Assembly: GCA_024710585.1 (NCBI GenBank)
Contig: JANJUM010000205.1
Span: 1-43,618 of the forward strand
DNA: 43,618 nt
Direction: 5' to 3'
Source: Desulforhopalus sp.
GTDB taxonomy: Bacteria > Desulfobacterota > Desulfobulbia > Desulfobulbales > Desulfocapsaceae
The position numbers and the translations under genes were made by a program. Under the pieces are notes generated by a model. The model saw nothing but the letters and a program-made list of their open reading frames with translations. It was not told where the DNA came from and searched no databases. The number at the start of each line of letters is the position of its first letter. Position 1 is the stretch's first letter. Shown here in pieces: positions 1-43,618 of this stretch.

Positions 1-82
1 GTGTCGCCGGGTGGGAGGCGATCGCCTCTCTGCCCGGGTATCGACTCTATGGACAGTATCGGCCATTGATGCGCTTTTCCGC

Positions 83-98
83 GTAAAGTTTTGGTAAA
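83..98 (+). promoter_or_regulatory. CpxR-box-like direct repeat (GTAAA-N6-GTAAA)
   Basis: Two GTAAA half-sites (83-87 and 94-98) sit in tandem, 11 bp apart, about 190 bp upstream of the cpxR-like gene. The known CpxR box is a tandem GTAAA repeat with a short spacer. The location suggests autoregulation. The protein-site match is inferred. Confidence 0.5.
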
Positions 99-197
99 GA
101 TAGGTCAAGAACGGTTAAGCTCGCCGGCATCTACCTGGCGCGCGCCCTGCCGGGGTTGCGTCCGGGGCAAGGCTGCCGGTGGCCTGGCGAGGGCTTC

Positions 198-212
198 TTT
201 ACAAATCTTTAC
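198..212 (-). promoter_or_regulatory. CpxR-box-like direct repeat on the minus strand (GTAAA-N5-GTAAA)
   Basis: TTTAC occurs at 198-202 and 208-212. On the complementary strand this reads GTAAA-N5-GTAAA, the canonical CpxR box spacing. It lies about 75 bp before the cpxR-like start codon and is the second such box in this leader. Confidence 0.5.
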
Positions 213-286
213 AGCGGTCGGCGTCGAGCGGCGGTAGGCTGACTGGTGGCCTTGGGCTGGTCTTGCGAATACGTGGGGGAGTGGCG

Positions 287-1006
287 ATGATTACAGTGCT
301 GGTGATCGATGACGATGACGAGCTGCGCGAGCTGCTGAGCGAATATCTCCAGACGGAAGGGTTCTCGGTGCATGGCACCGGCGAGTGGCGCGAGGGGCTG
401 GCCGCGGCCCTGTCGGGCAACCACCAGCTGGTGGTGCTCGATGTCATGCTGCCCGGCATCAGCGGGTTCGAGGTGCTCCAGCGGCTGCGCCTCTCCTCGG
501 CCATTCCCGTGCTCATGCTAACTGCGCGCGGCGAGGACGTCGACCGCATCGTCGGGCTGGAGATGGGGGCCGACGACTACCTCCCCAAACCCTTCAACCC
601 GCGCGAACTGGTGGCGAGGCTGCGCGCCATCGCCCGCCGCGCCAGCCAGACGGCGGCCAGCGGGGAGCGCCTGTCGGCGTTGAGCCTGGCGGTCGGCGAT
701 GTGCGGTTGTGCCGCCTCACCCGCAACGTCTCCTGCGGCGGACGGGCCATCGCCCTTACCGCCGCCGAGTTCGCCCTGCTCGCCATGCTGCTCGGCGAGG
801 CTGGCGAGGTGGTCAGCCGGGAACGACTGACGGACAAGGTCCTGGGGCGCAGGATGGCCATGTTCGACCGCAGCGTCGACGTCCATGTCTCCAGCCTGCG
901 ACGCAAGCTCGGCCCCTGTTCCGACGGCGGCGAGCGCATCCGCGCGGTGCGGGGGGTCGGTTACATGTATGTCGCCGGCGTGCAGCCGGGGCCGCGGCGG
1001 GCATAG
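287..1006 (+). CDS. cpxR: CpxR-like OmpR-family response regulator
   Basis: A 239-residue DNA-binding response regulator, probably the output of the CpxA-like kinase that follows. The receiver domain covers residues 1-115, with the acidic cluster D8-D11, phosphoacceptor D52 in LDVMLPG, T79 and K101 in DDYLPKPF. An OmpR/PhoB winged helix fills residues 135-235. The stretches LMLTARG, LGADDYLPKPFN-like and VLGRRMAMFDRSVDVHVS closely resemble enterobacterial CpxR. The ATG at 287 follows a G-rich ribosome site and removes a non-homologous extension. The kinase starts 9 bases after the stop, so the two form an operon. CpxR-like boxes upstream suggest autoregulation. The family call is firm; orthology to CpxR rests on motif resemblance. 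Confidence 0.9.
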   Translation: MITVLVIDDDDELRELLSEYLQTEGFSVHGTGEWREGLAAALSGNHQLVVLDVMLPGISGFEVLQRLRLSSAIPVLMLTARGEDVDRIVGLEMGADDYLPKPFNPRELVARLRAIARRASQTAASGERLSALSLAVGDVRLCRLTRNVSCGGRAIALTAAEFALLAMLLGEAGEVVSRERLTDKVLGRRMAMFDRSVDVHVSSLRRKLGPCSDGGERIRAVRGVGYMYVAGVQPGPRRA

Positions 1007-1015
1007 GGGAAGGCC

Positions 1016-2431
1016 ATGGGCAGCATCTTCTGGCGCGTGTTTTGCGGTTTTCTTCTCACTATGGTGCTCGGCGGACTGATGAGCGGACTGGGGATGGCCA
1101 CCCTGCACCATCTCTCCACCGACTGGCGCCATGGCGACATGGAGCGCCGCATGGAGGAGAATATCGGCAAGCTCATCCGCCTCTCCGGGGAGGCGGGGCT
1201 GGGAATCCATCGCTGCGGCGGGGACGCCGCCTATGACGCGTTCCTTCATTCGCTGCGCCAGGGCTTCGGGCTGGAACTCAAGGTGGTCAGCGGCGACGGG
1301 GTGCTGGGCACTGCCGACCGCCTCTCCGCTGACGAATTGCGCCGCACCGGGCAGGCCCGCCAGCAGGAGGCGGCGGTGGTGGAGAAGACTCCCGAGGGCT
1401 TGCGCTTTGCCAGCGCTCTCGGCGGCGAGGCGGGGGTGGTGGTGCTGGGCAGCCATCTTTACGGGCCGCCGCCGGCCCTGCGGCCGCCGGGGCCGCCCTT
1501 TCCGCGACCGCTCTTGCCGCCCTTCTTCGGCCCGGGGGAGGTGCTCCGCACCCTGGTCACCCTGGCGGTGCTCTCCCTGGTCTGTTTCTTTCTGGCACGG
1601 TCGCTGGCCGAGCCGGTGAAACGGTTGCAGAAGGCGGCGCAGCGTTTTGCCGGCGGCGATTACAGCGCCCGCGCCGGCGGCGGCTTCTGGCTGCCTGGCA
1701 AGGAACTCGTCGAGCTGGCGCGGGACTTCGACATCATGGCCGAGCGCACCGAGGCGGTTATCAGCTCCCGCAAGCGGCTGCTCCGCGATATCTCCCATGA
1801 GCTCCGCTCGCCCCTGGCGCGGCTGTCGGTGGCGCTGGAGCTGGCGAGAACGCGCGGGGGGGCCGAGGGCGAGGCGGCGCTGGACAAGATTGGCCGTGAG
1901 GCGACGCGGCTCGACGAACTGATCGGCAACCTGCTGGCCTTGAGCCGCCTCGAACATGGCGGGCAGGAACAGCGGGTCGTCGCGGTCGACCGCCTCCTCG
2001 AGGAGGTGGCGGCAGATGCCCTGTTCGAGGCCAGGGCGGCGGGGCGCGGGGTGCAGGTCTCCTGCAGCCGCCCGGCCAGGGTCCTCGGCTGCCGCGAATC
2101 ACTGCGCCGTGCCCTGGAAAATATTGTCCGCAATGCCGTCACCTACACGGCGGCGGGCACCGACGTCGAGATCGGCCTCGACGTCGTCGACGGCCGGGTG
2201 GAGATACGCGTCGAGGACCGCGGACCGGGCGTGCCCGAGGCAGACTTGCCCCATCTCTTCGCGCCCTTCTATCGCGTGGCCGAGGGGCGCGAGCGCAGCA
2301 GCGGCGGCGCCGGCATCGGCCTGGCCATCGCCATGCAGGCGGTCAAGGCCCATGGCGGCAGCCTGGCCGTGGCCAACCGTCAGGGGGCAAGCGGCCTGAC
2401 GGTAACCATGACCCTGCCTTTAGCCGATTAG
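1016..2431 (+). CDS. cpxA: CpxA-like membrane sensor histidine kinase
   Basis: A 471-residue inner-membrane histidine kinase paired with the preceding regulator. It has a membrane helix at about residues 5-28, a periplasmic sensor to about 175, a second helix at about 180-200 and a HAMP segment after it. The dimerisation H-box is DISHELRSPL with H261. The ATPase boxes are ENIVRNAVTY (N), VEDRGPGVPE (G1) and GGAGIGLAIA (G2). These stretches resemble CpxA. The periplasmic part ends in an unusual proline-rich run (about residues 150-175) directly before the second helix. The gene ends convergently with the transporter at 2428, the two stop regions overlapping by 4 bases, so no terminator separates them. 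By analogy it senses envelope stress; the actual signal is unknown. Confidence 0.9.
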   Translation: MGSIFWRVFCGFLLTMVLGGLMSGLGMATLHHLSTDWRHGDMERRMEENIGKLIRLSGEAGLGIHRCGGDAAYDAFLHSLRQGFGLELKVVSGDGVLGTADRLSADELRRTGQARQQEAAVVEKTPEGLRFASALGGEAGVVVLGSHLYGPPPALRPPGPPFPRPLLPPFFGPGEVLRTLVTLAVLSLVCFFLARSLAEPVKRLQKAAQRFAGGDYSARAGGGFWLPGKELVELARDFDIMAERTEAVISSRKRLLRDISHELRSPLARLSVALELARTRGGAEGEAALDKIGREATRLDELIGNLLALSRLEHGGQEQRVVAVDRLLEEVAADALFEARAAGRGVQVSCSRPARVLGCRESLRRALENIVRNAVTYTAAGTDVEIGLDVVDGRVEIRVEDRGPGVPEADLPHLFAPFYRVAEGRERSSGGAGIGLAIAMQAVKAHGGSLAVANRQGASGLTVTMTLPLAD

Positions 2432-3315
2432 GCCGGTTGCCTGGGCTTGTTCCTTTTCAAGACGAGGATGTTGCCGGCGAAGATGAGCAGGATGCCGAGG
2501 CTTGCCGCCCAGGTCCAGCGGTAGCCCTCGAAGGCGGTGGACAGGCTGAGCGCCACCACCGGGAAAAGCACCGTCGCATAGGCTGCCCGCTCCGCCTCGA
2601 TGCGCGCCAGCAGGGCAAAATAGGCGGCGAAGGCGGCCACCGAGCCGAAAAGCGAGAGGTAGGCCAGGGAGAGGGTATAGGGCAGGGTCCACTCGAAGCG
2701 CCAGGGGCTGTCGCGCAGAGTGGCGAACAGGGTCAGAAAGAGAAAGCCGTAGAGCATCGCCCAGGCGGTGCTGCCACACAGGGGCAGGCCGGCGCGGTGG
2801 TTGCGGGCGGTGATGACGCTGCCGCAGCAGAAGCAGAGGGTGCCGGCGAAGGTCTGCAGCAGGCCCATGCCGGCGCCGGAGGCAAAGTTGAAGGCGGCCA
2901 GTTCGGGGCGGAAGACGATGGCGATGCCGATCACCCCCAGGGTGGCGCCGGCGACCACCGCGCCCTGCGGCCAGCGCCGCATGAGCAGGGCGTTGATGAT
3001 CACCGTCAGCGCCGAGGCGGTGGAGAAGAGGACGGCGATGAGCCCGGTGGTGAGGTGGGTCGCCGCCAGGTAGAAAAAGATGAAGTTGCAGGAAAAGATC
3101 GCCATGCCCCGCAGCGCCAGGTAGCGGTGCTGGGCGGGGGCGAAGCCCAGCGGCAGGCCCTTCAGCCAGGCCCAGGCGAACATGCACAGTGCGGCGATGC
3201 CGATACGGTAGGCGACGGAGATTTCCGGCGGCACCACCCCGAGCTGGAACTTGACCGCCAGCCAGGCCGAGCCCCAGATGAGAACGACGGCGATATAAAG
3301 CAGGGCGGTGGTCAT
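2428..3315 (-). CDS. DMT superfamily (EamA) membrane transporter
   Basis: A 295-residue integral membrane protein of the drug/metabolite transporter superfamily with two EamA repeats and about ten hydrophobic helices. The N-terminal AVVLIWGSAWLAVKFQ is typical of the first EamA helix, and a charged tail follows the last helix. Such proteins export amino acids, metabolites or drugs; the substrate cannot be read from sequence. It stands alone on the minus strand, its stop overlapping the end of the cpxA-like gene. It is transcribed away from the long gene-free region 3316-4048, where its promoter must lie. Confidence 0.85.
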   Translation of the reverse strand: MTTALLYIAVVLIWGSAWLAVKFQLGVVPPEISVAYRIGIAALCMFAWAWLKGLPLGFAPAQHRYLALRGMAIFSCNFIFFYLAATHLTTGLIAVLFSTASALTVIINALLMRRWPQGAVVAGATLGVIGIAIVFRPELAAFNFASGAGMGLLQTFAGTLCFCCGSVITARNHRAGLPLCGSTAWAMLYGFLFLTLFATLRDSPWRFEWTLPYTLSLAYLSLFGSVAAFAAYFALLARIEAERAAYATVLFPVVALSLSTAFEGYRWTWAASLGILLIFAGNILVLKRNKPRQPA

Positions 3316-3940
3316 GGCAGTGGTGCTTGTGTGCTTATGGCATCGTTGTCTGCGGCAGGCGTGGGCGGCCTAGGGTCTGGCCTGCCCTGGGCATCCCAGC
3401 CTCGTTCACGGTGGCCCGGGACCGCCCACTGCGTGCGAAAAGCAGTATGTGTGACGGCATATGGGGTGCCCCTCGCCCTTGTCCGCCATGGGCGCCTTCC
3501 TCAGGACGGGTGTCAAGGCAGGTGCAATCCCGGTCCCCTGCAGGCTACCCCGTGAAGGGCTTCTTGGCCAGGGTTTTCAGGCCTCGTCCCCGCTTCCCCG
3601 CTTCGCCCTCTTGCGCCCTGCGGAGTTCCGCACCTTCCTCGCACCCTCCCGGCTGTTGCCCGATGGTTTCCCTGCATCCTCAAACCTCCCCGGTCAGGCA
3701 AAGCCCCACCTGCCGCGTGCGGAGAGGCGGGCGTGCTCCCGGCCGCTCCTGTCGCCTCGGGCGTGCCGGCGTCTTTTGGCCCCCGTCGCGGAAGCCGCTA
3801 AACTTCGCCCGCACCTCTCGGCGCCCCCAAACCATGTGCTCGGCAAGGTCTTTTCCCTCACTATTCACATCGTTAGCATCTTTTTCTGGCCTCTCCTGAG
3901 TGGTTTCTTGTGCAAAGAAAAAATGATGTTTTACGAAGAA
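3316..3940. other. long gene-free stretch, pyrimidine-rich on the plus strand
   Basis: About 620 bases without a credible gene. Open frames on both strands give low-complexity Pro/Arg/Ser-rich translations with no recognisable domain or ribosome site. The plus strand is pyrimidine-rich (many CCTC, CTTCC and CCCC runs), so a minus-strand transcript would be purine-rich. Short inverted repeats are present (for example GCAGG and CCTGC around 3519-3543), but no known RNA family could be confirmed. It could carry the leader of the EamA gene or an unrecognised small RNA. Confidence 0.4.
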
Positions 3941-3953
3941 AACGGTTTTTATT

Positions 3954-3980
3954 TTGACATTATCATAAATGTACTATAAT
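3954..3980 (+). promoter_or_regulatory. sigma70-type promoter of the lrp-ald unit
   Basis: A perfect TTGACA (3954-3959) and perfect TATAAT (3975-3980) are separated by 15 bases, shorter than the usual 17. They lie in the only markedly AT-rich stretch of this region, about 70 bases before the Lrp-type start codon, and point toward it. Confidence 0.65.
3957..3972. promoter_or_regulatory. inverted repeat over the -35/spacer (possible Lrp-type operator)
   Basis: ACATT-N6-AATGT forms a perfect dyad covering the 3' half of the -35 box and the spacer. Lrp/AsnC proteins often bind AT-rich dyads in their own promoters, so autoregulation is plausible. No direct evidence ties it to this protein. Confidence 0.35.
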
Positions 3981-4048
3981 AAAAATGCGGTTATCGTGAA
4001 TTCGTCAGTGTTGTTCAAAGATCGCCAGCCTCCCCTCGCCCCGGCCCC

Positions 4049-4492
4049 ATGGAAATCGACGATACCAATATCCGCATCCTCCGCCACCTCAAGGACGGCC
4101 GCAAGTCCTTCAAACTCATCGCCGACGACCTGGCGATTACCGAGAATACCGTGCGCAGCCGCGTCAACCGGCTGATCGACGAGGGCATCCTCAAGTTTTC
4201 CGGGATGGTGCAGGTCGATGTCCTCGACGGCCACAACCTCCTCTACCTCGGGGTCAAGCTGAAAAGCATGGAACTGCAGAAAAAGGCCGAGGAGTTCAGC
4301 CGCCTGCGCGGCGTGGTTTCGGCGGCCATCGTCACCGGCCGCTACGACATCATCCTCCAGGTGCTGCTCGGCCCCGGCTACAGCCTGCTGGAGTTCATCA
4401 CCGAGCAGGTGGCGCGGGTACAGGATGTGCAGACGGTGGAGAGCTACATCGTCTACAAAGGCTATAATCTCAAGGTTCCCTATATCTTGTAG
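4049..4492 (+). CDS. Lrp/AsnC family transcriptional regulator
   Basis: A 147-residue regulator beginning MEIDDTNIRILRHLKDG. An AsnC-type helix-turn-helix spans residues 1-58, including LAITENTVRSRVNRLIDEG. A RAM ligand-binding and oligomerisation domain spans residues 65-145. These proteins are amino-acid-responsive local or global regulators. The ATG at 4049 is the only start codon in frame after the upstream stop, although no clear Shine-Dalgarno precedes it. Alanine dehydrogenase follows 171 bases downstream in the same orientation, so this is probably its alanine- or amino-acid-sensing regulator, as in other Lrp-ald pairs. The promoter at 3954-3980 would drive it. Confidence 0.9.
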   Translation: MEIDDTNIRILRHLKDGRKSFKLIADDLAITENTVRSRVNRLIDEGILKFSGMVQVDVLDGHNLLYLGVKLKSMELQKKAEEFSRLRGVVSAAIVTGRYDIILQVLLGPGYSLLEFITEQVARVQDVQTVESYIVYKGYNLKVPYIL

Positions 4493-4503
4493 TGCCAGAA
4501 CAC

Positions 4504-4619
4504 CCTTCTGCCGGGCCCCTCTCCCCCTGGGCGCGGCAGAAGGCATAGCCCCCGGCAACGGGGATGCGGTGTCGCCGCCCGCCCTTCGCCCCTGCCCCCG
4601 CGGCCTTTGGCAAGAGGGG
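4504..4619. repeat. palindromic GC-rich intergenic element between lrp and ald
   Basis: Nearly the whole lrp-ald gap is made of inverted repeats. CCTTCTGCC (4504-4512) pairs with GGCAGAAGG (4535-4543). CCCCG-GCAA-CGGGG (4550-4563) forms a small hairpin. CCCCTCT (4516-4522) is complementary to AGAGGGG (4613-4619). There is no T-run, so it is not a standard terminator. The layout, a large hairpin flanked by a small CCCCG/CGGGG hairpin, resembles the element at 9538-9619. Confidence 0.4.
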
Positions 4620-4663
4620 TGGCGGGACCATGAAAACCAACAGCCCACCCACAGGAGATCGTC

Positions 4664-5776
4664 ATGATTGTCGGAATTCTTAAAGAAATCAAAGTTTTGG
4701 AAAACAGGGTGTGCATGACCCCGGCCGGCGTCGAGGTCATGGCCCAGCATGGCCACCAGATGCTGGTGGAGACCAATGCCGGGCGCGGCAGCGGTTTCTC
4801 CGACGAGGAGTATGTCGCCGCCGGGGCGACCATCGTCGCCACCCCGGCCGAGATCTACGCCAAGGCCGACATGGTCATGCACGTCAAGGAGCCGCAGCCC
4901 CAGGAATACGGCATGATCCGCAAGGGCCAGATCGTCTTCACCTATCTCCATCTCGCCGCCGACGAGCAGCAGACCCGGGCCCTCATCGACGCCGGGTCGG
5001 TCAATATCGCCTACGAGACCATCCAGAAGGCCGACGGTTCCCTGCCCCTGCTGACGCCGATGAGCGAGGTCGCCGGGCGCATGGCCACCCAGGAGGGTGC
5101 CAGCTACCTGCAGATGACCAAGGGCGGCCGCGGCATTCTCCTCGGCGGCGTGCCGGGCGTCGAGCCGGGCAATGTCGTCGTCATCGGCGGCGGCGTCGTC
5201 GGTATCAACGCCGCTCTCATGGCCTGCGGCCTCGGCGCCCGCGTCTACCTGCTCGACACCAACCTCGACCGCCTGCGCTACCTGCGCGAGGTCATGCCCA
5301 GCAACTGCTTCCCCATCATGAGCTCCAAGCCGAAGCTGCGCGAACTGCTGCGCGAGGCCGACCTGGTCGTCGGCGCGGTGCTCATCCCCGGCGCCAAGGC
5401 GCCCAAGCTGGTCACCCGCGACATGCTCAAGGTGATGAAGCCGGGCTCGGTGATGGTCGACGTGGCCATCGATCAGGGCGGCTGCTTCGAGACCTCGAAG
5501 GCCACCACCCATGCCGACCCGGTGTTCACCGTCGACGGCGTCATCCACTACTGCGTCGCCAACATGCCCGGCGCCGTGGCCAAGACCTCGACCCTCGCCC
5601 TGACCAACGCCACTCTGCCCTATGCCCTGCAGATCGCCGACAAGGGCTGGAAGAAGGCCTGCCAGGAAAACCCCGAGATCGCCGTCGGCGTCAACATCCT
5701 TGACGGCAAGGTCACCTACAAGGCGGTGGCCGAGGCCTTCGATCTGCCCTATACGCCGCTCAGCGAGATGATCTGA
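4664..5776 (+). CDS. ald: alanine dehydrogenase
   Basis: A 370-residue NAD-dependent L-alanine dehydrogenase, interconverting alanine with pyruvate, ammonium and NADH in the cytoplasm. Substrate-binding R15 and K75 (HVKEPQ), catalytic H96 (YLHLAAD) and D270 (VDVAIDQGG) are all at their canonical positions. The Rossmann nucleotide motif is [12 protein letters not shown] (about 173-184). Length equals the family norm. A GGAGA ribosome site precedes the ATG. The gene follows the Lrp-type regulator and is probably controlled by it. A strong hairpin terminator lies 26 bases after the stop. Confidence 0.97.
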
Positions 5777-5802
5777 GCCGATGTGCCTCCCGCCAGGCGC
5801 TG

Positions 5803-5847
5803 AAACGACCAAAGGCCGACCCGCATGGGTCGGCCTTTGGTCGTTTT
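5803..5847. terminator. bidirectional intrinsic terminator between ald and prfB
   Basis: A perfect 20-bp stem (5803-5822 with 5827-5846) around the loop GCAT, flanked by an A-run on the left and TTTT on the right, serves both convergent genes. Confidence 0.95.
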
Positions 5848-5862
5848 ACGGTGTCGCCGCCG

Positions 5863-6973
5863 TTATTTGCCCCACAAGAGGTAGGCCTTGATGAAGGGAT
5901 CGAGGTTGCCGTCGAGGACCGCGTCGACGTTGCCGACCTCGTACTCGGTGCGGTGGTCCTTGATCAGCCGGTAAGGCTGGAGGACATAGGAGCGGATCTG
6001 GCTGCCCCAGGAGATGCCTTTCTTGTCGCCGGCCAGGCCTTCCTGGCGCTCGGCGTTCTTCTGCCGCTCGAGCTCGTAGAGCTGGGCGGCGAGCATCTTC
6101 ATCGCCGTCTCCTTGTTGGAGTGCTGCGAGCGCTCGTTCTGGCACTGCACGACGATGCCGGTGGGCAGGTGGGTGATGCGGATGGCCGAGTCGGTCTTGT
6201 TGACGTGCTGGCCGCCGGCGCCGCTGGAGCGGTAGGTGTCGATGCGCAGGTCCTTGTCGTCGATCTCCACCTTGATCGACTCGTCGAGCTCGGGCAGCAC
6301 CATCACCGAGGCGAAAGAGGTGTGGCGCCGGCCGCTGGCGTCGAAGGGCGAGATGCGCACCAGGCGGTGGATGCCGAGCTCCGAGCGCAGGTAGCCGTAG
6401 GCGAAGCGACCCTTGACCATGATGGTGACGCTCTTGGTGCCGGCCTCGTCGCCGGCGAGGTAGTCGAGGATGTCGGTCTTCAGGCCGTGGGTCTCGGCCC
6501 AGCGCAGGTACATGCGCATGAGGATGGCCACCCAGTCCTGGGCCTCGGTGCCGCCGGCTCCGGCATGGATGGCGATGATGGCGTTGTTGCCGTCGTGCTC
6601 GCCATTGAACATGCACTCCAGTTCCGCCTGGTCGAGGGTGCTCTCCATGTGGTCGATGGTGTGGGCGACCTCCTGCTCGAGCTCGGGGTCGCGTTCCTCC
6701 ATGACCATGTCGAGGAAGAGCTCGGTGTCCTCCATCTGCTTCCAGCGCTCCTGCCAGGAGTTGATGATCTCCTGCAGCTGGCCGTGCTCCTTCTGCACCG
6801 CCTGGGCGGTCTCCGCCTCGTTCCAGAATCCGGGGGCCAGGGTCTGCCGCTCCAGGGCCTCGAGTTTTTCTCTCTTCCTGTCGACGTCAAAGATGCTCCT
6901 TGAGCACCAGGAGGCGGGATTTGATGTCGCCGAGTCGTTGTTTCGATACAGCTGCGCCGGTGTCGATAGCCAT
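5863..6973 (-). CDS. prfB: peptide chain release factor 2 (programmed +1 frameshift)
   Basis: RF2 recognises UAA and UGA and triggers peptide release. The product is 369 residues, read as 28 codons from the ATG at 6973, then a shift at CTT-TGA-C, then the remainder. It shows the anticodon-like tripeptide in RISPFDASG and the catalytic GGQ (about residues 253-255) in [15 protein letters not shown]. The ribosome site is AAGGAAG six bases before the ATG. A start inside the main frame would lose the N-terminal helical domain, so the frameshifted form is the real gene. Its 5' end is 75 bases after the stop of lnt, on the same strand, and it converges with ald over a shared terminator. Confidence 0.96.
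6887..6900 (-). promoter_or_regulatory. RF2 +1 programmed frameshift site
   Basis: On the minus strand the order is AGGAG (6900-6896), three bases, the slippery CTT (6892-6890) and an in-frame TGA (6889-6887) followed by C. This is the canonical autoregulatory site of prfB: low RF2 stalls termination at UGA, and the internal Shine-Dalgarno promotes slippage into the +1 frame. Confidence 0.95.
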
Positions 6974-7048
6974 GGTTGTCTTCCTTGCAGAGTGTTGAGG
7001 TTGGGAGGATGAGACGGCCGGGGCCGTCCGCAGGTGCCGAGAGTATAG

Positions 7049-8599
7049 TCACTCTTTGCGTCGGCGTCGAAGGGTCGATGCCAGGGCCACCGCGAAAAAG
7101 CCGGCGGCGAGGCTCAAAGGGGCGAAGAGATGGCCGAAACGCATCCAGACGGTCTTTTCGTCGAGCAGGGCGACACCGCGCTTCTCCGCCCAGGGGACGA
7201 AGATCTCGGAGCGGGCGGAGATGGCCCCGCTCGGCTCGATATAGGCGGAGATGCCGGTGTTGGCCGAGCGTACCAGGCTGCGCCGCGTCTCCACCGCGCG
7301 CAGTACCGCCATGGCCAGGCTGTGCTGGGGGGCGCTGCTGCGGCCGTACCAGGCGTCGTTGGTCAGGTTGACGAGGAGGTTGGCCCCGGCCGCGACCCAG
7401 CGCCGCGACAACTCGGGGAAGACCGACTCGAAACAGATGAGCACCCCCAGCCGGGCGTCGCCCAGGGGCAGCGGGCTCTCTATGGTGCCGGCGCTGAAAT
7501 CGCCCACCGCCTGCACCAGTGGGGCGATGAAGGGCAGCAGTTCCTGCAGCGGCACGTATTCGCCGAAGGGCACGAGGTGCGACTTGTGGTAGAGGCCGGC
7601 GACCTTCCCCCGCCGATCGAGCAGCAGGGCGCTGTTGTAGAGCGGCGGCTTGCCGGTTGGCCGCGCGCTCATCTCGAGCCACGGCACGCCGCTGAGCAGG
7701 GCGACCTGGTGGCGGAGAAGGAGCGTCTCGAGGCGCCTCATCAGCATTTCATCGAGGGGGTAGTGGGGCAGGGCGGTCTCCGGCCAGACCAGCAACTGCG
7801 GCGCAGGGTCGACGGCGAGCTTCTCGCTCAGTTGCAGGTGGCTGTCCACCGTCTTCTGCAACTGTTGCGGCGACCACTTGACCGCCTGGTCGATATTGCC
7901 TTGGACGACGCCAAGCGTTATCCGTGGCGCCTCCTCCGTCAAGGTCTTCACCTCGGCGAGGCGCTGCCGGGTGTAAAGGCCGGCGCAGAGCAGCAGGAGG
8001 CAGGCCGGCAGAAACAGGGCCGCCAGGGTGGGGCGGTGACGGCGATGGCGCAGGAGGAGAACGACCAGGAGGTTGACGAGGACGATGACATAGGTCAGCC
8101 CGTAGTGGCCGACGAGGTCGGCGGTCTGGATGAGCAGGGGTTGGCCAGCCAGGGCATAGCCGAGGTCCATCCACGGGAAGCCGGAAAAGAGCAGGGAACG
8201 CAGCCAGTCGAGGCCCACCCACAGGGCTGGCAGGAGCCACAGGCATGCCCAGGGGGGCAGGGTGTCGAGGGCGAGACGCGCGCCCAGGGCGAACAGGGCC
8301 CAGTAGAGGCTCATGTAGAGGGCGAGCAGCAGCAGCGCCGGCCCGGAAAGAAACCACGGCAGGCCGCCATAGGTGGAAAGGACGATGGTGATCCAGTAGA
8401 GCAGGAGGAGGTGGTGGACGAGGCCGGCGGAAAGCCCGGCCAGGGCCGCCATGCGCGGCATGCCCAGGCGCAGGGTGGCGAACAGCGGCGCCAGGGCCAC
8501 AGCGAGCAGGGCCGGCATGGCCCCGCCCCCGGGAAAGGCGAGCCACAGCAGGAGGCCGCTTGCCGCGGCCTGGAGCAGTGGGTGCAGCAGGGCGGTCAC
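7049..8599 (-). CDS. lnt: apolipoprotein N-acyltransferase
   Basis: A 516-residue inner-membrane enzyme that adds the third acyl chain to the N-terminal cysteine of lipoproteins. Hydrophobic helices fill residues 1-210, followed by a periplasmic nitrilase-like domain. The catalytic triad is visible as E274 (VWPETALP), K339 (YHKSHLVPFGEY) and C389 (LICFES). A last hydrophobic segment lies near the C-terminus. It starts with GTG inside GTGA, which overlaps the stop of the CorC-like gene by 4 bases, so it is translationally coupled. The corC-lnt order is the same as in Escherichia coli. Confidence 0.95.
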   Translation of the reverse strand: MTALLHPLLQAAASGLLLWLAFPGGGAMPALLAVALAPLFATLRLGMPRMAALAGLSAGLVHHLLLLYWITIVLSTYGGLPWFLSGPALLLLALYMSLYWALFALGARLALDTLPPWACLWLLPALWVGLDWLRSLLFSGFPWMDLGYALAGQPLLIQTADLVGHYGLTYVIVLVNLLVVLLLRHRRHRPTLAALFLPACLLLLCAGLYTRQRLAEVKTLTEEAPRITLGVVQGNIDQAVKWSPQQLQKTVDSHLQLSEKLAVDPAPQLLVWPETALPHYPLDEMLMRRLETLLLRHQVALLSGVPWLEMSARPTGKPPLYNSALLLDRRGKVAGLYHKSHLVPFGEYVPLQELLPFIAPLVQAVGDFSAGTIESPLPLGDARLGVLICFESVFPELSRRWVAAGANLLVNLTNDAWYGRSSAPQHSLAMAVLRAVETRRSLVRSANTGISAYIEPSGAISARSEIFVPWAEKRGVALLDEKTVWMRFGHLFAPLSLAAGFFAVALASTLRRRRKE

Positions 8600-9483
8600 G
8601 GGTTGTCCGGGGTATCGAGGATTCTCGTTATGCGCAGGGTCTTGAGCTGGCGGGGGTCGGCGTTCTTGACCTCGAAGCGGAAACCGCTGATGTCGACCAC
8701 ATCACCGATCACCGCCAGCCGGCCGAGGACATGGATGACCAGGCCGCCCACCGATTCGTAGGGGCCTTCGGGAAACTCCACCAGGAAGTGTTCCTCGAGC
8801 ACCTCGATGTCGACCCGCGCCGCCACCAGCACGGTGTTCTCGTCGATGACTTCCAGCTGTTTCTCGTCGTCGTCGTACTCGTCGTCGATTTCTCCGACGA
8901 TCTCCTCGAGGATGTCCTCGAGGGTGATCAGGCCGCGCACCGTACCGAACTCGTCGACGACCATGGCCATGTGCAGCTTGCGCTTCTGGAACTCGCGCAG
9001 CAGGTCGACGATGGGTTTGGATTCGGAGATGAAATACACCGGCCGCAGGTAGGACTCGAGGTTGACCGGCCCTGGCTGGTGATTGGCACGGGCGCACAGC
9101 TTGAGCAGGTCCTTGGCGTGGATGGCGCCGATGACGTGGTCGGGGTTGTCGCGGTAGATGGGAATGCGGGTGAAGCCGCTCTCGATGACCATGTCGATCA
9201 ACTCGGCCATCGGCGCCGCCTCGTTGAAGGAGACGATCTCCGCCGCCGGGGTCATGATCTCCGAGGCGTAGGTCTCGCGGAACTCGAGGATCGAGTTGAT
9301 CATCTTCTCCTCGAGGGAGGAGATCAGGCCATGCTCCTCGCCCTCTTCGAGGAGTTCCTGGATCTCGTGCTCAAGATCTTCCTTGGTGCCTGGCTTGGTG
9401 AAATTAAGAAGGGATTTGAGGCGTTTGAGGACTCCACCGGATTGGTCGGCCTCCTGTTGCTCGCGCGTGTTGTCGTCGCTCAT
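8596..9483 (-). CDS. corC: CorC/HlyC family CBS-domain protein
   Basis: A 295-residue cytoplasmic protein with a charged N-terminus, a tandem CBS pair (about residues 70-190; TRIPIYRDNPDHVIGAIHAK is typical of the first) and a C-terminal CorC/HlyC (transporter-associated) domain ending at FRFEVKNADPRQLKTLRIT. It lacks the DUF21 membrane domain, like E. coli YbeX/CorC. The family has been linked to Mg/Co efflux and to ribosome- and envelope-related functions; its exact role here is unknown. The ATG giving MSDDNTREQQ is chosen because the upstream in-frame extension is low-complexity and crosses the palindromic element at 9538-9619. It is coupled to lnt by a GTGA overlap. Confidence 0.88.
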   Translation of the reverse strand: MSDDNTREQQEADQSGGVLKRLKSLLNFTKPGTKEDLEHEIQELLEEGEEHGLISSLEEKMINSILEFRETYASEIMTPAAEIVSFNEAAPMAELIDMVIESGFTRIPIYRDNPDHVIGAIHAKDLLKLCARANHQPGPVNLESYLRPVYFISESKPIVDLLREFQKRKLHMAMVVDEFGTVRGLITLEDILEEIVGEIDDEYDDDEKQLEVIDENTVLVAARVDIEVLEEHFLVEFPEGPYESVGGLVIHVLGRLAVIGDVVDISGFRFEVKNADPRQLKTLRITRILDTPDNP

Positions 9484-9537
9484 CGTGTGAGATGGTTTGG
9501 CGCCCGCTGCCCTCTGCGGCGCTCTGTGGATGGCGGT

Positions 9538-9619
9538 CCACTCGGCCTTTGCCCCGGGGCCGTCCGCCTCCCGCGGGGGCGGCAAAAGGGCACCCCGTCC
9601 GCGGGGTGGAGCCGAGTGG
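9538..9619. repeat. cloverleaf-like palindromic intergenic element
   Basis: An outer perfect 9-bp inverted repeat, CCACTCGGC (9538-9546) with GCCGAGTGG (9611-9619), encloses two inner hairpins. The first is the CCTTTGCC arm (9546-9553) with GGCAAAAGG (9581-9589). The second is ACCCCG-TCCG-CGGGGT (9592-9607). It sits between the divergent corC and accC genes with no T-run. It could be a REP-like repeat, a structured leader of corC, or a protein-binding site. Confidence 0.5.
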
Positions 9620-9731
9620 TGGTGATCATGACGGTCATACTTACCATTATGGCCACAAAAAGCAATGGTCGCCTGGCGCGGAGATGCTCCCGGTGGTGGT
9701 CGGCGAGCCTCGCGATTGGCTCTTGAAAAGG

Positions 9732-9740
9732 TGCTATGAT
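9732..9740 (+). promoter_or_regulatory. extended -10 promoter candidate for the acyl-CoA carboxylase operon
   Basis: TG-C-TATGAT at 9732-9740 matches an extended -10 element in a locally AT-richer patch, leaving a leader of about 220 bases before accC. No good -35 box accompanies it. The rest of the 9484-9968 divergent gap, outside the palindromic element, shows nothing else recognisable. Confidence 0.35.
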
Positions 9741-9968
9741 GCTGATACTCTATGAATATTTTCACAAGAGGGGGCTGCCGCCGATAATTTCCTTTTCTCT
9801 TCGCCTCCTGATGACTATAGTAGCGCCGATTCCCGGGGCCGGCCAGCGGTCGCACCTCCGCCAAGGGCGGCTCTGTCCGCCATGCTGTACATCTTCGGCC
9901 GTTTGTGGTAGTAAAGGGTCGAGCTTCAGCCCCTTCTTTCTCCCCCCACTTCAGAAACGAGGAACGGT

Positions 9969-11372
9969 TTGCAAGGAAAGGTTCTCATCGCCAATCGCGG
10001 CGAAATCGCCATCCGCATCATGAACGCCTGCCGGGATCTCGGCCTCGATCATGTCGTCGTCTACACCGATGCCGACCGCGATTCCGAGCATGTGCGGCGC
10101 AACGTCACCAGCGGCCCGGAGCAGAACGCCTGGCGTATCACCAGCTACACCGAGCCCAACGACATCTTCGCCGTCGCCGACCACACCGGCTGCACTGCCA
10201 TCCACCCCGGCTACGGCTTCTTCTCCGAGGACTTCCGCTTCGCGCGGCGCGCCACCAAACGCGACCGGCCGCTGGTGTTCATCGGCCCCAGCTGGGAGGT
10301 CATCCGCGACCTCGGCGACAAGATCAACACCAAGCGCGTCGCCAACCAGCTCGGCATTCCCACCATTCCCGGCACCGACGCCCCGATCTACAACGAGATG
10401 GAGGCCGAGGAGATCGCCGCCGGGCTGCTCGAGGAGCAGCGCCGCAACGGCGTCGACCAGCCCTCGGTGCTCGTCAAGGCGGCCGCCGGTGGTGGCGGTA
10501 TGGGCATCGAGGAAGTCACCGAGATCGAGCGGTTCCGCCGCGTCTATCGCCAGTTGCAGAACTACGCCAAGCGCCAGTTCGGCGACGGCGGGGTGCTCAT
10601 CGAGCAGTGCCTGCGCGACTACAACCATCTCGAGGTGCAGCTGGTATGCTCGAAATACGGCGAGCGTGTGCACTTCAGCTCGCGCAACTGCACCATCCAG
10701 TCCACCGGGCGGCAGAAGCGGGTGGAGGCGTCGCCGGGCTTCGACCGCGCCGCCTTCGACTACGACTTCGACGAAAAGAAGGTCCTCGAGCAGATCGTCA
10801 ACTACTCGCTGAAACTGGCGGGGCACGTCAAATACGATAATGTCGGCACCTGGGAGTGGATCGTCACCCGCTCCGGGCAGCCCTACCTCCTCGAGGTCAA
10901 CACGCGCATCCAGGTGGAGAACGACATTTCGGCGCGGATCAGCTATATCGGCGGCGAGCAGCCCAACCTCATCCGCGAGCAGATCCGCCTCGGGCTCGGA
11001 GAGCGGCTCGGCTACAAGCAGAGCGCCATCAAGTTCAGGGGCACGGCCATCGAGCTGCGCATCGTCGCCGAGGACACCCGGCGCGGCTTCGCCCCGTGGA
11101 TCGGCACCATCACCGAGTTCAGCTTTCCCAGCCACCCCTGGTCGGCGGTTTATACCCATGTGCCCTTCGACCGCCCCTACCCCATCCCCAGCGACTTCGA
11201 CCCCAATCTCGCCCTGGCCCTGGTGTGGGGCGAGTCGGTGCAGGACGCCAAGGACAAGGCGGTGCAGTTCCTGAAAGAAACGACCATAGGCGGCGTCGAC
11301 AGCGGCGGCAGCCCGATCGTCACCAACCTCCAGTACCTGCACGACAATCTCGACCGGCTCTTCGCCTTCTGA
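9969..11372 (+). CDS. biotin carboxylase subunit of an acyl-CoA carboxylase (divergent)
   Basis: A 467-residue ATP-grasp enzyme that carboxylates biotin on a carrier protein using ATP and bicarbonate. The N-terminal fold begins VLIANRGEIAIRIMNAC. IHPGYGFFSED and the glycine-rich loop KAAAGGGGMGI (about 168-178) are present, and the catalytic region contains EVNTRIQVEN. It differs from standard AccC in that the usual VEH is VEN and the segment after it diverges. No biotinyl domain is attached or adjacent. The start is a TTG preceded by GAGGAA; no in-frame ATG fits the fold. The fused carboxyltransferase starts 30 bases downstream, so the two form one enzyme operon, probably acetyl-CoA carboxylase. 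Confidence 0.88.
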   Translation: MQGKVLIANRGEIAIRIMNACRDLGLDHVVVYTDADRDSEHVRRNVTSGPEQNAWRITSYTEPNDIFAVADHTGCTAIHPGYGFFSEDFRFARRATKRDRPLVFIGPSWEVIRDLGDKINTKRVANQLGIPTIPGTDAPIYNEMEAEEIAAGLLEEQRRNGVDQPSVLVKAAAGGGGMGIEEVTEIERFRRVYRQLQNYAKRQFGDGGVLIEQCLRDYNHLEVQLVCSKYGERVHFSSRNCTIQSTGRQKRVEASPGFDRAAFDYDFDEKKVLEQIVNYSLKLAGHVKYDNVGTWEWIVTRSGQPYLLEVNTRIQVENDISARISYIGGEQPNLIREQIRLGLGERLGYKQSAIKFRGTAIELRIVAEDTRRGFAPWIGTITEFSFPSHPWSAVYTHVPFDRPYPIPSDFDPNLALALVWGESVQDAKDKAVQFLKETTIGGVDSGGSPIVTNLQYLHDNLDRLFAF

Positions 11373-11402
11373 AATCGCTCCCGTCATCTACGGCCAAGGA
11401 AT

Positions 11403-13676
11403 ATGAAAGAACTTTTCAAGCAGCTGCTCAAGATAGAAGAACGGATCAACTACCTTCTGCAGATCAAGGATTACGCCGCCTGGGGCAACCTCGACGGCTT
11501 CAAGAAAACCTGCGAGCAGCTCAAGCAGACGGTCTACGACCACACCGAGGAACAATTGCGCGCCGAGATCCGCAAGCTCGACGAGTCGATCAGCTTTCTC
11601 GAGGAGAGGGCGGAGGAGAACCTCACGCCGATGGAGAGGGTGCGCATCGTCCGCTCCATCCAGCGTTTCACCCTGAAGGACATCCTCGAGAACGTCTACG
11701 AAGACTATACCGAACTCGGCGGTGAAGGCGACGCCAACGTCGACCCGGCGATGATCTGCGCCAAAGCGACCATCACGCGGCGCATCAAGAACAAGCCCTA
11801 CACCGCTTCGGTGATGGTCATCGGCCAGGAGACCGGCCATGGCGAGGAGTTCCGCAACGGCGGCTCCTGCCACCCCCAGGGCAACGAGAAGGCCCTGCGC
11901 TATATGCGCGTCGCCGAGACCGAGGGCATCCCCATCCATTTCTATGTCTTCACCCCCGGGTCCTACCCGGTGGAGGAGGGCTCCGGGGCGGCGCAGCAGA
12001 TCGCGCGCAACATCTACGCCATGACCAAGCTGCGCGTGCCGATGGTGTCGATGATCTCCGAAGGCGGCTCCGGCGGCGCCGAGGCCATCGGCCTCTCCGA
12101 CTACCGCCTCATGGCCTCCCACGGCTACTACTCGGTCATCTCGCCGGAGGGTGCGGCGGCCATCGAGGGCAAGATCCGCGAGGGCGCCAAGGTGCCGCGG
12201 GAGCTGATCGAGGTCTGCGCCGACCGGCTGCGCCTGACCGCCAAGGACAACCTCGAAAAAGGCACCATCGACCGCATCGTTTACGAGCCGATGCTGGGGG
12301 CGCGCCGCGACGACTTCGCCTTCTTCGCCAAGCTGCGCGCCGAGATGCTGCGCGCCACCGACAAGGTGGTGCTGTCAGCCAAGAGCTTCTCTGCCCTGCG
12401 CACCTACGAGATCCGCCGCAAGAAGCATCAGCCGGCCTCCGAGGAGCACCAGCTGGAGCTGCCCTGGGACCTCAGCGAGGTTGAGATCGACAAGCTGCTC
12501 CTCCTGCGTTCGAAGAAATACCTGGAGATGGCGCGCAACGGCTTCGTCGGCAGGATCGACACCGAGGAGGGCGCCCTCACCTCGATGAAAGTGCGGATGG
12601 AGAAGGCCTACTACGCCATCCGCTACGACGTCATGAAGAATCACAAGCGCCAGGTGCGCAAGGTGCTGAGCGACGTCTCCGGCGAGGGCTCGGTAATGAT
12701 CCGCCGCATCAAGGAGCCGCTGCAGGCCATCGCCGACCTGTGGGGCAAGAAAAAGGAGGACAAGCCGCAGCGCCTCCTGCCCATGAACAGCGCGGCGGCG
12801 CCGGACGCCCAGTCGCCGCGTGTCGACCCCCTGGAGCTGACCGACACCTACACCAGCCCCCTGGCCAACGAGGACCGCACCATCAGCTGCCCCAACGCCG
12901 ACAAGCACGGCTGCAAGGATCTCTGGGTCCCCGATCTCTACGGCGAGTTCGCCGGGGTCTGCGAGACCTGCGGCCACCACTTTCCCCTCGAGTATACCTG
13001 GTACCTGAAGAACATCTTCGACCCCGGCTCGATCCGGCCGTTCAATATCGGCATCGGCGCCGGCAACCCCCAGCACTACACCGGCTTCGACGAGCGGCTG
13101 CAGCGCTCCAAGGACAAGACCGGCCGGCTCTCCGGCAACATGACCTTCCACGCCATGGTCAACGGCATCAAGATCGTCGTCACCATGCTCTACTCCGATT
13201 TCCGTAACGGTACGGTGGGCTCGGCCGAGGGCGAGAAGTTCGTCCAGGCCTGCCTCCTCGCCAAGCGCAAGAAGCGGCCGCTGCTCGCCTATATCCACAC
13301 CACCGGCGGCATCCGCATCCAGGAGGGCACCCTGGGGGTGGTGCAGATGCCCAAGTGCACCATGGCGGTGCGCGAGTATATCGACGCCGGCGGGCTCTAT
13401 CTGGTGGTCTACGATAACAACTCCTACGCCGGGCCGGTGGCCTCCTTCCTCGGCTGCTCCCCCTATCAGTTCGCCATTCGCTCGAGCCGTGTCGGCTTCG
13501 CCGGGCCGCGGGTCATCCGCGAGACCACCGGCACCGACATCCCGCCCGACTACCACTCGGCCCGCAACGCCTTGAAACGCGGGCATATTCAGGGTATCTG
13601 GGACCGGCGCGAGTTCCGCCGCAACCTCCATAAGTCCCTGCTCACCATGGGCAGCCCGAGCCTCTATTATCGTTAG
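11403..13676 (+). CDS. fused acyl-CoA carboxylase carboxyltransferase (alpha-beta, AccA-AccD order)
   Basis: A 757-residue protein that transfers the carboxyl group from carboxybiotin to an acyl-CoA, most likely acetyl-CoA for fatty-acid synthesis. Residues 1 to about 430 resemble AccA, including a helical N-terminus, the GHGEEFRNGGSCHPQG stretch and the oxyanion-hole region SEGGSGGAEAIG. Residues from about 490 resemble AccD, with a four-cysteine finger (CX7C-X15-CX2C) and then AYIHTTGGIRIQEG. Standard AccD has CX2C-X15-CX2C, so the first knuckle carries a five-residue insertion. A charged and Pro/Ala linker joins the halves. The alpha-before-beta order is the reverse of single-chain eukaryotic carboxylases. 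No biotin carrier gene is in the window. Confidence 0.88.
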   Translation: MKELFKQLLKIEERINYLLQIKDYAAWGNLDGFKKTCEQLKQTVYDHTEEQLRAEIRKLDESISFLEERAEENLTPMERVRIVRSIQRFTLKDILENVYEDYTELGGEGDANVDPAMICAKATITRRIKNKPYTASVMVIGQETGHGEEFRNGGSCHPQGNEKALRYMRVAETEGIPIHFYVFTPGSYPVEEGSGAAQQIARNIYAMTKLRVPMVSMISEGGSGGAEAIGLSDYRLMASHGYYSVISPEGAAAIEGKIREGAKVPRELIEVCADRLRLTAKDNLEKGTIDRIVYEPMLGARRDDFAFFAKLRAEMLRATDKVVLSAKSFSALRTYEIRRKKHQPASEEHQLELPWDLSEVEIDKLLLLRSKKYLEMARNGFVGRIDTEEGALTSMKVRMEKAYYAIRYDVMKNHKRQVRKVLSDVSGEGSVMIRRIKEPLQAIADLWGKKKEDKPQRLLPMNSAAAPDAQSPRVDPLELTDTYTSPLANEDRTISCPNADKHGCKDLWVPDLYGEFAGVCETCGHHFPLEYTWYLKNIFDPGSIRPFNIGIGAGNPQHYTGFDERLQRSKDKTGRLSGNMTFHAMVNGIKIVVTMLYSDFRNGTVGSAEGEKFVQACLLAKRKKRPLLAYIHTTGGIRIQEGTLGVVQMPKCTMAVREYIDAGGLYLVVYDNNSYAGPVASFLGCSPYQFAIRSSRVGFAGPRVIRETTGTDIPPDYHSARNALKRGHIQGIWDRREFRRNLHKSLLTMGSPSLYYR

Positions 13677-13839
13677 GCTGTAATGGTCGCCCGCCGCCTC
13701 GCCGTAACGGCGTGGCGCGGTGAGGAAAACTTGGCAATTTCTTCCTGGATTTGCTAGTGTTGCCGAGAAAAACGATGGGTTGGCGCAGGCGCGGCCTTAA
13801 ATGTCGCGCCCGGCTGCCCGTCGCCACCAGGGGCACGCC

Positions 13840-15714
13840 ATGACCACGGATATCGCGACGAATACCGAGTACTGCGAGATCGTCACCCTGCTGCAGCGTC
13901 TGGGCTGGGTGGGCGAGGAACAGTTGCGCCACGCCCAGCGGGTGCGCAGCAAGCTCGCCACGTCGACCACCCTGCTCAATGTCCTCAAGGAGCTGGGGGT
14001 TGTCAACGACGAGATGGTGCGCAAGGCCCTCGCCGAGAGCAACCTCAACCCGCGCATCGGCGAGTTGCTGGTGGAACTGGGCTACCTCTCGGGAGACGAC
14101 CTGCGCGCCGCCTTCGCTATCCAGCAGGAGCGTGAAAAGGGACAGAAGCTCGGCGAGATTCTCGTCAAGTACAACTTCATCGAGGAGAAGGTCTTCAACC
14201 GCGTGCTGTCGATGCAGCTCGGCTACCCGCTGGTCGATGTCAACATGGCCCTGGTGGACCGCGCCAAGGTGGCCGCGGTACCCTTCAAGAACCTCATCGA
14301 CCACCGCTTCCTGCCCCTCAAGTCGCCTGACGGGCAGACCATGGTCGCCTTTGCCGACCCCCTCGACAAGAAGAGCCAGGAGATTGCCAAGCGCCTGCTC
14401 GGCAACGACATCATCCCGGCCATCGCCGAGAAGAAGAGCATCGTCGAGACGCAGAAGCTCCTCGCCGGCCTGGCCTCGGGCAAGACGCTGAGCGTCGACA
14501 ACAAGACCGTGGTCGGCGTGGTCAACGCCATCATCATCGCCGCCATCGACAACAACGCCTCGGACATCCATATCGAGCCCTTTGCCGACCGCCTGCAGGT
14601 GCGCTTCCGCGAGGACGGGGTTCTGCGCCATCACCGCGACTTCGAGCGGGAGATCATCGCCCCGCTGACCAGCCGCCTGAAGATCATGTGCAGCGCCGAC
14701 ATCGCCGAGAAACGTCGCCACCAGGGCGGGCGCATCCTCTTCGAGCACGAGGAGGGCCATGTCGATATCCGCGTCTCCTTCTACGTCACCGTGCACGGCG
14801 AAAAGGTGGTGCTGCGCCTCCTCAAGCAAAAGCGCGAGCTCATCGACATCCGTACCGTCGGCATGGCCCCGAAGATGCTCAATCGCTTCCTCGAGGATGC
14901 CGTCTACCCGCCCACCGGGGTGCTCCTTGTCACCGGGCCCACCGGCTCCGGCAAGACCTCCACCGTCTACAGCTGCATCAACCACATCAAAAACCCGCAA
15001 ATCAGCATCGTCACCGCCGAGGAGCCGGTGGAATACTTCATCGACGGCGTCGCCCAGTGCTCCATCGAGCCGTCCATCAACCTGACCTTCGAGGAGACCC
15101 TGCGCCATATCGTCCGCCAGGACCCGGATGTCATCGTCATCGGCGAGATCCGCGACCACGGCTCGGCGGAGATGGCCATGCAGGCGGCCTTGACCGGCCA
15201 TAAAGTGCTGAGCACCTTTCACACCGAAGACAGCATCGGCGGCCTCATCCGCCTGCTCAATATGGATATCGCCCCGTTCCTGGTCTCGTCGACGGTGGTC
15301 TGCGTCCTGGCGCAGCGCCTGCTGCGGCGGGTGTGCCCGGACTGCGCCATGGAGACGGCCATTGCCCCGGTGCAGCTGAAGCGGCTGGGCGCCTCGGCGG
15401 AGGACTTCGCCGGCGCCCATTTCGTCAAGGGTCGCGGCTGCAGCAGCTGCAAGCAGACTGGTTATCGTGGCCGGGTGGGGGTCTTCGAACTGCTGGTGCT
15501 CGACGAACTGGTGCGCACCGCCATCCTCGAGCAGCGCACCAGCTACGAGATTCGCCAGACCAGCATCGAGCATTCCGGCCTGGTGACCCTGCTCGAAGAT
15601 GGCCTGGTCAAGGCCGCCAGCGGCATCACCAGCGTCGATGAGGTGCTGCGCTGCCTACCCAAACTCGACCGTCCGCGGCCCTTGGCCGAACTCAAGCGAT
15701 TACTTGGAGAATAG
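13840..15714 (+). CDS. PilB/GspE-type secretion or pilus assembly ATPase
   Basis: A 624-residue cytoplasmic AAA-type motor ATPase. The N-terminal 170 residues contain MshEN/T2SSE_N repeats (LGELLVELGYLSGDDLR-like pattern). Walker A is TGPTGSGKTS with K372. The Walker B/Asp box is DPDVIVIGEIRD (about 428-439). A zinc tetracysteine is formed by C499, C502, C534 and C537. The family powers type IV pilus extension or type II secretion. An in-frame ATG at 13801 also exists, but the ATG at 13840 has AGGGG six bases upstream and is preferred. No pilin, PilC or PilT gene is nearby. The HDOD gene follows after 4 bases. Confidence 0.88.
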   Translation: MTTDIATNTEYCEIVTLLQRLGWVGEEQLRHAQRVRSKLATSTTLLNVLKELGVVNDEMVRKALAESNLNPRIGELLVELGYLSGDDLRAAFAIQQEREKGQKLGEILVKYNFIEEKVFNRVLSMQLGYPLVDVNMALVDRAKVAAVPFKNLIDHRFLPLKSPDGQTMVAFADPLDKKSQEIAKRLLGNDIIPAIAEKKSIVETQKLLAGLASGKTLSVDNKTVVGVVNAIIIAAIDNNASDIHIEPFADRLQVRFREDGVLRHHRDFEREIIAPLTSRLKIMCSADIAEKRRHQGGRILFEHEEGHVDIRVSFYVTVHGEKVVLRLLKQKRELIDIRTVGMAPKMLNRFLEDAVYPPTGVLLVTGPTGSGKTSTVYSCINHIKNPQISIVTAEEPVEYFIDGVAQCSIEPSINLTFEETLRHIVRQDPDVIVIGEIRDHGSAEMAMQAALTGHKVLSTFHTEDSIGGLIRLLNMDIAPFLVSSTVVCVLAQRLLRRVCPDCAMETAIAPVQLKRLGASAEDFAGAHFVKGRGCSSCKQTGYRGRVGVFELLVLDELVRTAILEQRTSYEIRQTSIEHSGLVTLLEDGLVKAASGITSVDEVLRCLPKLDRPRPLAELKRLLGE

Positions 15715-15718
15715 ACCT

Positions 15719-16558
15719 ATGGAGAACAGCTCTTCCTTTCTCGACAGCATCAACAGGGCCATGGCCGAAGGCACGGTGGTCCTGCCGGTGTTCAGCGCCT
15801 CGGCCCTCAAGGTGCAGCGCGAGCTGGTCAAGAAGGATGCCGACACGCGGGTGGTGGAAAGCATCCTCGCCGGCGACCAGTCCCTGTCGAGCCAGGTGCT
15901 GCAGATGGCCAACTCCGCCTTCTACAAGGGCCTTGTCGAGGTCAAGACGGTGCGCGCGGCGATCATCCGCCTCGGCCTCCAGGAAGTGGGGCGCATCGCC
16001 CTGCTCGCCTCGGCCCGCAACCAGTTCCGCAGCCGCGACCGCGAACTCAACGTGGTGATGAAAAAGCTCTGGCAGCACTCGGTGGGCTGTGCCATGGGTG
16101 CCCGCTGGCTGGCCAACCGCTGCCAGTTCGCCGACCTCGAGACCAACGCCTTCTTCGCCGGGCTGCTGCACGACATCGGCAAGCTCTTCGTGCTCATGGT
16201 GGTCGATCGCCTGCGGGAAAAGGACGGCAACCTGCCGGTCACCCACTCGCTGCTCCTCGAGACCATGGACTCGCTGCACTGCCTGCAGGGGGAGCAGCTG
16301 ATGCGCCAGTGGAACATGCCCGAGGATTACTGCCTTGTCGCCCGCGACCACCATCAGCTCGAGGCCGATCATCGCAACCATTTGCTGCTGCTCGTCCGTC
16401 TCGCCAATAGCGCCTGCCATAAGCTCGGCATCGGCCTCAAGAAGGATGAGCGCATCCTGCTTTCCGGCCGCGAGGAGGCCCAGGCGCTCACCCTGCGTGA
16501 CATCGACCTGGCCGAGCTGGAGATCCATCTCGAGGATATCCCCGCCCTGAGCAGCTGA
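15719..16558 (+). CDS. HDOD domain signalling protein
   Basis: A 279-residue protein made almost entirely of an HDOD domain (metal-dependent hydrolase-related output domain), with VLPVFSASALKVQ at its start and the partial HD signature GLLHDIGKLF at about residues 155-165. HDOD proteins are found in signal transduction, motility and twitching regulation; most lack proven enzymatic activity. The ATG at 15719 has GGAG nine bases upstream, inside the end of the ATPase gene. The tight pairing suggests it modulates the PilB-like motor. A strong terminator follows. Confidence 0.87.
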   Translation: MENSSSFLDSINRAMAEGTVVLPVFSASALKVQRELVKKDADTRVVESILAGDQSLSSQVLQMANSAFYKGLVEVKTVRAAIIRLGLQEVGRIALLASARNQFRSRDRELNVVMKKLWQHSVGCAMGARWLANRCQFADLETNAFFAGLLHDIGKLFVLMVVDRLREKDGNLPVTHSLLLETMDSLHCLQGEQLMRQWNMPEDYCLVARDHHQLEADHRNHLLLLVRLANSACHKLGIGLKKDERILLSGREEAQALTLRDIDLAELEIHLEDIPALSS

Positions 16559-16585
16559 GCGGCCGGCTGAGCCCCCCAAAAACGA

Positions 16586-16625
16586 GGCCCCGACCATTTC
16601 CCTGGGAAATGGTCGGGGCCTTTTT
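16586..16625. terminator. bidirectional intrinsic terminator (HDOD gene and dctM)
   Basis: GGCCCCGACCATTTCC (16586-16601) pairs perfectly with 16605-16620, followed by TTTTT. An A-rich run lies on the other side, so it also serves the convergent dctM transcript. Confidence 0.95.
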
Positions 16626-16648
16626 CGTTCTACCTTGTTGTGGCGGGC

Positions 16649-17944
16649 CTACATCAGGCTCGGCAGGAAAGTGGAGACCTGCGGCAGGGCGATGAGTACC
16701 GCCACCTGCAGAACGTCGGCGACGAGAAAGGGACCGATGCCTTTGAAGATGGTCGGCATCGGCACTTTGGTGATGCCGTGGATGACGTAGACGTTCATGC
16801 CCACCGGCGGGGTGATCATGCCCATCTCGGTAACCCTGGTGACGATGACCCCGAACCAGATGGGGTCGAAGCCGAGCTGGACGACCAGAGGGAAGAAGAC
16901 CGGCACGGTGAGCAGGACGATGGCCAGGGAGTCCATCAGGCAGCCGAGGATCATGTAGACGACGATGATGCACAGGATGATGACATAGCGGTTCACCGGC
17001 AGGGAGGAGACGAAGCCGGCGAACTCCACCGGCAGCCGGGTGACCGAGAAGAAGTAGCCGAGGATCATCGCCCCGAGGACAATGGTGAAGAGCATGCCGG
17101 CGGTGGCCACGGTGGTGCCGAGGCTCTCGGTGAAGCTGGTCCAGCTCATGCGGCGACGCAGCAGGGCGAAGCAGAAGGCCCCGAAGGCGCCCACCCCGGC
17201 CGCCTCGGTGGGGGTGAAGATGCCGGCGTAGAGCCCGCCGATGACCATCAGGAAGAGGGCGATGACATCCCAGGTGCGCAGGAAGGAGACCATCTTCTCT
17301 TTGGAGGTCGAGCTTGGGCCCGGGGGGCCGAGGTTGGGGTTGCGGCGGGTGAGGATGTAAATGGTGACGATATAGAAGGCGGCCTGCATGATGCCGGGGA
17401 TGAGGCCGGCGGCAAAGAGCTTGCCGATGGACTGCTCGGTGAGGATGCCGTAGATGAGCAGGATGACGCTCGGCGGGATGAGGATGCCGATGCAGCCGCC
17501 GGCGGCGATGGCGCCGCAGGCCAGGGACTCGGCGTAGTTGTATTTGCGCATCTCCGGCATGGCCACCTTGCCGAGGGTGGCTGCGGTGGCGATGCTCGAG
17601 CCGCTGATCGCCGCGAAGCAGGCGCAGGCGGCCACCGTGGCCATGGCCAGGCCGCCGCGGAGGTTGGCGAAGATGGTGCGCACCGCGGCGTAGAGGTCCT
17701 CGCTCATGCCGCAGGAGAAGGCGAAGGCCCCCATGAGCACGAAGAGCGGGATGACGCTCAGCGAGTCGCTGGCGAAGGTGGTGTAGGGCACGGTGGTCAG
17801 CACGCCGAGGGCGGCGTCCCAGCCGGCGACATAGGCGAACCCGGCGAAGCCGACCATGCCCATGGCCAGGCCGATATGCATGCGCGAAAGAAGCAGGACG
17901 ATGAGGACGATGATGCCGATCAGGCCGATGGTAGTGGGTTCCAT
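16649..17944 (-). CDS. dctM: TRAP transporter large permease (DctM)
   Basis: A 431-residue membrane protein with about 11-13 hydrophobic helices, the channel subunit of a sodium-coupled TRAP uptake system. Typical DctM stretches include FVLMGAFAFSCGMSEDLY near the N-terminus, AISGSSIATAATLG, a GCIGILIPPSVILLIYG loop and MGMITPPVGMNVYVI near the end. Length is normal. It is the last gene of dctPQM and starts 3 bases after the dctQ stop, so the two are coupled. Transcription ends at the shared terminator at 16586-16625. Confidence 0.95.
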   Translation of the reverse strand: MEPTTIGLIGIIVLIVLLLSRMHIGLAMGMVGFAGFAYVAGWDAALGVLTTVPYTTFASDSLSVIPLFVLMGAFAFSCGMSEDLYAAVRTIFANLRGGLAMATVAACACFAAISGSSIATAATLGKVAMPEMRKYNYAESLACGAIAAGGCIGILIPPSVILLIYGILTEQSIGKLFAAGLIPGIMQAAFYIVTIYILTRRNPNLGPPGPSSTSKEKMVSFLRTWDVIALFLMVIGGLYAGIFTPTEAAGVGAFGAFCFALLRRRMSWTSFTESLGTTVATAGMLFTIVLGAMILGYFFSVTRLPVEFAGFVSSLPVNRYVIILCIIVVYMILGCLMDSLAIVLLTVPVFFPLVVQLGFDPIWFGVIVTRVTEMGMITPPVGMNVYVIHGITKVPMPTIFKGIGPFLVADVLQVAVLIALPQVSTFLPSLM

Positions 17945-17947
17945 GGC

Positions 17948-18430
17948 TCAGCTCCTTTTGCCGAAGAAATAGTGGAGGACCAGGAACAGGGCATAGCAGG
18001 ACATGCCCAGGGCCACGGGGATGGTGAAGGGGTAGGCCGGGATTTTCAACACCGCCGAGGTGATGTTGGACTGGTAGCTGTCGATGATGTTGAGAAAGCT
18101 CTGTCTGCTGAGGATGACCAGAAAGGCCACCATCAACACGGTGACGACGAAGGATATGGCCGCCTGCAGCGGCGTGGGCAGCTTCTCGACGATCATCTCG
18201 ACGCTGACATGGGAGCGGATCGCCGTGCAGAAGGCGATGCTCAGGGGGATGGAAATGGCCATCATGTATTCGACCAGTTCCAGGGCGCCGGGAATGGGGG
18301 CGTTGAAGAGGTAGCGGCAGACGACATCGGCGGCCATGAGGAACATCATCACGGCCAGGGCGGTGCCGGCTATTATCGACAGCACTTTGCCGACCCTGTT
18401 GATGGCTTTTTCGATTCGGTTGGGTTCCAT
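17948..18430 (-). CDS. dctQ: TRAP transporter small permease (DctQ)
   Basis: A 160-residue membrane protein with four predicted helices, the small permease of the TRAP system. It carries the DctQ pattern of a first helix (ALAVMMFLMAADVVCRYLF), then IPGALELVEYMM and the conserved RSHVSVEMI segment. It sits between the solute receptor gene (129-base gap with a stem-loop) and dctM. Confidence 0.93.
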   Translation of the reverse strand: MEPNRIEKAINRVGKVLSIIAGTALAVMMFLMAADVVCRYLFNAPIPGALELVEYMMAISIPLSIAFCTAIRSHVSVEMIVEKLPTPLQAAISFVVTVLMVAFLVILSRQSFLNIIDSYQSNITSAVLKIPAYPFTIPVALGMSCYALFLVLHYFFGKRS

Positions 18431-18502
18431 GGGCTGTTCTCCTCGGTGACCCGGTGCCGCCTCATCGACGGTGCGGCCCGGGGCGGCGGATTGCAGAAGC
18501 GG

Positions 18503-18532
18503 GGAGGCCGGCGGACACCGCCGTCGGCCTCC
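18503..18532. other. stem-loop between dctP and dctQ
   Basis: GGAGGCCG (18503-18510) pairs with CGGCCTCC (18525-18532), extended by four inner pairs including one wobble, with a six-base loop. It lies 28-57 bases after the dctP stop and lacks a T-run. Such a structure is expected to protect the dctP message from 3' decay or to give partial termination, making more receptor than permease. Confidence 0.6.
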
Positions 18533-18559
18533 TGTGTTCAGGGTTTTGCCAGGGGCAGG

Positions 18560-19588
18560 CTATTTGCCCAGTTCGAGGGCCTTGTCGAGGATCTTGCGGG
18601 CGTTGGCGACACCCTGCTTCTCCATGCTCGCCACCCACTTGTCCCACACCGGCTTGGCGCCGACATCGATCCACTTCTGCCGTTCTTCCGCCGACAGCTC
18701 GTAGACGTTGCCGGTCTGCTTGTTCTCCTCGAGTTTCTTCATCGCCTCGCTCTTCATGATATCGAAGAAGTTTTTACCCCAGAACTTGGACCCGGCTTCG
18801 CCGCCAACCTTCATGAAGGCGTCCTGAACGTCCTTGGGCAGGCTGTTCCACTTGTTCTTGTTCATGATGATGGAGAAGTACACCGCCGGGAAAGGCACCT
18901 CGGTGTAGTGGTTGACGACTTCATAAAAACGCCACACGTGCACCGCTTCCCAGGGGGCGCCCATGCCGTCGATGACGCCTTTCTGCAGGGAGAGGTAGCT
19001 GTCGGGCATGGGGATGAGCATCGGTACGCCGCCGAGAGCGGTGACCATCTCGGTGGGGGGGCCGCCGGTCATGCGCACTTTCATGCCCTTGAGGTCATCG
19101 AGGGTCTTCACCGGCTTCTTGGTGGTGATCAGGGTATAGGGGGCGCTGGTGTAGAAGAGCAGCACCTTGACGTCCTTGAATTCGTTCTGAATCTCCGGGG
19201 TCTGCTCGTAGAGTTTCCACAGGGCCTCGCTGCCTTTTTCGGCAGAGTTGAAGGACATCGCCGGCAGGCTGATGACGTCGGTCACCGGGGTCATGTTGGG
19301 CCAGTAGCCATGGAAGGCCCAGCCCATGTCGGTGATGCCCATCTTGGTGGCGTTCCACATGTCCTTGCCCTTGGCCAGGGTCTCGCCATAGAAGGGCTGA
19401 ATCTTGACTTTGCCGCCGGTGGCCTCCTCGATCTGCTTGAACCAGGGCTCGATGCAGGTCTTGGTGCTCAGCCCGGTATCCGGGTTCTGATGGGCGAAGC
19501 GCAGGGTGATGGTTTCGGCGCCGGCGGCCACGGCGAAACTCATGGTCATCGCTGCGGCGACAATTGCGGTGGTGATGCGGTTTTTCAT
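18560..19588 (-). CDS. dctP: TRAP transporter solute-binding protein (DctP)
   Basis: A 342-residue periplasmic receptor of the DctP/TRAP family. A signal peptide of about 24 residues ends at AVAAGA, and the mature protein begins ETITLRFAHQNP. The conserved ligand-carboxylate arginine is in LKGMKVRMTGG. Substrates of this family are usually small organic acids; the particular one is not evident. The ATG at 19588 has GGAGG (19594-19598) in good spacing; longer in-frame starts would run into the promoter and add non-signal sequence. It is the first gene of dctPQM. Confidence 0.93.
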   Translation of the reverse strand: MKNRITTAIVAAAMTMSFAVAAGAETITLRFAHQNPDTGLSTKTCIEPWFKQIEEATGGKVKIQPFYGETLAKGKDMWNATKMGITDMGWAFHGYWPNMTPVTDVISLPAMSFNSAEKGSEALWKLYEQTPEIQNEFKDVKVLLFYTSAPYTLITTKKPVKTLDDLKGMKVRMTGGPPTEMVTALGGVPMLIPMPDSYLSLQKGVIDGMGAPWEAVHVWRFYEVVNHYTEVPFPAVYFSIIMNKNKWNSLPKDVQDAFMKVGGEAGSKFWGKNFFDIMKSEAMKKLEENKQTGNVYELSAEERQKWIDVGAKPVWDKWVASMEKQGVANARKILDKALELGK

Positions 19589-19746
19589 CTGTGCCTCCAT
19601 GGAGAGTGACTGTGGGGCGCGTCCTTCTGCGACCTCTCCGGGTATCGGAGCAGTCCGAGCGCGCTGGACATTGCCTGTAAGCCGGCATGGGCCGGCGCGG
19701 CGGCCGCCATGGTCCGCAACACTTTCAGACTCTTTGCGGCGCCAAG

Positions 19747-19760
19747 TATTGCATGCAATA
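19747..19760. promoter_or_regulatory. 14-bp perfect palindrome over the dctP -10/start (operator candidate)
   Basis: TATTGCATGCAATA is perfectly self-complementary and overlaps the -10 box and the predicted start of dctPQM transcription, where a repressor would block initiation. Operators of FCD-type GntR regulators, common next to TRAP systems, are similar short dyads. No regulator gene adjoins, so the binding protein is unknown. Confidence 0.5.
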
Positions 19761-19786
19761 TCCCACGCACTGCCTTTCTCTGTCAA
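19757..19786 (-). promoter_or_regulatory. sigma70-type promoter of dctPQM
   Basis: On the minus strand a perfect TTGACA (19786-19781) is followed after 18 bases by GATATT (19762-19757), four of six matches to the -10 consensus. It predicts a leader of about 160 bases before dctP and overlaps the palindrome at 19747-19760. Confidence 0.6.
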
Positions 19787-19789
19787 GCC

Positions 19790-20124
19790 GAGATGCGCGT
19801 GTGTCAGGCATAACGGAAATATGCAGTGTTTCTGGAGGTCTTATCTGTAGGCAATGGAAACGGTGTTTCGAAACGAAGCAGGATGGGGGCTGTGGAAGCA
19901 GGTCCGGTGCTTTGCCGGAGAGTGGGAGTGAGGCGGAGTGGATGAACTTGATATAGTGTTAAATTACAATGCGTTATTTTTTTCGTGGCGCTCTGCTGGG
20001 GAGATTCTCTGGGTGAGTGTTTCGCTGGATATTACATGTAATGTGCCTGCTTTTCTTTGCAACATTTTTTTTTCCTCCAGCGGATGCCGAGGGCCTGACG
20101 GATTTCGGCCAGGCGGAAGGATGC
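19790..20124. other. gene-free, AT-rich gap between the hybrid kinase gene and dctP
   Basis: No credible gene. Two perfect palindromes occur: GTTTCGAAAC (19865-19874) and ATTACATGTAAT (20031-20042). A run of nine or more T follows near 20065-20075 on the plus strand. On the minus strand, downstream of the kinase, no hairpin plus U-run terminator is visible. Confidence 0.4.
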
Positions 20125-23100
20125 TCAGCTTTCGCGCAACGCTTGGCGCACCACCTGCAGCAGGCCCTCGCGGGTATAGGGCTTGGGGGCGATGCCCCGA
20201 AAGCCGTGGCGTCGATAGTCGGCGAGTACCGGGTCTTCGGCGTAGCCGCTGGAGACGATGACCCGCGCCTGCGGATCGAGGTCGAGGAGTCTTGTCACAG
20301 CCTCACGACCGCCCATGCCGCCGGGGATGGTCAGGTCCATGATGACCAGATCGAAGGGCTGGCCGCGTTCCATGGCGCGGCGGTAGCTGACGATGGCCTC
20401 GCGGCCCTCGTGGGTGATCTCGGTGAGAAAGCCTTCCTTGGCGAGGAAACGGGCGGCGACCTTGCAGATCATCTCTTCGTCGTCCATGATGAGAACGCGG
20501 CGTGGGCGGCTGTCATCCTGGCTGGGGAGGGGGGCGGCCGCCGGAGGCGAGGCAATCCTCTCGTCAGCGGGGTCCGGTGCCGGCAGGTAGAGGGTGAAGG
20601 TCGAGCCGATGTCGGGGGTCGAGTCGACGACGATGCCGCCGCCATGCTTCTTGACGATGGTGTAGGTGATGGCCAGGCCGAGGCCGCGGCCGAAGCGCTT
20701 GGTGGTGTAATAGGGGTCGAAGATTCGCGCCACATGGCGATGTTCGATGCCGACACCCTCGTCGCGGAAGGTGGCGCGGACATAGCGGCCGGGCTTCAGC
20801 CCGGCGATCTCCCCCTCGCCGACGACGCGGTTGACGAGGGTGATGAAGAGGTGGCCGCCTTCGGGCATGGCCTGCTTGGCGTTGATGGTCAGGTTGGAGA
20901 AGACCTGCTGCATCTGGCTCTTATCGACCTCGGTCACCCACAGGTCGGGGGCGATGTCGAAGATCGGTTTGACATTGCTGCCGGAGAGGTCGAAGCGCAC
21001 CACTTCCTCGACGAGGCTGGAGATGCTCACCCCCTCGCGCACCGGCACGCCGCCCTTGGCGAAGATGAGCAACTGCTGGGTGAGGTGCGTGGCCCGCTCC
21101 ATGGAGCGCTGGGCGTCGCGCAGGTGCTCCATGGCCGGGTGGTCGGGCTGCAGCTCGGCGGTGGCGATGGCCAGGCTGCCGAACAGCCCGGTGAGGATGT
21201 TGTTGAAGTCGTGGGCGATGCCACCGGCCAGGGTGCCGATGCTTTCCAGCTTGTGGATCTTCTGCTGGTCTTCCTCAGTGCGCTTGGCGGCGCTGATGTC
21301 CTCGCAGGAGACGACGATACTGGTGACCCGCTCGCGATTCTTGAGGGGGTAGATGTGCACGCTCAGCCAGCGGTCCTTGGCTGTCGCGCCCTCGCCCTCG
21401 CCGGGCAGCAGGTACTCAGGGATGAAGACCGCCTCGCCCTGGTAGGCGCGGCGGACAGAGGGCAGCAGGTTGGCGCGCGCCGGGTCGGCGTGGAGGAGGA
21501 TGTTGAAGCGGTTGATCATCGCCGGGGCGCTGTCACCCCAGAGCTTTTCACAGGCGTGGTTGGCGCCGACGAGCAGGCCGTCGAGGTCGTAGATCTCCAC
21601 CGCCGCCGGCGACTGCTCGATGACCATCTTCAGCCGCTCCTCGCTCTCCTGCAGCTTCTCCTCGGCCCACTTGCGCTCGGTGCTGTCGTGGATGATGGCC
21701 AGTACGCCGATGATGTGGCCGTTGCGGTCGCGCAGAGGGGAATAGCGCCCTTCGAAAAAACCCTCCCGCCCCAGCTGGCGGTGGACGTAGGGCTGGTTGG
21801 CGACGATGGCCGGCTCCCCCCGCAGTACGGCACGCAAAACCTCTTCCTGCCCGTTGGCGCGGAGGAAGGGGAAGAGCTCGAGCAGCGAGCCGTTGAGACA
21901 GTCTTCGCGCTTGACGCCCCACATGCGCTCCATGGCCGGGTTCCAGATCTTGATCTGCAGGCTGCTGTCGCAGGTGAGGATGCCGTCCATGCTGCCGTTG
22001 ATGGTGCTCTCGCTGAAGGCGCTGGCTTCGGTGAGCTCGATGTTCTTGAGGTGCAGCTCCTCGTTCAGGGCGATGAGCTCCTCGTTGCTCGATTCGAGTT
22101 CCTCCTTGGCTGCCTCGAGTTCCTCGTTGACGCTCTGCAGCTCTTCGTTGGTGGACTGCACCTCCTCGTTGGCCGACCACAGCTCCTGGTTGACCTCGTC
22201 CTTCTCCTCGATGATGGTCTGCAGGTACTCCTTGGTGGCCATGAGCTCGCGGCGCAGCTCGTGCAGTTCCTGCTCGCTGCGACCGTCGTCGTCGCCCTCG
22301 GCCAGGGGGGTGCCGGCTGGCGCTGCCTCCTGCTCCCGCTCTCCCTCGAAGAGGATGAGGAAGAACATCTCGCCGTCCCCGGCGTTGGCGAAGGGGTGGA
22401 CGGAGACGTCGACGGTGTACTGCCCCTCGTCACGTGTGAAGGGGATATTGCGCTTACGCACCGTTCTGCCGGTGCGCTTGACCTCCTCGACGGCCACATA
22501 GAGGTCGGGCATGAGGCTGTTGCCGGCCATTTTCGAGAGCTTGAGGCTGGCTTCGCCGGACGCCGGTTCGAGGTATCTGGCGGTGCGGCCATGGAAGCGG
22601 CGGATGTGCATGTCGGCGTCGACCAGCACCCCGGGCGGGGTGTGGCGCTGCAGCAGCAGTCGCTCGATCTGCCGGTCGAGTTCCTCCAGCTCCGGGCCCT
22701 TGAGGGGCTGCGGCGCTTCGCCTTGGCTTCGTATTTTGTTGTTGAAGGCCGGCTGGTTCACCGGGAAGCGGTAGGGGGACCTGCTGCCGACAAAGCGCTT
22801 GCAGTAGATGTTGCCATGGGAGTCGAAGGGGGTGAACAGCTCGGGGAAACGGCCGAGGCTCTCGGAGGTGCCGAGGAGCAGGAAGCCGCTCGGCTTGAGG
22901 GCGAAATGGAAGAGGGGGATGACGGTGGCCTGGAAGGTGGCGTCGAAGTAGATGAGCAGGTTGCGGCAGCTGAGCAAGTCGATGCTCGGGAAGGGCGGGT
23001 CCTGGGTGATGTCCTGGGTGGCGAAGACGCACATCTCGCGGATGCGCTTGATGACCCGGTAGCCCTGGGCGGTCTTGTCGAAAAAGCGCTCGAGCCGCTC

Positions 23101-23682
23101 GGCGGAGATGTTCTTGATGCTCTTCTCCCCATAGATGGCGGCGCGGGCCACGCCGATGTGGCGGTCGACGAGGTCGGTGCCGAAGAACTGCGCTCCCACC
23201 TCGAGGCGGTGCGCCTCGAGAAACTCATAGAGGCAGATGGCGAGTGAGTAGACTTCCTCGCCGGTGGAGCAGCCTGGCACCCAGATGCGGATCGGGCTCT
23301 TGACGGTACGGTTTTCGACGAGGCGCGGGAAAATGTCATCCTTTAAGGTGTCGAAGACCTGGGGATCGCGAAAGAACTCGGTGAAAAAGAGCAGCAGGTC
23401 GCGATAGAGCTGCCGAAGTTCCTGATCGTCCCTCTCGAGGGCGGCTGCGTACTCGGCGAAGGTGGCGACCTTGCTCAGGGCCATGCGCCGCTGGCAGCGC
23501 CGCAGCACCGTGGACTGGCGGTAGTGGGAGAAGTCGACGCCGCTGCTGTCGAGGAGCAGGCGGAGGATGCGGCTGAAGGCCTCCGCCTCTTCCGCGGAGG
23601 CGGTGGGCTGCCATGGTGCGGGGTCGATGTCGTCGCCGATGTCGTCGTTGTTATCCGCACAAGGCGGGGTGGTCAGGTCCAT
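20125..23682 (-). CDS. CheR-PAS-histidine kinase-receiver hybrid protein (no CheB domain)
   Basis: A 1185-residue cytoplasmic signalling protein. In order: a CheR-type methyltransferase domain (about 30-300, SAM motif VPGCSTGEEVYSLAI); a PAS-like domain; a long coiled coil (about 470-545) of repeated NEEL/NEEV heptads; two PAS domains; a histidine kinase dimerisation segment GGIAHDFNN with H824; an ATPase domain ending GRGLGLAITY; and a C-terminal receiver with phosphoacceptor D1116 (VIMDLTIPGG). Relatives usually start with a CheB methylesterase domain, which is absent here; the ATG start begins a short acidic tail just before CheR. No membrane helix is seen, so input is probably cytosolic. 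Its target is unknown, and no chemoreceptor gene is nearby. Confidence 0.9.
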   Translation of the reverse strand: MDLTTPPCADNNDDIGDDIDPAPWQPTASAEEAEAFSRILRLLLDSSGVDFSHYRQSTVLRRCQRRMALSKVATFAEYAAALERDDQELRQLYRDLLLFFTEFFRDPQVFDTLKDDIFPRLVENRTVKSPIRIWVPGCSTGEEVYSLAICLYEFLEAHRLEVGAQFFGTDLVDRHIGVARAAIYGEKSIKNISAERLERFFDKTAQGYRVIKRIREMCVFATQDITQDPPFPSIDLLSCRNLLIYFDATFQATVIPLFHFALKPSGFLLLGTSESLGRFPELFTPFDSHGNIYCKRFVGSRSPYRFPVNQPAFNNKIRSQGEAPQPLKGPELEELDRQIERLLLQRHTPPGVLVDADMHIRRFHGRTARYLEPASGEASLKLSKMAGNSLMPDLYVAVEEVKRTGRTVRKRNIPFTRDEGQYTVDVSVHPFANAGDGEMFFLILFEGEREQEAAPAGTPLAEGDDDGRSEQELHELRRELMATKEYLQTIIEEKDEVNQELWSANEEVQSTNEELQSVNEELEAAKEELESSNEELIALNEELHLKNIELTEASAFSESTINGSMDGILTCDSSLQIKIWNPAMERMWGVKREDCLNGSLLELFPFLRANGQEEVLRAVLRGEPAIVANQPYVHRQLGREGFFEGRYSPLRDRNGHIIGVLAIIHDSTERKWAEEKLQESEERLKMVIEQSPAAVEIYDLDGLLVGANHACEKLWGDSAPAMINRFNILLHADPARANLLPSVRRAYQGEAVFIPEYLLPGEGEGATAKDRWLSVHIYPLKNRERVTSIVVSCEDISAAKRTEEDQQKIHKLESIGTLAGGIAHDFNNILTGLFGSLAIATAELQPDHPAMEHLRDAQRSMERATHLTQQLLIFAKGGVPVREGVSISSLVEEVVRFDLSGSNVKPIFDIAPDLWVTEVDKSQMQQVFSNLTINAKQAMPEGGHLFITLVNRVVGEGEIAGLKPGRYVRATFRDEGVGIEHRHVARIFDPYYTTKRFGRGLGLAITYTIVKKHGGGIVVDSTPDIGSTFTLYLPAPDPADERIASPPAAAPLPSQDDSRPRRVLIMDDEEMICKVAARFLAKEGFLTEITHEGREAIVSYRRAMERGQPFDLVIMDLTIPGGMGGREAVTRLLDLDPQARVIVSSGYAEDPVLADYRRHGFRGIAPKPYTREGLLQVVRQALRES

Positions 23683-23754
23683 GGGGCTCCGGTTGGAGAG
23701 AGGGTAGCCGGGCGGCGCCAGGCGTCCGCCGTTATGGAAATGAATGTACCGTAT

Positions 23755-24072
23755 TCAGGCCTTGGGCCTGGCGGGTGTGACGTCGAGCAGTTTAGCAGCA
23801 TCGGCGAAGGTTTTCCAGCCATGGATGACGCCGGCAGGGAGGAAATAGCCGTCGTGGGCTTGCAGCAGGCGGCGTTCGTCGCCGACGAACATCTCGATGC
23901 TCCCCGAGAGGACCATGCCGCACTGGTCGAAGGGGTGCTGGTGACCGGTGTCCTCCTGGCCGGGGCCGATCTCCATGACCACCATGGTCAGGCTGGCGCC
24001 GAGCTCGGCGTGGCTGGCGATGTTGGGACGGAAGGGTTGCAGGGCGAGGCTGTCAAGATGAGCGAAGGTCAT
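23755..24072 (-). CDS. small single-domain cupin protein
   Basis: A 105-residue beta-barrel protein of the Cupin_2 family. Motif 1 is visible as GHQHPFDQCGMVLSG and motif 2 as FLPAGVIHGWKT, giving two histidines in motif 1 and one in motif 2 for a metal site. The function is not identifiable; such proteins are often metabolite-binding or isomerase-like. It stands 72 bases upstream of the hybrid kinase gene on the same strand, so the two may be cotranscribed. Confidence 0.85.
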   Translation of the reverse strand: MTFAHLDSLALQPFRPNIASHAELGASLTMVVMEIGPGQEDTGHQHPFDQCGMVLSGSIEMFVGDERRLLQAHDGYFLPAGVIHGWKTFADAAKLLDVTPARPKA

Positions 24073-24170
24073 AATGGTCCTCCGTTGCCGGTGGGGGTGG
24101 GGGGCTTCGTGGAAATACCTTGGCCGAACGGTGGCGGCGCGGTATAGTCGCGGCGAAGCTGCCCCATTTT

Positions 24171-24201
24171 CGCGCGGGGAGGTGTTTCCCGCCCCCGCGC
24201 G
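24171..24201. other. GC-rich stem-loop upstream of the DUF2156 gene
   Basis: CGCGCGGGG (24171-24179) pairs perfectly with CCCCGCGCG (24193-24201) around a 13-base loop, 27 bases before the start codon at 24228. No long T-run follows. It may shape the leader of the mRNA or be the 5' end of a divergent control region with the cupin gene. Confidence 0.4.
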
Positions 24202-24227
24202 GCTTCTTTCTCACAAAGGCCGCAAAT

Positions 24228-25187
24228 ATGTTGATCGATTCGCCAACACCGCGTCCGGACCAGGTGGCGGTGCCTCAGTACCCGCTGGCGACGGAAGTCA
24301 CCCTCGCGCACCGGCCGCTCCTCCACCCGATGTTCCAGCGGCTCGCCGAGGGCATCTCCGAGTTCACCTTCGCCAATATCTACCTCTTCCGCGCCGGCCA
24401 CAACTACCGCCTGTCGCGGCTTGACGACGGCTTTCTCGTGCTGCTTGGCCGTGATGACGGGCAGCCCTTCTTCATGTCGCCCTTTGGCCTGCCCGACAAG
24501 GCCCGGCTCGACACCCTGATGGCCGAACACAGCCGCATGAAGTGCGTCTCGCAGAGTCAGAAGAGCGAGCTCGAGGCCATGGGCTACCATGTCAGCGCCG
24601 ATCGCGACAACTTCGACTACCTCTACCTGCGCCACGAGCTGGCCGAGCTGAGCGGACGCAAGTTTCAGAAAAAACGCAATCTCATCAAGGCTTTCGTCAA
24701 CAACTACCACTACGAGGGGCGGCCGCTTCTGGAGGACTATCTCGGCGACGCCCTGTCCATTCTCGAGCAGTGGCGGGACGAGCACGACTCCCTCGGCGAC
24801 TACCACGCCGCCCGCGAGGCCCTCGAAAAAGGGGAGGAACTGCAGCTCTGCGGCGGCATCTACTATGCCGACGGCCAGCCCGCCGCCTATACCCTGGGCG
24901 AGGAACTGGCCTGCGGCAGCAGCTTCGTCATCCACTTCGAAAAGGCGCTGAACCGCTACAAGGGCCTCTACCAGTTCGTCAATCAGGCCTTCGCCTCGAT
25001 CATCGGCGACAACTACGCCACCATCAACCGCGAGCAGGACCTCGGCCAGGAAGGCCTGCGCCATGCCAAACTCAGCTACCGGCCGGTGGGCTTCGTCGAG
25101 AAGTTCCTCGCCATGCCAATGTCTTCCTGCCCGGCCGAGGCCACCCCGCAGGCTGACAGCGGCGGCGCCCCTCAGCGGGCGCAGTAG
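24228..25187 (+). CDS. DUF2156 (phosphatidylglycerol lysyltransferase C-terminal-like) protein
   Basis: A 319-residue soluble protein resembling the GNAT-like C-terminal domain of aminoacyl-phosphatidylglycerol synthases (DUF2156). Characteristic stretches are FTFANIYLFRAGHNYRLSR, LAELSGRKFQKKRNLIKAF and the late FVIHFEKALNRYKGLYQFVN. It has none of the membrane domain of full MprF, so lipid aminoacylation is not implied; the activity of such stand-alone proteins is unknown. The ATG at 24228 has AAAGG eight bases upstream; the frame is open further, but that extension is not domain-like and crosses the stem-loop. Its end overlaps the convergent SDR gene by 16 bases. Confidence 0.82.
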   Translation: MLIDSPTPRPDQVAVPQYPLATEVTLAHRPLLHPMFQRLAEGISEFTFANIYLFRAGHNYRLSRLDDGFLVLLGRDDGQPFFMSPFGLPDKARLDTLMAEHSRMKCVSQSQKSELEAMGYHVSADRDNFDYLYLRHELAELSGRKFQKKRNLIKAFVNNYHYEGRPLLEDYLGDALSILEQWRDEHDSLGDYHAAREALEKGEELQLCGGIYYADGQPAAYTLGEELACGSSFVIHFEKALNRYKGLYQFVNQAFASIIGDNYATINREQDLGQEGLRHAKLSYRPVGFVEKFLAMPMSSCPAEATPQADSGGAPQRAQ

Positions 25188-25963
25188 CCGCCGTCCACCG
25201 GCAGCACCGTGCCGGTGACGAAGGCCGCTTCTTGCGAGGCCAGCCACAAAACTGCCCTGGCGATCTCCCCCGCCTCGGCGATGCGCCCCAGCGGGTGGCG
25301 TTCGTTCCACACCGCTTCCATTCCCCCGTCCAGCACCAGCATGGCGGTGCGCGTGGCGCTCGGGCAGACCGCGTTGACGCGGATGCCGCGCCCGCCGTAC
25401 TCCACCGCCGCCGCCCTGGTCAGGCCGATCACCCCGTGCTTGGCGGCGACATAGGCGGCCACCCCCGGCGCCCCCACCAGCCCGTAGGTGGAGGCGGTGT
25501 TGATGATGACCCCGCCGCCGGCGGCGAGCATGTGGCGGGCTTCGTACTTCATCGCCAGCCAGACCCCCTTGAGGTCGGTGTCGATGACCCGGTCCCAGTC
25601 CTCCTCGCGGTGCTCCTCGAGGGGCGCCTTATGGGTCACCCCGGCGTTGTTGAAGGCCACATGCAGCCGGCCGCAGCGCTGTACGACCTTCTCGATGGCA
25701 TTGCGTACCGAGTCCTCGACCCTGACGTCCACCGTTAGCGGGAAGGCGCGTCCGCCATCTGCGGCAATCTGTTCGGCTGTTTTGCGGGCCGCCTCCTCGT
25801 CGCAGTCGGCTGCCGCCACCCAGGCCCCCTCGCCTGCGAAAAGCAGGGAGGCGGCCCGGCCGATGCCGGAGCCGGCGCCGGTAATATAGACCACCTGGCC
25901 GGTGAAACGCCTGGTGTCGCCGCGGCCAGTCCCGGCGGGGCCCCCCTCACTGTTCTCGTTCAT
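25172..25963 (-). CDS. short-chain dehydrogenase/reductase
   Basis: A 263-residue classical SDR oxidoreductase with the cofactor motif TGAGSGIG near residue 25, NNAG, the catalytic Ser region NTASTYG and YVAAK. The C-terminal VTGTVLPVDGGYCAR is typical of FabG-like members. A D in AAADCDEE after beta-strand 2 suggests NAD rather than NADP preference. Substrate unknown. The ATG giving MNENSEGG is chosen; it lies 17 bases inside the end of the NIPSNAP-type gene, indicating coupling. A longer in-frame start at 26005 is possible but adds an unrelated tail. Confidence 0.88.
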   Translation of the reverse strand: MNENSEGGPAGTGRGDTRRFTGQVVYITGAGSGIGRAASLLFAGEGAWVAAADCDEEAARKTAEQIAADGGRAFPLTVDVRVEDSVRNAIEKVVQRCGRLHVAFNNAGVTHKAPLEEHREEDWDRVIDTDLKGVWLAMKYEARHMLAAGGGVIINTASTYGLVGAPGVAAYVAAKHGVIGLTRAAAVEYGGRGIRVNAVCPSATRTAMLVLDGGMEAVWNERHPLGRIAEAGEIARAVLWLASQEAAFVTGTVLPVDGGYCAR

Positions 25964-26333
25964 GGCTCTCGTCCCTGTGGGGTGAAAGGTCAGGCGTGCG
26001 CGCATCGCCAGGGGCCGGAGCTTCTTGTCCAGCGAAGACCGGCCTCATGAAGCTGCGCTCGTAGCTGACGATGCAACGGCTTTTCTCGGCGAAGGCGAAG
26101 GCGGCGCGGCACTCTTCGTCGATGCGGATCTTGTCGCGGTACTCTTCGTAGGCGGCCAGCGATGGAAAGGAGAACAGGGCGATGGCGATGGTATTGGCCC
26201 CCTCATGGGGCAGAAAATACCCATGATGGATGCCGCCGAAGCGGTTGACCAGGGGGATCCACATTCTCGCGTAGCACTCGAAGTCATCGACCTTGTACGG
26301 GTCGATGGTATAGCGCAGATAGCAGGTGATCAT
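25947..26333 (-). CDS. NIPSNAP family protein
   Basis: A 128-residue protein with a NIPSNAP/dimeric alpha-beta barrel domain over residues 1-100 (starts MITCYLRYTIDPYKVDDFE; NRFGGIHHGYFLPHEG is characteristic) and a polar tail. Family members are small dimeric proteins of uncertain function. It is the first gene of a two-gene unit with the SDR, the ends overlapping by 17 bases, which suggests that both act on one metabolite. Confidence 0.85.
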   Translation of the reverse strand: MITCYLRYTIDPYKVDDFECYARMWIPLVNRFGGIHHGYFLPHEGANTIAIALFSFPSLAAYEEYRDKIRIDEECRAAFAFAEKSRCIVSYERSFMRPVFAGQEAPAPGDARTPDLSPHRDESHEREQ

Positions 26334-26632
26334 AGTCTCTTAGTAAGGTGGGTGTCTTCAGGCTCCCGGCGCCTGCATGCCTGATTTCTTCCGGTCATCG
26401 GCCCCGCCTGGACGAGCTATCCTTTCTGCAAAGCATAAATCGGCGGATATTGCAAGGCTGCTTGCCGTAAGGAGGTGGTTCGAGCGCCATTCCGGGGCAA
26501 GGCTCGGCGTTGTCGGGTGAAAATACTGCTTGCGCTCCTTGAAAATCTCGGGCCTTTAGTTATGAGTAGAACTACCCTTGCCGTCAGGCGGTACCTGGCG
26601 CAGACACTACCTGTTCGAGGAGTCGAGAGCCT
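26334..26632. other. divergent gap between the NIPSNAP and HerA-like genes
   Basis: About 300 bases with no gene. The best plus-strand promoter candidate is TTGAAA (26539-26544), 16 bases, TATGAG (26561-26566), driving the HerA-like gene. A GAGGAG ribosome site precedes its ATG. Nothing else is recognisable. Confidence 0.4.
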
Positions 26633-29062
26633 ATGGAGACGCAATATCCCTATGAAAAGCTGGGCCTCTTCTATCTGGGGCGCGAGCTTGATCCGGTCAC
26701 CGGGAAGACCGGCGCCGCCCCGCTGCTCTTCAAGAACAAGGACCTCACCACCCATGGCATGATCATCGGCATGACCGGGAGCGGCAAGACCGGCCTCGGC
26801 ATCGGGCTGATCGAAGAGGCCATCATGGACAACGTGCCGTCCCTGATCATCGACCCCAAGGGCGATATGGCCAACCTCCTGCTGACCTTTCCCGAGCTTT
26901 CCCCCGGTGATTTCCAGCCCTGGCTCGACCCGGCGGAGGCCGAGAAGAAAGGGGTCAGCCTGCAGCAGCTGGCCAGCGACACCGCCCGGCAATGGCGTGA
27001 CGGCCTGGCTTCCTGGGAGCAGGGGCCGGAGCGCATCGCCGCCCTGCGCGGCCGCATGGAGGTGGCCATCTATACCCCCGGCGCCTCCGTCGCCCCGGTC
27101 TCGGTGCTGGGCAGCTTCGCCGCCCCGGCGGCGGAGGCGGTGGCCGATATCGACACCATCAACGGCATGGTCAGCACCACCGTCACCAGCCTGCTCGCCC
27201 TGGTGAACATCTCCGGCGACCCCTTGCAGAGTCGCGAGCACCTTCTGCTCAGCTCGCTCTTCCTTCATTTCTGGCGCCTTGGCGAGGATCTCAGCCTCGA
27301 GGGGCTGATCGGCGCCATCGTCAGCCCGCCCTTTGCCAAGATCGGCGTCTTCCCCCTGGAGACCTTCTATCCCCAGGCGCAGCGCATGCAGTTGGCGATG
27401 AGTTTCAACACCCTCCTTGCCGGTCCGACCTTCGCCGCCTGGACCCAGGGGGAGCCCCTCGACATCCAGCGGCTGCTCTACGGCGGGGACGGCCGGCCGC
27501 GCACAGCCATCTTCTCTCTCGCCCACCTCGGCGAGGGCGAGCGCATGTTCTTCGTCACCATGCTGCTCAACCGCGTCATCGGCTGGCTGCGCCGGCAGGA
27601 GGGCAGCGGCTCGCTCAAGGCGCTGCTCTATATGGACGAGATCTTCGGCTACTTCCCGCCCACCGCCGAGCCGCCGTCGAAGAAGCCGATGCTGCTGCTG
27701 CTCAAACAGGCCCGCGCCTATGGCCTGGGGGTGGTGCTCGCCACCCAGAACCCGGTGGACCTCGATTACAAGGGTTTGTCGAATATCGGCACCTGGTTCG
27801 TTGGCCGCCTGCAGACCCGGGGCGATCAGGACCGCGTGGTCAGCGGCATCGCCGGTGCCGGTGGCGCGACCAGCGACGAGCAGGAGGTGCGCCGTCTGCT
27901 CAGCGGCCTCAAGGGGCGACAGTTCATCCTCCACTCGGCCCACCTCGAGCGGCCGCTGCTCTTCGAGACGCGCTGGGCGATGTCTTTCCTTAAAGGGCCG
28001 ATTTCCCTCGACGACATCAAAAAGCTCGCCTCAGCCCCGGCCGGACCGGGGGGCGGGCAGGCTGTTGCCGCCCCGGTCGCGGCGCCGTCGCCCCAGCCGC
28101 CGGCCGCCGCCGGCGCCGCTCCCGCTGCCGCAGCCGCAGCCGGCGGCGCCAGCACCATGCCGCCGCCGCTCTCGCCGGCCATCGAGCAACGCTATCGCCT
28201 GCAGAACGTGGTCAGCGAGCGGCCGCTGCTCCAGCCGTGGCTGGTGGCCTGCGGCGCGGTGCGTTTTTACAACGGCCCGCGCAACATCGACCAGACTGTT
28301 GACGTCTGCCTGCGCCTCTATCTCGACGAACGGCTGACGCGCCTCGACTGGGCCGAGGCCGAGGCCATGGACGGCGAGCTTGACGCCTGCCTGACCCAGG
28401 CGCCCACCGGCTGCGGCTACTTCCCTCTGCCAGGGGTGGTGGCGGGCCTCAAAGATGACCGCGAGCCGCTCAAGGCCTTTGGCGATTTCCTCTACCGTCA
28501 GCAGCGTCTTCAGCTGATGCGCATCAGGGGGCTGGCCTTCGAGTCGCGGCCAGGGGAATCAGCGGCCGACTTCCGCGTGCGTTTTGCCGACCATCTGCGC
28601 CGTCAGAAGGACGAGGCGATGGAGAAGCTGCGCGGCAAATACGCCCAGCAGCAGCAGGCGCTGGAGCAGAAGCTGCAGCGCCTCATGGCCCGGCTCGACA
28701 AGGAGGCGGTGGATGTCCAGGCGAAGACCACCGACTCGCTCATCTCCATCGGCGCGGCGGTGGTCGGGGCCTTTCTCGGGCGCAAGACCTTTTCCGCCGC
28801 CACCCTCGGCCGGGCGGCCACCGGGGTGCGCAGCGTCGGCCGGGTGGTTAAGGAGAAGAGCGACGTCAAGCGCGTTGAGGAAGAGATCGAGCTGCTGCGC
28901 GGCGCTTTGGAAGGCCTGGCCAGGGAGCTGGAAGCGAAGGCGGCCGAGCTCGCCAAGGCCTATGATCCCACGTTGTGCGAGGTCGAGACCGTCACCCTTT
29001 CGCCGCGGCGCAGCGACATCTTCAACCTGCGCCTGGCATTGCTGTGGGAGATGGTCGGCTGA
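26633..29062 (+). CDS. HerA-like P-loop ATPase (DUF853-type)
   Basis: An 809-residue protein of the HerA/FtsK ATPase superfamily, similar to YjgR-type DUF853 proteins. Walker A is GMTGSGKTGLG with K52, Walker B is LLYMDEIFGY with D335 and E336, and a sensor-like ATQNPVDLDYK follows. After the ATPase (to about residue 465) comes an Ala/Pro/Gly-rich linker (about 468-515). Then there is a second domain, a coiled coil (about 660-700) and a glycine-containing segment flanked by another coiled coil to the C-terminus. The role is not established; homologues are predicted DNA translocases or helicases. It appears to be transcribed on its own. Confidence 0.82.
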   Translation: METQYPYEKLGLFYLGRELDPVTGKTGAAPLLFKNKDLTTHGMIIGMTGSGKTGLGIGLIEEAIMDNVPSLIIDPKGDMANLLLTFPELSPGDFQPWLDPAEAEKKGVSLQQLASDTARQWRDGLASWEQGPERIAALRGRMEVAIYTPGASVAPVSVLGSFAAPAAEAVADIDTINGMVSTTVTSLLALVNISGDPLQSREHLLLSSLFLHFWRLGEDLSLEGLIGAIVSPPFAKIGVFPLETFYPQAQRMQLAMSFNTLLAGPTFAAWTQGEPLDIQRLLYGGDGRPRTAIFSLAHLGEGERMFFVTMLLNRVIGWLRRQEGSGSLKALLYMDEIFGYFPPTAEPPSKKPMLLLLKQARAYGLGVVLATQNPVDLDYKGLSNIGTWFVGRLQTRGDQDRVVSGIAGAGGATSDEQEVRRLLSGLKGRQFILHSAHLERPLLFETRWAMSFLKGPISLDDIKKLASAPAGPGGGQAVAAPVAAPSPQPPAAAGAAPAAAAAAGGASTMPPPLSPAIEQRYRLQNVVSERPLLQPWLVACGAVRFYNGPRNIDQTVDVCLRLYLDERLTRLDWAEAEAMDGELDACLTQAPTGCGYFPLPGVVAGLKDDREPLKAFGDFLYRQQRLQLMRIRGLAFESRPGESAADFRVRFADHLRRQKDEAMEKLRGKYAQQQQALEQKLQRLMARLDKEAVDVQAKTTDSLISIGAAVVGAFLGRKTFSAATLGRAATGVRSVGRVVKEKSDVKRVEEEIELLRGALEGLARELEAKAAELAKAYDPTLCEVETVTLSPRRSDIFNLRLALLWEMVG

Positions 29063-29164
29063 GCGAGGTGGCGAGCGGGCCTCGTCATGATTCAGGAACG
29101 AGTTAAGCACCTGGCCGTTTCGGCCGGGACCGTAGTGTATATCATCCACAAAACGAGGTGCATC

Positions 29165-29497
29165 ATGTCGAAGAAAAAGAACAAGCCAGGCAAGATTTAC
29201 CAGATTCTCGAGAAAAGCTACCCCAAGGTCTTCGAGGGGGTGGAGTCCCTCGGCAAGGCGGTGCGTGGCGCAGGGCCGCTGGACGAGAAGACCGGGCAGC
29301 TGATCCAGCTGGCGGCAGCTGCCGCCACCGGCTCGGAGGGTGCGGTTCATTCCCACATCCGCCGCGCCAGCAAGGCCGGGGCGAGCGCGGAGGAGATCCA
29401 GCACACCCTGTTGCTGCTCATCTCCACCATCGGCTTTCCACAGACCATGGCTGCCCTGTCGTGGAGCCGCGACATCCTCGATGCCGACAAGGAATAG
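29165..29497 (+). CDS. carboxymuconolactone decarboxylase/AhpD-like protein lacking catalytic cysteines
   Basis: A 110-residue all-helical protein of the CMD/AhpD family. The usual signature CxxC-x(2)-H is replaced by GSEGAVHSHIRRASKAG, so the histidine-containing helix remains but both cysteines are gone; a peroxidase or disulfide role is unlikely. The ATG at 29165 has GAGGTG in good spacing and begins a lysine-rich tail; an in-frame ATG at 29087 has no such site. It sits between the HerA-like gene and mrcB on the same strand. Confidence 0.75.
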   Translation: MSKKKNKPGKIYQILEKSYPKVFEGVESLGKAVRGAGPLDEKTGQLIQLAAAAATGSEGAVHSHIRRASKAGASAEEIQHTLLLLISTIGFPQTMAALSWSRDILDADKE

Positions 29498-29518
29498 CAG
29501 CGCCGGCGGGGGCGGGCG

Positions 29519-31822
29519 GTGGCGGTGAAACGGAGGGCGGCCGGAAGACCCGGGCCGGTGCGTGCCGGCACGGTGGCCGTGGCCGTCCTCGTCTCGCTCG
29601 CCGCCGCCTGCTGGCTGGCCGCCCGCCACCTTGGAGCCGAGATCCGCGAGCGCTTCGACGGCCAGCGCTGGGCGCTGCCGACCCTCGTCTATGCCCGGCC
29701 GCTGGAGCTTTATGCGGGGCTGCCCCTTAGTCAACGGGACTTCGAGGAGGAACTGCAGCTGGCCGGCTACCGTCGCGGCGCCACCGCCGAGGGGGCTGGC
29801 AGCTACATGGTCAACGGCAGCACCATCCGCCTGGTGAGCCGCGACTTTCACTACCCCGGCGGACTCGAGCCGGGGCGGGCGATGGCGGTACGCTTTGCCG
29901 GCGACCGGCTCGCCGCCCTGCAGGACGGGGACGGCAGGCCGCTGGCGCTGGCGCGCCTCGACCCGCCGCGCATCGGCAGCTTTCATCCCCTGGTCCATGA
30001 AGACCGCATCGTCCTCAGCCGCGCCGAAATCCCCCCGCTGCTCATCGACACCCTGCTGGCGGTGGAGGATCGCCAGTTCTATGCCCATCATGGGGTGGCG
30101 CCGCTCTCCCTGCTGCGCGCCCTCGTCGCCAACCTCCGTGCCGGGCGCACCGTGCAGGGGGGCTCGACCCTCACCCAGCAGCTGGTCAAGAACCTCTTCC
30201 TGAGCAGCGAACGGACCATCGGCCGCAAGGTGCGCGAGGCGGTCATGGCCCTGCTCCTCGAACGCCATGTCGGCAAGGAGGAGATCCTCGCCACCTATGT
30301 CAACGAGGTCTTCCTCGGCCAGGACGACAACCGCGCCGTGCACGGCTTCGCCCTCGCCAGCCAGTTCTATTTCCGCACCGAGCTGGCCGACCTGCGCCCG
30401 GAACAGGTGGCGCTGCTCGTCGGCCTGGTCAAGGGACCGAGCCTCTACGACCCGCGTCGCCACCCCGAGGCCAGCCGCGAGCGCCGCAACCTGGTGCTGG
30501 CGACGATGCGCGAGCGCGGCCTCCTCGACGAGGCGGCCTATCGCGCCGCCCAGGCCAGGCCGCTGCTCGAGTCGGAGGTGCACCGCAACGGCTTCAACCG
30601 CTATCCGGCCTTCCTGCAGCTGGTGCGTCGCCAGCTGGCCGGCGAATACCAGGAGAGCGATCTCAAGAGCGGCGGCTTGCGCATCCTCACCACCCTCGAC
30701 CCGCGCCTGCAGCGGGGGGTGGAGGGCAACCTCGGCGAGCAGCTGCTGCTCCTCGGCAAGTCCCGTGGCGATGGCCTCCTCGAAGGGGCGGTGGTGCTCA
30801 CCAGGCGCGAGACCGGTGAGGTGCTGGCCATGGTCGGTGGCCGCGACCCGCTGCTGCCCGGCTTCAACCGGGCGCTGGAGGCCCGGCGGCAGATCGGCTC
30901 CCTGGTCAAGCCGGCGGTGTATCTCGCCGCCCTGCAAGAGGGCCGTGGCCTGGCCGACGTACTCGACGACAGCCCCGTCGAGCTGCCCGGAGAACATGGC
31001 ACGAAATGGCAGCCCCAGAACTACGACCGGCGCCAGCATGGCCGGGTGCCCCTCTACCTCGCCCTGGCGCGCTCCTACAATCTGGCGACGGTGCGTCTCG
31101 GCCTCGAGGTGGGCCTGCCGCGGGTGGTCGAGACCCTCGCCGCCCTCGGCCACCAGGAGGCAATCGAGCCTTATCCCTCGCTGCTTCTCGGCGCAGTGGA
31201 GATGACGCCCTTCGAGGTTTGCCAGCTCTACCAGACCATCGCCGCCGGCGGCTTCTTCACCGGCCTGCGTGCCATCGACAGCGTCATGGCCGGCGACGGC
31301 AGGCTGCTCACCCGCTATGGCCTGGCGGTGGCGCAGCGCATCGCCCCAGAGCCGGCCTATCTGCTCACCCACGCCCTGCAGCGGGCGGTCAGCGAGGGCA
31401 CCGCCGCGTCGCTGCTCTCCTCTCCCCTGAGGCGGCTGCAGGTCGCCGGCAAGACCGGGACCACCAACGAGATGCGCGACAGCTGGTTCGCCGGCTTCAG
31501 CGGCGATCACCTGGCGGTGGTTTGGGTCGGCCGTGACGACAACACCCCCACCGGCCTCTCCGGGGCGAGCGGCGCCCTGCGTGTCTGGCGGGCGATCATG
31601 GAGGATATCCCCACCTCGCCGCTTGCGCCGATGCCGCCGCAGACCATCGCCTGGGCCGAAGTCGACACCGCCGGTTACGACACCCTCCCCTCGGCCGGCG
31701 GCGCCCTGCGCCTGCCGGTGCTTGCCTCCTCCCTCGCCGAACGACCAGCCGCCGGAGCGGTGCAGGGAGAGGAAAAGACCCTTCTCGACACCATCGGCGG
31801 CTGGCTCCCGTGGCGACCATGA
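29519..31822 (+). CDS. mrcB: penicillin-binding protein 1B (bifunctional glycosyltransferase/transpeptidase)
   Basis: A 767-residue class A PBP that polymerises glycan strands and cross-links peptides. A short cytoplasmic tail and one membrane anchor (about residues 19-36) are followed by a UB2H-like region (LVYARPLELYAGLPL). The glycosyltransferase has catalytic E183 in AVEDRQFYAHHG and GGSTLTQQLVKNLFL. The transpeptidase has active-site S461 (IGSLVKP), SYN (ARSYNLA) and KTG with K645 (AGKTGTT). UB2H identifies it as PBP1B rather than PBP1A. The start is GTG at 29519, with another GTG at 29525 equally possible. Its stop overlaps the ATG of the downstream lipoprotein (ATGA). Confidence 0.93.
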   Translation: MAVKRRAAGRPGPVRAGTVAVAVLVSLAAACWLAARHLGAEIRERFDGQRWALPTLVYARPLELYAGLPLSQRDFEEELQLAGYRRGATAEGAGSYMVNGSTIRLVSRDFHYPGGLEPGRAMAVRFAGDRLAALQDGDGRPLALARLDPPRIGSFHPLVHEDRIVLSRAEIPPLLIDTLLAVEDRQFYAHHGVAPLSLLRALVANLRAGRTVQGGSTLTQQLVKNLFLSSERTIGRKVREAVMALLLERHVGKEEILATYVNEVFLGQDDNRAVHGFALASQFYFRTELADLRPEQVALLVGLVKGPSLYDPRRHPEASRERRNLVLATMRERGLLDEAAYRAAQARPLLESEVHRNGFNRYPAFLQLVRRQLAGEYQESDLKSGGLRILTTLDPRLQRGVEGNLGEQLLLLGKSRGDGLLEGAVVLTRRETGEVLAMVGGRDPLLPGFNRALEARRQIGSLVKPAVYLAALQEGRGLADVLDDSPVELPGEHGTKWQPQNYDRRQHGRVPLYLALARSYNLATVRLGLEVGLPRVVETLAALGHQEAIEPYPSLLLGAVEMTPFEVCQLYQTIAAGGFFTGLRAIDSVMAGDGRLLTRYGLAVAQRIAPEPAYLLTHALQRAVSEGTAASLLSSPLRRLQVAGKTGTTNEMRDSWFAGFSGDHLAVVWVGRDDNTPTGLSGASGALRVWRAIMEDIPTSPLAPMPPQTIAWAEVDTAGYDTLPSAGGALRLPVLASSLAERPAAGAVQGEEKTLLDTIGGWLPWRP

Positions 31823-32289
31823 CTCGTTCCCTTTCCGCCCTTCGCAGCTCAGGCCCGGTGCCGCAGGCCTTGCGCCGGCTGCTCCTCCTCCTGCTCGTCG
31901 TCGCCCTGGCCGGTTGCGCCAGCTCGGCGAAGAGGCCCGCCCAGACGGCGACCCCCGCCTCGGAACCGTCCCGCCAGCGGGTGGAGAGCCAGGAGAAGGC
32001 GCCCGCTCCCGGCCCGGCGGCGGGCATTCATGCCGAGGCGGAAAAGGCCCTCGATCACGGGCGGGCCGCCGAGGCGGAGATCCTCCTCGAGCGCGCCCTG
32101 CGCATCGAGCCGCGCAACCCGCTCTATTGGCACACCCTGGCCCGGGCCAAGTTCAATCAGCACCGCTATGCCGAGGCGGTCCAGCTCACCCGCAAGGCCG
32201 AGAGCATGCTTGGCCGCGGTCAGGAAGACCTCGCCGAGCGCAACCGCCTGCTGATGGCCCGGGCGCGGATTGCCGGGCGGATGCCCTAG
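31819..32289 (+). CDS. TPR-containing lipoprotein, candidate PBP1B activator (LpoP-like)
   Basis: A 156-residue lipoprotein. The signal peptide ends in the lipobox LAGC with lipidated C33; the +2 residue is Ala, consistent with outer-membrane sorting. A flexible Pro/Ala/Ser linker (about 34-65) leads to TPR-like helices (AEKALDHGRAAEAEILLERA and YWHTLARAKFNQHRYAEAV). In Pseudomonas aeruginosa the TPR lipoprotein LpoP activates PBP1B, as LpoB does in Escherichia coli. Direct coupling to mrcB by a 4-base ATGA overlap and the same architecture make this a strong candidate for that role. Lnt, also encoded in this window, would complete its acylation. Confidence 0.75.
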   Translation: MTRSLSALRSSGPVPQALRRLLLLLLVVALAGCASSAKRPAQTATPASEPSRQRVESQEKAPAPGPAAGIHAEAEKALDHGRAAEAEILLERALRIEPRNPLYWHTLARAKFNQHRYAEAVQLTRKAESMLGRGQEDLAERNRLLMARARIAGRMP

Positions 32290-32322
32290 CCATGGCGGGG
32301 AACTCGCCGGGGCAGGTGCATC

Positions 32323-32351
32323 TTGACAAGAGGGCTGGCACGGTCTAGATT
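32323..32351 (+). promoter_or_regulatory. sigma70-type promoter of the marR-tolC unit
   Basis: Perfect TTGACA (32323-32328), 17-base spacer, TAGATT (32346-32351; four of six). Transcription would start about 25 bases before the MarR-type ATG, whose AGGAGG ribosome site follows at 32371-32376. MarR regulators usually bind their own promoter here, but no convincing dyad is visible. Confidence 0.7.
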
Positions 32352-32382
32352 GTTGACTCGTTAAATATTGAGGAGGAAATCA

Positions 32383-32874
32383 ATGACCCGGAGCGACGAC
32401 CTGTTCCTCCGCCAGATCGCCGTTACCGGCCAGCTGATACGCACCATCGCCGACCAGCGTCTCAAGGCTTTCGACCTCACCGTCGAGCAGCTCCATCTGC
32501 TCAAGCAGCTGGCCGTCGACCAGGGCAGGCCGCAGAGCGTCCTCGGCGCGGCGGCCGCCAAGAGTCCGGCCAACATCACCAGAATCCTCGACCGCCTCGA
32601 GCGCAAGGGGCGCGTCGTCCGCCGCCCCAACCCGGAGGACCGCCGCTCCAGCCTGGTCTTTCTCACCGCGGAGGGGGCGCGCCTCTGCGACGAGGTCATC
32701 AGCCTCTTCCAGGGCCTGCGTCATCATCTCATGCACGGAATCGGCGAGACGGAGCGCGATACCGCCGTCATGGTCCTCGAAAGAATCACCACCAATATCG
32801 GCCGCATGTCCGCCCAAGGCGGACCGCAACCCCAACCCAGCCAGTTTGACCCCCAAAAGGAGTACACTCGATGA
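32383..32874 (+). CDS. MarR family transcriptional regulator
   Basis: A 163-residue dimeric winged-helix regulator. The domain spans about residues 20-120, with the recognition segment SPANITRILDRLERKGRVVR and wing NPEDRRSSLVFLT. The MarR family responds to small phenolic or lipophilic compounds and often represses efflux genes. The ATG at 32383 with a perfect AGGAGG is chosen over an upstream TTG. Its stop overlaps the start of the tolC-like gene (ATGA), so it is coexpressed with and probably controls that channel. Confidence 0.93.
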   Translation: MTRSDDLFLRQIAVTGQLIRTIADQRLKAFDLTVEQLHLLKQLAVDQGRPQSVLGAAAAKSPANITRILDRLERKGRVVRRPNPEDRRSSLVFLTAEGARLCDEVISLFQGLRHHLMHGIGETERDTAVMVLERITTNIGRMSAQGGPQPQPSQFDPQKEYTR

Positions 32875-34118
32875 AACTGTGCAGCCTGACCGTTGCCCTT
32901 CTTCTCACCGCCAGCACCGCCCAGGCGGTCAATCTCGCCGATTTGCAGACCACGGCCCTGGGCAGCAGGGCGGTGGTCGAACAGTATACGGCCAACCTGC
33001 AGGTGAGCGAGGAGGAGATTCGCCGCACCCGCGCGGCCCTCTACCCGGCGGCGGACCTCTCCTACACCGCCAATCTCCTCGACGAGGAGGCGATGTTCGA
33101 GGCCCGCGAGAACTCCATCGCCCAGGCCAGGGTGAGTTGGAACCTCTTCGCCGGCTTCCGTGACAAATACGGGGTGCGCTCGGCGGAGATGCTGCGGCAG
33201 ATCGAGGAGCACAAGCTGCGCGGGCTGCGCCAGGATATCCAGCTCAACGTCGCCCTGGCCTACCTGACGGTCTTCGAGCGTCGCGCCGCCAAGGAAGTGG
33301 CCAACTCGGCCTACCAGACCCTGGCCAAGGTCTATCGCGATGGCGAGAGCCGCTATCAGGTCGGCCTGATCGGCAAGAACGAGCTGCTCAAGTTCCGCGT
33401 CGACTACGATAACGCCGATATCACCGCCAAGTCCGCCGAAGCCGCCTTGAAGAAGAGCGTCAACGACCTGGCGCGGCAGGTAGGGGCCGCGGTGGACTAC
33501 GCCAGCCTCGATTTCGCCGATTTCGACAAAGAGGCGCCGTTCGGCGACCGCGAGGCCTATGCCGCCAAGATGCTCGCCGAGCGCAGCGAGATCAAGGCGC
33601 TGGAGGCGGCCATCGCCGCCACCACGGCGCAGATCGAGGCGGCCCGCAGCGGCTATTACCCGCGCCTCGACGCCGTCGGCAGCTATCGCCGCGTCGACGA
33701 CGCCCTGCTCGGCGACTCCTCGGAGACCGACGACGAGTGGCGCGCGCAGATGGTCATGACGCTCAACCTCTACCAGGGCGGGGCCACCGAGGCGACCCTG
33801 GCCAAGACCCGGCTGCAGCTGCGGGCCCAGCAGGAGGAGCTCAAGGAGCTCAAGGAGAGCCTGACCAACGACCTCGACAACCTCCTCATCGACCTCAAAG
33901 TCAGCCTTGACAACATCCCCGTGGCCAAGCGTTCCATCGAACAGGCCGAGGAGAACCTGCGTATCACCGAGCTGAAATACCAGGAAGGGCTGCAGCGCGA
34001 GTCCGACCTGCTCGACGCCATCACCAGCCTGTCGCGGGCCCGCTACAACTCCGTGGCGGTGGTGCGCACCATGTTCACCAACCATTTCCGCCTGTTGCGC
34101 ATGGTCAGCGGGTTCTGA
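32871..34118 (+). CDS. TolC-type outer-membrane efflux protein
   Basis: A 415-residue outer-membrane channel of the OEP/TolC family. A signal peptide of about 19 residues (LLLTASTAQA) precedes two OEP repeats rich in long coiled-coil helices (about 35-215 and 240-405), including VSWNLFAGFRDKYGV and LNLYQGGATEA at the equivalent beta-strand positions of each repeat. Such proteins connect inner-membrane pumps or type I secretion to the exterior. No membrane-fusion or pump gene adjoins. AAGGAG precedes the ATG, which overlaps the marR stop. Confidence 0.93.
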   Translation: MKLCSLTVALLLTASTAQAVNLADLQTTALGSRAVVEQYTANLQVSEEEIRRTRAALYPAADLSYTANLLDEEAMFEARENSIAQARVSWNLFAGFRDKYGVRSAEMLRQIEEHKLRGLRQDIQLNVALAYLTVFERRAAKEVANSAYQTLAKVYRDGESRYQVGLIGKNELLKFRVDYDNADITAKSAEAALKKSVNDLARQVGAAVDYASLDFADFDKEAPFGDREAYAAKMLAERSEIKALEAAIAATTAQIEAARSGYYPRLDAVGSYRRVDDALLGDSSETDDEWRAQMVMTLNLYQGGATEATLAKTRLQLRAQQEELKELKESLTNDLDNLLIDLKVSLDNIPVAKRSIEQAEENLRITELKYQEGLQRESDLLDAITSLSRARYNSVAVVRTMFTNHFRLLRMVSGF

Positions 34119-34146
34119 GAGGACCGCGTCGCGTCCTGCGAGACTC

Positions 34147-34171
34147 GCCCCGCCATGAATCAAGGCGGGGC
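34147..34171. terminator. hairpin after the TolC-type gene
   Basis: GCCCCGCC (34147-34154) pairs perfectly with GGCGGGGC (34164-34171) around a nine-base loop, 28 bases after the tolC-like stop. No T-run follows, so termination would be weak or Rho-assisted. The remaining gap to 34392 holds no gene or obvious promoter. Confidence 0.45.
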
Positions 34172-34392
34172 TGATGGCGGTTTCCGGCCAGGGGCGATCT
34201 TCTCCGGCAGCACCGACGGCAGGGCGGTCACAGGGGCGGCAGCCGCCGTACGCCGCAAGGGGTCGCTCCTGGGTGCGCCCCATCCTTTTGCGGCAATGTC
34301 GCCGACTGCGAAGTTTGGTGCATGTCTGGCGGCGAAATGGTAAATAGGCGCGACATTGGGGGACTTCTCAACCTTCTTGCGCACGGACAGTT

Positions 34393-35676
34393 ATGGAACG
34401 ATTGTTGACCATCGCCGCGGCGGCGGCCATAGGCACCGGATTCTACCTGTGGTTTTCGGCGATGCTGCGCCGCCCCGCCTTTCGCCAGTTCATCGCCGAC
34501 CACCAGTGGCTGCTGCACCCGAACTCCATCTGCTACTGGCGCACGGCCATGGCCCTGGTGGGCTTCGTGCTCTATTTTGGCGTCGGCTGGCAATCCATCG
34601 CCATTTATATCTTCACCTTCGCCGCCATCCTCGACGGCGTCGACGGCATCGTCGCCAGGAGCTGCAACATGGCGACCAAGCTCGGCGAGTGGCTCGACCC
34701 CCTGTGCGACAAGCTCACCTATCTGCCGCCGCTCATCGCCTTTGCCTATCTCGGTATCATGTCGGTGGAGCTGGTCTGGGCCCTGGTGGCGGTGGAAGTG
34801 GTGGGGCAGTTTTTCGCGCGGCATATCCTTGCCAGGCTGAAGATCTCCGGCGCGGCCAATAACTTCGGCAAGATCAAGGCGATCATCTGCTTCGCCCTGG
34901 TCATCTACTGCGCCCTGCTCCATGGCCAGTCCGGGGTCATTGACATGGGCAACGAGGTGCTCATCGCCTGCCTCGTCCTCGCCGCCGCCTCGGTGGCATG
35001 CAAGTTCATCCCCAACCGCCTCTATGCCGACAGCCTGTCGACGCTCAACTTCATCTGCGGTGTGGCCAGCCTGGTGCTGACCTACAACCACCGCTTCGCC
35101 TGGGCGATCTTCGCCATCATCGTCGGCCAGCTCTTCGACCTCTTCGACGGGCGCATGGCCGAGAAGCATGGCGGCACCAAGTACGGGCCTTATCTCGACG
35201 ACGTCGCCGACTTCGTCAGCTTCGGCCTCTCGCCGGCCTATGTGGTCACCCTCAAGGGCGGTTCCTGGGCGTGGATCTTCGGGCTGATCTATATCGCCGG
35301 GGTCGCCTACCGCTTGATCCGCTTCGTCCAGGTCGACAAGAAGCGCACCGATCTCCCCTACGGCATCTTCAACGGCCTGCCCAGCCCGGCGGGCGCCCTG
35401 GTGGTGCTGGGCGCCGCCCTGGTAGTGCCCCCCCAGTACCTGTGGCTGGTGGCCCTCATCTCGGTGGGGCTGATGGTCAGCACGGTGCGCTTCGCCCACT
35501 TCGGCCGGGTCATCCTCAAGGAGATCCCCAAGCCGCTCTTCTTCGTCGCCTGCGCGGCGATGGTCCTGGTCATCTCCTACATCCTCAAGACGAGGAACGT
35601 CGAGATGTTCGGCTCGCTGATCCTCTTTACCGTCCTCACCTATATGGTCGCCGGGCGGAGATATCTCAAGAAATAG
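34393..35676 (+). CDS. tandem CDP-alcohol phosphatidyltransferase (PgsA-like + PssA-like fusion)
   Basis: A 427-residue integral membrane protein with two complete CDP-alcohol phosphotransferase motifs. The first is D81-x2-D84-G-x2-A-R, then G98, D102 and D106. The second is D249-x2-D252-G-x2-A, then G265, D269 and D273. The second is followed by ADFVSFGLSPA, the signature seen in phosphatidylserine synthases, and has Glu in place of the Arg after Ala. Single enzymes have about 180-250 residues and one motif, so this is about twice the normal length. Each half has several hydrophobic helices. It probably makes phospholipid head-group derivatives from CDP-diacylglycerol, possibly two different products. 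The next gene, trkH, is convergent only 11 bases away. Confidence 0.85.
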   Translation: MERLLTIAAAAAIGTGFYLWFSAMLRRPAFRQFIADHQWLLHPNSICYWRTAMALVGFVLYFGVGWQSIAIYIFTFAAILDGVDGIVARSCNMATKLGEWLDPLCDKLTYLPPLIAFAYLGIMSVELVWALVAVEVVGQFFARHILARLKISGAANNFGKIKAIICFALVIYCALLHGQSGVIDMGNEVLIACLVLAAASVACKFIPNRLYADSLSTLNFICGVASLVLTYNHRFAWAIFAIIVGQLFDLFDGRMAEKHGGTKYGPYLDDVADFVSFGLSPAYVVTLKGGSWAWIFGLIYIAGVAYRLIRFVQVDKKRTDLPYGIFNGLPSPAGALVVLGAALVVPPQYLWLVALISVGLMVSTVRFAHFGRVILKEIPKPLFFVACAAMVLVISYILKTRNVEMFGSLILFTVLTYMVAGRRYLKK

Positions 35677-35687
35677 GGGGTAGCCCC

Positions 35688-37148
35688 TCAGTTACGGCGC
35701 AGATCCCAGAACTCCGGGCAGAGCATGGCCAGAAAGGGGATCAATTCAAGGCGGCCGACGATCATGTCGGCGGTGAAGATAGCCTTGGTCAGCCAGTGCA
35801 GGGTACCGAAGCTGGCCATGGGGCCGATGTCGCCAAAGCCGGGGCCGACGTTGCCGATGGTGGCGGCGGTGCCGACGAAGCCGATGGTGGGGTTTTGTTC
35901 GATCATCGTCACCGCCAGTCCGGAAAAGAGCATCAGCACCAGGTAGAAAAGGACGAAGCCGAGCATCTGACGCTGCACGTCGTCCGCTACCGTCACCCTG
36001 TCGATCTTGATGGGCAGCACCGCCTTAGGGTGTACCAGCTGGTCGATCTCCCGCTTGAGAAAGCGTCCCACGAAGAGGACGCGAATCACCTTGACCCCGC
36101 CGCCCGCCGACCCGGCGCAGCCGCCGATGAGCATCATGGCGAAGATAACCGCCTGGGCCGGTACCGTCCACAAGGCGAAGTCGGCCGAGGCGAAGCCGGT
36201 GGTGGTGACGATCGACACCACCTGGAAGGTGCCGTTGCGCAGGCTCGCCGCCAGTTCCCCGCCGGGAGCGGTGTAGACGAAGAAGGCCAGCAGCAGCGAA
36301 GCGGCGACGGTGATCGACAGGTAGAGGCGGAACTCCTCGTTGCCGAGCAGGGCCTGCGCCTTGCCCTTGAAAAAGCACTTGTACTGCAGGGCGAAGTTGG
36401 CCCCGGCAAGGGTCATGAACAGGGTGACTATCCAGGTGATCGTCGGGCTCTGGTAGCCCATGATCGACTGCGGGTGGGGGGAGAAACCGCCGGCGGCCAT
36501 GGTTGACAGGGAATTGCAGACGGCATCGAAGAGTGGCATGCCGGCCAGGGCGAGCAGGGCGATTTCCAGGAGGGTCAGCACCAGGTAGATCAGCCACAGG
36601 GCTTTGGCGGTGTGGGCAACCCGCGGGGTGAGTTTGTCCTCGGTCGGTCCCGGGGCTTCGGCGAAGAAGATGCGTCGCCCGGCTACGCCGAGCTGTGGCA
36701 GGATGGCGACGAAGAGCACGATGATGCCCATGCCGCCCAGCCACTGGGTGAGGCTGCGCCAGAAGAAGAAGGCCTTGGGGTAGAGGTTGAAGTCGAGGAG
36801 GATGGTGGCCCCGGTGGTGGTAAAGCCCGACACCGACTCGAAATAGGCGTCGAGGGGGGAAAGCCCGAAGAAGACGAAGGGCACGGCGCCGATGGCGGCG
36901 ACGAGGATCCAGCACAGGGTGACGATGAGCAGCCCTTCGCTGCGCTTGATATTATCGAAGTTATGGCCGAAGTGGCCATAGCGGCTGCACAGCAGGCCCA
37001 GGCCGAGGGAGAGCGCCGCGGCGACGAGGAAGGGGGCGACCGCCTGCTTTTCGCCATAGAGCAGGGCGACGACGACTGGGGTGGGGACGATGGCCCCGAA
37101 GGCGATGAGGATGATGCCGAGCGCGGCGGCGATGGTCCGGGGGCTCAT
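35688..37148 (-). CDS. trkH: Trk potassium uptake channel subunit (TrkH)
   Basis: A 486-residue inner-membrane K+ translocating subunit with four M1-P-M2 repeats. The four selectivity-filter loops are visible: SVSGFTTTGATI, STMAAGGFSPH, IVTTTGFASADF and ATIGNVGPGFGD. Long hydrophobic helices span the protein. The ATG at 37148 overlaps the trkA stop by 4 bases (ATGA), so TrkH synthesis is coupled to TrkA, its gating partner. Length matches the family. Confidence 0.95.
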   Translation of the reverse strand: MSPRTIAAALGIILIAFGAIVPTPVVVALLYGEKQAVAPFLVAAALSLGLGLLCSRYGHFGHNFDNIKRSEGLLIVTLCWILVAAIGAVPFVFFGLSPLDAYFESVSGFTTTGATILLDFNLYPKAFFFWRSLTQWLGGMGIIVLFVAILPQLGVAGRRIFFAEAPGPTEDKLTPRVAHTAKALWLIYLVLTLLEIALLALAGMPLFDAVCNSLSTMAAGGFSPHPQSIMGYQSPTITWIVTLFMTLAGANFALQYKCFFKGKAQALLGNEEFRLYLSITVAASLLLAFFVYTAPGGELAASLRNGTFQVVSIVTTTGFASADFALWTVPAQAVIFAMMLIGGCAGSAGGGVKVIRVLFVGRFLKREIDQLVHPKAVLPIKIDRVTVADDVQRQMLGFVLFYLVLMLFSGLAVTMIEQNPTIGFVGTAATIGNVGPGFGDIGPMASFGTLHWLTKAIFTADMIVGRLELIPFLAMLCPEFWDLRRN

Positions 37149-38482
37149 GCGAAGAAGAAGGTTTTGATTTTCTCCGAGTCTTCCTTCATGCTGAAGATCT
37201 TCAGCCGGTCGCGCGGGGAGAGGACGGTGTCGCCGTGGGGGATGATCACCCGGTGGCCGCGGATGACCACGCCGATGATGGCCTTGGCCGGCAGCTGCAG
37301 GTCGCGGATGCGTTTTTCCTCGAAGTTGTCGGGCAGGGTGAGGCTGAGCATCTCCCCCTTGCCGCCTTCGATGAGGGCGACCACGTCGACCTTCTGCGCC
37401 TGGACGCGGTTGAGCACTTCGGTGAGCGCCGAGGCCTTGGGCGAGACCACCACGTCTATGCCGACATGCTCGAAGAGCTCGTAGTTCTGGATGTTGCCCA
37501 CTCTGGTGACGATGCGCTTGGCGCCGAGCTGCTTGAGCAGGAGGGAGCAGAGCAGGTTCTTCTCGTCGTTGTTGGTGGTGCAGATGCAGGCGTCGGCCTG
37601 GGCGATGGACTCGCTCTCGAGGAGTTCGAGGTCGGTGCCGTCGCCCTGCAGGACCAGCGTCTTTTTCAGGGAGTCGGCAAGGAACAGGCAGCGCTGCTGG
37701 GAGTGCTCGATGAGCTTGACCTTGATGCCGCTCTTCTCGAGGCGCTCGGCGAGCATGAAGCCGACGGCGCCGCCGCCGACGATGGACACCGTCCTGATCT
37801 TGCGTTCGTGGTTGAAGATATCGGCGGCGAGGGCGTCGAGGGCCACACCGGAGCCGATGAAGAACACCTTGTCGTTGTGGGTGATGACCGTGTCGCCGTT
37901 GGGGATGAAGAGCTTGCCCTCGCGGGTGATGCCGGGGATGAGGACATGCTGAGGGAAGCGGCAGTCCCTGATGGCGCGGTCGACGAGAGTCGAGTCCTTC
38001 TTGATGCGATATTCGAAGAGCTTGGCCTTGCCGCCGGCGAGGAATTCGACGTCCAGGGCCTCGGGCACGGAGATGATGCGGTAGATGTCCTGGGTGAGCA
38101 GCTGCTCCGGCCAGATGACCGAATCGATATCGTAGCGGGTCTGGTACTGGTTGTTGCTCATCGAGGAGAAGTTGCGGTACAAGGAGGCTTTGCCGACAAA
38201 GCAGATGGTTTCGGTGTCGGCGAGCTTCTTGATCGTCCAGCAGGCGACGATGTTGGCCTCGTCGATGGCGGCGCAGGCGATGAAGAGGTCGGCCTTCTGC
38301 GCCTCGATGCGCTGCAGCGCGGCGATGTCGCCGCCGCTGCCCTCGACGAGGCTGACGTCGAGGTTGTGGAACTTTTCGCTCAGCTCGCCGCTCTCATGAA
38401 GGATGGTGATATTGTGCTGCTGGTGCAACCTGGTGGCGACGAGGTAGCTGATATCGGTGGTGCCGTAGATGATGATGTTCAT
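37145..38482 (-). CDS. trkA: Trk potassium uptake regulatory protein (TrkA)
   Basis: A 445-residue cytoplasmic gating ring protein with two RCK (TrkA-N/TrkA-C) units. The second Rossmann fold carries VSIVGGGAVGFMLAERLE and a following acidic HIEH-like strand end (LIEHSQQ). The first begins MNIIIYGTTDISYLVATRL, which lacks the usual GxGxxG glycines, so its nucleotide site may be degenerate. Each unit ends with a TrkA-C domain. The ATG giving MNIIIYG is used; the longer frame upstream is not domain-like. It is the first gene of trkAH. Confidence 0.93.
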   Translation of the reverse strand: MNIIIYGTTDISYLVATRLHQQHNITILHESGELSEKFHNLDVSLVEGSGGDIAALQRIEAQKADLFIACAAIDEANIVACWTIKKLADTETICFVGKASLYRNFSSMSNNQYQTRYDIDSVIWPEQLLTQDIYRIISVPEALDVEFLAGGKAKLFEYRIKKDSTLVDRAIRDCRFPQHVLIPGITREGKLFIPNGDTVITHNDKVFFIGSGVALDALAADIFNHERKIRTVSIVGGGAVGFMLAERLEKSGIKVKLIEHSQQRCLFLADSLKKTLVLQGDGTDLELLESESIAQADACICTTNNDEKNLLCSLLLKQLGAKRIVTRVGNIQNYELFEHVGIDVVVSPKASALTEVLNRVQAQKVDVVALIEGGKGEMLSLTLPDNFEEKRIRDLQLPAKAIIGVVIRGHRVIIPHGDTVLSPRDRLKIFSMKEDSEKIKTFFFA

Positions 38483-38549
38483 GGGGGAGTGGAAGAGGGG
38501 GCGGCGGTTGTGGCGGCTCGTTGACTGATTTCGGCCGGGAAGGAGCGGC

Positions 38550-38558
38550 AGTATACCA
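38550..38558 (-). promoter_or_regulatory. extended -10 promoter candidate for trkAH
   Basis: On the minus strand TG-G-TATACT (38558-38550) is an extended -10 element about 70 bases upstream of the trkA ATG. The -35 region is poor, as is usual for extended -10 promoters. Confidence 0.45.
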
Positions 38559-38605
38559 TGGCCGGCGTCGCGGCGCATCGCCCTTTTTTTCCCGACTCGG
38601 GGCGG

Positions 38606-38638
38606 GCCGCAGCTTGCCCCTTGCCGAAGGGGCGCGGC
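38606..38638. other. stem-loop between trkA and the nifU-like gene
   Basis: GCCGC (38606-38610) pairs with GCGGC (38634-38638), enclosing a hairpin GCCCCTT-GCCG-AAGGGGC (38616-38633). It lies in the divergent 248-base gap and has no T-run on its 3' side. The run CTTGCC...AAGG...GGGGG resembles part of the palindromic element near 4600 on the opposite strand. Confidence 0.4.
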
Positions 38639-38730
38639 GGGGGTAGGCTTAAGGACGTCTCGGCCTGGCACAGCCGCAGATACCGAAAAACTCGCCTGGC
38701 CAGCCCTCGCCCTCCTAATCTTCTCCCGCT

Positions 38731-39153
38731 ATGGATCTCGTCAGTCTGCTCGTCGCCCTCGGCACCCTCCTCGGCCTGGCCCTGTGCTGGTTCGGCTTCC
38801 ATTATTTCGGCAACCGCCCGCTCGCCGACCCCGACGGCAGCGCCACGGTCACCGGCAACTGCGGCGACACCATGGAGATCTCCCTCAAGTTTCGCGATGG
38901 CCGGGTGATCGACACCATGGCCTGGACCAACGGCTGCTCGGTGAGCCGCAACTGCGTCGAGGCGGCGGCCCTCATCGCCCGCGGCAAAACGGTGGAGGAA
39001 CTGGGCAGGATCACCATGATGAGTGTCATGGACGAGGTCGGCCAGCTCCCCGACACCCATCTGCACTGCGCCCAGCTCGCCGAGACCACCCTGCGCCTGG
39101 CCACCGAGAGCTACCTCGGCCACAAGGGGCCGATCGTCGTCTCCGGTCTCTAG
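38731..39153 (+). CDS. membrane-anchored IscU/NifU-like iron-sulfur scaffold
   Basis: A 140-residue protein whose C-terminal 110 residues match the IscU/NifU N-terminal fold. All three cluster-ligand cysteines are present (C44 in NCGDTMEISLKF, C69 in TNGCSVS, C113 in HLHCAQLAE), with D46 of the CGD motif and H112 next to the last Cys, in spacing close to IscU. An extra C75 is present. Unlike IscU, residues 3-26 form a hydrophobic membrane helix, so the domain is tethered to the membrane. No IscS, HscA or ferredoxin gene adjoins. It may supply clusters to membrane enzymes; this is inference. Confidence 0.82.
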   Translation: MDLVSLLVALGTLLGLALCWFGFHYFGNRPLADPDGSATVTGNCGDTMEISLKFRDGRVIDTMAWTNGCSVSRNCVEAAALIARGKTVEELGRITMMSVMDEVGQLPDTHLHCAQLAETTLRLATESYLGHKGPIVVSGL

Positions 39154-39155
39154 GG

Positions 39156-39198
39156 GCGGCGGGCGCCGGCCGGAATCGCGGCCATGGCCACCCGCCGC
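39156..39198. other. GC-rich hairpin between the nifU-like and acyl-CoA ligase genes
   Basis: GCGGCGGG (39156-39163) pairs perfectly with CCCGCCGC (39191-39198), enclosing a smaller GGCC/GGCC stem. It lies between two convergent genes and probably attenuates both transcripts, but it lacks a T-run. Confidence 0.45.
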
Positions 39199-39214
39199 AG
39201 GGGAGGGGCGCCGC

Positions 39215-40852
39215 TCAGCTGAAGTCGTGGCGCAACTGCTTCTTGTTGATCTTGCCGACGCTGGTCTTGGCGATTTGCTCGACGATCACCACCCGCTCGG
39301 GGATGCCGTATTTGGGCAGGCTGCCGTCATCGACCCGGCGGCGCACCATGCCCAGGATCTCCTCGGCGTCGATCTTGCCCTCGCTCCCCGGCTTGGGCAC
39401 CACCAGGGCCAGGGGACGTTCGCCCCACTTGGCGTCGCGCACGCCGATCACCGCCACCTCGCCCACCATCGGGTGCTGGCTGATGATGTCTTCCAGTTCG
39501 AGGGAAGAGATCCACTCGCCGCCGGTCTTGATGACGTCCTTGAGGCGGTCGGTGATCTGCAGGTAGCCCTCCTCGTCGATATAGCCGATGTCGCCGGTAT
39601 GCAGCCAGCCGCCCTGCCACAGCTCGCGGCTCTTCTCCTCGTCCTTGAAATAGCCCTGGGTGAGCCACGGGGCGCGCACCACCACCTCGCCGGTGCTCCT
39701 GCCGTCGTGGGGCACGGCGCGTCCCTCCGGGTCGAAGAGCTGCAGTTCCACGTGGTTGATGGGCAGGCCGGTGCGGCAGCGCAGGGTGAGTTTCTCCTCG
39801 TCGGACAGGTTTTCCATGCCCGGTTTGAAGAGGGCGAGGCTGAGCACCGGGCAGGTCTCGGACATGCCGTAGCCGGTGTAGATGTTGATGCCATGGTTGA
39901 GGGCCTGCTTGCACAGCCCCTTGGGCAGCGCCGAGCCGCCGATGATCACCTTCCAGCGGCTGAGGTCGTACTCGGCGCAGGAGGGGTGCGACAGCAGCAT
40001 ATGGAGGATGGTCGGCACGCAGTGCGAGAAGGTCACCTTTTCGGTGGCCACCAGCTTGAGGAGCATGGCCGGCTCGTAGCGACCAGGGTAGACCTGGCGG
40101 CAACCGAGCAGGGTGGCGAGATAGGGCATGCCCCAGGCGTGGACATGGAACATCGGCGTCATCGGCATGTAGATATCGCCCGAGCCGACCCGGGCGCTGG
40201 TGTCGTTGGCGCACAGGGCGGCAAGGATGCCGTGGGTGTGCAGCACAAGCTGGCGGTGGGTGAAGTAAACGCCCTTGGGCAGGCCGGTGGTGCCGGTGGT
40301 ATAGAAGGTGGTGGCGACGCTGTTCTCGTCGAAGTCGGGGAAATCGTAGCTGTCCGGCTCGGCAGCGAGGAGCTGCTCGTACTCTCCGTCCCCGTAGGGT
40401 GCGGCGCTGTCGTCGTCGCGGAGCAGCACCACCTTCTTGACCGTGGTCAGCTTGTCGCGGATGGCGTCGAGCATCGGCAGGAAGTCGTGGTGGATGAGGA
40501 TGACGTCGTCCTCGGCATGGTTGATGGTATAGAGCAGCTGCTCGCTGCTCAGGCGGATGTTGACGGTATGCAGCACGGCGCCGATCATCGGCACGGCGAA
40601 ATAGCACTCGAGGTAGCGCGGCGAATCCCAGTCCATCACCGCCACGGTGTCGCCGGCGGATATGCCGAGTCGCCCCAGGGCGTGGGCGAGACGGCAGACG
40701 CGCTGGCCGAATTCGCGGTAGGTGTAGCCGCCCCGGTCGCGGTAAAGGATTTTCTGCTGCGGAGCGTAGACCAGCGAGGTCGACAGCAGGGTTTTGATGA
40801 GCAGGGGGTAGCGGTAGGCCTCGGCGGTGGGGGGAAGGATCTTGGTCGGCAT
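39215..40852 (-). CDS. AMP-binding fatty acyl-CoA ligase
   Basis: A 545-residue ANL-superfamily enzyme that activates a carboxylic acid, most likely a medium- or long-chain fatty acid, to its CoA thioester. The P-loop is YTTGTTGLPKG, then YGMSETCP, GWLHTGDIG, DRLKDVIKTGGEWIS (A8 hinge) and the catalytic lysine region KTSVGKINKKQLR at the C-terminus. The ATG at 40852 has AAGGAGA upstream; the frame is open further but that extension is not enzyme-like and would cross the sigma54 promoter. The upstream gap holds a -24/-12 promoter and a dyad next to an enhancer-binding regulator gene, suggesting sigma54 control. Confidence 0.9.
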   Translation of the reverse strand: MPTKILPPTAEAYRYPLLIKTLLSTSLVYAPQQKILYRDRGGYTYREFGQRVCRLAHALGRLGISAGDTVAVMDWDSPRYLECYFAVPMIGAVLHTVNIRLSSEQLLYTINHAEDDVILIHHDFLPMLDAIRDKLTTVKKVVLLRDDDSAAPYGDGEYEQLLAAEPDSYDFPDFDENSVATTFYTTGTTGLPKGVYFTHRQLVLHTHGILAALCANDTSARVGSGDIYMPMTPMFHVHAWGMPYLATLLGCRQVYPGRYEPAMLLKLVATEKVTFSHCVPTILHMLLSHPSCAEYDLSRWKVIIGGSALPKGLCKQALNHGINIYTGYGMSETCPVLSLALFKPGMENLSDEEKLTLRCRTGLPINHVELQLFDPEGRAVPHDGRSTGEVVVRAPWLTQGYFKDEEKSRELWQGGWLHTGDIGYIDEEGYLQITDRLKDVIKTGGEWISSLELEDIISQHPMVGEVAVIGVRDAKWGERPLALVVPKPGSEGKIDAEEILGMVRRRVDDGSLPKYGIPERVVIVEQIAKTSVGKINKKQLRHDFS

Positions 40853-40936
40853 CTCGGTCTCCTTGATAAGGGGTTGGTGCCAGGGCGGCGGGCCGTGGCG
40901 GCAGGGTTGGGGATGGTTATCCATTGCCATGGTATA

Positions 40937-40951
40937 GCAAAAACGATGCCG
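40937..40951 (-). promoter_or_regulatory. sigma54-type -24/-12 promoter of the acyl-CoA ligase gene
   Basis: On the minus strand CGGCATCGTTTTTGCT carries the invariant GG (40950-40949) and GC (40938-40937) exactly ten bases apart, with GGCA and TTGCT matching the consensus TGGCAC-N5-TTGCW except at two positions. It lies about 85 bases before the start codon. Confidence 0.65.
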
Positions 40952-41107
40952 GGACGAGGGCTTCGGCCTTATCGCCCTGATGGCGGGGGGATGCGCCGGG
41001 TCGCTGGGCATGGGGCGATGGGAGGGGTGGGGAAGAAATGACTCAGGGTGGCGGGTGTCAGGTCCTTAGCCTGTTGAAATAAAATAGCAAATGGGGTTCG
41101 TTGCGAC

Positions 41108-41126
41108 TTTACCCGAATTGGGTAAA
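41108..41126. promoter_or_regulatory. dyad TTTACCC-N5-GGGTAAA, candidate enhancer site
   Basis: A perfect 7-bp inverted repeat with a five-base spacer, the same geometry as NtrC-type upstream activating sites. It lies about 180 bases upstream of the -24/-12 promoter, between the sigma54 regulator gene and the ligase gene. It is not a terminator for the regulator because no U-run follows in that direction. The rest of the 40853-41167 gap shows nothing else. Confidence 0.6.
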
Positions 41127-41167
41127 AAATTTCTCATGTTGCGGGGGCGGAGGTGGCGTGACGGCGC

Positions 41168-43333
41168 TCAGTCGGCCTGCTGCAACAGGCCGAGCTCGCG
41201 CATCTTCAGGTAGAGGGTCTTGCGTTCGATGCCCAGCTGCCGCGCCGCCTGGGTGCGGTTCCAGCGGCAGCGGCCGAGCACCTGGAGGAGGTAGTCGCGC
41301 TCGAAGCGCTTGCCGGCCTGGCGCAGGGGCAGTATCGGCCCTTCCGGCGGCGGGGCCTCGTCGCCGGCGCTTTCTGGAAACTCCAGCACCTGCAGGTTGA
41401 CGTAGCGCTGGATGGTGTTTTCCAACTCGCGCACGTTGCCCGGCCAGTGGTGGGCGAGGAGGGCGTCCATGTCGCGACCGCTCAGGCGCGGCGGCTGCCC
41501 GGCGGCGGCATGCTTGGCGAGGAAGTGCTCGACGAGCAGGGGGATGTCCTGGCGGCGCTGGCGCAACGGCGGCAGGGTGATGGGGATGACATGGACGCGG
41601 TAGAAGAAGTCCTCGCGCATGCGCCCCTCCTCGAGGAGGCGGCGCAGGTTGCGGTTGGTGGCGGCGATGATGCGCACGTCGGCGTTGCGGCCGCTGACTC
41701 CGCCCAAGGGGGTGTAGCCATTGCTCTCCAAAACGCGCAGCAGCTTGGCCTGCATGGCCTCGTCGATCTCCCCCAGTTCGTCGAGGAAGAGGGTGCCGCC
41801 GGCGGCGCGGTCGAAGAGGCCGGGTTTGTCCTTGTCGGCGCCGGTGAAGGCGCCGCGGCAGTAGCCGAAGAACTCGCTTTCCATCAGCGAGGGGGGGATG
41901 GCGGCGCAGTTGACGGCGACGAAGAGGTGGCGGCCGCGGTCGCTCATCTCGTGGATGGCCCGGGCGACCAGTTCCTTGCCGGTGCCTGACTCGCCGTAGA
42001 GGATGACGTTGGCGTCGCTGGCGGCGGCGCGCAGGATGAGCTCGTAGACCTTCTGCATCGCCGGGCTGCGACCGATGATCCTGCCGAAGCGGAAGCGGTC
42101 TCCGATGTTCTCGCGCAGGCGCAGATTCTCCTTGGCGAGGTAGCTCTCGCGCTCGCGCAGGGCATCTTCGGCGAGCTTGCGCTCGTGGATGTCGAGCAGC
42201 ACGGTCTGCTTGGCGCCGATCTCATTCTCCGCCCAGTAGACCGGCGAGCCGACCGCGTAATACCAGCGCCCGTTGTGGGGGTTGCGGAACTCGTACTTGA
42301 CGGTTTCACCGGCGAAGACGCGCTGGTCGTCGCACCACGGGCAGGGGGCGTCGAGGCCGTAGAGGCGGCGGTGGCAGGGGGCGTCCTCGGCGCTGTCGGC
42401 CTGGCTCTGCTGCTGCTGGCCGTTCATGTAGACGAGGCGCCGTTCGGCGGTGGAGATATAGAGAAAGCCGTCGAAGGCCTCGAGGATGCCGCTGAGGCGC
42501 GACGAGCTCTCCATGTGGTAGCGGCGGGCGGCCTTGAGCGAGGTGATGTCGAGCAGCGAGGCGACGCTGGCGCTCGAGCCGGCGATCATGTCGACGCGCA
42601 GGAAGACGTCCTTGAGGTTGCCGCTCTTGTCGCGCAGGGTGAATTCGTACTCGATGGGCACGCCTGGATGGCTGTTGCGCCGCGCCTGATGGTAGCGCAG
42701 CATGCGGTCGAGGTCGTCGCTCCTGGCGATGAAGGCCGGCCAGTGGATGCGTCCCTCGATCTCTTCCTTGCTGTAGCCGGTGAGCAGGGCGAAGCTCTCG
42801 TTGGCCAGGGAGACGGTGGTGTCCGGCTCGATGATGATCGTCGCCGTGCCGGTGTTCTCGAAGACGCTGCGGTAGCGGTCGACGCTCCGCGCCAGGGCCT
42901 GCTCGGCGAGATGGCGCGGGGTGACGTCCTCGACGAAGGACTCGAGGTGGAGCATCTCCCCGGCGGGGGAGCGGGCGATGCGCACATGGAGGCGGCAGTG
43001 GCAGAGGCTGCCATCTTTCTTTTGCCAGCAGATTTCCTCGGGCTGCGGCCGCTCGCCGGCGGCCAGCCTGGCGAGGAGGTCGTGGCGCTGCTCGGGCTGG
43101 TGGTAGAGGGGAAGGACCGAGTTGCCGGTGGCGGCACACAGCTCGTCGAAGTCGTCGTAGCCGAGCATGCGCGCGAAGGCCTCGTTGCCGTCCAGGATGC
43201 GGCCGGCGGGCGAGGTGCGCACGATGCCGATGGGCGCGAGGCGAAAGAGGTCGCGGTACTGGCGCAGCTCCTCGGCGCAGCGAAAGGTGGCCTCGGCAAG
43301 GTCCTCGCTGGCGGGCGGGCGCGGCTCACTCAT
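41168..43333 (-). CDS. PAS-domain sigma54-dependent transcriptional activator
   Basis: A 721-residue enhancer-binding protein. Residues about 20-390 hold three PAS-type domains. The third contains a CX10CX2C motif (C320, C331, C334) around [11 protein letters not shown]. The AAA+ domain (about 410-640) has Walker A GESGTGKE, the sigma54-contact loop GAFTGA (about 494-499) and Walker [12 protein letters not shown]. The C-terminal Fis-type helix-turn-helix includes [19 protein letters not shown]. There is no receiver domain or membrane helix, so PAS domains sense a cytoplasmic signal directly. The ATG overlaps the nudC stop (ATGA). The dyad at 41108-41126 and the promoter at 40937-40951 make the ligase gene its likely target. 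Confidence 0.92.
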
Positions 43334-43618
43334 TCCTTTTTCCCCCGGGAGAGGAAGTCTTCGATGAGCAGCCGCGAGATGGAGATCGGCGACGGCAGGG
43401 CCGGCATGTTGTCGCGGCTGAACCAGCGCGCGTCTTCGAGCTCGCCACGGTCGACGACCAGCTCACCGCCCAGGTAGCGGCTGGTGAAGCCGATCATCAG
43501 CGAATGCGGGAAGGGCCAGGGCTGGCTGGCGAGGTAGCGGATGTCGCCGACCTCCACCCCCGCCTCTTCCATGATCTCGCGCTTCACCGCCTCCTCGAGG
43601 GTTTCGCCCGGCTCGACG
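43330..43618 (-). CDS. nudC: NAD(H) pyrophosphatase, Nudix (NudC-like), partial
   Basis: Only the C-terminal 95 or so residues are in the window; the 5' end lies beyond position 43618. The Nudix box is readable up to the edge (EPGETLEEAVKREIMEEAGV) and is followed by SQPWPFPHSLMIGF, the NudC/NADH-pyrophosphatase hallmark. The enzyme hydrolyses NADH, and in some bacteria removes NAD caps from RNA. Its stop overlaps the start of the sigma54 regulator, so the two are coupled, although no functional link is evident. Confidence 0.88.
   Translation of the reverse strand, partial: VEPGETLEEAVKREIMEEAGVEVGDIRYLASQPWPFPHSLMIGFTSRYLGGELVVDRGELEDARWFSRDNMPALPSPISISRLLIEDFLSRGKKE

Follow-up and report, generated by a model that had tools for sequence, protein, structure and literature searches.

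The window, that is, the whole stretch of 43,618 nucleotides analysed here, carries an open reading frame that joins two CDP-alcohol phosphatidyltransferase (CDP-AP) domains in one chain, and the coordinates of its features are collected in Table 1. The first-pass annotation had placed complete CDP-AP catalytic motifs at residues 81-106 and 249-273, and both were borne out: the first reads D81-G-V-D84-G-I-V-A88-R89...G98...D102...D106 and the second D249-L-F-D252-G-R-M-A256-E257...G265...D269...D273. Scored alone with Pfam PF01066, the first half reaches 84.8 bits and the second 55 bits, both far beyond the family cut-off of 22 bits.

Table 1. Features of the tandem CDP-AP gene in the window (residue numbers refer to the encoded protein).
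Feature	Coordinates	Strand	Basis
Tandem CDP-alcohol phosphatidyltransferase gene (PgsA-like half and PssA-like half), 427 aa	34393..35676	+	Open from ATG; PF01066; AF2
Additional N-terminal helix, residues 2-25, ahead of CDP-AP domain 1	34396..34467	+	AF2 secondary structure
Domain 1, residues 41-203, PgsA-like CDP-AP, six helices	34513..35001	+	PF01066, TIGR00560, VIA-align, tree
Catalytic motif 1, D81xxD84G85xxA88R89...G98xxxD102xxxD106	34633..34710	+	Invariant in 80/80
G159-K160-I161-K162, GKxK signature as in canonical PgsA	34867..34878	+	80/80
Inter-domain linker, four residues, 204-207, from the last helix of domain 1 to the first helix of domain 2	35002..35013	+	AF2
Domain 2, residues 208-427, PssA-like CDP-AP, eight helices	35014..35673	+	PF01066, TIGR00473, VIA-align, MjPSS topology
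Catalytic motif 2, D249xxD252G253xxA256...G265xxxD269xxxD273	35137..35211	+	Invariant in 80/80; residue 257 variable
A272-DFVSFG278, PS-synthase-like segment	35206..35226	+	Alignment rows
R307-L-I-R310-F311, equivalents of MjPSS Arg101, Arg104 and Phe105	35311..35325	+	80/80; MjPSS alignment
F326-N-GLPSPAGA335, FxGLPxPA signature of PssA	35368..35397	+	Alignment rows

Operon partners gave no clue to function because the neighbours of the tandem change from locus to locus: the commonest neighbour family occurs at 6/79 loci, many of which are short, and the TolC-like neighbour in the window recurs at 4/80 loci. Convergent genes for TrkH and TrkA potassium uptake adjoin the tandem (35688-38671, minus strand), each found at 2/80 loci, and a scan for promoters was uninformative. 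Elsewhere in the window, a single chain of 1185 amino acids (20125-23682, minus strand) unites a CheR methyltransferase with PAS, histidine-kinase ATPase and receiver domains.

A scan of related contigs yielded 108 matches, from which 80 loci were kept; by record title these belong to Desulfobulbaceae, Desulfobacteraceae and related groups, or are assigned just to delta- or other proteobacteria. Together with the window they make up the 81 close sequences, of which 80 are full-length, one locus being cut at a contig end. Two full motifs were present in 81/81, ruling out a chance or assembly join as their origin. Every Asp and Gly of both motifs is invariant in the 80 full-length sequences, a count that includes a selection bias because the loci were found with query peptide patterns, one of which spans G98. 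Tandems found with the family profile instead of query patterns carried both motifs in 13/13 cases read from related genomes, and the profile-found tandems L112 and L113 likewise have both motifs in full. Among the profile-found tandems read from the wider phylum, both motifs were present in 10/12, the other two being proteins of about 500 amino acids that we refer to as type B. No loss of catalytic residues was seen in either half among the 80 full-length tandems of type A, to which the window protein belongs.

We compared the two halves with curated profiles, with known structures and with each other. The best NCBIfam profile for the first half is pgsA (TIGR00560; 61.2 bits, cut-off 109.1), with a further match to the cardiolipin synthase ClsA (46.7 bits), and the best profile for the second half is archaetidylserine synthase (79.4 bits, cut-off 200), with 72.2 bits against pssA (TIGR00473; equivalog cut-off 107). 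Under the curated NCBI cut-offs, neither half counts as a member of PgsA or PssA. In a PDB sequence search, the first half led to PgsA of Staphylococcus aureus and the second to the type II PS synthase MjPSS; weak matches to IPCT-DIPPS (4mnd) and AF2299 (4o6m) of A. fulgidus came from the sequence and structure searches.

The AF2 model, built from an alignment of 49 rows (mean pLDDT 82.4, pTM 0.72), predicts six core helices for the first half and eight for the second. A membrane helix bundle with six core helices is predicted for each half and agrees with the structure matches. In the second half, the predicted short helices 5 and 6 and the strands 325-327 and 366-368 match the topology of MjPSS, which comprises eight helices, of which helices 5 and 6 are short, and two short strands according to PMC8633023. 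Foldseek ranked MjPSS first and PgsA next for this model. With VIA-align, residues 40-208 of the model superimpose on S. aureus PgsA (7drj_B; Z 17.1, 168 aligned residues, 2.8 A) and residues 205-427 on MjPSS (7pow_B; Z 19.9, 188 aligned residues, 4.0 A), and the next family after 7pow and 7drj reached only Z 12.5.

In a tree of 85 domain cores, the first halves and PgsA are split from the second halves and PssA at 100/99, with long branches meeting at the first halves of a divergent tandem, A-prime. A BLAST comparison of half against half matched over 41 amino acids alone, around the motif (E 0.006), and this match and the tree split led us to reject an internal duplication as the source of the halves. 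By profile, tree and structure search, the first half looks like PgsA and the second like type II PssA. The first-pass annotation had proposed that the halves use different substrates, and this part is supported computationally by the tree, the structure search and the genome pattern given below. One argument it offered, AR in the first half and AE in the second, did not hold up as a substrate marker since residue 257 varies (Glu in 42/80, Leu in 25/80, and Val, Met or another residue in the remainder).

In the genome counts below, standalone PgsA and PssA are scored against these profile cut-offs; the contig scan covers close relatives, and the wider genome sample covers the phylum of the window. 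A profile search of the contigs of the window genome (G000) gave just two PF01066 matches, both inside the tandem ORF, which answers the question raised in the first pass of whether separate pgsA or pssA genes exist there: none was found besides the tandem. The genome does have psd, encoding PS decarboxylase, and cdsA. A second PS-decarboxylase-like match lies on another contig (G000:C155:4445-5059) in an open frame of 788 amino acids, compared with mostly 340-455 amino acids for comparable second matches in relatives. The E. coli-type PssA (NF006946, type I, phospholipase D-type) had no match at all in the window genome and exceeded its cut-off in 0/39 related genomes, 18 of which gave weak matches of 20-32 bits against a cut-off of 314; we therefore rejected it as a hidden source of PS.

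Eighteen of these 39 genomes carry the tandem (G000-G010, G014, G016, G017, G023, G029, G032 and G037) and 21 do not. Both full motifs lie in one ORF in 16/18 carriers, namely the window, L112, L113 and 13 others; in G037, two contig ends each hold a piece of the tandem with one of the motifs. In G017, a single-contig genome with PgsA and without PssA over the cut-off, the tandem (L114) lies in pieces across frames, owing to either a sequencing error or genuine decay. PgsA was over its cut-off in 3/18 carriers and 21/21 others (Fisher 3e-8), PssA in 4/18 and 16/21 (Fisher 0.001), and both were under their cut-offs in 12/18 and 0/21 (Fisher 5e-6), values that ignore kinship, nine of the 18 carriers being of one genus. 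A psd gene was found in 18/18 carriers and 20/21 others. In these counts, the tandem and the standalone enzymes PgsA and PssA are anti-correlated across the related genomes. The carriers with a standalone PgsA are G001, G007 and G017, those with a standalone PssA are G001, G010, G016 and G023, and G045, too, has a canonical PgsA beside the tandem, as judged from its PF01066 score. Five of the 39 genomes have neither the tandem nor PssA over the cut-off: G015, in which psd is absent too, and G021, G026, G027 and G035, all four of which have a type-B relative of about 500 amino acids together with PgsA over the cut-off.

Among 158 genomes of the phylum, PssA was over its cut-off in 139 and PgsA in 133. 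Twelve of the 19 genomes without PssA were inspected, and a two-match ORF was found in 12/12, with both motifs intact in ten (35-68% identity to the window protein) and type B in G144 and G164; psd was present in 11/12, the exception being G154, which has a tandem and no psd match. Counting G000 and G026, 14/19 PssA-less genomes have a two-match ORF, and G077, G130, G133, G134 and G191 lay outside the search. PgsA was not over its cut-off in 25/158 genomes, of which ten are examined tandem carriers and the other 15 uninspected. Because just ten of the 25 are examined carriers, a PgsA under the cut-off is no mark of the tandem alone in this sample; the cut-off misses other PgsA as well, and the PgsA-side signal is cleanest in the 39-genome set.

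In nine genomes (G000, G002, G009, G014, G029, G037, G043, G089 and G173) the two halves of the tandem are the sole PF01066 matches, with G037 counted from two contig ends, and psd is present in 9/9. One of the nine is the isolate Desulfocicer vacuolatum DSM 3385 (G043), whose CDP-AP matches are the tandem alone, and another (G089) is 100% complete in about 50 contigs. The tandem ORF is the sole candidate found for the PG and PE head-group steps in these genomes, provided that they do make both lipids, which psd and general knowledge of bacterial lipids would suggest. The tandem could instead be an accessory lipid enzyme, with standalone PgsA and PssA encoded in the few percent of the window genome that were not assembled. 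In favour of this, that genome consists of 276 contigs with a completeness of 95.82%, and standalone enzymes do occur in some carriers. Against it, the two genes would need to have dropped out of nine assemblies independently, G089 and D. vacuolatum DSM 3385 among them, and we regard this explanation as very improbable.

Lipid data are available for Desulfosediminicola flagellatus IMCC35005, in which PE and PG are major polar lipids by thin-layer chromatography, and PE and PG are both present in IMCC35004 and Desulfopila (PMC8497536). IMCC35005 (L021, G040) has the tandem and three further CDP-APs, none of which comes near the PF01066 score of a canonical PgsA. Because one of the further CDP-APs reaches 64.7 bits against pgsA and another 80.1 bits against pssA, as high as the tandem halves, the lipids are consistent with a role of the tandem in making both and are not proof of it. 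For D. vacuolatum, our literature search returned no paper on its lipids by title.

The residues around the two sites both support and temper the assignment of the halves. In MjPSS, the active site comprises Asp62, Ser63, Asp66, Phe105, Arg101 and Arg104, with Ser63 contacting the serine substrate and Arg49 contacting CDP-DAG (PMC8633023). Five of these six active-site residues are kept in the second half (D269, D273, F311, R307 and R310), and R307, R310 and F311 are present in 80/80 sequences. The position of Ser63 is taken by D270 in 80/80; this residue, just before the segment A272-DFVSFG278, occupies the position of a Ser that is conserved in 13/13 PssA rows, and Asp or Thr is found there across all tandem types. 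The position of Arg49 corresponds to residue 257, where Arg is not kept. The first half carries LDPxxDK and GKxK as canonical PgsA rows do. GKxK, which may be an acceptor-binding element, is found in 13/13 canonical PgsA rows and in 5/5 further canonical PgsA proteins, in 0/5 Pgs2 paralogues and in 0/6 type-B first halves. An Arg in TM4 is present in 13/13 PgsA rows and replaced by Ile or Val in type-A1 first halves. Mainly because of this replacement and that of Ser63 by Asp270, our confidence in the assignment is held down.

A Pgs2-like paralogue stands beside the tandem in six genomes (G062, G113, G120, G162, G181 and G196), and the one in G120 exceeds the PgsA cut-off with 113.7 bits. In L146 and L147, the two of these paralogues that were read, SKxTT or SKxNT replaces GKxK, and Pgs2 is probably cardiolipin-synthase-like. 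These differences bear on whether both halves are active and one of them uses another acceptor, which would be PG (yielding cardiolipin) for the first half, or choline, inositol phosphate or a non-serine amino alcohol for the second. The loss of the serine-contacting Ser to Asp270, the archaetidylserine synthase profile as top match of the second half and the ClsA match of the first speak for such a change. However, the first half has GKxK, like PgsA, where Pgs2 has [SG]Kx[TN]T, psd is present in 18/18 carriers while PssA is below its cut-off in 14/18, and the nine tandem-only genomes would be left without a known source of PGP or PS, so that we consider another acceptor rather unlikely.

Type B, read in six rows (L115, L116, L117, L118, L138 and L142), resembles the window tandem in having two CDP-AP-like halves, of which the second is PssA-like with the Asp-Asp of DDxxD. 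Unlike in the window tandem, the first half is decayed in 6/6 rows, with Gly replaced by Ala in the motif, AR by AA or AV and DP by DR, and with GKxK gone, and type-B genomes retain PgsA over the cut-off. All six of these genomes (G021, G026, G027, G035, G144 and G164) have PgsA and none has PssA over the cut-off; in the tree, the PgsA match of G027 groups with Pgs2, and no canonical PgsA was found in that genome. Known CDP-APs are dimers (PMC8633023), and the window tandem might have one active half, the other being a catalytically idle pseudo-dimer partner with a supporting role in folding, such as homodimerisation has in other CDP-APs. The decayed first half of type B is a precedent for this state. 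In type A, however, both sites are strictly conserved; a dead half, which would have spoken against the first-pass annotation, finds no counterpart in the catalytic residues, which are intact in both halves. Moreover, the six type-B genomes have PgsA over the cut-off (in G027 the Pgs2-group match), whereas 15/18 tandem carriers do not; genomes with an idle half therefore show another pattern than tandem carriers, and we consider an idle half unlikely for the window protein.

Several further relatives were encountered. A-prime (L112, L113 and L129/L130) is a divergent tandem of 421 amino acids that occurs in two further families of the same order and keeps both motifs intact, each with its AR; L112 and L113 share 27-31% identity with the window protein, and L129/L130 is a third copy cut in two by contig ends. 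The type-B genome G027 encodes a free-standing protein (L178, G027:C106) that is related to the A-prime first half, has an intact motif and reads GKRK. It may be the PgsA of that genome, is possibly the unfused form and, given that no canonical PgsA was found in G027, hints that first halves of this type do the work of PgsA. Another CDP-AP paralogue (L123, L124, L125, L154, L159, L160 and L161) is small, has the motif W[QL]G[GA]...DAxADK, reaches 57-68 bits with TIGR00560 where scored and stands beside canonical PgsA in G011. In a PssA-like paralogue (L119-L122, L155 and L157), [YI]xGLALDNN or a similar sequence replaces FxGLPxPA, as read in L119, L155 and L157, and this paralogue occurs alongside PssA over the cut-off in G022 and G024.

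We consider it likely that the tandem of these bacteria, which are of the sulfate-reducing type, is a bifunctional PGP synthase/PS synthase that has taken the place of two separate enzymes where the pathway branches at CDP-diacylglycerol. This reading draws on two intact and strictly conserved sites, two subfamily affinities, matching predicted folds, nine tandem-only genomes with psd and the anti-correlation with standalone enzymes, from which we infer the acceptor of each half. The protein would join a PgsA-type enzyme to one of the type II PssA kind in a natural fusion, with both sites working and two CDP-DAG sites per chain. Site 1 (residues 1-207) would use glycerol-3-phosphate as acceptor for the phosphatidyl group of CDP-diacylglycerol and yield PGP, from which PG follows; site 2 (residues 208-427) would use L-serine as acceptor and yield PS, from which the psd product would form PE. 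Both committed head-group steps would thereby sit on one polypeptide and draw on one CDP-diacylglycerol pool, and the tandem would stand in for both usual enzymes in the window genome and several others. That two phospholipids might arise from one such pool had been proposed in the first pass, and as a prediction it fits the tree split at 100/99, the structure search and the scarcity of standalone enzymes.

The linker has four residues, and from the helix count both motifs would be expected on the same side of the membrane. The halves may pack as a pseudo-dimer, as the first pass suggested, and both sites may face the cytoplasm; such packing would go together with two activities and does not compete with them as an explanation. 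A more far-reaching version, which we put forward tentatively and hold to be possible rather than probable, is that one protein constitutes the whole branch point as an intramolecular pseudo-dimer, with the two sites fixed at 1:1, one bound CDP-diacylglycerol pool that both share and compete for, and a PE:PG ratio set internally instead of through the amounts of two enzymes.

In bacteria with PE, PgsA and PssA compete for CDP-diacylglycerol and thereby determine the ratio of anionic to zwitterionic lipids, and how this ratio is held is an old question. With both enzymes on one chain and the separate ones then lost, their stoichiometry would be fixed, and the tandem would offer a natural system for removing each site in cis and following how the lipid balance responds. 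For annotation, standard PgsA and PssA models would make D. vacuolatum, for instance, seem to be without both genes.

No published fusion of PgsA and PssA was found by title or start of abstract among the matches listed from open PMC, and such a fusion goes unmentioned in the available parts of PMC8027125, PMC9385802, PMC11150832 and PMC3482391. A bifunctional cardiolipin/PE synthase has been described in Xanthomonas (Moser 2014, as cited in PMC11150832). Like the proposed tandem, it makes two phospholipids from one chain. The Xanthomonas enzyme reportedly belongs to the phospholipase D family. IPCT-DIPPS (4mnd) and AF2299 (4o6m) of A. fulgidus resemble the tandem in holding a CDP-AP domain within a longer two-domain chain, and their other domain is, as we take it from the IPCT name, a soluble domain of the cytidylyltransferase type and not a second membrane CDP-AP. 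In comparison with PgsA (S. aureus 7drj/7drk; TIGR00560), the first half differs in its fusion to a second CDP-AP, its extra N-terminal helix and the change of the TM4 Arg to Ile or Val, but it has the same fold and motif over residues 40-208 together with LDPxxDK and GKxK. The second half, in turn, differs from type II PSS (MjPSS 7b1k/7pow; TIGR00473; the archaetidylserine synthases of NCBIfam) in having no free N-terminus of its own, Asp in place of Ser63 and a variable residue at the Arg49 position, but it shares with these enzymes the eight helices, the two short strands and the catalytic motif as well as VSFG, RLxRF and FxGLPxPA.
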